DNA from: an uncultured Deferribacteres bacterium
Lineage (GTDB): Bacteria; Zhuqueibacterota; JdFR-76; DREG01
Reading direction: 5' to 3'
Assembly (NCBI GenBank): GCA_913009825.1
Contig: CAJVYQ010000038.1
Coordinates: forward strand, 1-46,061
Length of the DNA: 46,061 nt
Shown one piece after another: positions 1 to 46,061 of the stretch. A model generated the notes under the pieces. It worked only from the letters and a program-made list of their open reading frames with translations, was not told the origin of the DNA and did no database searches. Each line of letters starts with the position of its first letter. Position 1 is the stretch's first letter. The position numbers were made by a program, and so were the translations under genes.

Positions 1-127
1 GGTATTGTCACTACTCAGGCAGCCCGCGAAAGACTCAAAAAAAAAACAGGAAAAAAGTTAGATGAGATCATTCGATTGTTTCGTGTGTTTTCTGCCTGTG
101 TCAGACAGACGTGAGCTGAATAGTTAC
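1..127 (+). repeat. R1 element, right part (truncated by window start)
   Basis: This segment matches positions 4466-4591 almost base for base and is found inverted at 18790-18910. It is the right-hand unit of the composite R1 element: it opens with TGTCACTACTCAG and closes with the terminal inverted repeat CTGAATAGTTAC. The window begins exactly at the point that follows the GTTAC closing the left unit in the full copy. No coding sequence is present. Confidence 0.9.
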
Positions 128-168
128 TATTTTTCTTCATCTATCAAATTTGAAAATTTATTGTTGGC

Positions 169-813
169 CTAACTGCAAAATACTTTTACAGAACTAACAA
201 AAAAATAAATGGAAATCAGAACGAGCGCAAAACCCAATGAAAAATTGAGTTTCCGCATGGCTTTGCCTGAAAAATTTTCCTTGGCACGATGCAGCACAAG
301 CGACAATACCGTCAGGTAAGAACCGAGTCCGGCTCCACCGATAAGAAGGAAAGTAATTTTTGTCCCCGTTGTAAAATGAGCTGCCAGCCCCATATCCCTG
401 ACAAATCTTTCACCAATCAACCACCAGAAAATCATCATGGGATTAGTGACGGCTAATGAGAACCCGGTGAAAAATGAAATTTTTTTATTGACCTGTAATT
501 TGGTGTTGAGATTTTGCATTGGATCGCCCGGGTCTTGTCGCATCGTTATCACAGCCAGAATCAGAAGAATAACGGCGCCTGCAAACCAGAAAATCGAAAC
601 AATTGTTTCATCTTTTAAAAAAGGAGCAATGCCAAAAAAGGCGATAAAACCATACATCACATCGGACATGACGGAGCCGGCTACAACCATCCACGCTGCG
701 AAAAGATGACCGTTGAGAGAGCGCCTGGCAATCTCAATCTGGGTTGCGCCAATAGGAATCGCGGTGAGAAATCCCATAATGTAAACGATTAGGCAAAAAA
801 GGAGTATCTTCAT
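169..813 (-). CDS. LysE-family amino-acid/metabolite exporter
   Basis: A 214-residue polytopic inner-membrane protein with about six hydrophobic segments (roughly 1-22, 38-60, 70-90, 112-135, 150-172, 188-210), the size and layout of LysE/RhtB exporters. The N-terminal segment contains the family-like GFLTAIPIGATQ and the middle carries AVTNPMMIFWW, matching the family's G-x-x-x-x-x-P-G-P and NPK/NPM-like blocks. Such proteins export amino acids or related small metabolites by proton-coupled transport; the substrate cannot be read from sequence. Its ATG overlaps the stop codon of the glycosyltransferase C-terminal half by 4 bases (ATGA), which implies translational coupling in one operon. The family call is firm and the substrate unknown. 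Confidence 0.85.
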   Translation of the reverse strand: MKILLFCLIVYIMGFLTAIPIGATQIEIARRSLNGHLFAAWMVVAGSVMSDVMYGFIAFFGIAPFLKDETIVSIFWFAGAVILLILAVITMRQDPGDPMQNLNTKLQVNKKISFFTGFSLAVTNPMMIFWWLIGERFVRDMGLAAHFTTGTKITFLLIGGAGLGSYLTVLSLVLHRAKENFSGKAMRKLNFSLGFALVLISIYFFVSSVKVFCS

Positions 814-1460
814 AGTGATACCACATTTAAATCTGTTGCCACTCTTATTTTCATTTTTTGCAAATCAGATATCGTAGAATATTTGCCGTCATTTTGATCT
901 ATCAAACAGGACTCGATTTCTCTTACAATACTCTGCACATTCAAGTTCTGAAAGCAACGAACTGTCTTGCAGTTTTTTTCCGATTTGTTGATGCAGGTAA
1001 TGTTGCGGCACGGACTATCGGCAATGTATGTGTACGCCGGAGCATCCTGATTGGATGGGAAAAAACCGGTGCGTGCGGAATCATAGCCATAAATACGTGC
1101 AGGGGTTGCCCCGAATATTGAGTGAATAGACGTCTGGTTTCTAAGCGGCCTCTGGCCGGATGTTCTTATTTTGCGGGCTGCCGCAATGTGTAATGGCCCC
1201 GTATCTCCGGTGATAAAGACATCTGTTAAATCGATCAGGGCCGCGTATGCATCCAGCGGCATGGTTGCCGGTACAATAGTTATTTTCCCACGTTCGCGGT
1301 AAGGAATCGCCCGCAGGATTTGCTGCTCGATATCTTTCTCTGTATGGCCGGAACCTAATAAAATTGCACCAACTTGCGGTAATCTAATGAGTCCCTTTAT
1401 TAAATTGATTTGATACGATAACGGAATTCGGCTATACACAGAAGACGTATCCGGATTCAA
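810..1460 (-). CDS. Glycosyltransferase family 9, C-terminal half (frameshifted)
   Basis: This 216-codon frame holds the C-terminal Rossmann domain of a GT9 (heptosyltransferase-like) enzyme. It carries the donor-binding block FITGDTGPLHIAAARK and the Cys-rich tail region (PCRNITC...NC...C) typical of the family. It has no own ATG start: the frame opens with TTG overlapping the TGA of the upstream half. Adding one T to the T6 run at about 1458-1463 fuses the two frames into ...QLIFLNPDTSSVYSRIP, which is the normal GT9 join, giving about 458 residues. So this is one gene with either a real frameshift, a sequencing indel or programmed -1 slippage, not two genes. The acceptor sugar is unknown; cell-surface glycan synthesis is the family role. 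Confidence 0.8.
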   Translation of the reverse strand: MNPDTSSVYSRIPLSYQINLIKGLIRLPQVGAILLGSGHTEKDIEQQILRAIPYRERGKITIVPATMPLDAYAALIDLTDVFITGDTGPLHIAAARKIRTSGQRPLRNQTSIHSIFGATPARIYGYDSARTGFFPSNQDAPAYTYIADSPCRNITCINKSEKNCKTVRCFQNLNVQSIVREIESCLIDQNDGKYSTISDLQKMKIRVATDLNVVSL

Positions 1461-2185
1461 AAAATTAATTGCTTGCGATTATGTAAATTATGATAAATAA
1501 AAAATAGGTAGGCTTCTTCAATCGCTTCATCTGACAGATACAAATTTATACCGCTAAAATGTTGATTATGTATCGGATCGATAAATAATGAAAAGAGGTT
1601 ATCAATGAATTTATGTGCTTGAAATATAACATGATTAATGGAATTCTCGTCATTTTCATCACGAATTATAGTTGCAGTCAGGGCATGGTAAGAAATCACT
1701 CTATCCCGGTTCGGATGGAAATGCTTTTCATTAAACTGTGGACAAAAATTAATAATCACATCATAAGGAATCGAGGAAAGGATGCAATGAATAATATGAA
1801 AATCATTTTCATCAGGATAAGGCATACCGGATAGAACCGGCATCAATGTTGATACAGCAGGATTTCCATCGATCAAAAATCTTGCATTCCGGTTCACGAT
1901 ATAATCAATTTGACTGTCGGGGAAAAAATCACGCAGTGCCGTAATACTTGCCTGCAAATTAATTGCATCCCCAATGTTTAAATCTGCCACAACAAGAATT
2001 CTGTTGAATTCTTGTATTATATGTAACCGTCTGTAGGCTTTGTTTTTATAATACTCAGTTACAAGCTTATTTCCTAATAAACCGGTTACAGAATCGTTAA
2101 GAAAACGAGCTCCTCCTCGAGGAAATAGATCTGTCAATTTACTTGAGATATTAATAGCGGATCTGAAAAAACTTTTTCTCTGCAT
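1457..2185 (-). CDS. Glycosyltransferase family 9, N-terminal half (frameshifted)
   Basis: The 242-codon frame begins at ATG after a plausible SD (AAAGGA). It contains the N-terminal Rossmann domain of GT9 enzymes: RILVVADLNIGDAINLQASI near residues 63-82 (GDxxxxxxxxxAL-type motif), then FPDSQIDYIVN. It stops at TGA just where family members continue with the interdomain LNPD-type strand, which is found in the -1 frame directly downstream (810-1460). The intact product would be a cytoplasmic, membrane-associated transferase adding a sugar to a surface glycan or lipid carrier. It heads the operon ending in the LysE-type exporter. The family is recognised from both halves together; neither half alone would be active. 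Confidence 0.78.
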   Translation of the reverse strand: MQRKSFFRSAINISSKLTDLFPRGGARFLNDSVTGLLGNKLVTEYYKNKAYRRLHIIQEFNRILVVADLNIGDAINLQASITALRDFFPDSQIDYIVNRNARFLIDGNPAVSTLMPVLSGMPYPDENDFHIIHCILSSIPYDVIINFCPQFNEKHFHPNRDRVISYHALTATIIRDENDENSINHVIFQAHKFIDNLFSLFIDPIHNQHFSGINLYLSDEAIEEAYLFFIYHNLHNRKQLIF

Positions 2186-2238
2186 TCCATTATCCTTTGG
2201 GAAATATCCGATTAAGACAAGTCACAATTCGATATTTA

Positions 2239-2268
2239 AATGGAAGGGCATTTTTCTGCCCTCCCATT
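2239..2268 (-). terminator. Hairpin downstream of the 2304-3104 lipoprotein gene
   Basis: Arms 2239-2250 and 2257-2268 pair over 12 positions with one mismatch (AATGGAAGGGCA / TGCCCTCCCATT) around a 6-base loop. It lies 36 bases past the stop of the lipoprotein gene. The following minus-strand sequence is only moderately T-rich, so it could be a weak terminator or an mRNA-stabilising hairpin. Confidence 0.5.
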
Positions 2269-2303
2269 GAAGAAAGCAACCTTTTTAGGGGGAGAAAGCA
2301 ATC

Positions 2304-3104
2304 TCAGGAATTATCGCTTTCTTTTTCAACCTCGACATATTGGGCGAGGTTGGTTTCAAATGCAGTCAGCAGTGCAGTATTATTTGTGCTATCTATGACA
2401 ATCTCTCCATTTGAGAGCTGAGCACCACTAAAATCCACAGTATTGAACCAACCGGCCAAATCGAAAATCACCTTAACCGGAACGGTTGAATTGTTTGCCA
2501 CTGTAATTCCGTTACCTGCTATTTTACTCTGAATTGTTTTGCTGAATTCAGATTTTAAAGTGAACGGTACGGCGGCGCCGGTGTTGGGTGTAAAAACTCC
2601 ACTCAGTAGAATGGCCTTCCCATTGAATGGCGGAGCTGTGTTGATCTTGAAAGTAAAATCTACTTTTTTGAATGTACCCGGATAAACAGCTACTGAATTA
2701 ATCAACACTTCACCATTACTTATATCCAGTGCAAAAGGGCCGGTAACAACTATATCTGCTGCATCCTGTTCATTCGTGTCGATCCCTCCTGCTTCATTAT
2801 CCACACCTCCCTGGTCGCCATCGTTATGGTCACCCTGCTGCTCCACATCGAAACCGGAGTTTTCTTCAATCTTAAATTGATCGATGTTGATCATCGCAGA
2901 TTGAATATCCAGGTTGCCGCCTGTTACAGGAACAATACTCATAATGGCATTTTGATTGTGTGTCGGGCTGGCTTTCATCAAAACAGTACCGGTTTTTTGT
3001 GCAGCTTTTGAATAAGCAGTTGGATTTGTCTTACTGCAACCGATGCTTAAAACAAGCAGAGCTAATCCGGCTAAAATAACTGCATAACGCTTTGAATGTT
3101 TCAT
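2304..3104 (-). CDS. Secreted lipoprotein, DUF4382-like beta fold
   Basis: A 266-residue lipoprotein: basic n-region, hydrophobic core, and lipobox LSIGC with the lipidated Cys at residue 23. An acidic, Gly/Asp/Gln-rich linker (about residues 84-112) may bind cations or be disordered. The rest alternates short beta-strand patterns (FALDISNGEVLINSVAVYPG then KKVDFTFKI) that resemble DUF4382-type extracellular domains; that family match is tentative. The SD AAGGAGG sits 9 bases before the ATG behind an A8 run, a leader motif shared with the TonB receptor and beta-helix protein genes. A hairpin follows the stop. Function unknown; probably anchored in the outer membrane. Confidence 0.7.
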   Translation of the reverse strand: MKHSKRYAVILAGLALLVLSIGCSKTNPTAYSKAAQKTGTVLMKASPTHNQNAIMSIVPVTGGNLDIQSAMINIDQFKIEENSGFDVEQQGDHNDGDQGGVDNEAGGIDTNEQDAADIVVTGPFALDISNGEVLINSVAVYPGTFKKVDFTFKINTAPPFNGKAILLSGVFTPNTGAAVPFTLKSEFSKTIQSKIAGNGITVANNSTVPVKVIFDLAGWFNTVDFSGAQLSNGEIVIDSTNNTALLTAFETNLAQYVEVEKESDNS

Positions 3105-3157
3105 GGTACTACCTCCTTTTTTTTAGTGAACAATTAAACACCGTCCATTGAATTGTT

Positions 3158-3799
3158 TTAGAATTGGTACATGATTCCTATGCGGCTGAGAAATGAAGTA
3201 GATGACATTTCTCCATTTACAAATTTTCTGTCCGGTAAATATTCATAAAAAACTCCGATTTCTGCACTAAGTCCGAGTTTTTTATATATCGGCCAATCAA
3301 CACCTCCCGATATCAAAACCGCACCTCCCAACTTGAAGCGATATTTTTCGGGATTCCCCGGCGAATCCTGAGCCGTATTTATCCGGTTTTCCGGATTGAT
3401 TTCTTTCCCTTCTGTATTTTGAATGAATCCCCACAAAGGACCTGCACCAATTTTGCTGAATGGACGAATATGATCAGAAACCCAAAAATATTTAAATGAT
3501 AAGAGTGTGGGGATCGCAATTACATGGTTTTCCATTAAATATCCCTGATTTCCCAAGTTTGAATAATTTGTCTCAAATCCAATACTATATTTCTTATGAG
3601 TGAGATGCGCATATTGGAAAGAATAAACAAAATTTATTCCTTCTTCGCCGGAAAGAAACACTGATTTTGGCGAAACTTGCTGAACATTATGATTGGAACC
3701 TAAAGAGAGAATGAATCGATTCTCCGATGCGAATACTTTTGGCGCCAAGAGGTAAAACGAGAAAGCAGTCATTACTATCAATTTGCATTCAAATTTCAT
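3158..3799 (-). CDS. Small outer-membrane beta-barrel protein
   Basis: The start is taken at the ATG at 3799 (MKFECKLIV...) because AAAGGAAG lies 6 bases upstream. A longer frame reaches 3856 but has no SD and would bury the signal peptide. Residues 1-24 form a signal peptide ending VFA-S. The remaining ~190 residues show alternating polar/hydrophobic strands with turn-rich loops and finish with an aromatic-ended strand (IGIMYQF), the usual BAM-recognised C-terminus of an eight-stranded barrel (OmpA/porin-like fold). It lies 53 bases downstream of the lipoprotein gene on the same strand, so the two may form a unit. No specific function can be assigned. Confidence 0.75.
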   Translation of the reverse strand: MKFECKLIVMTAFSFYLLAPKVFASENRFILSLGSNHNVQQVSPKSVFLSGEEGINFVYSFQYAHLTHKKYSIGFETNYSNLGNQGYLMENHVIAIPTLLSFKYFWVSDHIRPFSKIGAGPLWGFIQNTEGKEINPENRINTAQDSPGNPEKYRFKLGGAVLISGGVDWPIYKKLGLSAEIGVFYEYLPDRKFVNGEMSSTSFLSRIGIMYQF

Positions 3800-4077
3800 C
3801 TTTACTTCCTTTAATACACGATTATTCGATTTAACTATTTCTGCTGTATTAAACAATTATTATACCAATCACTAATACTATTTCTAATTCCTATATTATC
3901 AATGAGATATAACTATATATTTTTAACTTGTTTCATTTAAGCATAATGGCTTATTGTCAATCTTTGTAGGCAGCTAAAATAAATTTAGTTGTAATCTTTT
4001 ATTTTATCATTACTTAAAAAGGTGTCAAAAATCTATCATTCAAAAGACAATATTCTGACATTAAAATTGTATTATTC

Positions 4078-4225
4078 CTAAATTGAGCGATTCTAATGTC
4101 ATTGCGCAGGAATTTTGTTGGTTTAGTGCACAGAATTAATAAGATTTTTTCCCGCCTGTAGTTGAGCAGGAAGAATGACAAAACTCTTTGGGGGGTTGTT
4201 TTAAGCTAAGAATCGCTCAATTTAG
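4078..4225. repeat. R4a inverted-repeat element (148 bp)
   Basis: Ends form an inverted repeat CTAAATTGAGCGATTCT / AGAATCGCTCAATTTAG. The interior matches 11030-11179 along its whole length, including the common environmental-genome motifs GTCATTCCG-AGGAATCTTGTTGG and AGAATGACAAAACTCTTTG. No coding capacity, so it behaves as a MITE-like, non-autonomous element or palindromic intergenic unit. Confidence 0.85.
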
Positions 4226-4242
4226 ATTATTGATAAAATTAT

Positions 4243-4592
4243 TGTAACTATTCAGGTTGCCCGCTAATATCGCTAAAAAACGAGAATCGTTAACTATTTT
4301 GTCCTATTCGTATGATTTCGTGTAATTCGCGGGCAGAACAGGCAAACGATTTTTTCAATTTCTCTGCGCCCGCCGCGTCTCTGCATTAAAAAAACAGGCG
4401 CTTTAAAACGCAGAGATGCAGAGAGTGCAAAGGAAGCGGATTTGTTCAAAAAAATAAAGTGTTACGGTATTGTCACTACTCAGGCAGCCCGCGAAAGACT
4501 CAAAAAAAAACAGGAAAAAAGTAAGATGAGATCATTCGATTGTTTCGTGTGCTTTCTGCCTGTGTCAGACAGACGTGAGCTGAATAGTTACA
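4243..4592 (+). repeat. R1 composite inverted-repeat element, full copy (350 bp)
   Basis: Bounded by TGTAACTATTCAG and CTGAATAGTTACA. It divides into a left unit (to GTTAC at 4465) with a central palindrome of CTCTGCG / CGCAGAG type at about 4360-4430, and a right unit that starts TGTCACTACTCAGG. Each unit contains its own GCCCGC...GCGGGC or CGCGAA arms, so the element looks like two small elements fused end to end. A second full copy lies inverted at 18790-19140, and partial copies are at 1-127, 27046-27144 and 45929-46061. Confidence 0.88.
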
Positions 4593-4680
4593 AATTATTT
4601 TATTGAAGTGAAAATATGCTGCTAAAATAGTCAAAATTATGAGGCAGATAAGGTAATTCCAGTTTGCAAAATAAACTATA

Positions 4681-5805
4681 TTACGGTTGCCAGAACAAAC
4701 CTATAGATATGGAATTTAATGTATATTTGTAGGAAAAGAGATTGGCGACATTATTCTCAAGATTGTATTGAACCTCAAGTCCAGTATTTTTATACATTTT
4801 GATTTTCAATATGCTGGATAAAAAGAGTAACTTATCTTTTCTTTTTCCACCGTTTTCATTAATTTTCCAGTAATGAAATCTCTTATATTGGAAAAGATAA
4901 AATGTTATCAGAGAAATGCGAGAATTTATTTTGAATAAAGTCGAAAAAGTGAGTTGATGTTTTAAATAACCAAAATCGAAATCTTCGGTAAATAATTCTT
5001 CAGAGTTTTCATCACCAATGTTTTCTCCAATTTGATTTACATCGATATCTTCCGGCAGATCGTTTTCAAACCGATACGTCACACTGGAAAAAATTTTACG
5101 GTTCAGTAATTTGTCAATAATTAAAAGGAAAACGTAACGGTCACCTTTTAAATTTAACCGTTGATCTGACGCGGTACTACCGGGATACAAATTTCCGCTG
5201 TGGGTTTGATATTCGAATTTTGCGCTTACGTTTGTAATCGTATTCAATTTTTGATTTATTTTTAGATAAAAGCGGTTGCTAAAATAAGATTGATATAAAG
5301 AACTATTCGGATAGGTTTTTAACCAATTTTGATACCCCAGAGAAAGCTTTTTCGACCTGGTTATGGATAAACTGAGGAAGCTGTCGAATATGTTTCTCCG
5401 GTAATTTAAAATGTTGGCAGATGAATAGTAGCGAGTGCGAAACTCATTAGAGAGATGAAAGCGAAGATTTTTATAAATTGATTTACGCAACATGCCGCGC
5501 AACAGGTGGTCCTGGCGGTTATATTCCTGATATTCTTTATACCGATGAAAACGCAATTCATAATTAAACCCATATTTGTCAGTTTGCCACAATTTATTCT
5601 GATAATCAGCAGCAAAAAATAGATTAGTGCGATAATCCGGCAATTTTAAAAAATCCGGCTCACGTGTAATATTATCCCGATATTCTCCGTTTACCTGGCT
5701 CCAGAGAGTAAATTGCTGTTTGTTCTGTGCAAAAATGAGGGTGGGGGCTGTCATCATGAATAGTAATATCACTGTGATGAAATTGACTCTTAAATGATTT
5801 GCCAT
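4681..5805 (-). CDS. Outer-membrane beta-barrel protein, last gene of the sensor operon
   Basis: A 374-residue secreted protein with a signal peptide (hydrophobic residues 9-26, cleavage near IFA-Q). The mature part is rich in alternating aromatic/charged strands (for example the YRTNLFF, YGFNYELRF and FYLKINQKL patterns), consistent with about 14-16 transmembrane beta-strands, and it ends in an aromatic strand ISIGLFWQP. No family is recognised. It is the fourth gene of a tight series: kinase, sigma-54 activator, coiled-coil protein, this barrel, with 26 bases between the last two. The likely role is an outer-membrane partner of the upstream coiled-coil protein, perhaps an export or sensing channel; this is inference from context. 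Confidence 0.72.
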   Translation of the reverse strand: MANHLRVNFITVILLFMMTAPTLIFAQNKQQFTLWSQVNGEYRDNITREPDFLKLPDYRTNLFFAADYQNKLWQTDKYGFNYELRFHRYKEYQEYNRQDHLLRGMLRKSIYKNLRFHLSNEFRTRYYSSANILNYRRNIFDSFLSLSITRSKKLSLGYQNWLKTYPNSSLYQSYFSNRFYLKINQKLNTITNVSAKFEYQTHSGNLYPGSTASDQRLNLKGDRYVFLLIIDKLLNRKIFSSVTYRFENDLPEDIDVNQIGENIGDENSEELFTEDFDFGYLKHQLTFSTLFKINSRISLITFYLFQYKRFHYWKINENGGKRKDKLLFLSSILKIKMYKNTGLEVQYNLENNVANLFSYKYTLNSISIGLFWQP

Positions 5806-5831
5806 GGATCAACCTGTCATATTTTAATAAA

Positions 5832-6743
5832 TCAATTATTATTTCCGACCAGTGCAGCTTGAAATTGCCTGATTATTTTTTCCAATGCAATTTTATTCGT
5901 TTTCATTCCCTTAAGTTTCATTTCCGATTGATGGATTTTGTCGGAAATATTCTCGACCCGATCTTTTAATTCATCAATGCGGTTCCGGTCTACAAATTCC
6001 ATTTCGTCATCGATAGACCGGCTCAATTCTTTATAAAAACCATACATTTCATCATAAACTTTCCTGTCTCTTTTCAAATCGATTTGTCGTTTTTTTTCCT
6101 GCAGAATGAAACGTCCCAGATTTTGAAGTTTATCCTGTAGTATAACCAGTTTCATCTTTATTCTCTGTCGTGAATCGTTCTTCTCGATCTTAATGTTCTG
6201 CCATGTTGCTTTACCAACTTGTATTTCCTGTAACTGATTGGTGTAAACAATTTTTTCCTTCTCCAACTTGCGGATTTGTTCAAGTTCAGGATTGATTTTT
6301 TCTTTCTTTGCCTTATTTTCCCGAATGAATTCCAAACGATTCTCTACTTGTTTGTCTATTGCCGGTATAATTGCTTTATACTTTTGTTGAAGTCTCATTT
6401 GCAAAGATTGAATCTTCTTATCCAAAATCTCAATGGTGTTTGTTATTTCCCGGGATGATTTTAATTTTGCATTCAAGCGAAAGCGCAGTAAAGGATTACC
6501 TCCCATTTTCATTTTCTTTTTATCATTGTAAATTTTCACATTTATCTTCTGAAATTCCCGATCAATTTTTACTTTGGATGTCTGGTAGATCGTCAATGAA
6601 TCCTGCATAATTTGAATTGTCGATCGCAGGTTATTCAGGCTAACCGTCTGAGCCATCACTTTTGGGCAGCTCATAGAAAACGAGATCGTTAATAAGAAAG
6701 ATAATAATTGTAAATCAAAATAAAACGAGTAAAGTTTTTTCAT
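5832..6743 (-). CDS. Secreted long coiled-coil protein
   Basis: 303 residues. A hydrophobic N-terminus (about 10-31, ending VMA-Q) reads as a signal peptide. Nearly all of residues 35-295 is heptad-patterned and Lys/Glu/Gln-rich with very few Pro or Gly, which predicts one or two long antiparallel coiled coils. No enzymatic motif is visible. Its ATG overlaps the TGA of the response-regulator gene (ATGA), so it is translationally coupled to the regulator. It precedes an outer-membrane barrel gene, and the pair looks like a periplasmic stalk/adaptor with its outer-membrane partner. Family not recognised. Confidence 0.72.
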   Translation of the reverse strand: MKKLYSFYFDLQLLSFLLTISFSMSCPKVMAQTVSLNNLRSTIQIMQDSLTIYQTSKVKIDREFQKINVKIYNDKKKMKMGGNPLLRFRLNAKLKSSREITNTIEILDKKIQSLQMRLQQKYKAIIPAIDKQVENRLEFIRENKAKKEKINPELEQIRKLEKEKIVYTNQLQEIQVGKATWQNIKIEKNDSRQRIKMKLVILQDKLQNLGRFILQEKKRQIDLKRDRKVYDEMYGFYKELSRSIDDEMEFVDRNRIDELKDRVENISDKIHQSEMKLKGMKTNKIALEKIIRQFQAALVGNNN

Positions 6744-8136
6744 TCAAAATTATACCTTAATAAGTCATATTTGTCCATTTTATAGCGCAAGGTGGTTCGT
6801 TTAATTCCCAAATGCTGCGCCGCCCGGGAAATATTTCCACCCGTCATCCTCAGCGCATCAAAAATCAGATTTTTTTCATATTCCCCGGTTTGATTCATTA
6901 AACTCTCTTTTTCCGCATCTTTATTTTGCCCGGTTGAGGATGGGAAAGAATTGTGTTCTATGATATTCTGAGGGAAATCCTCAATATCAATGAATGAGCG
7001 GTTCGATAAAACAATAGCTCTTTCGATGACATTTTCCAATTCCCGTATATTGCCGGGCCAGGAATAGTGCAGCAAATATTTCATGGCTTCAGGCGTAATT
7101 CCCTGTATTTTTTTAACTGCTTCCTGATTATATTTTTCTATGAAATGATATACCAAAAGTGGAATATCGTCTTTCCTGTCCCGAAGTAAAGGCAATTGAA
7201 TGGAAACTACATTTAAGCGATAGTATAAATCGTGACGAAATATTTTTTGCGCAATCAGAGATTCTAAATTTTGGTTAGTAGCCGCAATGAGTCTGGCTTT
7301 CATGGTTAAGGTTTCTGTGCCGCCAACTCGTTCAAATTCTTTTTCCTGTAATATCCTTAATAATTTCACCTGAATCGAAGGTGCTATTTCACCAATTTCA
7401 TCCAGAAAGATGGTGCCCTCGGCGGCAATTTCAAAGCGGCCGGGCTTGCGGCGTATTGCTCCGGTAAAGGCGCCCTTTTCATGTCCGAACAGTTCGCTTT
7501 CCAAAACCCCTTCTGCCAGAGCCGCACAATTTACCCGGATAAACGGCTTGTCTTTTCTAGAGCCACTGTAGTGAATCGCGCGGGCAATTAGTTCTTTACC
7601 GGTACCGCTCTCTCCTAATATCAATATAGGAGAATTTGCGGAAGCCACCTTCCGGATCAAATGATAAATCTCCTGCATCGGTTGACTCTTACCAATCATT
7701 TCTGAAAAATGGTATTGTGTCTCTTCCCGTAAATATTCATTTTCCAAAGATAACTGTCTGTTTTCTATGGTTAATTTCCTGGCAGTAAGCGCTTTGTCTA
7801 TTTTAACTTCAATTTCTTCTACGGTGAACGGTTTTGTGATATAATCGATAGCGCCGGCCTTCATGGCTTCTACGGCATTCTGCACAGTTGCAAATGCGGT
7901 GATAACAATAACCGGAATGTCAGGGTCTATTTCCCGAACCTGTTTTAAAAATTTCAGCCCGGACTTGCCGGGAAGTTTCATGTCGGTGATGACCAGATCG
8001 ATTGTATTCGAGCTGAAAATATCAAAAGCCTTTTCTGCACTGGCGGCGATCAAACCCTCTAACCCCTCCCTTTAACAATTTCATCGATGGCCTCCGCCGT
8101 GTTCTGATGATCTTCTACGATGAGGATAGTTGCCAT
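6740..8136 (-). CDS. NtrC-family sigma-54-dependent response regulator (frameshift in receiver)
   Basis: Domains in order in the restored ~465-residue protein: receiver (acidic pair in ILIVEDH, phospho-acceptor Asp in VITDMKLPG, switch Lys in TKPF), AAA+ domain with Walker A GESGTGKE, sigma-54 contact loop GAFTGA and Walker B IFLDEIGEI, then a Fis-type HTH (GGNISRAAQHLGIKRTTLRYKM). The real start is the ATG at 8136, one base after the kinase stop codon, giving MATILIVEDHQNTAEAIDE. That frame hits TAG near 8066; the remaining sequence continues in the -1 frame, and one added A in the AAA run near 8074 restores VKREGL. A shorter product from the TTG at 8053 would lack the acidic pocket. It would activate sigma-54 promoters, presumably for its own envelope genes. 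Confidence 0.85.
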
Positions 8137-8137
8137 A

Positions 8138-10021
8138 TTATTTTTTCATCTCCTTTGGTAATTCAAAAGTCACAATAGTTCCGCGATCTATTTTACTTTC
8201 AACAAAGACCGTGCCGCCGTGTGCGTGAATAATATTGCGTACAATCGCCAATCCCAATCCCGTTCCCTGGCTGCGCGTGGAAAAAAACGGTTCGAAAATC
8301 TTTTCTTTGTCCTCTTCCGGGATGCCTTTTCCGCTATCCCTGATTTGAATACGCAGCCATTCCTGCCCTCCGGTTTTTTGAGCCTTTAAAGCCGACATGG
8401 ACAAAAGGCCTTTGGGCTGCATCGATTGCACTGCATTGAGAATGACATTCAAAAGCGCCTGCTTCAATTGATTAAAATCGCCCTTAAAAAACAGGCCGTT
8501 TTCTGAAAAATTTATTTGCACACGGATATTTTGCTTTTGTATTTCATCTTCAGCCAACATCAGAGATTCCTGAAAAAGATCGCTTAACACGACCGATTGA
8601 TAGTTAAGCTGCGCCGGCCGGGCGAATATCAAAAAATGGCTGACAATGGCATTGAGCGCCCGAATCTCCTGTTGAATTTTTTCTATAGCCTGCAGCAGTT
8701 GCGGATCAGATAAAAGTTTCCTTTTCATCAATCCGATATACAATTCGATGGAATTCAAAGGATTGCGAATCTCATGCGCCACGGCTGCCGAGAGTTCTCC
8801 CAGGTAAGCCATACGTTCCTTTTCCTTGATCTGTTCCTGCAATTCCCGTAGTTCTGTCAAATCCGTGAAGACCCAGTTGCTGCCGATAATATGTCCCTCC
8901 GAATCACGCAGCGGCGAAACCTGTATGCCAGCCGTTATCGTTGAATTATCCAAATTAAATATTCTCTCGATAAAAGCCGGCTTTTGCGATTTATAATGGC
9001 CCTGTGTTAAAAGGCCGCAAAATGGATGCTTGCTCGAAAAAATATCCCGGTAATTCTTGCCGATACTTTTTTCGGGTTGGACGTGTAAAATGCGCGCCGC
9101 TTCCGGGTTAAGAACCGTGATTCTGCCTTCCAAATCCAGTGTTAAAATTCCATTGCCAATACTTTGCAAAATGTAGTCGTTATAAGTTTGTATTGTATCA
9201 GCCTTAATCTCTGCCTGCTGTTTTAGCACCTGTAATTTTTCATTATTTGTTTTAATGTTCAGTTGCATCGAATTAAATACTTTTCCCAAAAAACCGATTT
9301 CATTTTTAGCAAGAATCTCTACAGGTTGATCCAGCTTGCCGCGGCTGATACGAAAGGCGGCGTTTACCAGTTTTTTAATCGGATTCACAATCGATCGTGC
9401 AAGAATGATACTCAGGATAATGGCAACAATCATACTGATGAGATTGATGAGAAGGATGGTGTCTTCAATCTTGTCAATGACTTGCAGAAATCCGGGACTG
9501 GCATCCACACCGGCAATTGCGACAACTTTGCTTGTTTTATCTTTGATCGGGCTGAAAGCGGATTTGTAAAGATTGCCGTTCAGGCCGCGATAAAGCGTCG
9601 AATAGAGGGGCTTTCCGTTCAGGGCGGTATTTAATTCGACAAGATTACTTTGCAGGTGGGGAATTGTGCTGCCGATGGCGGAATGAGGTTGGGTGTCCAC
9701 CAGAACCTTGAAATTTTTATCCAGAATATAAATACGCGTGACCCGGAAATCACTTTTTAAAATATTCAGCGTATGAAGAAGGGTCTGATAAAAGGTGCCA
9801 TTCTCGTCACCGGGTTGCAAATAAGCCAACAGCCCCGCATCCATAAAATCCGCACCTGACTGCGAAATGCCGATGAGCTTTCTGCCCAGTTCGACATCAA
9901 AATAATGCTCGGCACGGAAATACAGGAACCAGCCGACGGAATTGATGATGAAAACCACAAGCAGCACAAAGTAAATTGTTATTTGTAGTTGCAACTTGTT
10001 TTTAGGTGTTTTTGAGGTCAT
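8138..10021 (-). CDS. Membrane sensor histidine kinase (NtrB/ZraS-like)
   Basis: Start chosen at the ATG at 10021 ([10 protein letters not shown]); a TTG 36 bases upstream is possible but has no SD. In order: a TM segment near residues 10-33, a periplasmic sensory region of about 150 residues with cache-like pattern ([30 protein letters not shown]), a second TM near 185-208, a HAMP linker, a PAS domain ([16 protein letters not shown]), HisKA with phospho-His in [11 protein letters not shown], and HATPase with N-box NVILNAVQ and G-boxes DSGKGIP and GTGLGLAI. It phosphorylates the adjacent NtrC-type regulator, which starts 1 base later. The stimulus is unknown, but periplasmic sensing and downstream envelope genes suggest an envelope or small-ligand cue. 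Confidence 0.9.
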
Positions 10022-10144
10022 TAAAAACTCAATTTCAATTTCAGTAAAATACAACAAATTTTACGCCAAAGCTATATCAAGCCGATTAACTTTAGCAATA
10101 TAGAAATAAGGGAACAGATTTAAAATAATATTTGTGAAGCAACA

Positions 10145-10957
10145 CTAAAATCGAAACGCAAGCCCTACTCCGTTGCCGGCAAAATAAGGAGTGATTTCTT
10201 TGAACAGGTGTGAGTGGCTCTCATTCGGTTCCCCGTCATCCGATTTCATAACAAAACTCGCCACGCTGTAACCGATGATCCCGCCCAGAACCACGTCGGA
10301 AAACCAGTGCGCATTGTGATAGACACGAGAAGCCGCCACCATTCCGGCGGAACCATAGCAGAAAGTTTTCCATAAAGAATTGTTCAGCGATTTTGCCAGC
10401 ACGGTCGATACGGCAAAGCTGACTGTGGTATGACCGCTGGGCAGCGATTTATAGAGCGCATTCAGTTGAAACGGTTTGAAAAACAGATGACTGTCCCCGC
10501 CGTAGGGCCGGCGCCGGCCAAGCAATACTTTGATGCCGCTGGTGATCAGGCCGGAGTAGAAAAGGGCTTCCATGGATCGCAATCCGGTTTTGCGCACGGA
10601 TGAATGATTAAATAACAAACCGAAACCATAGATGCCGGCCGTCATGGCCACGGTGTAGCCATTGCCGTAAACCGAATCAAAATTGAAAAGACGGTTGTTT
10701 GTTGAATTCTGGTGAGACAGGGCAAAACGCCGGATATTTTTATCAGCCAAAAATAAAAGCGCCGTGCCGCCGGTGACCAGGCCAACTTTTTTCCAATCGC
10801 TGCTGCGGAATCGAGCCGGCGCTTGCCATAAATTTACCCCCATGCGGATGAAATGCCGGCCATCGTGGCAAATGGTCCCTTTTTCTAAAGCACGGCAATT
10901 GGAGTGCGCAAAAAGATTTATCAGAATAAAACTGATGAGGAATAAACGAATTTTCAA
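10145..10957 (-). CDS. Secreted PAP2-family phosphatase
   Basis: 270 residues with an N-terminal signal peptide and several hydrophobic segments. All three PAP2 signature motifs are present: KVLLGRRRP (KX6RP), PSGH, and SRVYHNAHWFSD (SRX5HX3D), so catalytic Arg/His residues are intact. Family members remove phosphate from undecaprenyl-PP, phosphatidate or PGP-type lipids on the outer face of the inner membrane. The frame starts at TTG (10957) with AAAGGAG 8 bases before it. The gene is separated by about 120 bases from the kinase gene and by the R4a repeat from the upstream phosphoesterase, so it may be monocistronic. Confidence 0.88.
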   Translation of the reverse strand: MKIRLFLISFILINLFAHSNCRALEKGTICHDGRHFIRMGVNLWQAPARFRSSDWKKVGLVTGGTALLFLADKNIRRFALSHQNSTNNRLFNFDSVYGNGYTVAMTAGIYGFGLLFNHSSVRKTGLRSMEALFYSGLITSGIKVLLGRRRPYGGDSHLFFKPFQLNALYKSLPSGHTTVSFAVSTVLAKSLNNSLWKTFCYGSAGMVAASRVYHNAHWFSDVVLGGIIGYSVASFVMKSDDGEPNESHSHLFKEITPYFAGNGVGLAFRF

Positions 10958-11029
10958 TGGGGTAGCTCCTTTTGTTAATATTTTTGATATGCCTGTTAAA
11001 AGCTAACAGGTGTTCTTTTTTAAATTAAA

Positions 11030-11179
11030 CCTGAATTGAGCGATTCTAATGTCATTCCGTAGGAATCTTGTTGGTTTAGTGAACAGAACTAACAAGATTC
11101 TTTCCCGCCTGTAGTCGGGCAGGCAGAATGACAAAACTCTTTGGGTGGTTGTTTCAAGCTAAGAATCGCTCAATTTAGG
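11030..11179. repeat. R4a inverted-repeat element, second copy
   Basis: Same interior as 4078-4225, with ends AACCTGAATTGAGCGATTC and GAATCGCTCAATTTAGGTT. Its right end touches the stop codon of the metallophosphoesterase gene (TAA at 11180-11182), so it forms the 3' end of that mRNA and may act as its terminator hairpin. Confidence 0.87.
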
Positions 11180-12190
11180 TTAAACACGATTATTTTTCAG
11201 CAACTCTTTTCTTTTCCGGCAAATGAAATGAACACCCAAATAGAAAAGGGCAAGGATAATCAGCATATCCAGATAGTGAATGGCAAAAAAGGCATAAACA
11301 TAAATCCATAGATCATGGGTTAACCTGTCAACGATCTCAAAATCAGGGCTTTTGAGTTTTACTATTTGATAGTGAACGCCCTGTTCGGATACATGCACAA
11401 CCAGATAATGATAGAAATAATGGGCCGGATCGGCGCCTGCTAATTCCGCGCCGGCGCCGCCTGTAATAATATAGGGCGTTTTTCTCCAGCTTCCCCGATA
11501 GTATGCATGGATATGAGAGGCAAAAATCATGGTAACATGATATTGATCAAAAAGGTCGTTTAACTTTTTTGCACAAGCCAAATCCTTCAAGCTGTGCCCT
11601 CGCTTAAATTCACCCTTGCGCGGATCATAAAGAGGAACGTGCATAAATACAAAACGATATTTATAGTGCTGACTCTTTTGCAGTTCTTTTTTTAGCCATT
11701 CCATTTGCCAGGGATCAATGTTTTTTTCATCGGCATCATCCAGGATCATGAAATAACTGCTGCCGATGGCTAATGAATAATAAAAACGGCCAAAAAAATC
11801 ATAATAATTTCCTCTGCCGTTTTCTTTGATCTCATGATTGCCGACTACAGTTAATAGTGGTTTTTGGATCTGCTTGATTTGATTGATGAAGAACCGATAC
11901 TTTTCCTTTTCGCCGTCATAAACGAGGTCACCCACATCGATGGCAAACAAAGAGTTTTCATTATTCACCTTTTTGATCAAGCTCTTAAAAGTTCCGATTG
12001 AATTTTTATTATCGCCGAAAACGACAAAGGAAAATTCATTTTGTTGTTTGTTGATTTTTTTTAGTTGTGTGTAATTCCAATCGCTAATCTGGGGGAAGGA
12101 TAGAATCGAATAAATTTTTATCCCAACCACTAAAATAGTTAAAAAGATGACCAGGCCGAGAAAATATTTTTTAAAAGCATTTGTTAGCAT
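11180..12190 (-). CDS. Membrane-anchored calcineurin-like metallophosphoesterase
   Basis: 336 residues: an N-terminal membrane anchor (about 9-31), an extracytoplasmic metallophosphoesterase domain, and a second hydrophobic segment near 297-322 followed by a basic tail (CRKRKELLKNN). Metal-ligand motifs appear in order: FGDNKNS, GDLVYDG, GNHE, HVPLYDP and SHIHAY, the arrangement of purple-acid-phosphatase-like calcineurin folds. The first motif reads GDNK rather than the classical DxH, a common variant. The SD AAAGGA precedes the ATG. Substrate unknown; an outside-facing phosphatase next to a PAP2 gene suggests phospholipid or phosphate-ester turnover. Confidence 0.85.
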   Translation of the reverse strand: MLTNAFKKYFLGLVIFLTILVVGIKIYSILSFPQISDWNYTQLKKINKQQNEFSFVVFGDNKNSIGTFKSLIKKVNNENSLFAIDVGDLVYDGEKEKYRFFINQIKQIQKPLLTVVGNHEIKENGRGNYYDFFGRFYYSLAIGSSYFMILDDADEKNIDPWQMEWLKKELQKSQHYKYRFVFMHVPLYDPRKGEFKRGHSLKDLACAKKLNDLFDQYHVTMIFASHIHAYYRGSWRKTPYIITGGAGAELAGADPAHYFYHYLVVHVSEQGVHYQIVKLKSPDFEIVDRLTHDLWIYVYAFFAIHYLDMLIILALFYLGVHFICRKRKELLKNNRV

Positions 12191-12234
12191 GTTTAATCCT
12201 TTGGATTATGCAATGAAACTCCTCAGACTTTAGG

Positions 12235-12389
12235 CCTATAACGAAACTTAATTTAAACCGTTGAAACGGTTGCTTTAAAAGTGTTCTCATTAACACCGGG
12301 ATTAATCCCGGTGTTAATGAGAAGAAACTCCTTATTTTTAAACCCTTTCAAGGGTTTTCAAAATCATTCTTGACAAGTTTCGTTGTAGG
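12235..12389. repeat. R5 palindromic element with perfect 40-bp palindrome
   Basis: Ends are CCTATAACGAAACTT and AAGTTTCGTTGTAGG (near-perfect inverted repeat). Inside lie AAACCGTTGAAACGGTT, a perfect 40-bp palindrome at 12284-12323 centred on GGGATTAATCCC, and CCCTTTCAAGGGTTT. The right end stops 1 base before the RND permease stop codon at 12391. No coding capacity. It resembles the AAACCGTT...AACGGTTT units often scattered in environmental FCB genomes. Confidence 0.85.
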
Positions 12390-12390
12390 A

Positions 12391-15300
12391 TTAGTTGGTA
12401 TTTCTTTTTTCATCCCGAAAAAGTGCTGCGTAAAATACCGGCAAAACAAAGAGCAGTAAAAACGCCGAAAGTGAGAAACCGCCTATCACGGAAATGGCTA
12501 AAGGCTGCTGCATTTGCGCACCGGCGCCTATGCCAATGGCGAGCGGCATGAGGGCGAGCACCGCCGCCAAAGTTGTCATGATGATCGGCCGCATGCGAAC
12601 TTTTCCGGCTTTTATGATTGCCTCATTTATCGATACACCTTCTTTACGAAATAATTGGATATAATGAATTAAAAATATTGCATTCTCTGCAACAATGCCA
12701 ATGATCATAATCATTCCCATCATGGAAGAAATATTGAGCGCCACTCCGGTCAAACGTAACAGCAAAAAGACACCGAACAAAGATAAAAAATCGATTGCTA
12801 AAATAATAGCCGGAATTTTAAAGGATTCGAATTCCAGCAACTGCACACTAAAAACCAGCAGCACAGCCATAATGAGAACGATCAACAATCCCTTGAAAGA
12901 CTTTTGCTGTTCCCGGTATAGCCCGCCATACTTGATAAAGACGTTTTGCGGCAGAGAAATATCCTGCTTTATTTTCGATTGAATCTCGCGCAAAGTGCTG
13001 CCCATGTCCCGGCCGCTGATGCGCGCTTTGACGGCAATCATTTGTTTCAGATTTTCCCGGGTTAATTCCGGCTGCCCGGTTTGAACTTGCAAATCAGCAA
13101 CAGAGCCTAGAGAAATATAGTCACCCTTTGGAGAATAAATGCGCAAATGTTTAATCCTGTCCAGATCACGTCGAACATTGAGCGGAGACCACACACGGAT
13201 GCCGCTCATATATTGTTGATCCTGAATTTCAGAAGCTACAGTGCCCTTTATTGCAGCATTCACTTCGCGTCGAACATCATCGGCCGTTAATCCGAACAAG
13301 CCGGCACGCAAGTTATCAACTTTTATGATAATGGAAGACCCCGCAATGGTTACGCCTTTGTATATGTCGACGACCCCCCTTATTTTTTGGATTTCATTGA
13401 CAACCTTTCGTGACATTTGGTGAATTTGATTGTAATCGTTGCCAAATATTTTAATTTCGATAGGCTGGGGAACAGCCGTCAGATCTCCGATCAAATCACC
13501 CATTAACTGGGCAAACTCGATTTCGACTCCAGGAACATTTTTCAGGACTTTGGTTCGCGTCGCGTCGGTAATCTGCTGAATATTACGGCTTCTTTTGTGA
13601 GCGAGTCGAACTAGAAAATCACCGCTATTTGCTTCAGTCAGGCCCCCGCCCAACTGCAGCCCGGTGCGTCGGGAATAGCTGACAATTTCCGGTATAGTCG
13701 TTAAAACCTTTTCAATTTGCATCATCACCCGGTTCGTCTCTTGCAGAGATGTTCCCGGCGGCGTGCGATAATCTAAAATGAAAGTGCCTTCGTCCATCCT
13801 GGGCAAAAATCCGCTGGGAAGCCCTTTATACAAAAAATAACTTGATATTAGTAAAATGCCGGCAAAGATAAAAGTTAGATATTTTCGTTTAAAAAGAAAG
13901 GCCATGGTTGTTTCATAAAACTTGTGCAGCAGGGCGAACAATTGACCGGGCTTTTCCTGTTTCTCGGCGTCTTTTCTGGAAATAAAACGGTGGGAGAGTA
14001 TGGGAATAAAAAACATGGACAGCAGCATCGAGACCAGCAGACTAATTGCCATGGTTAAGGATAAAGATTTAAAAAAGGCGCCGGTCACGCCGGTAAGAAA
14101 AGCCAGCGGAGCAAAGACTACAATGGTGCTAAAGGATGAACCCAGTATAGGGTGTAAAATTTCTTTTAAAGAAGAATGCACCGCTTCGTTGGGCGTCTGC
14201 CGGCGTAACGCCAGATGCCGGATAATATTTTCCACAACGACAATGGCATCGTCAATAATCAAGCCGATCGCGGCGGCCATGCCCCCCAAAGTCATGATGT
14301 TAAAACTCATTTTTAGAGCATTCATTGCAAGAATGGTTATAGCGATGGTCAACGGCACATCCAGCGAAGCGATAAGGGTAATTTTCCAGTTCCGCAAAAA
14401 TGCAAAAAGAATTATGACCGCCAGAAATATACCAACAACAATGCTGTCGCGAACATTTTTCATGCTTTCTACAATTAAATCCGATTGATCATAAAATTTG
14501 GAAACTGAAATATCGCCGGGAATGCGGTCCTGCATGGATGCTAATGTTTTTTTAATCTCTGTATCGATCTTCACTGTATTGCCGCCGGGCTGCTGATAAA
14601 CATTTAACAGCACAGCCTCCCGGCCATTGCTTGTTACGCGTGTCCATTCCGGCCGCGAAGATTCGCGAATGACGGCCACATCGTCCAAAAATACCGGCAT
14701 GTGGTCATGAATTTTAACAACTGTATGCCCCACTTGTTTGACATCAGAATATTGCCCGTCAACCAGCGTCAGGTAAAGTTGATAGTCCTGTTCAATTTTT
14801 CCCACGGAACTGATGATGTTGGTGTTGCGTATAGCATCGATCAAGTCCGACATGGAAAGGTCGAACGAGCGCAGCCGTTCGGGATTGACAATGACCTGGT
14901 ATTCCTTTGTTCGTCCGCCTAATACCACTACATTTGCCACACCGTCGATGCTGGTCAATACGGGACGAAGGACATATTCGGCAAAATTGCGCAAATCGAC
15001 CAGGCTGCGGCTCTTTGAAATCAAGCTATAGCCTATGATCGGAAAAATGGTGGGATTCATACGGCGAACGCGAAACTGGAAACGGGCGGGCAAATCGCTT
15101 CTGACCTGGGTGATGGCATTATTAACCAGCAGTTCCGCCTTGATCATATCAATATTCCAGTGGAAGTTTATGGACAGTTCCGTGGCGCCGCGGCTTGTTG
15201 TTGAGCGGACAGTAAGCACATCCGGAATTGAATTAACTGCTTCCTCCAATTTGCGGGTAACCGTGATCATCATGCGATCCGCAGGCATATCACCGGCATC

Positions 15301-15447
15301 GGCAGAGACGACAATACGGGGAAAAGCAATGTTTGGGAACAGAGCAACCGGCAATTTGAATGCGGCAAACAAGCCGGCAAATGATAAAATAACCACGATA
15401 AAAAGAATGGATTTGGTGTGACTCCGCATGATTTTGCCGATATCCAT
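12391..15447 (-). CDS. RND-family efflux permease
   Basis: 1018 residues, standard length for an RND inner-membrane pump: TM1 at about 12-31, a large periplasmic loop, TM2-6 (about 335-485), TM7 near 523-541, a second periplasmic loop, and TM8-12 (about 850-1010). The proton-relay block in TM4 reads GLIIDDAIVVVEN (Asp pair near 398-399), as in HAE/AcrB-type pumps; heavy-metal CzcA types usually lack this pair. Substrates are therefore more likely organic compounds than metal ions, though this is inference. The adaptor and TolC genes lie just upstream in the same direction, so this is the last gene of a tripartite efflux operon. A 292-base gap carrying the R6 repeat separates adaptor and permease. 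Confidence 0.93.
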   Translation of the reverse strand: MDIGKIMRSHTKSILFIVVILSFAGLFAAFKLPVALFPNIAFPRIVVSADAGDMPADRMMITVTRKLEEAVNSIPDVLTVRSTTSRGATELSINFHWNIDMIKAELLVNNAITQVRSDLPARFQFRVRRMNPTIFPIIGYSLISKSRSLVDLRNFAEYVLRPVLTSIDGVANVVVLGGRTKEYQVIVNPERLRSFDLSMSDLIDAIRNTNIISSVGKIEQDYQLYLTLVDGQYSDVKQVGHTVVKIHDHMPVFLDDVAVIRESSRPEWTRVTSNGREAVLLNVYQQPGGNTVKIDTEIKKTLASMQDRIPGDISVSKFYDQSDLIVESMKNVRDSIVVGIFLAVIILFAFLRNWKITLIASLDVPLTIAITILAMNALKMSFNIMTLGGMAAAIGLIIDDAIVVVENIIRHLALRRQTPNEAVHSSLKEILHPILGSSFSTIVVFAPLAFLTGVTGAFFKSLSLTMAISLLVSMLLSMFFIPILSHRFISRKDAEKQEKPGQLFALLHKFYETTMAFLFKRKYLTFIFAGILLISSYFLYKGLPSGFLPRMDEGTFILDYRTPPGTSLQETNRVMMQIEKVLTTIPEIVSYSRRTGLQLGGGLTEANSGDFLVRLAHKRSRNIQQITDATRTKVLKNVPGVEIEFAQLMGDLIGDLTAVPQPIEIKIFGNDYNQIHQMSRKVVNEIQKIRGVVDIYKGVTIAGSSIIIKVDNLRAGLFGLTADDVRREVNAAIKGTVASEIQDQQYMSGIRVWSPLNVRRDLDRIKHLRIYSPKGDYISLGSVADLQVQTGQPELTRENLKQMIAVKARISGRDMGSTLREIQSKIKQDISLPQNVFIKYGGLYREQQKSFKGLLIVLIMAVLLVFSVQLLEFESFKIPAIILAIDFLSLFGVFLLLRLTGVALNISSMMGMIMIIGIVAENAIFLIHYIQLFRKEGVSINEAIIKAGKVRMRPIIMTTLAAVLALMPLAIGIGAGAQMQQPLAISVIGGFSLSAFLLLFVLPVFYAALFRDEKRNTN

Positions 15448-15505
15448 AGAACGTCCTCATTATATAGTCTGTCAATAAAGCAATTTTTTGTAACTGATCA
15501 CAGAG

Positions 15506-15596
15506 TGTCATTCAGAAGGAATCTTGTCGGGGAAACGCTGGAATTGGAATCTTGTTAATTTAATTGCATATCCAACAAGATTCTTACTGAATGACA
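15506..15596. repeat. R6 inverted-repeat element inside the efflux operon
   Basis: Ends TGTCATTCAG-AAGGAATCTTGT and ACAAGATTCTTA-CTGAATGACA pair over about 20 positions around a 45-base interior. The arms resemble the interior of R4a (GTCATTCCG-AGGAATCTTG). It sits between the adaptor and permease genes, so the transcript must read through it. Confidence 0.75.
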
Positions 15597-15739
15597 TGAA
15601 AGTTAAATTGTCTTTGTTTAGTTGGTAATCCGGGTGCACGTCCACGGGATCTAATTTCTTTATACAACAACCAACAGGCCTTATGATCGGTTACAATTTT
15701 TCCCGGGTAAAGCACCAATAAAACAATATCCAAATTACC

Positions 15740-16768
15740 TCACTTTTGAATACTAACCTGCATTCCTTCTTTTAACTCATAATTGCCCAGGTAAACAACC
15801 TGATCCCCTTTTTGAATGCCTTTTAAAATCTGAACCGCCTTGTCATTTTGAATACCTGTTTCCACGTAGACTTTTTTCGCTGTTTGCTTGTCCACAATAA
15901 AAGCATAAAATCCGTTCTTATCTTTCAGTATCGCAGACCTGGGAACCACGATGGAGTTCCTGACACTTTTTACCGTAATTCGCGCCTCGGCAAACATGCC
16001 AGGCTGAAGAACTCCATCCTGATTGCTCAAATCGATCCAGATATGAATGAGCTGAGTGGCGGGGGCGATTTCTTTATTTATTTTGATCACTTTGCCGGCG
16101 AAGGTTCGGTGGTCAGGTAAATTCGGAATGGTTATATCAGCCGATTGATCAGGTTTGATATTGCCGATATCTTCAATTTCAATGCCAATGCGGCCTATCA
16201 TCTTTTTGATATTGACAATTCTCAGAATCTCCTGTGATGGATCGGCAATTTGCCCTACGGCTCCCTTTACACTACTGACGTAGCCGTCGATTGGAGAACG
16301 GATTTCGCTGTTCTGTCTGGCATAATCCAGAGATCGCTGTTGAATTTCATAATCAGCTTTGGCAAGGCTGTATTCTGTTTGGGCTTGCTCATATTTTACT
16401 TTTGGTATCACGCCATTCTCAAACAAGTTTTTTGCGCGCTGCAGATTTATTCTTGCCTGTTCCAGGTTTACTCGAGCTTTTTCGACCGCCACATCGATGG
16501 ATTGATTACGTTGCAGCTTAACCACCATCTGCCCTTTTTGAATACGATCACCCGGTTTTACAGGGATTGCTTCTATGCGCATGGGAGAAACCGGAGAAAT
16601 TCTAACGTCATCCTGCGGGTAGGGTTGGATGGCCCCGTGCCCCTCTACAATTTCCGAAATTTCCTGAACGGCAGCAGAAACGACCTTTACCGGTGCAATT
16701 GCCTGCGAATAACCCACACTCCATATACCAATTAAGAAGAAAAGCAAAATAATTCTCACTCGAGCCAT
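15740..16768 (-). CDS. RND periplasmic adaptor (membrane fusion protein)
   Basis: 342 residues with an N-terminal signal/anchor (about 4-22). Adaptor domains in order: barrel-sandwich strand (MRIEAIPVKPGDRIQKGQMV), alpha-helical hairpin about residues 75-140 (NLEQARINLQRAKNLFENG...), returning lipoyl-like strand EIRSPIDGYVSSVKGAVGQ, then beta-barrel and membrane-proximal domains. It bridges the inner-membrane RND pump and TolC. The ATG follows GGAGG by 7 bases and lies inside the end of the TolC gene (13-base overlap), so the two are co-translated. Confidence 0.92.
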   Translation of the reverse strand: MARVRIILLFFLIGIWSVGYSQAIAPVKVVSAAVQEISEIVEGHGAIQPYPQDDVRISPVSPMRIEAIPVKPGDRIQKGQMVVKLQRNQSIDVAVEKARVNLEQARINLQRAKNLFENGVIPKVKYEQAQTEYSLAKADYEIQQRSLDYARQNSEIRSPIDGYVSSVKGAVGQIADPSQEILRIVNIKKMIGRIGIEIEDIGNIKPDQSADITIPNLPDHRTFAGKVIKINKEIAPATQLIHIWIDLSNQDGVLQPGMFAEARITVKSVRNSIVVPRSAILKDKNGFYAFIVDKQTAKKVYVETGIQNDKAVQILKGIQKGDQVVYLGNYELKEGMQVSIQK

Positions 16769-18060
16769 GAAAAATCCTCCTTCAGTTTCCCGATACTGCG
16801 ATATAATCCGGCTTTGGCCACGTATAAAGCATAAAGCGCCTGATAATATTTAACCTGTGTTTCAGTGAGCAGCTTTTGTGTATTGATGACATCCAGGTTG
16901 GTAATTGTTCCTTCCTGATAGCCAATCTTTGCCATGCGCACCGCTTCGGTTGCATCACGTTCACTCTCCTGCATGGCCTGCATCTGCTGCATTTGAATCC
17001 GGCATTCCTGATAAAAGTTGATGACTTGCTGCTTTATCTGCTTTTGCAGACGATTCGTTAACGCTTCTGTCTGCTGATAGTGAATGCTCGCAATCTGTTG
17101 CTCCCGATGAATCCGTCCCCAATGCCACAGGGGCATGCTCAGGGTCAGATAAACCTGCCATCCTTTATTTGTAGATTGAAAGGGGTCAACCGTATCCCAG
17201 CCATAATAAACGCCGGCATTGGCCGAAGGCAAATGCTGCAAACGAATAAGGCGAGTTTGGTCGGCATATCGTTTTTTTTCCAATTCGGCTGCTTTGATCT
17301 CAGGTCGATTTTCCAGAGCGGATTGCAAATAAACAGGCAAAGAGTCCAAATGAACTGTTGTAAACAAAATGTTTGCCAGATCGAGAGAATCTTGAATCGC
17401 CAGGCCTGTCAATTCTTTAATATAATTCAACGCTGCCAGATAATCTTTCCGAGCTTTCAAAAGCATGTTTTTCTGCAAGAGGTATTCAACCCTGGATTTT
17501 TTAACATCCAATTCCGGAACAACGCCATTTTCATAAAGGTATTTGCTCTGGTCGTATAGAATTTTAAAAGCATTCAAATTCTTTTTGTAAACCGTAATAT
17601 CATCTCTGTTTTGCAAAGCGGTAAAATAGGCTTCGACCACCTGCAGCAAAACATCCTGCATTGCCTGAGAATAAAGCACTCCCTGCTTTTGTTGCTCGAT
17701 ACGACTATTCAGAACATTCATTATATTAGAGGCATTAAAAATAGGCTGCTGCAAAGACAGCCATGCGTTCTTCTCAAACAGGCCGTTTGCCGCAATAAAA
17801 TCAGGCATTCCGTTTCGCCCGGATGATTTGATTAATCCAGCTTCCACATCCACCTGGGGCAGCAGTTGTGAAACCGACTGCCGCCATTGATATTTCGCAA
17901 TCTGCTTTTCACCACGTTGAAACTGAATGTCCGCATTCTTTTTCAGCGCCAGCTCCATCAGTTGATGCAAATCCAGACGGTTTTCCTGGGGCCGGGCAGC
18001 GCCGGGATAGTGGACAAAATATAAAAGGAGTATAATAAAATAAATTTTTCCAGACTTCAT
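16756..18060 (-). CDS. TolC-family outer-membrane efflux protein
   Basis: 434 residues, a usual length for TolC/OEP proteins, with a signal peptide (about 5-20). Two OEP repeats are visible as long Gln/Ala/Leu-rich helices: LMELALKKNADIQ opens the first, and ALYALYVAKAGLYRSIG near residue 415 is typical of the end of the second helical pair. Strand patterns such as NAGVYYGWDT and GWQVYLTLSMPLW form the barrel parts. It is the outer-membrane channel for the pump encoded downstream. The upstream small secreted protein gene is 37 bases away, suggesting a four-gene operon. Confidence 0.92.
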   Translation of the reverse strand: MKSGKIYFIILLLYFVHYPGAARPQENRLDLHQLMELALKKNADIQFQRGEKQIAKYQWRQSVSQLLPQVDVEAGLIKSSGRNGMPDFIAANGLFEKNAWLSLQQPIFNASNIMNVLNSRIEQQKQGVLYSQAMQDVLLQVVEAYFTALQNRDDITVYKKNLNAFKILYDQSKYLYENGVVPELDVKKSRVEYLLQKNMLLKARKDYLAALNYIKELTGLAIQDSLDLANILFTTVHLDSLPVYLQSALENRPEIKAAELEKKRYADQTRLIRLQHLPSANAGVYYGWDTVDPFQSTNKGWQVYLTLSMPLWHWGRIHREQQIASIHYQQTEALTNRLQKQIKQQVINFYQECRIQMQQMQAMQESERDATEAVRMAKIGYQEGTITNLDVINTQKLLTETQVKYYQALYALYVAKAGLYRSIGKLKEDFSWLE

Positions 18061-18097
18061 TCTTTTCTCCGGTTTTTATAATCCGAAACACAGTTTA

Positions 18098-18751
18098 CTA
18101 TTTGAATAATGCTTCCAATTCATCCACTAAATCCAGGATGGTGTTGCCGCCTCTTACCATTTGCTGCCCGGAAACACCTTTTTGCATCTCTTTAATGACT
18201 TGATCCACTTGAGAAGCAACTTTCTCTCCGCCCTTTTTCAGAATGGTTTCCCGCAATGATTTCCAAACCCTGTCCAGTTCAGCGATTCGCCTGTTGAGCA
18301 AACCACAATTATTGCTTACCCGGGCAAGAAGGACAATCTCGCGGCCCAAATAATCCATTCGTGCAACCTGCAAAGGCACTTGATGGGCGTAAGGCTCGTG
18401 AAGATCAATGAGCAGATTTGTAATCTGATTGGCAACGAGTGCGGACTGGATCGGGTCTTTTTTTTGCTGTGTAAGTGCTTTTAGCCGGAACATAAAATAG
18501 TAAAAATTATCAGCCGAAGAACCCGGCATTTGATTATTCCTCAAAATAGCAACGACACTCTTTTCCTTCAGGCTCATGCTCTCCACAATTGCCTGTGCAC
18601 CCGGCCAGTCGCCTTTAATGTAAAAATCAATGACATCCTCGGCCTTTTCGGCTACAAAATCCGCATTTTCCGGTAATGACGTTGGGGATTTTGCCAAAGC
18701 GTTCGGAAACAATGCGACTAAAATCAAAGCGATTCCAAAATACTTTTTCAT
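18098..18751 (-). CDS. Secreted helical protein at the head of the efflux operon
   Basis: 217 residues with a signal peptide (MKKYFGIALILVALFPNALA). The mature protein is predicted mostly helical, with no Cys pair, no lipobox and no metal motif that I recognise; the C-terminus is Lys/Glu/Leu-rich. It lies 37 bases before the TolC gene on the same strand with only a weak SD. Proteins of this size and position are found ahead of RND operons but I cannot place it in a named family. Likely periplasmic; function unknown. Confidence 0.65.
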   Translation of the reverse strand: MKKYFGIALILVALFPNALAKSPTSLPENADFVAEKAEDVIDFYIKGDWPGAQAIVESMSLKEKSVVAILRNNQMPGSSADNFYYFMFRLKALTQQKKDPIQSALVANQITNLLIDLHEPYAHQVPLQVARMDYLGREIVLLARVSNNCGLLNRRIAELDRVWKSLRETILKKGGEKVASQVDQVIKEMQKGVSGQQMVRGGNTILDLVDELEALFK

Positions 18752-18789
18752 GATTTCTGCCTCGTTAGTAATTACTGTTTAAAGTAATT

Positions 18790-19140
18790 TTGTAACTATT
18801 CAGCTCACGTCTGTCTGACACAGGCAGAAAACACACGAAACAATCGAATGATCTCATCTAACTTTTTTCCTGTTTTATTTTTGAGTCTTTCGCGGGCTGC
18901 CTGAGTAGTGACAATACCGTAACACTTTAGTTTTTTGAACAAATCCGCTTCCTCTGCGCTCTCTGCGTCTCTGTGTTTTAAAGCGCCTGTTTTTTTAACG
19001 CAAGGACGCGGAGGGCGCAGAGAAATTGAAAAAATCGTCTGCTTATTCAGCCCGCGAATTACACGAAATCATACGAATAGGACAAAATAGTTAACGATTC
19101 GCGTTTTTTAGCGATATTAGCGGGCAACCTGAATAGTTAC
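18790..19140 (-). repeat. R1 composite element, inverted full copy
   Basis: A reverse-complement copy of 4243-4592 with intact termini TGTAACTATTCAG and CTGAATAGTTAC. Its central CTCTGCG/CGCAGAG palindrome differs from the other copy at several compensating positions, so the hairpin is kept while the sequence drifts. It fills the gap between the efflux operon and the 19251-19979 gene. Confidence 0.88.
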
Positions 19141-19188
19141 CTAATTTTTTAATAATATGAAAAATTGATAAAGAATTGCAGTTCCTAC

Positions 19189-19225
19189 AAAAAATCCCGG
19201 AATTCAACTGCTCCCGGGATTTTTT
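19189..19225 (-). terminator. Rho-independent terminator (bidirectional)
   Basis: Perfect 12-bp stem AAAAAATCCCGG / CCGGGATTTTTT around a 13-base loop, flanked by A/T runs on both sides. It lies 25 bases past the stop of the 19251-19979 gene and ends the PepSY/secreted-protein transcript. Confidence 0.85.
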
Positions 19226-19250
19226 ATGTGTGGAAGTTAAACAATCGATG

Positions 19251-19979
19251 TTAAAAAATTTTAACTCCGTACTTTGTTAACAGCAAATCTCCGTCTTTGA
19301 TCAGCCCGATGCCCGGGGCATAAATTTTATACTCCTTCACATCCGGTTCCAGCGGCGTGGTTTCTTTTATTTTCAGGCAATTTTTGAACGTGCCGGCCGG
19401 GGTTTTGAGTTTCGTTTCCTGATCGACGATTTCCGCCTGGTCCATGGCAACGCCCGGCGCCACTTCCTGGTAGTATCGTGTGCCGATCAAAATGCTTCCC
19501 GGCATCATAATTCCGGCGTGATTTCCCTTCTCATCCGCCCGCCAGGCGCCCTCGTGACCGATGACCTTGCCGTTTTTGTAAATGTCTACCGCTTCGCCGA
19601 AATAAAAGACATCCTGCCTCTTTTTATCGATGGCGAAAAAGTTGCGGGAGACTTCGATCAACTTTCCGTCTGCGAATTCTCTCTCTTCAACGATGCGTGT
19701 CTCCATATTTCCGACTTTTTCGGTTTTCTTAAGCACCGAAATAACCAGCCGGACGCTTTTGCCATCTTCCTTGCCTTCCAGCACAAGCTGGTAGTCCGGC
19801 TGCAAAATAAAGAACCGGTTTTTTCCGGTCGAAGAAAAGTCACGCTGCGCCGGATCGAATGGTTTTGTCCATTGTATCTTGTCTTTTTCAGCTTTTTTTT
19901 GTGCATAACTAACATTCTCGGTCACTGTCATCGCAAGGATGACAATAATTCCTGTAACGGCAAATTCTTTTATTTTCAT
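19251..19979 (-). CDS. Secreted protein of unknown function
   Basis: 242 residues with a signal peptide (about 6-26). The C-terminal half contains KTPAGTFKNCLKIKETTPLE and YKIYAPGIGLIKDG, the pattern of extracytoplasmic beta-rich DUF3108-like folds in which a GTF-x-C and APGxGxI(V)K motif recur. That likeness is from memory of motif style and is tentative. A strong SD (GGAGG, 7 bases before ATG) is present. It lies 33 bases after the PepSY-like lipoprotein gene and ends at a good terminator, so these two form one transcript downstream of the two-component genes. Confidence 0.7.
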   Translation of the reverse strand: MKIKEFAVTGIIVILAMTVTENVSYAQKKAEKDKIQWTKPFDPAQRDFSSTGKNRFFILQPDYQLVLEGKEDGKSVRLVISVLKKTEKVGNMETRIVEEREFADGKLIEVSRNFFAIDKKRQDVFYFGEAVDIYKNGKVIGHEGAWRADEKGNHAGIMMPGSILIGTRYYQEVAPGVAMDQAEIVDQETKLKTPAGTFKNCLKIKETTPLEPDVKEYKIYAPGIGLIKDGDLLLTKYGVKIF

Positions 19980-20012
19980 TGTCGTTCCTCCTGCTTTTTT
20001 AGAACAAACAGA

Positions 20013-20966
20013 TTATCCGTTTTCTTCGTGCTCTTCGCCTTTCTCTTCCTGTTCCTTTTCCTCACCTTTAGTTTCCTTCCTGACAACCTTACCACCAGCG
20101 TCCAGGACTACTTCCATCCCGGCTTCTCCCTGTTCTAATTTTATTTCATAAACAATAGCTTCACCGGTTTTTTCCAGACTTTCCGCTTTCTTAATTTTAC
20201 TATCGCTAAACTGTGATTTTAATGTGGCCAAAACCGATGCAGGCAGGTCTTTTTTATCAAGTTTGGCTTCCGTTTCCAGCCATTTGCCGCCGGCATCAAA
20301 ATTGGCCGACATTTCTTTGCCGTTCAACTCGAACTCCGCTTCAAACTCGGTATCGGATTCTTTGCCCCACTCCACGTCCTTCACCGTGTGGTATTTGGCT
20401 TTAAATGAGGCCGCTACTGCTCCAGGCACTGAAATTCCCGCTGCGCTCTCTGTGTGTTCTTCCGCTTCTTCTCCATGCTCCCCGGCTTTTTCCTGCTCAT
20501 TTTTTTCACTTTTCTCCTGTTCCTTTTCTTCCCCTTTGGCTTCTTTCTTGATCACGTTACCATTGGAATCAAGCACAACTTCCAGTTCGGATTCTTCCTG
20601 TTCTAATTTTATTTCATAAACAATAGCTTCTCCGGTTTTTTCCAGACTTTCCGCTTTCTTAATTTTACTGTCGCCAAACTGTGATTTTAATGTGGCCAAA
20701 ACCGATGCAGGCAGGTCTTTTTTATCAAGTTTGGCTTCCGCTTCCAGCCATTTTCCGCCGGCATCAAAATTGGCCGACATTTCTTTGCCGTTCAACTTGA
20801 ACTCCGCTTCAAACTCGGTATCGGATTCTTTGCCCCACTCCACGTCCTTCGCCGTGAGGTATTTGGCTTTAAATGAAGCCGCTACTTTTTCCGGCACTTT
20901 GGTTTGTGAACAGGCGATAACACTGAACAATACAACTGCCAAAATGGATGTGATGAATGATTTCAT
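20013..20966 (-). CDS. Lipoprotein with two near-identical PepSY-like domains
   Basis: 317 residues. Signal peptide with lipobox SVIAC (lipid Cys at residue 19). Two repeats of about 120 residues start near residues 25 and 181 (156-residue period). Each has VAASFKAKY, VEWGKES, EAEFxLNGKEMSANFD and VYEIKLEQ, the pattern of PepSY-like (DUF2874/'putative beta-lactamase-inhibitor-like') domains. A highly charged Glu/Lys/Gln linker separates them and a second such tail ends the protein. The repeats are nearly identical at DNA level, so the duplication is recent or kept homogenised. These domains are usually periplasmic and often lie beside two-component systems, as here. It may bind a peptide or metal; no catalytic residues are apparent. 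The SD AAAGGAG precedes the ATG. Confidence 0.8.
   Translation of the reverse strand: MKSFITSILAVVLFSVIACSQTKVPEKVAASFKAKYLTAKDVEWGKESDTEFEAEFKLNGKEMSANFDAGGKWLEAEAKLDKKDLPASVLATLKSQFGDSKIKKAESLEKTGEAIVYEIKLEQEESELEVVLDSNGNVIKKEAKGEEKEQEKSEKNEQEKAGEHGEEAEEHTESAAGISVPGAVAASFKAKYHTVKDVEWGKESDTEFEAEFELNGKEMSANFDAGGKWLETEAKLDKKDLPASVLATLKSQFSDSKIKKAESLEKTGEAIVYEIKLEQGEAGMEVVLDAGGKVVRKETKGEEKEQEEKGEEHEENG
20129..20417 (-). repeat. Intragenic duplication, copy 2 (C-terminal domain)
   Basis: A 289-bp segment inside the PepSY-like gene repeated at 20597-20885 with an exact 468-bp offset. Only scattered single-base differences separate the copies (for example GGTTTTTTCC segments identical, ACTATCGCTAAACT against ACTGTCGCCAAACT). 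Confidence 0.85.
20597..20885 (-). repeat. Intragenic duplication, copy 1 (N-terminal domain)
   Basis: Partner of 20129-20417; it encodes the first PepSY-like domain. The frame is kept because 468 is a multiple of three. Confidence 0.85.
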
Positions 20967-21196
20967 TATTGGCTCCTTTCGATTTTTAGGGTTCTTACTA
21001 TTATTTTAACAACCAATTTGTCAACCGTAGATAACATTGAAAACGCAGAGTTGTTTATTTAATTAAGAAGCAGACTATTGATACCGGAAATCGCAAACAA
21101 CCCAATTATGTCAAAATATTCTCCGCGGACTCTTCGTTCCCGGCGGTTAATAAACAAATTAAATCTAACCCCTGATTTTGTAGAAAAACTGGAATT

Positions 21197-22462
21197 TTAA
21201 AATCGCAAGGAAATTTTGTGGATATTTTTTTTAATCGTGTAGGAAATATTAAAATGATAGAGATTGCAGATGCTTTTAACAATTGAGAGACCTAATCCAT
21301 GAGAATTTTTATTCCCCGCGGTCATGGAAAAACGTTCAAAGAAACGCTCGGGATTGCCTCTAAATTCTATTCCGCTATTTTCCATTACTATCTCATTTTT
21401 CTGAATAGTGATATCGACAAATCCGTTCGAGACATTGTGGTAAATAGCATTTCTGATCAGATTGCTAAATAGAATCTCAGCCAGATCAGGATTTAGCTCT
21501 ACCACGTTTTTATCTTTTGATGTAAAGTTGAATTTGATATTCTTAAATTCAATCAGTTCCTTAAAATCTTCAAGATTTCTTTTTATCAGCGGTTCAATAT
21601 TAATTTTTTCTGTTTCGGGAAATTGACTGTTTTCTATCATAGAAATCAGCAGCAAACTCTTATTTAAACGAGCTAATCTATTGAGATTTTCATTAATTAT
21701 ATTGAGTAATTCTGCCTGTTCAGCAGTCAAATTCGGATTTTCCATTAATAATTCTGCCTTGCTTCGGGCAATTGCCAATGGGGTTTGTATTTCATGCGAA
21801 GCATTTTCGGTAAATTGTTTCTGATTCTGATAGGCCTGGAGATTATTTTGGATCAGTTGCGAAATTGTTTCATTCAACTCCTTAAATTCAACGACTTTTG
21901 TCTCATCAAAATTAATCTGCCGATGCTGCTCCAAACGGTAATTTTTTACAGAACGCAAGGTTGAATAAAACGGTTTCCATAGTTTCTGCATCAATTTTCT
22001 GTTGAGATAGACAACTGAAATTAATAAAACCACATAAAGCAGAATAACGGTCATCAGTATCATTCCGATTAATTCATTACTTTCAATCAACGATCTGGTG
22101 ATAGTTAGTTTAAAATATCCCTGATGATTTGAAAAAATAGTCGTTAATTGGCGGTAGGGTTCCAGGTCATTTTCGAGTGGTTCTAATATCCATATTTTAC
22201 TAAAGTGTTCAGTAACCGTATCTGTTTCTTTGGGTGTAATTTTTTCAATTTTAAAATCTGATTTATAGGGTAATTTCCCGCTTAACAAATCAGGATCGGA
22301 TTCCGTTTCTTTAATTATTTCCACCTTTCTGTTTTTTAGAAATTCATCGACGTTTTCAAAAATTCTGTTTTTGATGACAAAATAAAAAACAACCGCCCAA
22401 AGCGTTAATATGGTCAGGAGTAGAAGAAGAAAATATTTTGTGCTGATATTTACTAATTTCAT
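21197..22462 (-). CDS. Sensor histidine kinase of OmpR-type two-component system
   Basis: 421 residues. TM1 (about 10-32), periplasmic loop to about 135, TM2 (about 136-152), then a cytoplasmic linker, HisKA with phospho-His in TENASHEIQTPLAIARSKAELL region, N-box LFSNLIRNAIYHN and G-box GLGLSIVKSIC. The second G-box is short (IEFRGNPERFFERF). The overall type resembles CusS/QseC-like kinases. Its ATG overlaps the regulator's stop by 4 bases. Signal unknown; nearby PepSY protein and RND-pump remnant hint at a metal, antimicrobial or envelope signal, which is inference. Confidence 0.9.
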   Translation of the reverse strand: MKLVNISTKYFLLLLLTILTLWAVVFYFVIKNRIFENVDEFLKNRKVEIIKETESDPDLLSGKLPYKSDFKIEKITPKETDTVTEHFSKIWILEPLENDLEPYRQLTTIFSNHQGYFKLTITRSLIESNELIGMILMTVILLYVVLLISVVYLNRKLMQKLWKPFYSTLRSVKNYRLEQHRQINFDETKVVEFKELNETISQLIQNNLQAYQNQKQFTENASHEIQTPLAIARSKAELLMENPNLTAEQAELLNIINENLNRLARLNKSLLLISMIENSQFPETEKINIEPLIKRNLEDFKELIEFKNIKFNFTSKDKNVVELNPDLAEILFSNLIRNAIYHNVSNGFVDITIQKNEIVMENSGIEFRGNPERFFERFSMTAGNKNSHGLGLSIVKSICNLYHFNISYTIKKNIHKISLRF

Positions 22463-23136
22463 CTGGCTATAAATTTATATCCTAATCCGTAAACAGCCTG
22501 AATGTTAAAAGCCGAACCCAATTCTTTCAGCTTTTTTCTTAAATTTTTAATTTGCGAATAGATAAAGTCATAATTATCTACCTGGTCGATATTATCTCCC
22601 CAAATATGTTCAGCCAGTGAAGTTTTGCTAATTACACGGTTTTTATTTGATACGAAAAACAGAAGCATTTCATATTCCTTGCGCGTGAGTGTGATGAAAT
22701 GCGCATCGACTTTAACGGTTTTGCTGTCCAGGTCGATCAGCAGATTTTCCAGCACAATCTCATTTTCCCCGGCAAAGTTCTTCCTGCGAATAATCGCATT
22801 TACTCTGGCCTGCAGTTCGCTGAGGTGGAATGGTTTGGGCAGATAATCATCCGCCCCGAGATTCAGCCCGGCAATTTTATCATCCAACGAATTTTTTGCC
22901 GAGACAATGATGACCCCGGCCGGACTTTTTTTCTCTTTAATCTCCCGCAACAACTCCAGTCCATTCCCATCCGGAAGCGATATATCCAGCAGGATACAGT
23001 CATACTCGTAAAGCCACAGCTTTTCGTCCGCGTCGGCATAAGTAGTGGCAATTTCGCACACATACCCGGATTTCGCCAGATAGGATGTGATACTGTTGAG
23101 CATGTCGGGTTCGTCTTCGATGACTAGTAGTTTCAT
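22459..23136 (-). CDS. OmpR/PhoB-family response regulator
   Basis: 225 residues: receiver (IEDEPDM acidic pocket, phospho-Asp in CILLDISLPDG near residue 51, Lys in LPKPF) and C-terminal winged-helix Trans_reg_C domain (FITLTRKEYEMLLFF, QVDNYDFIYSQIKNLRKKL, YGLGYKF). It is complete and partner of the overlapping kinase gene. Its start codon overlaps the stop of a short upstream frame (23133-23324), so it was once translated as part of a longer operon. Confidence 0.92.
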   Translation of the reverse strand: MKLLVIEDEPDMLNSITSYLAKSGYVCEIATTYADADEKLWLYEYDCILLDISLPDGNGLELLREIKEKKSPAGVIIVSAKNSLDDKIAGLNLGADDYLPKPFHLSELQARVNAIIRRKNFAGENEIVLENLLIDLDSKTVKVDAHFITLTRKEYEMLLFFVSNKNRVISKTSLAEHIWGDNIDQVDNYDFIYSQIKNLRKKLKELGSAFNIQAVYGLGYKFIAR

Positions 23137-23324
23137 GTTTGCAATTTATTCATAAAATTTGTAGAAATCCTGGATTGTTCCCGCTTTCCATTCACCATCC
23201 AATACAATCCCGGAATTACCGGTAGCAGCCTGGACAGGCTCATGGCGATGATCATGGCCAGGGCAAATGGCAGGAGTATTAAATTGTTTTGAAAATTGGA
23301 CTTGATTTTAAATCTTGTTATCAT
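23133..23324 (-). pseudogene. Probable C-terminal tail of a lost RND/CusA-type pump
   Basis: A 63-codon frame with one hydrophobic segment and the sequence LLPVIPGLYWMVNGKRE. This resembles the last transmembrane helix and exit of CusA/CzcA-type RND permeases (VIPxLYWxVxGKR-like), but the rest of the pump is absent. It abuts a MITE-like R2 copy at 23341. Overlap of its TGA with the regulator ATG (ATGA) fits an ancestral pump-regulator-kinase operon. It could instead be a genuine small membrane protein; the pump assignment rests on a short match. Confidence 0.45.
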
Positions 23325-23340
23325 AAATTATTAAAGCAAA

Positions 23341-23445
23341 TGTAACTACTCAAGTATGCTCTATAATATTAACTGTAATCACGCTCCAACTCCGCTCAGC
23401 ATGGCTTTCAAGGATAGCCTGAGCTTGCCGAAGGGCTCAGGCTGG
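23341..23445 (-). repeat. R2 element, partial copy ending the GH35 pseudogene
   Basis: Starts TGTAACTACTCAAGTATGCTC and continues CGCTCAGCATGGCTTTC, matching 37234 and 26667. An inner palindrome AGCCTGAGC...GCTCAGGCT closes it. The opposite TIR is missing. Confidence 0.75.
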
Positions 23446-24219
23446 CTGAAATAGCCAAGGTATTTTGCCAGTAGATTCCGGTAGGCCAAATATTTTGGCG
23501 TCGCCCACTCTGGTTCACTGATGGGTGCGTCGTAATCGTAGCAGGTGGTTTACGGCAGATACCGATCCGAATAATTGGCTCCTGCCGTAAAGCCAAAACT
23601 TGTCCCGCCGTGAACCATGTAGATGCTGAACGAAGCATCATGTTCCATCATGTAGGTTAAATCTTTGAGGATCTTTTCCGTTGATCCGGTATGATGCTTG
23701 CCGCCCCAATGATCGAACCAGCCGGGATAATATTCTTCGCACATCCGCCCGGCCGGAAAAATTGAATTGTCAGGGTTCCGGTTCGTGAAAATTCCAGAAC
23801 ATATAAGCACAGACAGCAATACCGCCTGAGGATAAACCCTCAGGCTCAAAAGTGGAAGGACGCTAAAGCGCCCTTTAGGGTGCTTCCATATTTAAGCCTG
23901 TTGCTTCAGCTTCAGGCGAGTGTTAATTTTTACTCCTGTGACCGGTTACTATTCAACCCCATCGCCTTGCACATCTGCAGCCGTTGCTGCCAGTATTCTC
24001 GTGAAATTCTGGAAGAGTGCAGCTCACCGCTTTTAATCACCATTGGTTTTCCCTCGATCAAAAAAAATCCTTCCTCCCGATTTCGAACTTGTGCACTTGA
24101 TTTTGACAGCTCAGGCCGGACAGAATTGTGATCAAAACTAGGGGAAACCAACTTTTCTTTAGCAACCTGACCAGAAGTTTAACAAACAACGGTAGCTTTA
24201 AATATTTTTCTTTTTTCAT
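23446..24219 (-). pseudogene. GH35 beta-galactosidase, degraded lipoprotein-type gene
   Basis: Fragments in order on the minus strand: a lipoprotein signal (start 24219, MKKEKY..., lipobox LSGLSC), then after a frame break in a T8 run near 24064, GFFLIEGKPMVIKSGELH and REYWQQRLQMCKAMGLN, the GH35 N-terminus. A ~130-bp insertion (23818-23950) follows. Then VCAYMFWNFHEPEP is recovered, followed by an in-frame TGA (23770-23772). An internal deletion of a large part of the catalytic barrel joins GRADV directly to MCEEYYPGWFDHWGGKHHTG. A TAA (23550-23552) replaces the Gln expected in YLPQTTCYDYDAPI, and the gene ends in the R2 repeat. The region with the acid/base Glu is gone. It once encoded an exported galactosidase. 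Confidence 0.88.
23818..23950. repeat. R8 palindromic insertion within the GH35 pseudogene
   Basis: The reading frame is interrupted between codons for GLN and VCAYMFWN. The inserted segment has TCAGGCG / CGCCTGA ends and an inner CGCTAAAGCG / CCCTTTAGGG hairpin set. It is absent from the coding logic of the gene, so its limits are defined to within a few bases. Confidence 0.7.
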
Positions 24220-24277
24220 GATTATCATTTCCTGAAATAAGAATTTTTCAATCAAGCGGTTTTTTCTTAATATCATT

Positions 24278-24376
24278 GTAACTACTCAGCCCACGAAACA
24301 CACAAAATACACTAAATGGGATAATCGCAAGAATGTTTGAGTGTTTTTCGTGTTCGTGGGTAACCTGATCATTACA
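24278..24376. repeat. R3 inverted-repeat element (99 bp)
   Basis: Ends TGTAACTACTCAGCCCACGAA and TTCGTGGGTAACCTGATCATTACA form an imperfect inverted repeat, and the interior is AT-rich with ACACACAAAATACAC and GTGTTTTTCGTG arms. The end is the same GTAACTAYTCAG as R1 and R2 but the interior is different. Confidence 0.75.
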
Positions 24377-24433
24377 TTCATTTAAATCAATCCCGAAATA
24401 AATTCTTCTTTATGATGAAGAACCGACGTCACC

Positions 24434-25363
24434 TCAATAAATATCAAGGTCTCTGCCAGCCACAACTTTTCCATCATATTTTTCTTTCATTTCATCCAGA
24501 AGCTGCTGTTCATCTGCGCCCCAAAACAGGATATGATACAGAATCACCAAACCAGGCCTGGCCTTTTGCGCTATTTCAGCTAATTCGTAGGTGGAAGTAT
24601 GATTTTGCGCGTGATATTTTTTCCAGAACTCATTTTTCCGCTCGTACGTTTTTTTACAATAAACTTCGTGGATCAGAATATCTGCCCCTTTGCTGTATTT
24701 CACAATATTTTCACAGGGGCGGGTATCGCCGGAAATAACGATGATTCTATCCGGTGTGGTGAAACGGAAACCGAACGCATTGGGCCAACTACCGTGTTTG
24801 ACCGCGAACGCCTCAACTTTTACATTATCATCTGTATAAATAACACCTTCTTTTATTTCATGAGCATGCACACGCCAGCCTTGATTATTGGCCGGTTCCA
24901 GTCCGTACAGGCGGTAGCGAATATCTTCCCGGTAAGCCGATAAAATATTTTCAGTCATTGAAATAATCCCTTCGGGACCATACACTTCCAACGGTTCATC
25001 CCTACCCATCACCCAGGGAGTGAGGATTAAATCCGGGTAACCAACCGTATGGTCTGAATGGAGATGGGTTAAAAAAGCACGTTTTATTTTTTTCACCGCC
25101 AGTCCTTTTATCGATCCCCCATAGCGGGGAGAAACAGCAGCCGCACGGCGTACTACGCCGGCGCCGAAATCGATAATGTACGGCGTATCATTCACCACAA
25201 TGGCCGTAGCCGGTCCCGCATGATTGGGATCCGGATTAGGATTGCCGGTACCCAACAAAACCACTTTTGTGATGGCCGAAGTTGAATGATCTTCACCTGC
25301 ATTTGCCGTACCGGCAAAAAGCAGGATAAAAATGATAAAAGATCCTATTCTTTTGTTCTTCAT
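24434..25363 (-). CDS. Secreted MBL-fold hydrolase (RNase Z/arylsulfatase-like)
   Basis: 309 residues with a signal peptide (cleavage near ANA-G). Metallo-beta-lactamase motifs: HLHSDH (THLHSDHTVGYPD near residue 100), FAVKHG, ISGDTRP and an HxxxHTST block near residue 265. This set and the GTGNPNPDPNHAGPAT opening are characteristic of the RNase Z-like/AtsA arylsulfatase branch. A signal peptide argues against tRNA processing and for an extracytoplasmic hydrolase such as a sulfatase, lactonase or phosphodiesterase. GGAG precedes the ATG. It follows the UroD-family gene at 97 bases, so the two may be co-transcribed. Confidence 0.85.
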   Translation of the reverse strand: MKNKRIGSFIIFILLFAGTANAGEDHSTSAITKVVLLGTGNPNPDPNHAGPATAIVVNDTPYIIDFGAGVVRRAAAVSPRYGGSIKGLAVKKIKRAFLTHLHSDHTVGYPDLILTPWVMGRDEPLEVYGPEGIISMTENILSAYREDIRYRLYGLEPANNQGWRVHAHEIKEGVIYTDDNVKVEAFAVKHGSWPNAFGFRFTTPDRIIVISGDTRPCENIVKYSKGADILIHEVYCKKTYERKNEFWKKYHAQNHTSTYELAEIAQKARPGLVILYHILFWGADEQQLLDEMKEKYDGKVVAGRDLDIY

Positions 25364-25460
25364 CGACTGCTCCGGAAAAATATATCTAATAAATTCTGCA
25401 GGCGATTCTGTGAATCACCTTGTATTTATTAAATGAAACTATAAGATCAGTCTCATCTTT

Positions 25461-25832
25461 CTACAAATTTTTTCTGTTTTCGCTGTTTACTTTTTCCCAT
25501 TCCTCAAAAATAGCGATGGCTGTTTCCGGATTGGCGCCTGCGCCAAATTCATACTGGGCAATGATCCCTCCTCTGGGATCATACAGATGTTTGGCGATTG
25601 TACGCACAGCATCCCGTCCGTCCTGTGGATTTTTCGAGGGCAAAATATGCTGCCTGTCTACTTCGCCCCAGAAAGTGATTTTACTCTTCACGCTTTTTGC
25701 CAATTCAACCATATCCATGCAAAACAGTTGCGAGTTGATTGCATCCACGCCAACCTCAACTAACTCTGTGTAGATTTCGGAAATATGGCCATCGGAGTGC
25801 ATAAAAGCAAATTTGCCATTGGCTTTGGCCAT
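25461..25832 (-). CDS. UroD-family protein, C-terminal part (after frame break)
   Basis: This frame carries the C-terminal barrel of uroporphyrinogen-decarboxylase/methyltransferase-like proteins: FAFMHSDGHISEIYTELVEV, DAINSQLFCMDM, KITFWGEVDRQHILP and GGIIAQYEFGAGANPETAIAI. Upstream it reads ELFKPLYKDYCDMAKA, continuous with the family but in a different frame from the N-terminal half at 25858-26499. An 11-base deletion between copies of CGCGAGCTTTT would explain the break; restored length is about 349 residues, normal for the family. Confidence 0.75.
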   Translation of the reverse strand: MAKANGKFAFMHSDGHISEIYTELVEVGVDAINSQLFCMDMVELAKSVKSKITFWGEVDRQHILPSKNPQDGRDAVRTIAKHLYDPRGGIIAQYEFGAGANPETAIAIFEEWEKVNSENRKNL

Positions 25833-25857
25833 ATCGCAATAATCTTTATAGAGCGGT

Positions 25858-26499
25858 TTAAAAAGCTCGCGGCGGAATGAGCAATTGATCCTGTGCGCCC
25901 CAGTCGTCCATGAACATGATTGCGTCTACATCCGCTTTCAGCCAAAATTCCATCTCTTTCAGATAAAACTCGTGAATGGTCCGGAGCAGGTCGCGGCCGC
26001 CTTCATGCGGGAACATCACATCCATCATGGCATTTTCCGTGCCGCGCAGAAACTGGTAGCGCTCCCACGGCCGGGGACAGGTATTTGCCAGCACAAATTT
26101 ATCGGTAGAATCATAATAACGACTGATCTGGTCGTAAGCATCTTTTACATTCATTTGCTGCAACTGTTCATAAGGCGGCTGCACCGATTTCCAGTCGGCA
26201 ATGTCCGGAATGATGGGCGTTTCCACTTCGCCAATAATACCTTCCTGAATATTTTTGAAAATGCAGCCCCATTCATCGGTATAACAGCCAACTTTGTAAG
26301 GATCGCCCTTTACGCGCGAAGAGGGCGAATAAAAATATTGTGTGGTAACAAAATCGCTTGGAAAACGGGTTTGCAATATATCAACTGTTTTCGGATGGTA
26401 AATATGAGCCCACGGCAGCAGCCAGATATCTCTCGGTATCCGCTCGGGCGTTTCAAATTTCAAACATCGGGTCACAATTTCACGGGATGTTTGTGCCAT
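25858..26499 (-). CDS. UroD-family protein, N-terminal part (frame break)
   Basis: Starts at ATG with AAGGA upstream. It contains RCLKFETPERIPRD, typical of the N-terminus of UroD-like proteins, then WLLPWAH, GCYTDEWGCIFKN and DVDAIMFMDDWGAQDQLLIPP, which match the corresponding region of catabolic UroD homologues. The frame ends in a stop at 25858 after LLIPPRAF. Such homologues are Zn-dependent methyltransferase-like or sugar-catabolism-associated enzymes rather than true haem decarboxylases; the substrate is unknown. The two halves cannot form one chain as the sequence stands. Confidence 0.78.
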   Translation of the reverse strand: MAQTSREIVTRCLKFETPERIPRDIWLLPWAHIYHPKTVDILQTRFPSDFVTTQYFYSPSSRVKGDPYKVGCYTDEWGCIFKNIQEGIIGEVETPIIPDIADWKSVQPPYEQLQQMNVKDAYDQISRYYDSTDKFVLANTCPRPWERYQFLRGTENAMMDVMFPHEGGRDLLRTIHEFYLKEMEFWLKADVDAIMFMDDWGAQDQLLIPPRAF

Positions 26500-26666
26500 T
26501 ATTTTTCCTTTTTTGCATTAGCCGGCAATCTTTAAGCCGCCTGCCTGTTGCAGACAGGGAATCTGCCTGAAGGCAGCAATGGATCCCGCTAAAAGCATGC
26601 GGGAATGACAAATTCGGACAGACTCTAAGTAGTCAAATAATTCATTAGGTATTTCTTTAATTGCAG

Positions 26667-26840
26667 CGTAACTACTCAGGTATGCTCCATGAATTACGCT
26701 TCGACTCCGCTAAGCATGGCTATTTAAGCCGGCCTGATCCCTTCGGCAAGTTTATCCTGAGCTTGTGTCGAAGGGCTCCAGGATAAACTCAGTCGAAGGC
26801 TTCCTGCACCTCAAACAATAAGCATACCCGGGTAGTTACA
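26667..26840. repeat. R2 inverted-repeat element, full copy
   Basis: CGTAACTACTCAGGTATGCTC at the left and GCATACCCGGGTAGTTACA at the right form the terminal inverted repeats. The interior has CGACTCCGCTAAGCATGGCT and a CCTTCGGC...GTCGAAGGG palindrome. No coding capacity. Confidence 0.83.
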
Positions 26841-27045
26841 ATGTAGCAATAACATGGAAAAATAAAACTGTTTTTTTGAAACAATTTAGTTTTTTGAAAA
26901 ACAACAATTATTAAGCAGCCTGTCTTTCCCGAATGCTTTTATCGGCATGTCTGCAACAGACAGGCCGCTTAAATCATACGGGAATAATAGAAAAACAGAG
27001 TTTTCGGTAAGGAATTAAATAGTTGCCAACAATTTTCAATTCCAA

Positions 27046-27144
27046 TTTTTTCAATTTCTCTGCGGTCTCTGCGTAAAAAAACAGGCGCTCTGTAACGCAG
27101 AGACGATCGAGGACGCAGATTTCATCAAAAAACTAAAATGTTAC
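27046..27144 (+). repeat. R1 central palindrome fragment
   Basis: Matches the part of R1 from TTTTTTCAATTTCTCTGCG through the CGCAGAG palindrome to the inner GTTAC boundary (equivalent of 4348-4465). This shows that the left unit of R1 can exist separately, and that its GTTAC is a real boundary. Confidence 0.75.
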
Positions 27145-27292
27145 GAAATTAGGTTAAATGTGTTAATATCCTTTAGGATTCACTGTAGTACGTAAGACAT
27201 GAAAAAGTTAAGAATAAAAAATCTCAAGATATGAACTTGAAGTTTCCTGAGAATTCGCCAGAAAGAATAAAATGCAAAATCATATTTTTCAC

Positions 27293-27321
27293 TTGACAAC
27301 CTATCCGGCCTCCCGTATATT
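27293..27321 (+). promoter_or_regulatory. Sigma-70-type promoter for the 27373-28452 gene
   Basis: TTGACA at 27293-27298, a 17-base spacer and TATATT at 27316-27321. The TSS is expected near 27328, giving a 45-base leader. This is a perfect -35 with a near-consensus -10 in the only plus-strand transcription unit. Confidence 0.8.
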
Positions 27322-27372
27322 AAAAAGTGAATCCATCTGAATAATTTCGAATTAAAGAGAAATGGAACAGCC

Positions 27373-28452
27373 ATGAAGAAAAGAGAATTTCTCCGCACAA
27401 TGGGACTTGCGGCAGTAAGTTTAACTTCCGGCAATTTTTTATTACAAGCTTGTTCCGGTGGGAAAAAGAAGTATAAAAATTGGGCATGGATGTCGGGAAG
27501 AAAGGATGTGACAAAAGAAGATTGGATAAAAACATTTTCAACATTAAGATCTCATCATATCGATGCTGTTCTGATTTATGGCGACAAAAAAGAAGATATT
27601 CTTTCCCTGATTCCACTTGCCAATCGTGAAGGCCTGGAAATTCACCATTGGTTTCGTTCCCTGGAATGTGTTGATGAAGAGATCATGAACGAACATCCGG
27701 ATTGGTTTACCGTGAGTAGAAACGGAGATTCTTCTCTGGATAAACCCCCGTACATTCCTCAATATAAATGGTTATGCCCCACGAAACCGGAAGTTCGGGA
27801 ATACATGGTAAACCGGGTAAGCGATTCTGCAGAAACCGATGGATTGACAGGTGTACATCTGGATTATATTCGCTATATTGATGTAATTTTGCCGGTCGGT
27901 CTTCAAGCCAAATATAATCTTGTTCAGGACAAAGAATATCCGGAATATGATTTTTGTTACTGCCCGACCTGCCGCGAGGCTTTCAAAGAAAAAGAAGGTA
28001 TCGATCCTTTCGATTTACCGGATCCGACAAAAAGTGAAGCCTGGAGACAATTCCGATATGACAGCCTTACGCAACTGGTTAATCGATGTGCCGAAGCGGT
28101 TCATAAAAAAAATAAAAAAATCACCGCGGCCGTATTCCCCTCACCTGATATTGCCCGACGCCTGGTGCGGCAGGATTGGCCGAAATGGAATCTGGATGGC
28201 GTCCTGCCCATGATGTATCATAAATATTATAATGAAGGTGTGGATTGGATAAAAAAGGTCACTGCAGAAGGGAAAAAAGAATTGCCCGCCAATATCCCGT
28301 TATACAGCGGTTTGCATATTGCCATGCTAAAACCGGCAGAGCTGCCTTTCGCGGTTACCAATGCTCTGAAAGGCGGTGCTGACGGAATTGTGTTGTTTAC
28401 GGGCTGGGCGATGACGGATGAACACTGGAAACAGCTTATAAAGGTAATCTAA
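27373..28452 (+). CDS. Exported GHL10-like glycosyl-hydrolase-related lipoprotein
   Basis: 359 residues and the only clear plus-strand gene. The N-terminus KKREFLRTMGLAAVS resembles a Tat-type leader (only one of the twin arginines is present) with lipobox LLQAC (Cys near residue 27). The body follows the TIM-barrel pattern of family-10-like putative glycoside hydrolases (PF02638 style): W(A)WMSGR, LEIHHWFR, EHPDWFTVSRNG, LCPTKPEVREYMVNRV, GVHLDYIRY and VLPMMYHKYY. A CYCPTCREAF pair of cysteines may bind a metal or be structural. Likely acts on an unidentified glycan outside the cytoplasm; activity is not proven for this family. A strong promoter (27293-27321) lies directly upstream. Confidence 0.82.
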   Translation: MKKREFLRTMGLAAVSLTSGNFLLQACSGGKKKYKNWAWMSGRKDVTKEDWIKTFSTLRSHHIDAVLIYGDKKEDILSLIPLANREGLEIHHWFRSLECVDEEIMNEHPDWFTVSRNGDSSLDKPPYIPQYKWLCPTKPEVREYMVNRVSDSAETDGLTGVHLDYIRYIDVILPVGLQAKYNLVQDKEYPEYDFCYCPTCREAFKEKEGIDPFDLPDPTKSEAWRQFRYDSLTQLVNRCAEAVHKKNKKITAAVFPSPDIARRLVRQDWPKWNLDGVLPMMYHKYYNEGVDWIKKVTAEGKKELPANIPLYSGLHIAMLKPAELPFAVTNALKGGADGIVLFTGWAMTDEHWKQLIKVI

Positions 28453-28469
28453 TAAGCCGGAGATAAATA

Positions 28470-30209
28470 CTAAAACATAGACCGTTTGATCATTAAATAA
28501 CCAAAGCCCACAGCCCCCGATAGACCGGCAAAGACTATCAGCCAATTTTCCATAAAGATGGCGTTAGTTGACATCGCCAGACCAAAGCAGGCTAAAATTC
28601 CGTACAAACTACTTATGAACTGATAGCCAAACGTGGGATCATCTTTGGTTACGCCCGGATATAATTTTTTATACTTTTTCCAGCCAATTGGAGGACGGCA
28701 TCTTTTATAAAATCCTGTCAGCGTCTCTTCGGTTTCAGGCGGTGTTAAAAGTGTCATTAGAAGAATTGTTAACAAAGCGATAACAAACAACAAACCGGTG
28801 CCTTTCCAGATCGGTTTGTGCTCAAAATCCAGAATAAACCAAAAAAAGACGGAAAGCGGAATACCAAGGATGGTAGCCGCCAATTCTCCCCAGGCGTTAA
28901 ACCGGGGCCAGAAAAAGCGGAAATAAGCCAGAGGCAGCCAAAAGATTACCACCACCGAATTTATAAAAATAAACCAGCTCACCATATCATCTACAAAAAG
29001 AATTGCCACAAAAGAAGCTAAAATAAATGAGAACAATGTAGTAAGTCTGCTCATCACAACTTCTTGCTTTTCACTGCGCAACGGCCATAATTCCCGGTAA
29101 ATATCATTAACAATAAAACTGCTGCCCCAGTTAAGCAAAGCGCTTAGTGTAGACATAAATGCCAGCACCTCCGTGCCAACCAGGATTCCCACAAAGCCTG
29201 CAGGCAGCCTGCTCGCTTTGATCAATTCGCCCCAGACATAAGCGGGATCGTCAATAAATTTAAAACCGGCCGGCATGGCGCCGAATTTACCGGCCAGATC
29301 AGAACTCCAGAAAAGTGTAATACTGACAATCCCCATGCCGACAAGCGGTAAAATACGCAGACTAAGTGAAATTAATGCGCTGAAGAGCTGTCCGCCCATG
29401 GCATGTTTTTCGCTTTTAGCCGCCATAAATCGCTGCGCTGTCATTCCCTCGCCAGCCGTGGGTGAACCGGCGAAAAACAAACCGAGAATGATAAACATCA
29501 GCAGCGTCAACGGCGGTGTAATATCCGATACCGGATTTAAAGACAGTTGCCGGTTTCTGATCATCCCTGCTTTATCAAGTATTGCAGTCCAGCCCCCGTT
29601 TTGTGGAATAATCATGAATAAAAATATTGCGCTGCCGGCAATCATGATTCCCATTTGAATCACGGAAACCATCACCGAACCCTTCAGACCGCCAAGCAGA
29701 GTATAAATCATAGTAAGCGAACCGAATAGGATGAGGATCCGGTAAGTAGGGATTGGCACCAGGGGGGCAACGGTTTTTGCGAAGAAACCGGTGATATAGG
29801 CAATGGTGATAATCGAAAAGCTGAACATGGCAATCGCATAAACCTTCCTGGCGATATAGGCGGTTTTGCCGCCGTATCTGATGTCGATAAGTTCGGCAGT
29901 AGTTACAATTTTCATTCTCGACCACATCCTGGACCAGATTACGGCAACCAAAGGCATCCAGATGATCCACTGCGCCCACCACAGCCAGTTGCCGGCCAGG
30001 GCAAACAGAAAGATGAGCATGACAAAGCCGCCCTGCCCGGATTGATATGTGGCAGCAGTTGATGCTCCCAGAGCCCACCAGGACAAATTTCTTTCTGCGG
30101 CGAAAAAACTTTCGCGACCTTTTTTTGCTGCGCTTTTCGCATAAATGGAGCCGACAACAAGGGAAAGCGCTGTAAACAATCCGACTATAAACCAATCGAT
30201 AATTGACAT
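28470..30209 (-). CDS. SSS-family sodium:solute symporter
   Basis: 579 residues with about 13-14 hydrophobic helices. SSS signatures: DWFIVGLFTALSLVVGSIYA (TM1), FFAAERNLSWWALGAS (ESFFxAGR-like), the TAELIDIRYG motif after TM2-3, and AFMSTLSALLNWGSSFIVND in the core. The partner solute is probably a sugar, sugar acid or similar. Its start is 11 bases after the ceramidase-like gene's stop, so the two are co-transcribed, and its 3' end faces the 3' end of the plus-strand gene (convergent, 17 bases between stops). Confidence 0.9.
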   Translation of the reverse strand: MSIIDWFIVGLFTALSLVVGSIYAKSAAKKGRESFFAAERNLSWWALGASTAATYQSGQGGFVMLIFLFALAGNWLWWAQWIIWMPLVAVIWSRMWSRMKIVTTAELIDIRYGGKTAYIARKVYAIAMFSFSIITIAYITGFFAKTVAPLVPIPTYRILILFGSLTMIYTLLGGLKGSVMVSVIQMGIMIAGSAIFLFMIIPQNGGWTAILDKAGMIRNRQLSLNPVSDITPPLTLLMFIILGLFFAGSPTAGEGMTAQRFMAAKSEKHAMGGQLFSALISLSLRILPLVGMGIVSITLFWSSDLAGKFGAMPAGFKFIDDPAYVWGELIKASRLPAGFVGILVGTEVLAFMSTLSALLNWGSSFIVNDIYRELWPLRSEKQEVVMSRLTTLFSFILASFVAILFVDDMVSWFIFINSVVVIFWLPLAYFRFFWPRFNAWGELAATILGIPLSVFFWFILDFEHKPIWKGTGLLFVIALLTILLMTLLTPPETEETLTGFYKRCRPPIGWKKYKKLYPGVTKDDPTFGYQFISSLYGILACFGLAMSTNAIFMENWLIVFAGLSGAVGFGYLMIKRSMF

Positions 30210-30220
30210 TTCAGATAAGA

Positions 30221-31537
30221 TTATCCTTTCCGGAGTTCCAAAACGTTTTTTATTAAATTTACGCTTTCCCGCATGTAAATTTCTTCGATATCTTTTGTGA
30301 AAGGAGATGGCAATCCCTGATAAATATAGGCCTGATCCGTTTCGTATCCGTTCTTTGCAAAATTTTTCGCCGTCGGGATATAAGCGCCCTCACCATGCGT
30401 GTAACCGACACAAAATAATGGATATGCCGGAAACTGTTTTTTCAGCGCAAGCTGGTACTCCACAAACAATTCTCCCTGCGTAAAAAAGAACGGCGCAGGG
30501 CCAAGCTTCAAAGCAGTATTTTCGAACCGGAAAAAATTTTGCATATTTCCACATTCAAGCAAGGCCGTAATCTTGTCCGCCCATCGTCTCAAATCTGCTT
30601 CCCAGTGATAGAATTCCGTTATCTGCCTGGATTTTCGTTTTACTTCATTTTTAATGAAATCAAGTATAATATTTTGATCCCGGTAAGGAACCTCAATTTT
30701 CTTGGTTAAATAATTTAAATCGATTTCGGAAGTAACTTTCTGCAACACAGTACGAACTACTGCATTGCCCAGTTTCTCACCGTACTCATCGGCTTTCTTC
30801 GGATCGGTATGTTTCTCGGTAAGTGGATTGATGTTGGCTGCGGCGCCGTTCAAAAAAATCGCATTTCCTCCAAAAGCTGTCTCAACAATTTCTCTTGCCT
30901 TGCCGGGAAAATCCGGCGACACAAATAAGCTGTTGAATCCTAAGGTTACCGGATGACAGGCATAATTGAAAAGAGTAACCGGATGCGCTCCGTTTTCATC
31001 CAAAATTTGCAGGATTATAACTTCTTCATCCCTGATTCTCTGCGGATCAGAAATCCGATAAGCCGGCCCTTTTTCAGGAATAATCAATTTGCGATTGGCG
31101 CCGATTTCACATCTGCCGCGGCCGATCTTGATTTCTCCTGCGTCGAATAGGTTTCTTTTAAGAATCGTTTCAACAGCATTTTCCGTAATCCGGCCGATGG
31201 CAAACTGAATATATCGCTTCGTTGCTTCGCCGGCACTATATTCCAGCAAAGGAGCGGAATGGGTGTGAATTGACGTGATGATAATTCCATCGTAATTAAC
31301 ACCGGTCTGCCGCGAAATTTCGTTACGAATTTCTTGCACAATCTCCGGCGGGACCTCCATAAAATCATTGACGATGAGACAAACCGTAATTTCATCCCTC
31401 CTGAGAACCAGACAACGGCTGGATAAAGGCCGATGCACTTCTTTAGATGTTCCGGAACGATTGGCATATCCCGCCAGCGGAACAGATTCTTTTGGTGTGA
31501 CATCTGCTTTGCTGTAAAAATATTGTAGAGTTGACAT
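30221..31537 (-). CDS. Neutral-ceramidase-like protein without signal peptide
   Basis: The start is taken at the ATG at 31537 (MSTLQYFY...) because AAAGGTG lies 5 bases upstream; a longer frame begins at 31603. 438 residues matching the N-terminal domain of the neutral/alkaline non-lysosomal ceramidase family (PF04734): ADVTPKESVPLAGYANR, ITSIHTHSAP (Zn-binding His), NYACHPVTLG (second His) and SPDFPGKA. The block where ceramidases have GD-x-S-P with the nucleophilic Ser reads GAAANINP, with no Ser, and the C-terminal domain is missing. So ceramidase activity is doubtful; a hydrolase of another N-acyl or ester substrate is possible. No signal peptide, so cytoplasmic. Confidence 0.8.
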   Translation of the reverse strand: MSTLQYFYSKADVTPKESVPLAGYANRSGTSKEVHRPLSSRCLVLRRDEITVCLIVNDFMEVPPEIVQEIRNEISRQTGVNYDGIIITSIHTHSAPLLEYSAGEATKRYIQFAIGRITENAVETILKRNLFDAGEIKIGRGRCEIGANRKLIIPEKGPAYRISDPQRIRDEEVIILQILDENGAHPVTLFNYACHPVTLGFNSLFVSPDFPGKAREIVETAFGGNAIFLNGAAANINPLTEKHTDPKKADEYGEKLGNAVVRTVLQKVTSEIDLNYLTKKIEVPYRDQNIILDFIKNEVKRKSRQITEFYHWEADLRRWADKITALLECGNMQNFFRFENTALKLGPAPFFFTQGELFVEYQLALKKQFPAYPLFCVGYTHGEGAYIPTAKNFAKNGYETDQAYIYQGLPSPFTKDIEEIYMRESVNLIKNVLELRKG

Positions 31538-31661
31538 AATCACCTTTTCATTTTTTAATAGTGATTGCATGTAGTTTTTCATTTTACGAATTGCTCTGAT
31601 CATTAGTGTCTGGGCAAAAGCTCTACCTCATTTGTTGCTATTTAAAAGTTTTCGTTAAGGC

Positions 31662-31734
31662 GTTAATGAATGAAAATGGTAAAACCGTTTATAATTCCAC
31701 TATCTAAGGCAGTGGTTTGAGCCGATTCATTAAC
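31662..31734. repeat. R7 small palindromic element
   Basis: Ends GTTAATGAAT / ATTCATTAAC are a perfect inverted repeat, and the interior has GGTAAAACCG and CCACTATCTAAGGCAGTGG hairpins. It lies 12 bases from the TonB-receptor remnant. Confidence 0.7.
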
Positions 31735-31745
31735 AGGACATTCTA

Positions 31746-31900
31746 TTACAACCTTCACCTGATTCCCATGTCAATTGTTCTGCCGTATTGCTGCTCTGCT
31801 GCGGGGAATATTGATCCCGGGTTTAAATCCCGATAAAGCGCGCTTGTAATATTATTCATATTTGTATCATAATTCTGATCTATGAATAGAGTAAAGGGAA
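31746..31900 (-). pseudogene. C-terminal remnant of a second TonB-dependent receptor
   Basis: The minus strand reads NNITSALYRDLNPGSIFPAAEQQYGRTIDMGIR, then TGA, then RL and TAA. The intact receptor at 34086-37001 ends NNLTGALDIDLNQGNLFPAAEQHYGKTVDLGLRWRL, so the remnant ends in the same tripeptide with Trp (TGG) changed to TGA. Only the last ~50 codons remain; upstream sequence (31901-32140) is repeat debris with GGCAGGAATGACA-type motifs and a CCCGAAGTGTCGGG hairpin, and holds no gene. This marks a lost duplicate receptor. Confidence 0.8.
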
Positions 31901-32148
31901 GGTTCAGGCTGCCTTGGGCAAGCGGCTGCCATGTGTCTGCTCGGGCAGGGAACAACAATTTGGAATTATTGACTCTATTTTGCAACACTCTGTTCCGGCA
32001 CGGCAGGAATGACAGAAAAATGGAGATTTCGTTAAAACACTTAGTATTGAATAATTAATCCCGAAGTGTCGGGGCAACTTCCAGTAAAAATACAAAAAAT
32101 TATTCGGGATAAAAATATAAGTGAGTAAAAACAGAAATAAAAAAGTAT

Positions 32149-32179
32149 GGGGCTGGAAGTTAACGCTTCTTCCAACCCC
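32149..32179 (-). terminator. Rho-independent terminator of the beta-helix protein gene
   Basis: Stem GGGGCTGGAAG / CTTCCAACCCC (one mismatch) with a 9-base loop, followed on the minus strand by TACTTTTTTATTTC. It lies 59 bases after the stop at 32238. Confidence 0.82.
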
Positions 32180-32237
32180 ACCTTTTGTTACAACTTCATT
32201 TCAATATACCGGCAAAAATTATAGTTACCACAAAATG

Positions 32238-33932
32238 TTATTTCAGCAATAACATTTTTTTCGTTGCCGAAAAGGAATCGGTCTCAAGACGATAATAATA
32301 GATGCCACTGGACAACTTTGTTCCGGCATCATTCAAGCCATTCCAGGAAACCGTATGATAACCAGCTTGTTGCTTCTTATCAACAAGAGTCCTTACCTTT
32401 TGACCCAACATATTGTAAACAGCCAATTTTACCTGCTCGGCTTTTTTAAGCCCAAATTTTATCGAAGTTACAGGGTTAAACGGATTGGGAAAATTCTGTG
32501 ACAGTGAAAAATCCACAGGAAGTGATTCGTTCCCTTCAAGTTCAACGCCTACCTGCAATGCTTCCCATTGTGCTTTTTTATCAGGGTACCAATTCAAATC
32601 TCCCAAAGGTAAACCATCACTGCCGGCAGTCATAAGGTCTGTATTGGAATAAGTAAGATCTTCAGGTAACGGCCAGGTTGGCGGGAACAGAGGTACGCCA
32701 GGACCGGCATAAAAGTAATGACGATAGTCCGTTTGTGTTCCGTCGCGCAATTTTATTACATATTTCATAACACTATCAACCTGGCTCATCATAGCTGCAT
32801 TAAATCCGGGATCCACATTCAGATTATTTGCAACAAGTAGTCCCGGATAATTGGCGTCATCATCCAACATCGCCTGGGTTCTGGCATTAATCCATTGCGG
32901 AGCCGTAAGCGTATCGGCATTGGCCCAAAAATCAACCATCTGTTGCGGCCAGAAATAAGCATTATTTTCAACATGTACAATTCTGTCTGCTTCTGTGATA
33001 CCTTCACGGGTTGCAACATCAGCGGCGATGGTATCGATACTGAAGATAGCCGAAAGTTCACCATCCCAATCGAACCATCCACCGTCTATTTCAACCTGTC
33101 TTTGTCCCATGGCAGTTACACCGTAAAAAATATTATTTGAATAGAAGGCATTGCTCACATACGGAGCATAAAATATATTCACATGATTTGTGAATATTGT
33201 ATTATGATCTATGCGAACATAGTTACAGATTTCTCTATTCGGCACAAAGAAATAGGATCCACAATTGAAAAAAGTATTGTTGACCAGGATAACAGAATCT
33301 GTAGGTGTTGTATTACTGTAAAAACCTCCGTTACCACCAAACCATGAGGTTGGCTGAATTCCATTTCTAAATACACAATTTGTGACAGTCACTGAAGGCC
33401 GAATACAATTTTTATTGATCGAAGAAGTCCAACCATCAAAGACACAGTGATCAACAAAAGTTTTGGCGCTGTCAGCCTGTAATTGAATTGCAGTAGTCCA
33501 ACCCGCCGGGGATTGATCAGGACGAATACTCATAAAATACAGGTTTTTAAATGTTGCGTCTCCTTTGTAAACCCGGACAAGGACACCTGGAGCACTTCCA
33601 TCCGCCAAGATACCACGAGCAAGAACAGGCGGGGATGTGGGATTGGCGGGGTCGTCATCTTCAGCAATCAGATTGAGGGGAAAATATACATCCATTCTGC
33701 TGTCAAACATATAAATATTCCCTCGTCCTAAACGATATACCCGGTTGATATTATTCCGCTCACCTGTTACTGTTGTATCGCCAAGGATGAATTTGTTAAT
33801 GGCGCCAAGAGGATTATTATCAATCATAAAAGGCACATCAAGCGTATCGGGAGCCTGGGCAAATGATTGAAACGGCAGCATAAATGCAATTAAAACTACG
33901 GACATGAATAATACTAAATACTTCGATTTCAT
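32238..33932 (-). CDS. Secreted beta-helix protein with FlgD-like/Por-type C-terminal domain
   Basis: 564 residues. Signal peptide (about 8-25, cleavage near SFA-Q). Residues about 60-320 have the short-strand, Asn-rich ladder (FYSNNIFYGV, NCVFRNGI, VNNTFFNCG) of right-handed beta-helix (pectate-lyase-like) folds, then a less regular section. Residues about 478-564 form the FlgD-like Ig domain with FSLSQNFPNPFNPVTSIKFG, VRTLVD, and SSGIYYYRLETD, the C-terminal signal widely found in Por-secreted FCB proteins. Probably surface or extracellular; substrate not known. GGAGG sits 7 bases before the ATG. It follows the TonB receptor gene in the same direction. Confidence 0.85.
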   Translation of the reverse strand: MKSKYLVLFMSVVLIAFMLPFQSFAQAPDTLDVPFMIDNNPLGAINKFILGDTTVTGERNNINRVYRLGRGNIYMFDSRMDVYFPLNLIAEDDDPANPTSPPVLARGILADGSAPGVLVRVYKGDATFKNLYFMSIRPDQSPAGWTTAIQLQADSAKTFVDHCVFDGWTSSINKNCIRPSVTVTNCVFRNGIQPTSWFGGNGGFYSNTTPTDSVILVNNTFFNCGSYFFVPNREICNYVRIDHNTIFTNHVNIFYAPYVSNAFYSNNIFYGVTAMGQRQVEIDGGWFDWDGELSAIFSIDTIAADVATREGITEADRIVHVENNAYFWPQQMVDFWANADTLTAPQWINARTQAMLDDDANYPGLLVANNLNVDPGFNAAMMSQVDSVMKYVIKLRDGTQTDYRHYFYAGPGVPLFPPTWPLPEDLTYSNTDLMTAGSDGLPLGDLNWYPDKKAQWEALQVGVELEGNESLPVDFSLSQNFPNPFNPVTSIKFGLKKAEQVKLAVYNMLGQKVRTLVDKKQQAGYHTVSWNGLNDAGTKLSSGIYYYRLETDSFSATKKMLLLK

Positions 33933-33987
33933 TTGGATCCTCCTTTTTTAAATTTTTTCAATCAATACTAAAAACTATTTTTTTTTC

Positions 33988-34057
33988 TTACCACCTCCTT
34001 TTTTTAGTGTTCATGTTTTATTTTCGGATTGAAGTAATTGCGTTTACCACCTCCTTT
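33988..34057 (-). promoter_or_regulatory. Leader with two orphan SD-like repeats and a tiny ORF
   Basis: AAAGGAGGTGGTA occurs twice (34045-34057 and 33989-34001) in the 153-base gap between the receptor and the beta-helix gene, in addition to the proper SD at the start codon. An 8-codon frame (MNTKKRRW, start 34014, TAA at 33988-33990) runs through the second copy. Neither copy has a start codon at normal spacing for a large gene. It may be a duplicated leader or a translational-coupling device. Confidence 0.4.
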
Positions 34058-34085
34058 CTCAATTGAATTCATTGTTAAAAACCTC

Positions 34086-37001
34086 TTACAGTCTCCAGCG
34101 AAGACCCAGATCAACGGTTTTACCATAATGTTGTTCCGCTGCCGGAAAAAGGTTTCCCTGATTCAAATCAATATCAAGAGCGCCGGTTAGATTATTTACA
34201 TTGCAGTAAAATTGAAGCCCAAACCAAGGTAAATCCTGTTTGATGGAAAGGTCCCAGCGTAAATAGTCATCAGTCTGCCTGCGCAATTCCGGCCAAAAAT
34301 TGCTTCCTTTGAAAATATTCGACTGATAAAGCATGGATAAACGAACAGAAAAATCTTTAAAATCGTAACCTAAAGCTGCATTCACAATATTATCAGGTTG
34401 ATCTAACAACCGGTCTGAATAGTAGGATTGTAAGTAGGTCTTTTTTATCTCAAATTTGGGATAGAATACATATTCCACATTAATCTCCGTTCTTGGGTAT
34501 TTTGCTTCGGAAAAGATATGGGTATAATTTGCATTGAACACCAATCCTCTGAGAAAACCGGGTAAATACCAAAAGTTGGTTTGCCAGTCAATTTCAATAC
34601 CTTTAACTTCTGCTTTTAATTTATTATTCATGGACGTATTTATTTCCAAATCTTTTGTAAATTCCGGCAATTCATATTGGGCAGGATCAACAATTATTTC
34701 TTTTGTGGGATAAATTAAGTCTTTGATATTTTTAACAAAACCACCCAAGGTAAACAGACCGATATGATTTTCATGAACGGAAAAATAAAGATCAAAATTT
34801 TCTGATAGAGAAGGTTTTAGTTTGTAATTGTGCCAGGAAACCGCAGTAATAGAAATGTTATATCGGGGAGTGATTTGATTGAAACTCGGTCTGGAAAGTG
34901 TATTTGTATAAGCAAATCGAACATCGAACCAATGAAGCGGTTTATAACGGACTTGAACCATAGGTAACCAATAATCATTGGTTCGCACCATTGTCGTATC
35001 CGTATGATGATAAAATATATCGGAACCTGTATATGAAGAATTTCCCCGGGGCGCGGTATAAGATGTTTTCAAATGCTCATAGCGAACACCGGGAATGATT
35101 TTGATAGTCGAACCGATATTCAGATCGGTCATAATATACCCGGCGCTTAAATATTCGTTTCCTGAATAATCACTCGTTGTGCTGCTATATTTATTCGGAT
35201 GATACGCTTCCAGTTCATTCACTTTTTTAATAACTTTCATAACTTTATGCATCAAATCAATATCAGCCACAGGTCCAAGTGTGTAATCTCCGTTCAGAAA
35301 AGTACCGGAATTGTAAGAATTGTCAACAAAAACAGAATAATAAAGATTGGAATTGGCATCAGGAATAGTCTTTAACATCCAGGGAAATGCATTTAAAATT
35401 GCCGCGCGGGTGCCAACACCGCTGCCCAAAAATAGAGGCCCGCCAGCCCAATTATAATCATAACTGCGGTCTTTATATCGATACTTTCCGCCAAATTTTA
35501 ATTTGCCTGTAATTTGTTTAGACAAATTATAATTCATTTCTAAATTTGCACTTGCGGCCATTGCCCGGTCTTTTGAATGATTACTAAATTCTGCAATGGT
35601 ACGTAGATAGGCTCGTTCATACTCATTTTTTGCAAAGCTGGGAATGAGTGTTGGATAAGATTTTGGATTGACATTGGTTAAGGCCGTCACTTCCTCAAAA
35701 TTAAATGTTAAATTATCAGGAGCTTCATTTTCAGAAAATGTGTGAGAAAGTTGTGCATCAACCTTTGCCCATGAAAATTGCTGTTCGTAATTCAGGACAT
35801 TTGTCATTACGTTTAATTTATTTCGTGTATCAGTAGTAGCATAATCATGTGTGTTGCCATCTACATTATAGGATTCACCCCTATTCTTTATTTTCGTATC
35901 CGCAAAACTGAAGAAGTTTTTAAAAGCAATTTTTCCATCCGGAATACGATAATCCATAACAAAGGTGCCGCCAAAACGTTCCCTCTCTCTGGTTATGTCA
36001 CGAAGGTTCAAGCCGCTGATGAAAACGGGATTTTCTATACCGAGTTCAGGACCTTTTAAATAGTAACTCGCCCCCATTTCATTGGAACTCCGGTTTCTTC
36101 TTTCAATGTCCGCCTGCGCCAAAATGCCTAAGCGGCTATCTAATAAGCGGGTGCTGATTTCGCCAACAAACTTATAATCATTATACGTATTTTTCAGACC
36201 GTTATACCCGCCTCTGCCGATAAAATCATAACCGAACCTTTTCCCCTTTTGCCCAAGCCCTGCTCGAGCTTCCTTGATTTTAAAATTTACCGAACCCCCA
36301 ATTACATCCGCATCCTGATCCGGAGTAATTGCTTTCATCACCTCAATTCCTTCAAGCATATAGGGTGAAATCATACTCAGATCCGTACCCCGATCGTTGT
36401 AATCCGTCGGCGCCATCCGAACACCTTCTATCATCACTGCATTATATTTGGGGGAGAGCCCGCGAATAACAATTTTGTTACCTTCGCCACCGCTTCTTAA
36501 AACGGAAACTCCGGGAAGACGACCTACAGATTCGGCTGCATTTGCATCGGGAAGTTCCTGAATTCGATCTGATGATACGACATTTACAATCTGACGGGAA
36601 GAAAGCTGCTTATTGATCGCTTCCATTTGTCCCTCTGCTTGGGCAGTAACAACAACCGCTTTCCCCTGTATGGTAACAAAATTAAGTTTAATATCTTTTT
36701 CCAGTCTTTCACCTTCACGAACCTGAATCGGTACCTCCATTCGCTTATATCCAATATAGGTGACACGAAGAGTATAGGAACCCGCCGGAACTCTTTGAAT
36801 AACATATTTCCCATTCTTATCCGAGGCTGCGCCAATACTCGTACCGACTAATAAAACATTTGCACCCGGGAGCGGATCACCGCTTTGTGCGTCCTTCACA
36901 TACCCGACAACGGTAGCTGAATTAGCTGCATAAACAACAGAACCCGATATGAGAAATAATAAAGATAGTATAGCCGTATAAATCATTTTTCTTCGTAACA
37001 T
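34086..37001 (-). CDS. TonB-dependent outer-membrane receptor
   Basis: The start is taken at the ATG at 37001 (MLRRKMIYTAIL), 7 bases after GGAG; a TTG 12 bases upstream is also in frame. About 971 residues: signal peptide, CarboxypepD_reg-like domain (VVGYVKDAQSGDPLPGANVL...), TonB plug (ELPDANAAESVGRLPGVSVLRSGG, IVIRGLSPKYNAVMIEGVRM), and a long C-terminal barrel ending LGLRWRL. It belongs to the branch often annotated 'TonB-dependent receptor, plug' for glycans rather than siderophores; the N-domain is typical of FCB receptors. It heads a unit with the beta-helix protein. Ligand unknown. Confidence 0.92.
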   Translation of the reverse strand: MLRRKMIYTAILSLLFLISGSVVYAANSATVVGYVKDAQSGDPLPGANVLLVGTSIGAASDKNGKYVIQRVPAGSYTLRVTYIGYKRMEVPIQVREGERLEKDIKLNFVTIQGKAVVVTAQAEGQMEAINKQLSSRQIVNVVSSDRIQELPDANAAESVGRLPGVSVLRSGGEGNKIVIRGLSPKYNAVMIEGVRMAPTDYNDRGTDLSMISPYMLEGIEVMKAITPDQDADVIGGSVNFKIKEARAGLGQKGKRFGYDFIGRGGYNGLKNTYNDYKFVGEISTRLLDSRLGILAQADIERRNRSSNEMGASYYLKGPELGIENPVFISGLNLRDITRERERFGGTFVMDYRIPDGKIAFKNFFSFADTKIKNRGESYNVDGNTHDYATTDTRNKLNVMTNVLNYEQQFSWAKVDAQLSHTFSENEAPDNLTFNFEEVTALTNVNPKSYPTLIPSFAKNEYERAYLRTIAEFSNHSKDRAMAASANLEMNYNLSKQITGKLKFGGKYRYKDRSYDYNWAGGPLFLGSGVGTRAAILNAFPWMLKTIPDANSNLYYSVFVDNSYNSGTFLNGDYTLGPVADIDLMHKVMKVIKKVNELEAYHPNKYSSTTSDYSGNEYLSAGYIMTDLNIGSTIKIIPGVRYEHLKTSYTAPRGNSSYTGSDIFYHHTDTTMVRTNDYWLPMVQVRYKPLHWFDVRFAYTNTLSRPSFNQITPRYNISITAVSWHNYKLKPSLSENFDLYFSVHENHIGLFTLGGFVKNIKDLIYPTKEIIVDPAQYELPEFTKDLEINTSMNNKLKAEVKGIEIDWQTNFWYLPGFLRGLVFNANYTHIFSEAKYPRTEINVEYVFYPKFEIKKTYLQSYYSDRLLDQPDNIVNAALGYDFKDFSVRLSMLYQSNIFKGSNFWPELRRQTDDYLRWDLSIKQDLPWFGLQFYCNVNNLTGALDIDLNQGNLFPAAEQHYGKTVDLGLRWRL

Positions 37002-37233
37002 AGGAGTCTCCAACTTTTTTTTAGTTCAAAAAATTAATTGCAGATGTTACATAATTACCTTTAAATCAGAGTTTAAAAGCATTTTCATAAATAGCAGGAT
37101 TGTGATATTCCGGGATAATAAGGAATCGTCGGTAAATTCCTTATATCAATTTATATTTGACAATAATTTAATATTTTTTTTAAAAAGAATCCATTCTAAT
37201 TCTTCTATTCCTCCTTTGTATTTTAAAAATATC

Positions 37234-37394
37234 TGTAACTATTCAGGTATACTCTATTTATTAACTTTAATCACGCTTCGACTTCGCTCAGCATGGCTTT
37301 CCAAGCCAGACTGAACCCCCCCTTCGACTTGCTTGGGATAAAATCAGTCGAAGACTAATCTTACATCAGGAAACCGGCATACCTGAATAGTTAC
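37234..37394. repeat. R2 inverted-repeat element, full copy
   Basis: TGTAACTATTCAGGTATAC and GGCATACCTGAATAGTTAC are its terminal inverted repeats, with CGCTTCGACTTCGCTCAGC and a CCCCTTCGACTTGCTTGGG/CAGTCGAAG interior. It lies upstream of the TonB receptor. Confidence 0.85.
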
Positions 37395-37597
37395 GAATAT
37401 TTTTTTTACCGGCAAAGACTTTCTTCATTTTTTATACTGTCAAATGCGATTTATTTACCAATTGTTAATCCGGGTTGCAGGACAAATTTCAGATACATTT
37501 TCATGAACCCAATAATCTATGATTCTGTTGATTAATTAAACTTCCAAAGTTTCCCCCGGGGCGTTTGTCAACATATTGTATGTTCTAAAAATATAAA

Positions 37598-37831
37598 TCA
37601 CATTTTGCAGAATTGATCAAAAACTTTGGAAGTTTTTTGCATTAAATCAACAAACTCATCTATTTCCCGGCAACTTTCATCGAATAAAAATTCTTTTGGT
37701 AGTTTATTTTTTATGAAAATTAACCAATGATAATAATTAAAATATTCAATGTCAAGCATTTTTTCAATATTCCGGTAATTGTTTTCATTTTTCTTCATCT
37801 TATAAAATATGAGGAACCGAGCGATATTCAC
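37598..37831 (-). CDS. Hypothetical small protein
   Basis: 77 codons from GTG at 37831, or 66 from the ATG at 37798 (MKKNENNYR); neither has a clear SD. It is Asn/Lys/Phe-rich and predicted helical (KMLDIEYFNYYHWLIFIKNKL; REIDEFVDLMQ). No family recognised. The surrounding 550 bases are AT-rich and contain nothing else apart from the R2 element, so this may be a real small gene or a chance frame. Confidence 0.3.
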   Translation of the reverse strand: MNIARFLIFYKMKKNENNYRNIEKMLDIEYFNYYHWLIFIKNKLPKEFLFDESCREIDEFVDLMQKTSKVFDQFCKM

Positions 37832-37944
37832 TGATTATTTTTGCCTATATTTTGTTCGAAAATAATAATAATGAATGATAAAATACAGACAATTAATTAT
37901 TTTCTTGCGACAATAAACTAATTCTTATCGCCTTCTCATTTTAT

Positions 37945-39888
37945 TTATTCCTCATTCTCCTCCCGTACCACAAATCCATCATCGGTTACATCCCGTTTCA
38001 TAACCGCTAACTGTTTGAACATGGATTTCATATCTATCACACCGCCAATAGTGAACCATATCAGCACCACGGCGGAGACTACTGCGTAAATGAAAACATA
38101 ATATTTCCAATAGGTCAGCCAGTGATAATCTTCAACATCATGAGTTAAACTGTAAACGGTTCCGATAAGAAAAATAGCAGTCCACAAAAAAATCCAGGCA
38201 TACGAAATGATATAGATAAACTTATCTCCTTTTGTAAACTCTTTTCCCATGCCCAGCACTTTCCATCCTTTTGCCGGAACGGCATCGACTATTTTCATTT
38301 CCCCTTTGAGTTCGTGTTTCCCCCGATGCAATAATTTATCCATATCGTGAACACTCTCTTTCCCGAACAATGAAACCAGCAGATATGTTAATGAAGCACC
38401 AACCATGGAGATCAGCCAAAACCACTGACCGTTAACAGGGAAATCTTTGTAAATAGTTGTCAGTACTGTGCCTAAAATAGCGATTCCCGACCCGGTAATC
38501 ATGGCGCTCCAGGCCGCGGCCGTGGTTCCCCGCTTCCAATACAAACCGCCAATGATGACAGACCCGGCACCGCCCACAAAGATGGCGCCTGTAACCGCAA
38601 AAAATAGATAAATGTTTTGCGACTGCTTAAACAACAGACTGAAAAAGAAGACGAAAACAGCCACGCCGATGATGGAGAACCGCAGAACACGGATATGCTG
38701 TTCCGGTGCAAAAGGTTTCTTGCGAAACGGCATGATAACATCCTGAATAAAAATACTGCCCCAGGAGTGAAGATAAGTATCATGGGTGCTGATAAACGCC
38801 GCCAACATGACGGCGGCAAATGCGCCCAGCAATCCCGTGGGCAAAATAAAACGCAACACCAGCGGTACCCGGATTTGGGTTTGAATTTCGGTGGAACCGA
38901 CAGTATGCAAAACCGCATTAACTTTGTCGGCAACCGGGGCAAAATCCGCATTGTTCAGCACCGTGATGGCAATCACCGGAATGAATACCAGAAAAAGGTT
39001 GCGAGGGTAATTGCGCCAATTGCCCAGCACCTGTGCCATTTTTGCTTCGTGCGCACTTTTAGCCGATGAATTATACGCCTGCGTTCCCTGCCATGACATG
39101 AAATTATAAATAAAACCGATTAGGCCGATAATGAAATACCAGAAATTAAAATCATCCACCTGACCGGTCTTAAACGGATCGATGAGAGACGCATTGGGAG
39201 CAGTCTGTGCATGGATTAACCCATTATAAATTTGTGACCAATCGAAAGTAAAAAAGAAAAACAGAATTAGAATGACAAAAACCGCATTTGTAAAAACGCC
39301 CTGGATAAAATCCGCGATGATAATTGCAATTTGTCCGCCGGCAAAAACAAAAGACAGGGCAACAATGATCAGGAAAAGCATCATCACTACGTAAGTTGAT
39401 ACTTCTATGCCAAATACAGGGAAACTGATGGGTATTCCGGTATAATAAATGAAGAACCGGGCGCCAACGGCCGGAAATATGCCAAAATTGATAATACCGG
39501 AAATCCAGGCGAGAATACCGGAAAATATGCGAAATTTCCGGCTGTACCTCATTTCAAAAAACTGCGCCATGGTTAATGCGCGGGTCTGGCGAAAACGGTA
39601 GACAATCCATCCGGAAACCGTGACAGCGAGAATGGCCATGGCCATCGAAAGTTCCCACCATTTCATACAGAAACCGGATTTGAAAAACAGTTGAAACTCG
39701 CCGATAACGCTGATTGCGCCTAACATGGCCATCCCCATGGCAATGCTGATAATATATCTTCCCGCCGTGCGACCTGCCGCTAAAAAATCCACTACACCGC
39801 GCATATATTTTTTGCTGAATACAACGCCGTAAACCATCAGAAAAAATGTTGCGACAACGATGAACCAGTCAATGAAAGAGAGAGCCAA
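37945..39888 (-). CDS. SSS-family sodium:solute symporter, second paralogue
   Basis: 647 residues, about 14 hydrophobic helices. SSS features: FIDWFIVVATFFLMVYGVVF, VDFLAAGRTAGRY, TMAQFFEMRYSRKFRI and AAFISTHDTYLHSWGSIFIQD in the core. It is longer at the C-terminus than the paralogue at 28470 (two extra helices and a charged tail). It starts at TTG with GGAGG 9 bases upstream. Located 3' of the CBM9 lipoprotein/GH94 genes on the same strand, so it is a candidate importer of the sugar released or bound by that locus. Confidence 0.88.
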   Translation of the reverse strand: MALSFIDWFIVVATFFLMVYGVVFSKKYMRGVVDFLAAGRTAGRYIISIAMGMAMLGAISVIGEFQLFFKSGFCMKWWELSMAMAILAVTVSGWIVYRFRQTRALTMAQFFEMRYSRKFRIFSGILAWISGIINFGIFPAVGARFFIYYTGIPISFPVFGIEVSTYVVMMLFLIIVALSFVFAGGQIAIIIADFIQGVFTNAVFVILILFFFFTFDWSQIYNGLIHAQTAPNASLIDPFKTGQVDDFNFWYFIIGLIGFIYNFMSWQGTQAYNSSAKSAHEAKMAQVLGNWRNYPRNLFLVFIPVIAITVLNNADFAPVADKVNAVLHTVGSTEIQTQIRVPLVLRFILPTGLLGAFAAVMLAAFISTHDTYLHSWGSIFIQDVIMPFRKKPFAPEQHIRVLRFSIIGVAVFVFFFSLLFKQSQNIYLFFAVTGAIFVGGAGSVIIGGLYWKRGTTAAAWSAMITGSGIAILGTVLTTIYKDFPVNGQWFWLISMVGASLTYLLVSLFGKESVHDMDKLLHRGKHELKGEMKIVDAVPAKGWKVLGMGKEFTKGDKFIYIISYAWIFLWTAIFLIGTVYSLTHDVEDYHWLTYWKYYVFIYAVVSAVVLIWFTIGGVIDMKSMFKQLAVMKRDVTDDGFVVREENEE

Positions 39889-40044
39889 AAAAATTTACCT
39901 CCGAATAAAATTCAACGCTGCACTTCCTGCGGAATTATTGATTCTGAAAATAAAAGATACTTTTTATATAGTGTCTGAACAAAAAGTGGAAAACATGCAT
40001 CTTGCTTGTTTTATAAACTGTTTAGTTTCCTACTTTTTAATAAG

Positions 40045-40068
40045 ATTATAATTCAAACAAGATGTTTG
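40045..40068 (-). promoter_or_regulatory. Candidate operator and -10 for the symporter gene
   Basis: CAAACA-AGA-TGTTTG at 40054-40068 is a perfect 6+6 inverted repeat, next to a minus-strand TATAAT at 40045-40050. The -35 is poor (AAAATC), as expected for an activator-dependent promoter. About 160 bases separate it from the TTG start. Confidence 0.35.
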
Positions 40069-40337
40069 ATTTTAAATTAAAAAACAAGTACTTACACAAT
40101 ATATAGTGCAAATTCATTATGATTTTTGTCCGCTTATTCAACCTAATATTTATCAAATTTAACAAGGTCTGAACATCTAGTTTATAACTGCTTTTTGTCT
40201 CTGTGCCTTCGCAGTGAATGAATGTTTCAGGCTATAAACATTTTTTCCCTATCGGGACAGATGCATCAAGTAAGAGCGTCATAAAAGACACAGTTTTTCA
40301 AAGGACTAAAGTGTTACCATTTTATAAATTTTATCTG

Positions 40338-40452
40338 CATTAAGCGATTCTCTTGTTTTTAAGCTTTGTGCTGTTACCAAACGGGTTTTCATTTTTTAGT
40401 GCGAATCCTGTGTCGGCGATTAAGCAAATCGCCCTACAATCGCTTAATTCAG
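40338..40452. repeat. R4b inverted-repeat element
   Basis: Ends CATTAAGCGATTC / AATCGCTTAATTCAGG; interior with GTTACCAAACGGGTTTTCATTTTTTAGTG shared with 44160-44277. The ends are shared with R4a but the interior differs. Confidence 0.8.
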
Positions 40453-40571
40453 GCTCTATAAATAGTTCTTGTGGTTTTTTTATATTCAGATGGGTCGAAT
40501 ACCCCCCCACAAGGGGTGATTTAGAAATCGAGGGGTCCGGGTGGTGTTCAATAAATTCAATCAGAATCTAA

Positions 40572-41702
40572 CTACTCCTGCCAAACCCGGCCGTCCTGGG
40601 TAATATGCCAACTTTTTCCGCCATTTTTGCTTTTTGCAATGACTTCAAATAAAGAAGGAGTAATGTAGATTTCCGGCGGCCAGATGTAATTTTTGAATTG
40701 CCGGTCATCCAGGCCAAATCGGGAATATTTTTCGCAGTATTTTCCGTGTTCCAAAAAATAAGTTTTCTCCCGGTAATAGACCTGGCGCAGCGCCCATTTC
40801 ACAGCTTCTTCCGGATTGGAAATAAATGAATCGGTTCCTGTTCCGGCTGTTTTTCCGGAGAATTGCACAAAACCCCACATCTCCGGATAGTGCATGTTGA
40901 TGATCCCCTGGGGCGACCAGACCCAATTGTCTTCCGGCAGCGGTTTTTCTGTTTTTGGATTTTTCACTTTCATATAATTCCCGTTCTCTACCGAAACTTT
41001 CCATTCCACACGAGAAAAATTAATCCTCCACTGATCACCGGATTTTGGCGGCGCAGGTTTATCGGCGCATTCCTTCAACACATCCCAGGGAATGGCAATT
41101 TCCAAAGTCCAGCTTTTATCGGTATCGCCGGGTGTGTTGATTGTTCCCTTCACATGTACCGCCGATTTTAAACCGCCAATATCCCAAAAAAACATAATCC
41201 GGTTATCATCACGATACGGCTTATCGAGAAACAAATCCCATTCGGTATTAAAAGCGTTGATCTCCAATTCGTAATAACGATGAGTATCGCCATTTGGATC
41301 GATGAATACTTCAAAATCGTTATCATGATAAATAACCGAATCCCGTTTTTTGAGAGTTGCCCACACATCAGACTCGGTAATATCGGCCACCACATAAAAA
41401 TACCGATCATCCCACAACATTTTGCTTCGGGTGCGGAATCGCGGCTTTGGTTTCAACGCGCCTTCAATATCGACAAAATCATCAGTCCACTCCGCTTTTT
41501 GCCAAACCGGTTCCTTCATTTTACCATCGATATCGATGGGGATGTTGGTTTTGTAGCACACATACTGTTTCGGCGAAAAGGGGATTTTAGGTTCCGGAAA
41601 CGGTTTTATCGCACTACCGGAAGAATTTGCTACGTTCCCATTTTCAGAAGAGCATGCAAAGATGCCGAACAGTAACAAAAGAAACATGATTTTTATTCGC
41701 AT
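40572..41702 (-). CDS. CBM9-like lipoprotein
   Basis: The start is the ATG at 41702 (MRIKIMFL...), although GTG at 41708 is in frame. About 376 residues; lipobox ends GIFAC. After a Ser/Asn linker, residues about 50-280 match carbohydrate-binding family 9-like domains: NIPIDIDGKMKEPVW, FRTRSKMLWDDRYFYVVADI, VIYHDNDFEVFIDPNGD, YYELEINAFNTEWDL and WTLEIAIPWDVL. The C-terminal ~90 residues are of unknown type. Such domains bind sugars or occur in exported enzymes. It lies 54 bases after the GH94 gene in the same direction, so the phosphorylase, this lipoprotein and the symporter may form one glycan-use unit. Confidence 0.85.
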   Translation of the reverse strand: MRIKIMFLLLLFGIFACSSENGNVANSSGSAIKPFPEPKIPFSPKQYVCYKTNIPIDIDGKMKEPVWQKAEWTDDFVDIEGALKPKPRFRTRSKMLWDDRYFYVVADITESDVWATLKKRDSVIYHDNDFEVFIDPNGDTHRYYELEINAFNTEWDLFLDKPYRDDNRIMFFWDIGGLKSAVHVKGTINTPGDTDKSWTLEIAIPWDVLKECADKPAPPKSGDQWRINFSRVEWKVSVENGNYMKVKNPKTEKPLPEDNWVWSPQGIINMHYPEMWGFVQFSGKTAGTGTDSFISNPEEAVKWALRQVYYREKTYFLEHGKYCEKYSRFGLDDRQFKNYIWPPEIYITPSLFEVIAKSKNGGKSWHITQDGRVWQE

Positions 41703-41755
41703 GTTCACCTACCTGTTTTTATTCTATTTTCACATCTATTCAACTTATAAATCCA

Positions 41756-44134
41756 TCACCCCATTACTACATCAACGCTGCATATTTTCCGGTTCGAAAT
41801 GGCTAAAACCGCAGTTTTTACTTTTCTGCCATCCACGACAATCTCTTTTATTCCCCTTTCCACATGATCCGGATTGACAACGTGAATCATATATCTTGTT
41901 CCCCGGTAAATTCTTTCCATGCTGAATTCCGGCCAATGGGAAGGAATGACCGGATCGATCAGCAATCCCTGATAAGTAGCACGCACACCCAGCATGTAAT
42001 CGATGGCAACCCGGTACATCCATGCTGCCGTTCCGGTTTGCCAGGAGTGGCTGGCCATTCCGGCAGTTGGGTGCTCATCACTGGTAATGTATTGCGGATA
42101 GACATAAGGCTCGGTCTGAAACCGGTCCGAATCTATCGAATTTGGCAGTAATTTCCGGTAATACTGATACGCAATATCGCCGTGTCCCAGCAGGCATTCC
42201 GCCTGAATCGCCCAGGTTGTTGGATGATAAAAAACAGCTCCATTCTCTTTTTTGCCGGCAACACAGCGGGTAACCAGACCGATAGCCGGATCGATTTCCC
42301 TGAATGCAGGCACACAAATTTTGGGGCCGAATTCAGTATCGAGATGATGGCGTGCGCTGGCCATGGCTTTTTGCAACTTTCCCTTCTCTGCAACATTACC
42401 TAAAACCGCCCAGGCTTGTGGGTTCAAAAATATTTTGCCGTATTTATTGCTTTTTGAACCAATTTTCTTACCATTGTCCCCAAAAGCCCTGATAAACCAA
42501 TCCCCATCCCAGCAATTTTTGTTGATGGAATCCCGGATCATATTGCACAACTTCTCAGCTTCTTGTCGCGTAATAGTTTCCTGCAAAACAGACAGCAGCT
42601 CAATGAGATCATTCAACATAACGACATAAAACATACCGCCCCAAACACTCTCACCACCATCATCGCCGCCGATATAATCCAGCGTATCGTTCCAGTCACC
42701 GCGGCCAAAAACAGGCAAATGATGAGCGCCAAGATTGTTTTTTACAAATTGCAATACAGCTTTAAGATGATCCAGAATCGTTCCCGATTTTTGATCAACG
42801 AACGGTTCGACCCGGTTTACTATTTCCATATCGCCGGTTTCTTTCAGGTATTCGGTTACGGCGAAGATGAACCAAAGCGGATCATCACAGTGGCGAGTGG
42901 TTTCACCCTGGCCATCTTTGTAAAAATGATGAAATACCCGGCCGCTGCTGAACATCTGACGTGCCAATAACAGAATCCTTTCCCGGGCTTTTTCCGGATC
43001 AGAAATAGACACGGCCAATACATCTTGCGCGGTATCGCGGAAGCCGAATCCCCGGCTGATGCCCCAATAATAAAAACTGGCCACCCGGCCAATATCGAAA
43101 GCGACCCTGGCCTGGTACGGCGTCCAGTAATTTAGAAAAATATTGGTATTTCGATCCGGCGTAGTCACTTTCACACTGCTGAGAATTTTTTCCCAGCTCT
43201 GTTTTACGGCGACAAAAGATTGTGCAACATTTTCAACATTTTGGAATCTTTCCACCTCACTCTTCTTCTTGTCGGAAAATTCAGTTTTGGCAATGATGCC
43301 CAGATTAATGACAATTTCTTTTTTTTCACCGGGTTGCAATTCAATTTCAAATTTCAGTGCGCCGATGGCATTGCCAAAATCCGTATCCTGATTGGACAGT
43401 CTGTCAAGCTCAACTGCTTCGGGATTATTTTCATTCCGGTACAAGCCGATAAACCGTTCTCTCACCGTTTCGTAACCGCTGACAGGAATGTTGGACGTAA
43501 AATAGACCCACTGATCCCAGGCTTTATTCTCTTGCTGCTGGGTGCTGTGTTTTTCGGTAAGCCAGTATGTTTTTGTAGCAAAAAGGGCGTTCAAATCCCG
43601 ATCGAAATAAACCCGGTTAAAATGTTGATCATCGCACTGATTGATCAGATCCACCAGAGCGTGACCAAGACTCAATTCTACGTAAGCAAACACAGAGAGA
43701 TTTCTAATTCTATCCGATTCATTCTTCAAAACCGTTTGCCAAATTTCCGAATTGTGATCTCGCGGTACAAAAAAATCAACTTGCGAATTAATCTCCGCAA
43801 CTTTTGCACTTACCCGTGTGTAACCGAAACCATGGGTCACTCTATAGGCTTCCGGATTGCGCCCAACCGGCTGCCAGGTAAGACTCCAGATATCCCCCGT
43901 TTCCCGGTCTCGCAGATAGATATACTTCCCCGGTCTGTCGTACGGAACATCATTAATGCGGTAGCGCGTAATTCTACCATGCAGGGGATTTTTATGATAG
44001 CTGATTCCACCGCCATTATTGGAAATGGTGGAAAAATATTCACAATTGTAAATATAATTGATCCACGGTTTGGGAGTAGCTACATTTTCGATTATAAATT
44101 CTTTTCCATCCTCACTGAAACGACCATATCGCAT
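41756..44134 (-). CDS. GH94 disaccharide phosphorylase
   Basis: 792 residues, the usual GH94 length. Domains: N-terminal beta-sandwich (MRYGRFSEDGKEFIIENVATPKPWINY style of family start; NNGGGISYHKNP), linker helices, (alpha/alpha)6 barrel with GFGFRDTAQDVLAV, HHLPVFGRGDWNDTLDYIGG, and C-terminal sandwich (YRGTRYMIHVVNPD). The Asp of GDWND near residue 479 matches the proton-donor position in cellobiose and chitobiose phosphorylases. It would cleave a beta-linked disaccharide with phosphate to a sugar-1-phosphate and a free sugar in the cytoplasm (no signal peptide). Exact sugar (cellobiose, chitobiose, laminaribiose) unassigned. Confidence 0.9.
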   Translation of the reverse strand: MRYGRFSEDGKEFIIENVATPKPWINYIYNCEYFSTISNNGGGISYHKNPLHGRITRYRINDVPYDRPGKYIYLRDRETGDIWSLTWQPVGRNPEAYRVTHGFGYTRVSAKVAEINSQVDFFVPRDHNSEIWQTVLKNESDRIRNLSVFAYVELSLGHALVDLINQCDDQHFNRVYFDRDLNALFATKTYWLTEKHSTQQQENKAWDQWVYFTSNIPVSGYETVRERFIGLYRNENNPEAVELDRLSNQDTDFGNAIGALKFEIELQPGEKKEIVINLGIIAKTEFSDKKKSEVERFQNVENVAQSFVAVKQSWEKILSSVKVTTPDRNTNIFLNYWTPYQARVAFDIGRVASFYYWGISRGFGFRDTAQDVLAVSISDPEKARERILLLARQMFSSGRVFHHFYKDGQGETTRHCDDPLWFIFAVTEYLKETGDMEIVNRVEPFVDQKSGTILDHLKAVLQFVKNNLGAHHLPVFGRGDWNDTLDYIGGDDGGESVWGGMFYVVMLNDLIELLSVLQETITRQEAEKLCNMIRDSINKNCWDGDWFIRAFGDNGKKIGSKSNKYGKIFLNPQAWAVLGNVAEKGKLQKAMASARHHLDTEFGPKICVPAFREIDPAIGLVTRCVAGKKENGAVFYHPTTWAIQAECLLGHGDIAYQYYRKLLPNSIDSDRFQTEPYVYPQYITSDEHPTAGMASHSWQTGTAAWMYRVAIDYMLGVRATYQGLLIDPVIPSHWPEFSMERIYRGTRYMIHVVNPDHVERGIKEIVVDGRKVKTAVLAISNRKICSVDVVMG

Positions 44135-44159
44135 TCAAGCTTCCTTGTTTTTATTTCTT

Positions 44160-44277
44160 CCTGAATTGAGTGATCCTTTTGTTTTACAGCTTGCTGCCGT
44201 TACCAAACGGGTTTTCATTTTTTAGTGTAAATACTGTTGGCAATTCAGCGAATCGCCCTGCAATCGCTCAATTCCGG
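44160..44277. repeat. R4b inverted-repeat element
   Basis: Ends CTGAATTGAGTGATCC / AATCGCTCAATTCCGG with the same internal GTTACCAAACGGGTTTTCATTTTTTAGTG as 40338. It occupies the leader of the GH94 gene, 26 bases before its ATG. Confidence 0.82.
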
Positions 44278-44456
44278 TTCTTATTCTTTTTCAGGGGAAA
44301 AGCGACATTCCTGAACTCGTCGTCCAATGTACACCGGGTGATAAACTGTTTGGCTACACCGCTATTGAAAATCAACAGAATACTGAGCGGCCAATTGGGC
44401 GAAATTAGCGCCGTGTTGAAAAAGCTCGTACAGGGAAGGTGAGAATCGGATTATTT

Positions 44457-44486
44457 TGATAACGATGCATTATTTATCTCTGTCAA
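44457..44486 (-). promoter_or_regulatory. Possible promoter for the GH94 gene
   Basis: TTGACA at 44481-44486 with TTATCA 18 bases away at 44457-44462 (minus strand). It would give a ~320-base leader carrying the R4b element. Weak -10, so low confidence. Confidence 0.3.
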
Positions 44487-44504
44487 TATTTTTTATGTTA
44501 CCGT

Positions 44505-45701
44505 TCAAACCTCTTTCGTACCTACCACAGGTTCCTGAAAAATCCTTTGCAAAATTAACGAAGCTGCACCTAAAGAAACAGAATATCCCGGTAAAGAAGA
44601 AGCAACTATTCTAAAATCACGGTTAATATCCGAGAGCAACTCTTTCTTAATGGTTTCAGAAATCGGATCAATAATATATTTTTTTGCTTTGGCAATTTCA
44701 CCGCCGATAATAACCATATCAGGATCTAACAGATTTATCACACAGGTCAATTCTTTACCAATAACTTGCCCCATTTTTTTAAAAATGCAAATTGTGGTTT
44801 CATCTTTTGATTTTAACAATTCTATCAGAACAGAAAGATCTACATTTTCAATATCTATCTGTTTGCCGCCCAATTTAACTTTTTTCCCCGAATCGCCAAC
44901 CGAACATTGTTGCAAAAATTTTCTCAGACTATAGAAAAATGGGTTAGTCTCACCGGCAAACATGTGCGCACCGCGATAAATGCGATTATTTAATACGAGA
45001 CCAAATCCGATACCGAAAACATCCACATCAACCACAACAAGTGTAAAAACAACCTGATTGACTCCTTGGGCCTGACCGAACCATTTTTCGGAAAGCACGG
45101 CGGTATTTGCATCATTTTCGATATAGATAGGAAAATCAAAATGCTTTTTTAACGCTTTCTCCAGTAAAATCGGTTGTTCCTTTCGCGGCAGAAGGCTGGT
45201 TTTAATGATTGTGCCATTTTTAAAATCCACCAAACCGGACACCCCGATTCCTAATCCCAACAAATGCCGGCGGCTTATCTTTTTTGCATAAAGCAGATCA
45301 TCAATAATTTCGATGGCTTTACTCTCAATGTCGGATATAGAATTCAACTTTTTTATTCTGATATCTTTTTCTTCGATGATTTTTGAATTCAGATCCAAAA
45401 GCACTGCATGAATTTCATTCAATTCCAATTGCAGACCAACGACATAACCATAACTACCGCAAATTTCCCAAAGGGTGGGACGCCTTCCTCCCAGGCGCGT
45501 CGAATTCCCTATTCCGGCTTTTACAATCAACCCTTCTCTTTCCAGATTTTTGAGAATTTTCATAATGGTGGAAGGGCGCATTTTCGTGATTTTTGCCAGA
45601 TCTGCGCCTGAAATAAGAGAACACGTTCGTATCAAATTCAGGATTACAGAACTGTTCAAATGCTTAACTAATCGATAATTTCCGGTTAATATTTCTTTCA
45701 T
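44505..45701 (-). CDS. ROK-family transcriptional repressor
   Basis: The start is taken at the ATG at 45701 (MKEILTGNYR), 8 bases after GGAG; a TTG at 45719 is in frame. About 398 residues: N-terminal winged HTH (SGADLAKITKMRPSTIMKILKNLEREGLIV, then GGRRPT) and C-terminal ROK fold (LGIGVSGLVDF, PIYIENDANTAVLSE, AHMFAGETNPF, DMVIIGGEIAKAK). The Cys-rich zinc motif usual after AGE-(I/T)-GH is absent: it reads AGETNPFFYSLRKFLQQCS with no CxCGxxGC, so the usual zinc site appears lost. The N-terminal DGGT-type ATP motif is missing too, so it is a regulator, not a sugar kinase. It probably controls the GH94 locus. Confidence 0.88.
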   Translation of the reverse strand: MKEILTGNYRLVKHLNSSVILNLIRTCSLISGADLAKITKMRPSTIMKILKNLEREGLIVKAGIGNSTRLGGRRPTLWEICGSYGYVVGLQLELNEIHAVLLDLNSKIIEEKDIRIKKLNSISDIESKAIEIIDDLLYAKKISRRHLLGLGIGVSGLVDFKNGTIIKTSLLPRKEQPILLEKALKKHFDFPIYIENDANTAVLSEKWFGQAQGVNQVVFTLVVVDVDVFGIGFGLVLNNRIYRGAHMFAGETNPFFYSLRKFLQQCSVGDSGKKVKLGGKQIDIENVDLSVLIELLKSKDETTICIFKKMGQVIGKELTCVINLLDPDMVIIGGEIAKAKKYIIDPISETIKKELLSDINRDFRIVASSLPGYSVSLGAASLILQRIFQEPVVGTKEV

Positions 45702-45748
45702 GATCGAGACTCCGGTCAATAATGCATGGGTTATTTTTTATAGAAAAG

Positions 45749-45789
45749 AAACTATGAGATAGTTTAATATCTTAAAATATAATTGTCAA
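45749..45789 (-). promoter_or_regulatory. Promoter of the ROK gene with overlapping operator
   Basis: Minus-strand -35 TTGACA at 45784-45789, 17-base spacer, -10 TAAACT at 45761-45766. A perfect inverted repeat AAACTAT-GAG-ATAGTTT (45749-45765) overlaps the -10 and the start-site region. That is the classic position for autorepression. Confidence 0.7.
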
Positions 45790-45928
45790 GCATAAATTAA
45801 GTACTTTTTATTTATTTCATTTCTGACTTGATTCTTTAGCTTGAATTATTCATAAACATTTGCCACAAAGGCACCCAGCCTGCATCGGGCAGGGAAGACA
45901 CTAAGAGACATGAAGAGAAAGAAATTAG

Positions 45929-46061
45929 GTAACCATTCAGGTTGCCCGCTAATATCGCTAAAAAACGAGAATCGTTAACTATTTTGTCCTATTCGTATGA
46001 TTTCGTGTAATTCGCGGGCTGAACAGGCAGACGATTTTTTCAATTTCTCTGCGCCCTCCGC
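45929..46061 (+). repeat. R1 element, left part (truncated by window end)
   Basis: GTAACCATTCAGGTTGCCCGC followed by the R1 left unit, matching 4244-4376 and breaking off just before the central palindrome. 45840-45928 is AT-rich debris with a GGCACCCAGCC...GGGCAGGGAAG segment and no gene. Confidence 0.88.

Follow-up and report, generated by a model that had tools for sequence, protein, structure and literature searches.

Four short repeats in the window (the whole 46,061-nt stretch of DNA analyzed here) carry the same inverted ends around two different interiors, and the question they raise is whether these ends are true boundaries and how unrelated sequences came to lie between them. The four repeats and their common ends, called R4 in the first-pass annotation, are all present, and their coordinates can be refined. 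Two 150-bp copies of the R4a form lie on the + strand, one at 4077–4226 with target-site duplications (TSDs) TTATT/TTATT and one at 11030–11179 with perfect 16-bp ends and TSDs TTAAA/TTAAA; the latter adjoins ORF 11180–12190, on the minus strand, at that ORF's stop codon. The two R4b copies, also on the + strand, are a 120-bp element at 40334–40453, whose left end is degenerate and which has no TSD, and a 118-bp element at 44160–44277 with TSDs TTCTT/TTCTT. All four lie in gaps between long ORFs, and exact 5-bp TSDs are present in three. The R4a interior is a hairpin repeat, module A (GTCATT...GAATGAC), which extends approximately from 4095 to 4190 (+ strand) in the first copy and from 11051 to 11133 (+ strand) in the second, where its 3′ arm contains a GC-rich mini-palindrome. 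A diverged copy of a second repeat, module B, occupies approximately 44237–44263 (− strand) beside the right end of the second R4b copy. A further module A copy at 15507–15597 (strand not assigned) lies beside a GTAACTG sequence and has no R4 end nearby. The window also contains, inside ORF 20013–20966, a 300-nt stretch in two copies that are 91% identical (20047–20814; 468 bp start to start).

The R4 inverted ends are 16 bp long (CCTRAATTGAGCGATT and its inverse). Within one mismatch, the 11-mer TTGAGCGATTC occurs seven times in the window, where 1.27 copies are expected; the 5.1-Mb genome has 292 exact copies of it and 0 of the reversed control, and 354 occurrences of the 15-mer CTRAATTGAGCGATT (control, 0). 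Extraction of inverted end pairs, a step that the first-pass annotation had suggested, was performed on about 1.58 Mb of the same genome, sampled in stretches many of which were picked around known matches, so that densities cannot be extrapolated. This gave 110 convergent pairs, which mostly enclose elements of 100–180 bp (about 117–150 bp in the R4a and R4b MITE families, which have no transposase gene). Exact 5-bp duplications, mostly TNNNA, lie directly outside the ends of 64 of the 110 pairs; controls offset by 20 and by 37 bases gave none among these pairs, and no other duplication length gave a comparable signal. We also joined the flanks of elements with a single target copy retained, and found sites of this empty form, for example for L034:8386 (L096, L078, L087 and others, each with a single TTGGA), L072:19183 (L064) and L079:14868 (L079:13200); the sites are paralogous rather than orthologous. 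Because of the 5-bp duplications and the paralogous empty sites with one target copy, the R4 ends are true transposon boundaries.

The same 16 bp match perfectly both ends of an insertion sequence (IS) in the same genome, a single full-length copy of 1,802 bp (G000:C21; L051 1179–2980) with perfect CCTAAATTGAGCGATT at each end. Its ends begin CCT, as do those of R4 and of ISEcp1, a member of the IS1380 family. The IS encodes a 467-aa ORF, an IS1380-family transposase that scores 70.6 bits against PF13701 (cut-off 34.7) and 163 bits (E=6e-48) against NF033539, the latter under that model's cut-off of 180. The flanks of the IS, TATTA and TACTA, are alike at four of five bases. Comparison with L115, a relative that is 62% identical and lies on another MAG (ends CCTAAACTGAGCGATT), reveals two short palindromic insertions in the resident gene; one is in frame and adds 6 aa, and the other, a 19-nt palindrome, shifts the frame, so that the resident transposase frame seems to be broken. 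Since the sole full-length copy appears frameshifted, current activity of the R4/IS1380 family is doubtful and it may be inactive now. A second subterminal stretch of R4a (AGCTTGAAA...) resembles the L115 IS end (score 22, 0 of 500 shuffles, among 32 comparisons), and the R4b subterminal regions have no significant match to either IS. PF13586 was considered as the parental transposase family, and its single match (C114) lacks R4 ends. No close transposase was found in the draft assemblies of two relatives that carry R4-type MITEs (G028 and G037); insertion sequences are often missing from MAG assemblies.

Between the R4 ends of the 110 pairs, the interior matches that of B in 55 and that of A in 46; the other nine resemble neither closely, and the IS itself is among them. 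Interiors A and B cannot be aligned, with a local score of 21 that lies within the range of shuffled sequences (median 19, maximum 38), and the earlier description of R4a and R4b as "same ends, different cargo" is thus borne out. Third and fourth interiors occur between the same ends in other families of the phylum, namely 143-bp copies built on GTAGTAC... hairpins in G028 and elements with an AACCTT...AAGGTT hairpin in G037. The two closest family members (G001 and G002) have no R4 ends, and this patchy distribution suggests horizontal spread.

We consider it very probable that R4a and R4b are type I MITEs, a term for non-autonomous derivatives with the ends of a resident IS (PMC3542288): they have the ends of an IS1380-family IS, would have been moved in trans by its transposase, and carry unrelated interiors as passengers. 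The data that support this are the identity of the ends with those of the IS, the TSDs and empty sites, the copy number, the distinct interiors, the reciprocal nesting and the sharing of modules (see below). R4 resembles type I MITEs in size, in being non-coding, multicopy and intergenic, in having ends identical to a resident IS and in its class of target duplication, but differs in that its interiors are mostly not IS deletion remnants; they are hairpin repeats common to MITEs with other ends. From the sequences we infer that the IS1380 transposase would recognize the 16-bp ends in trans and insert the elements into AT-rich intergenic TNNNA sites, duplicating 5 bp; movement would need the ends only, so that unrelated interiors could ride. 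The two interiors would then represent separate lineages built on the different hairpin repeats A and B, which probably entered when elements nested or recombined or when IS ends captured a hairpin, and were later amplified. If a single transposase that reads only ends mobilizes the MITEs, "same ends, different cargo" is the expected result. The first-pass annotation had drawn from it a general mechanism of interior replacement; this stands as a recurrent evolutionary pattern, but no active or dedicated replacement step is called for, as nesting and a common transposase suffice, and the term interior replacement fits a recurrent outcome better than a dedicated mechanism.

The converse of "same ends, different cargo" also holds, in that the interior modules occur between other ends as well as between R4 ends. 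Among 82 genomes from the phylum, 13 contain module A (GTCATTCNGNAGGAATCTTGT...). At L104 it lies inside a GTAAC element that is itself nested, with the 8-bp duplication CGGATTTT, in an R4b copy, and elsewhere it lies between CCTGAWTAATTCACAA ends (G030), GGCTGTGTGAAAA ends (G002) and CTCAGTTATTGGTG-like ends (G035); as for module B, four GTAAC elements of 102 bp contain it, and so does a different repeat in G005. This recurrence of modules between different ends is a stronger pattern than that described in the first-pass annotation, which missed it. The sharing among several end types is plain from the data as a pattern. Tentatively, the small palindromic hairpin modules may be semi-independent mobile units or cargo open to exchange, which across the phylum came repeatedly to lie between the ends of several IS families with no relation to one another, making a combinatorial "ends × interiors" system. 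Two more observations concern module A: many of its hairpins, in both orientations, are packed within about 6 kb at G000:C7:3300–9900 (L079), and in G030 (L215–L234) a large family of MITEs whose ends are CTGAWTAATTCACAA (86 matches with up to one mismatch, compared with one for the control) has it as the usual interior.

A related reading takes modules A and B to be mobile or recombinogenic in their own right; they would pass actively from one MITE backbone to another with other ends, and interiors would be replaced rather than independently founded. This is possible but rather unlikely. The presence of module A between R4 and four other kinds of end, that of module B in both R4 and GTAAC elements, and the existence of a 68-bp R4 form without any module (a single copy, G000:C3:36769–36834) agree with it. 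However, the modules themselves have no consistent target duplication at their flanks (for module A, on inspection by eye), and the lone 68-bp form is no proof of module insertion, as deletion through the TCATTC/TCACTC direct repeat explains it equally well. The only process directly seen is the nesting of whole elements: R4b lies in GTAAC at L067 and in an A-type element at L080:12519, and GTAAC in R4b at L104.

It is far less probable that the repeats are functional intergenic hairpins (terminators, mRNA stabilizers or protein sites) that selection or conversion, rather than transposition, has spread. R4a does fold into a stable nested hairpin (z = −8.8), and R4 elements lie exclusively outside long open frames (0 of 110 in frames of at least 200 codons), but R4b folds weakly (z = −1.8 and −2.9), a search of the window matched no Rfam families, and the exact 5-bp TSDs, the empty sites and the matching IS refute this account of their dispersal; exaptation of individual copies is possible. 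That the common ends arose by convergence or chance, or are pieces of one larger homologous repeat (an alternative noted in the first-pass annotation), has only their shortness in its favor and is exceedingly improbable, given the 292 exact 11-mers against 0 reversed, the empty sites, and TSDs at which homology stops in well-preserved copies.

The GTAAC group, represented in the window at 4244–4591 and 18792–19140, has exact 8-bp duplications in 25 of 54 pairs in the 1.58-Mb sample (0 in the control). Because its target duplications are 8 bp long and those of R4 are 5 bp long, the two superfamilies are independent, as had been proposed. The 8-bp TSD and GTAA ends led us to consider IS66 as the parent, but its model, PF03050, has no match in the group's own genome, and this search found no parental transposase.

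Correia elements of Neisseria duplicate TA, compared with 5 bp for R4. These elements (also NEMIS) are, like R4, miniature inverted-repeat elements whose two size forms are distinguished by an internal segment, but the Correia forms are otherwise alike, whereas the R4a and R4b interiors are unrelated (PMC2229807). TIMEs, Tn3-derived miniature elements with mosaic derivatives (PMC4133298), share with R4 mobilization by ends only and mosaic cargo, but have Tn3-type ends, and their cargo is genes in composite structures rather than hairpin modules. We found no description of the present sequences in the literature searched. With R4a and R4b taken as MITEs of a known type, the specialist interest lies in the combinations in which several end types share hairpin modules. 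MITE ends, target duplications and the matching resident IS are all visible in one concrete case, and the same hairpin between at least five end types in one bacterial phylum offers a testable example of mini-transposon mosaicism, which bears on the origin of MITE interiors that are not deletion remnants of a parent IS.

Members of the IS1380 family such as ISPa33 and ISPsp9 make 4–5-bp target duplications (PMC4133298), and are thus similar to R4 and the resident IS in this respect and to the latter in transposase family; R4 differs in having no transposase, and the resident IS in the two mini-palindrome insertions in its gene. GC-rich mini-palindromes of about 18–19 bp (CCTGYCTG..CAGRCAGG) occur at 52 places in the 1.58-Mb sample (0 in shuffles). 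Besides the IS1380 region (L051:1414–2974, including the two insertions in the transposase gene), they are found within R4 elements, where they account for the difference between the 117- and 135-bp forms of R4b.
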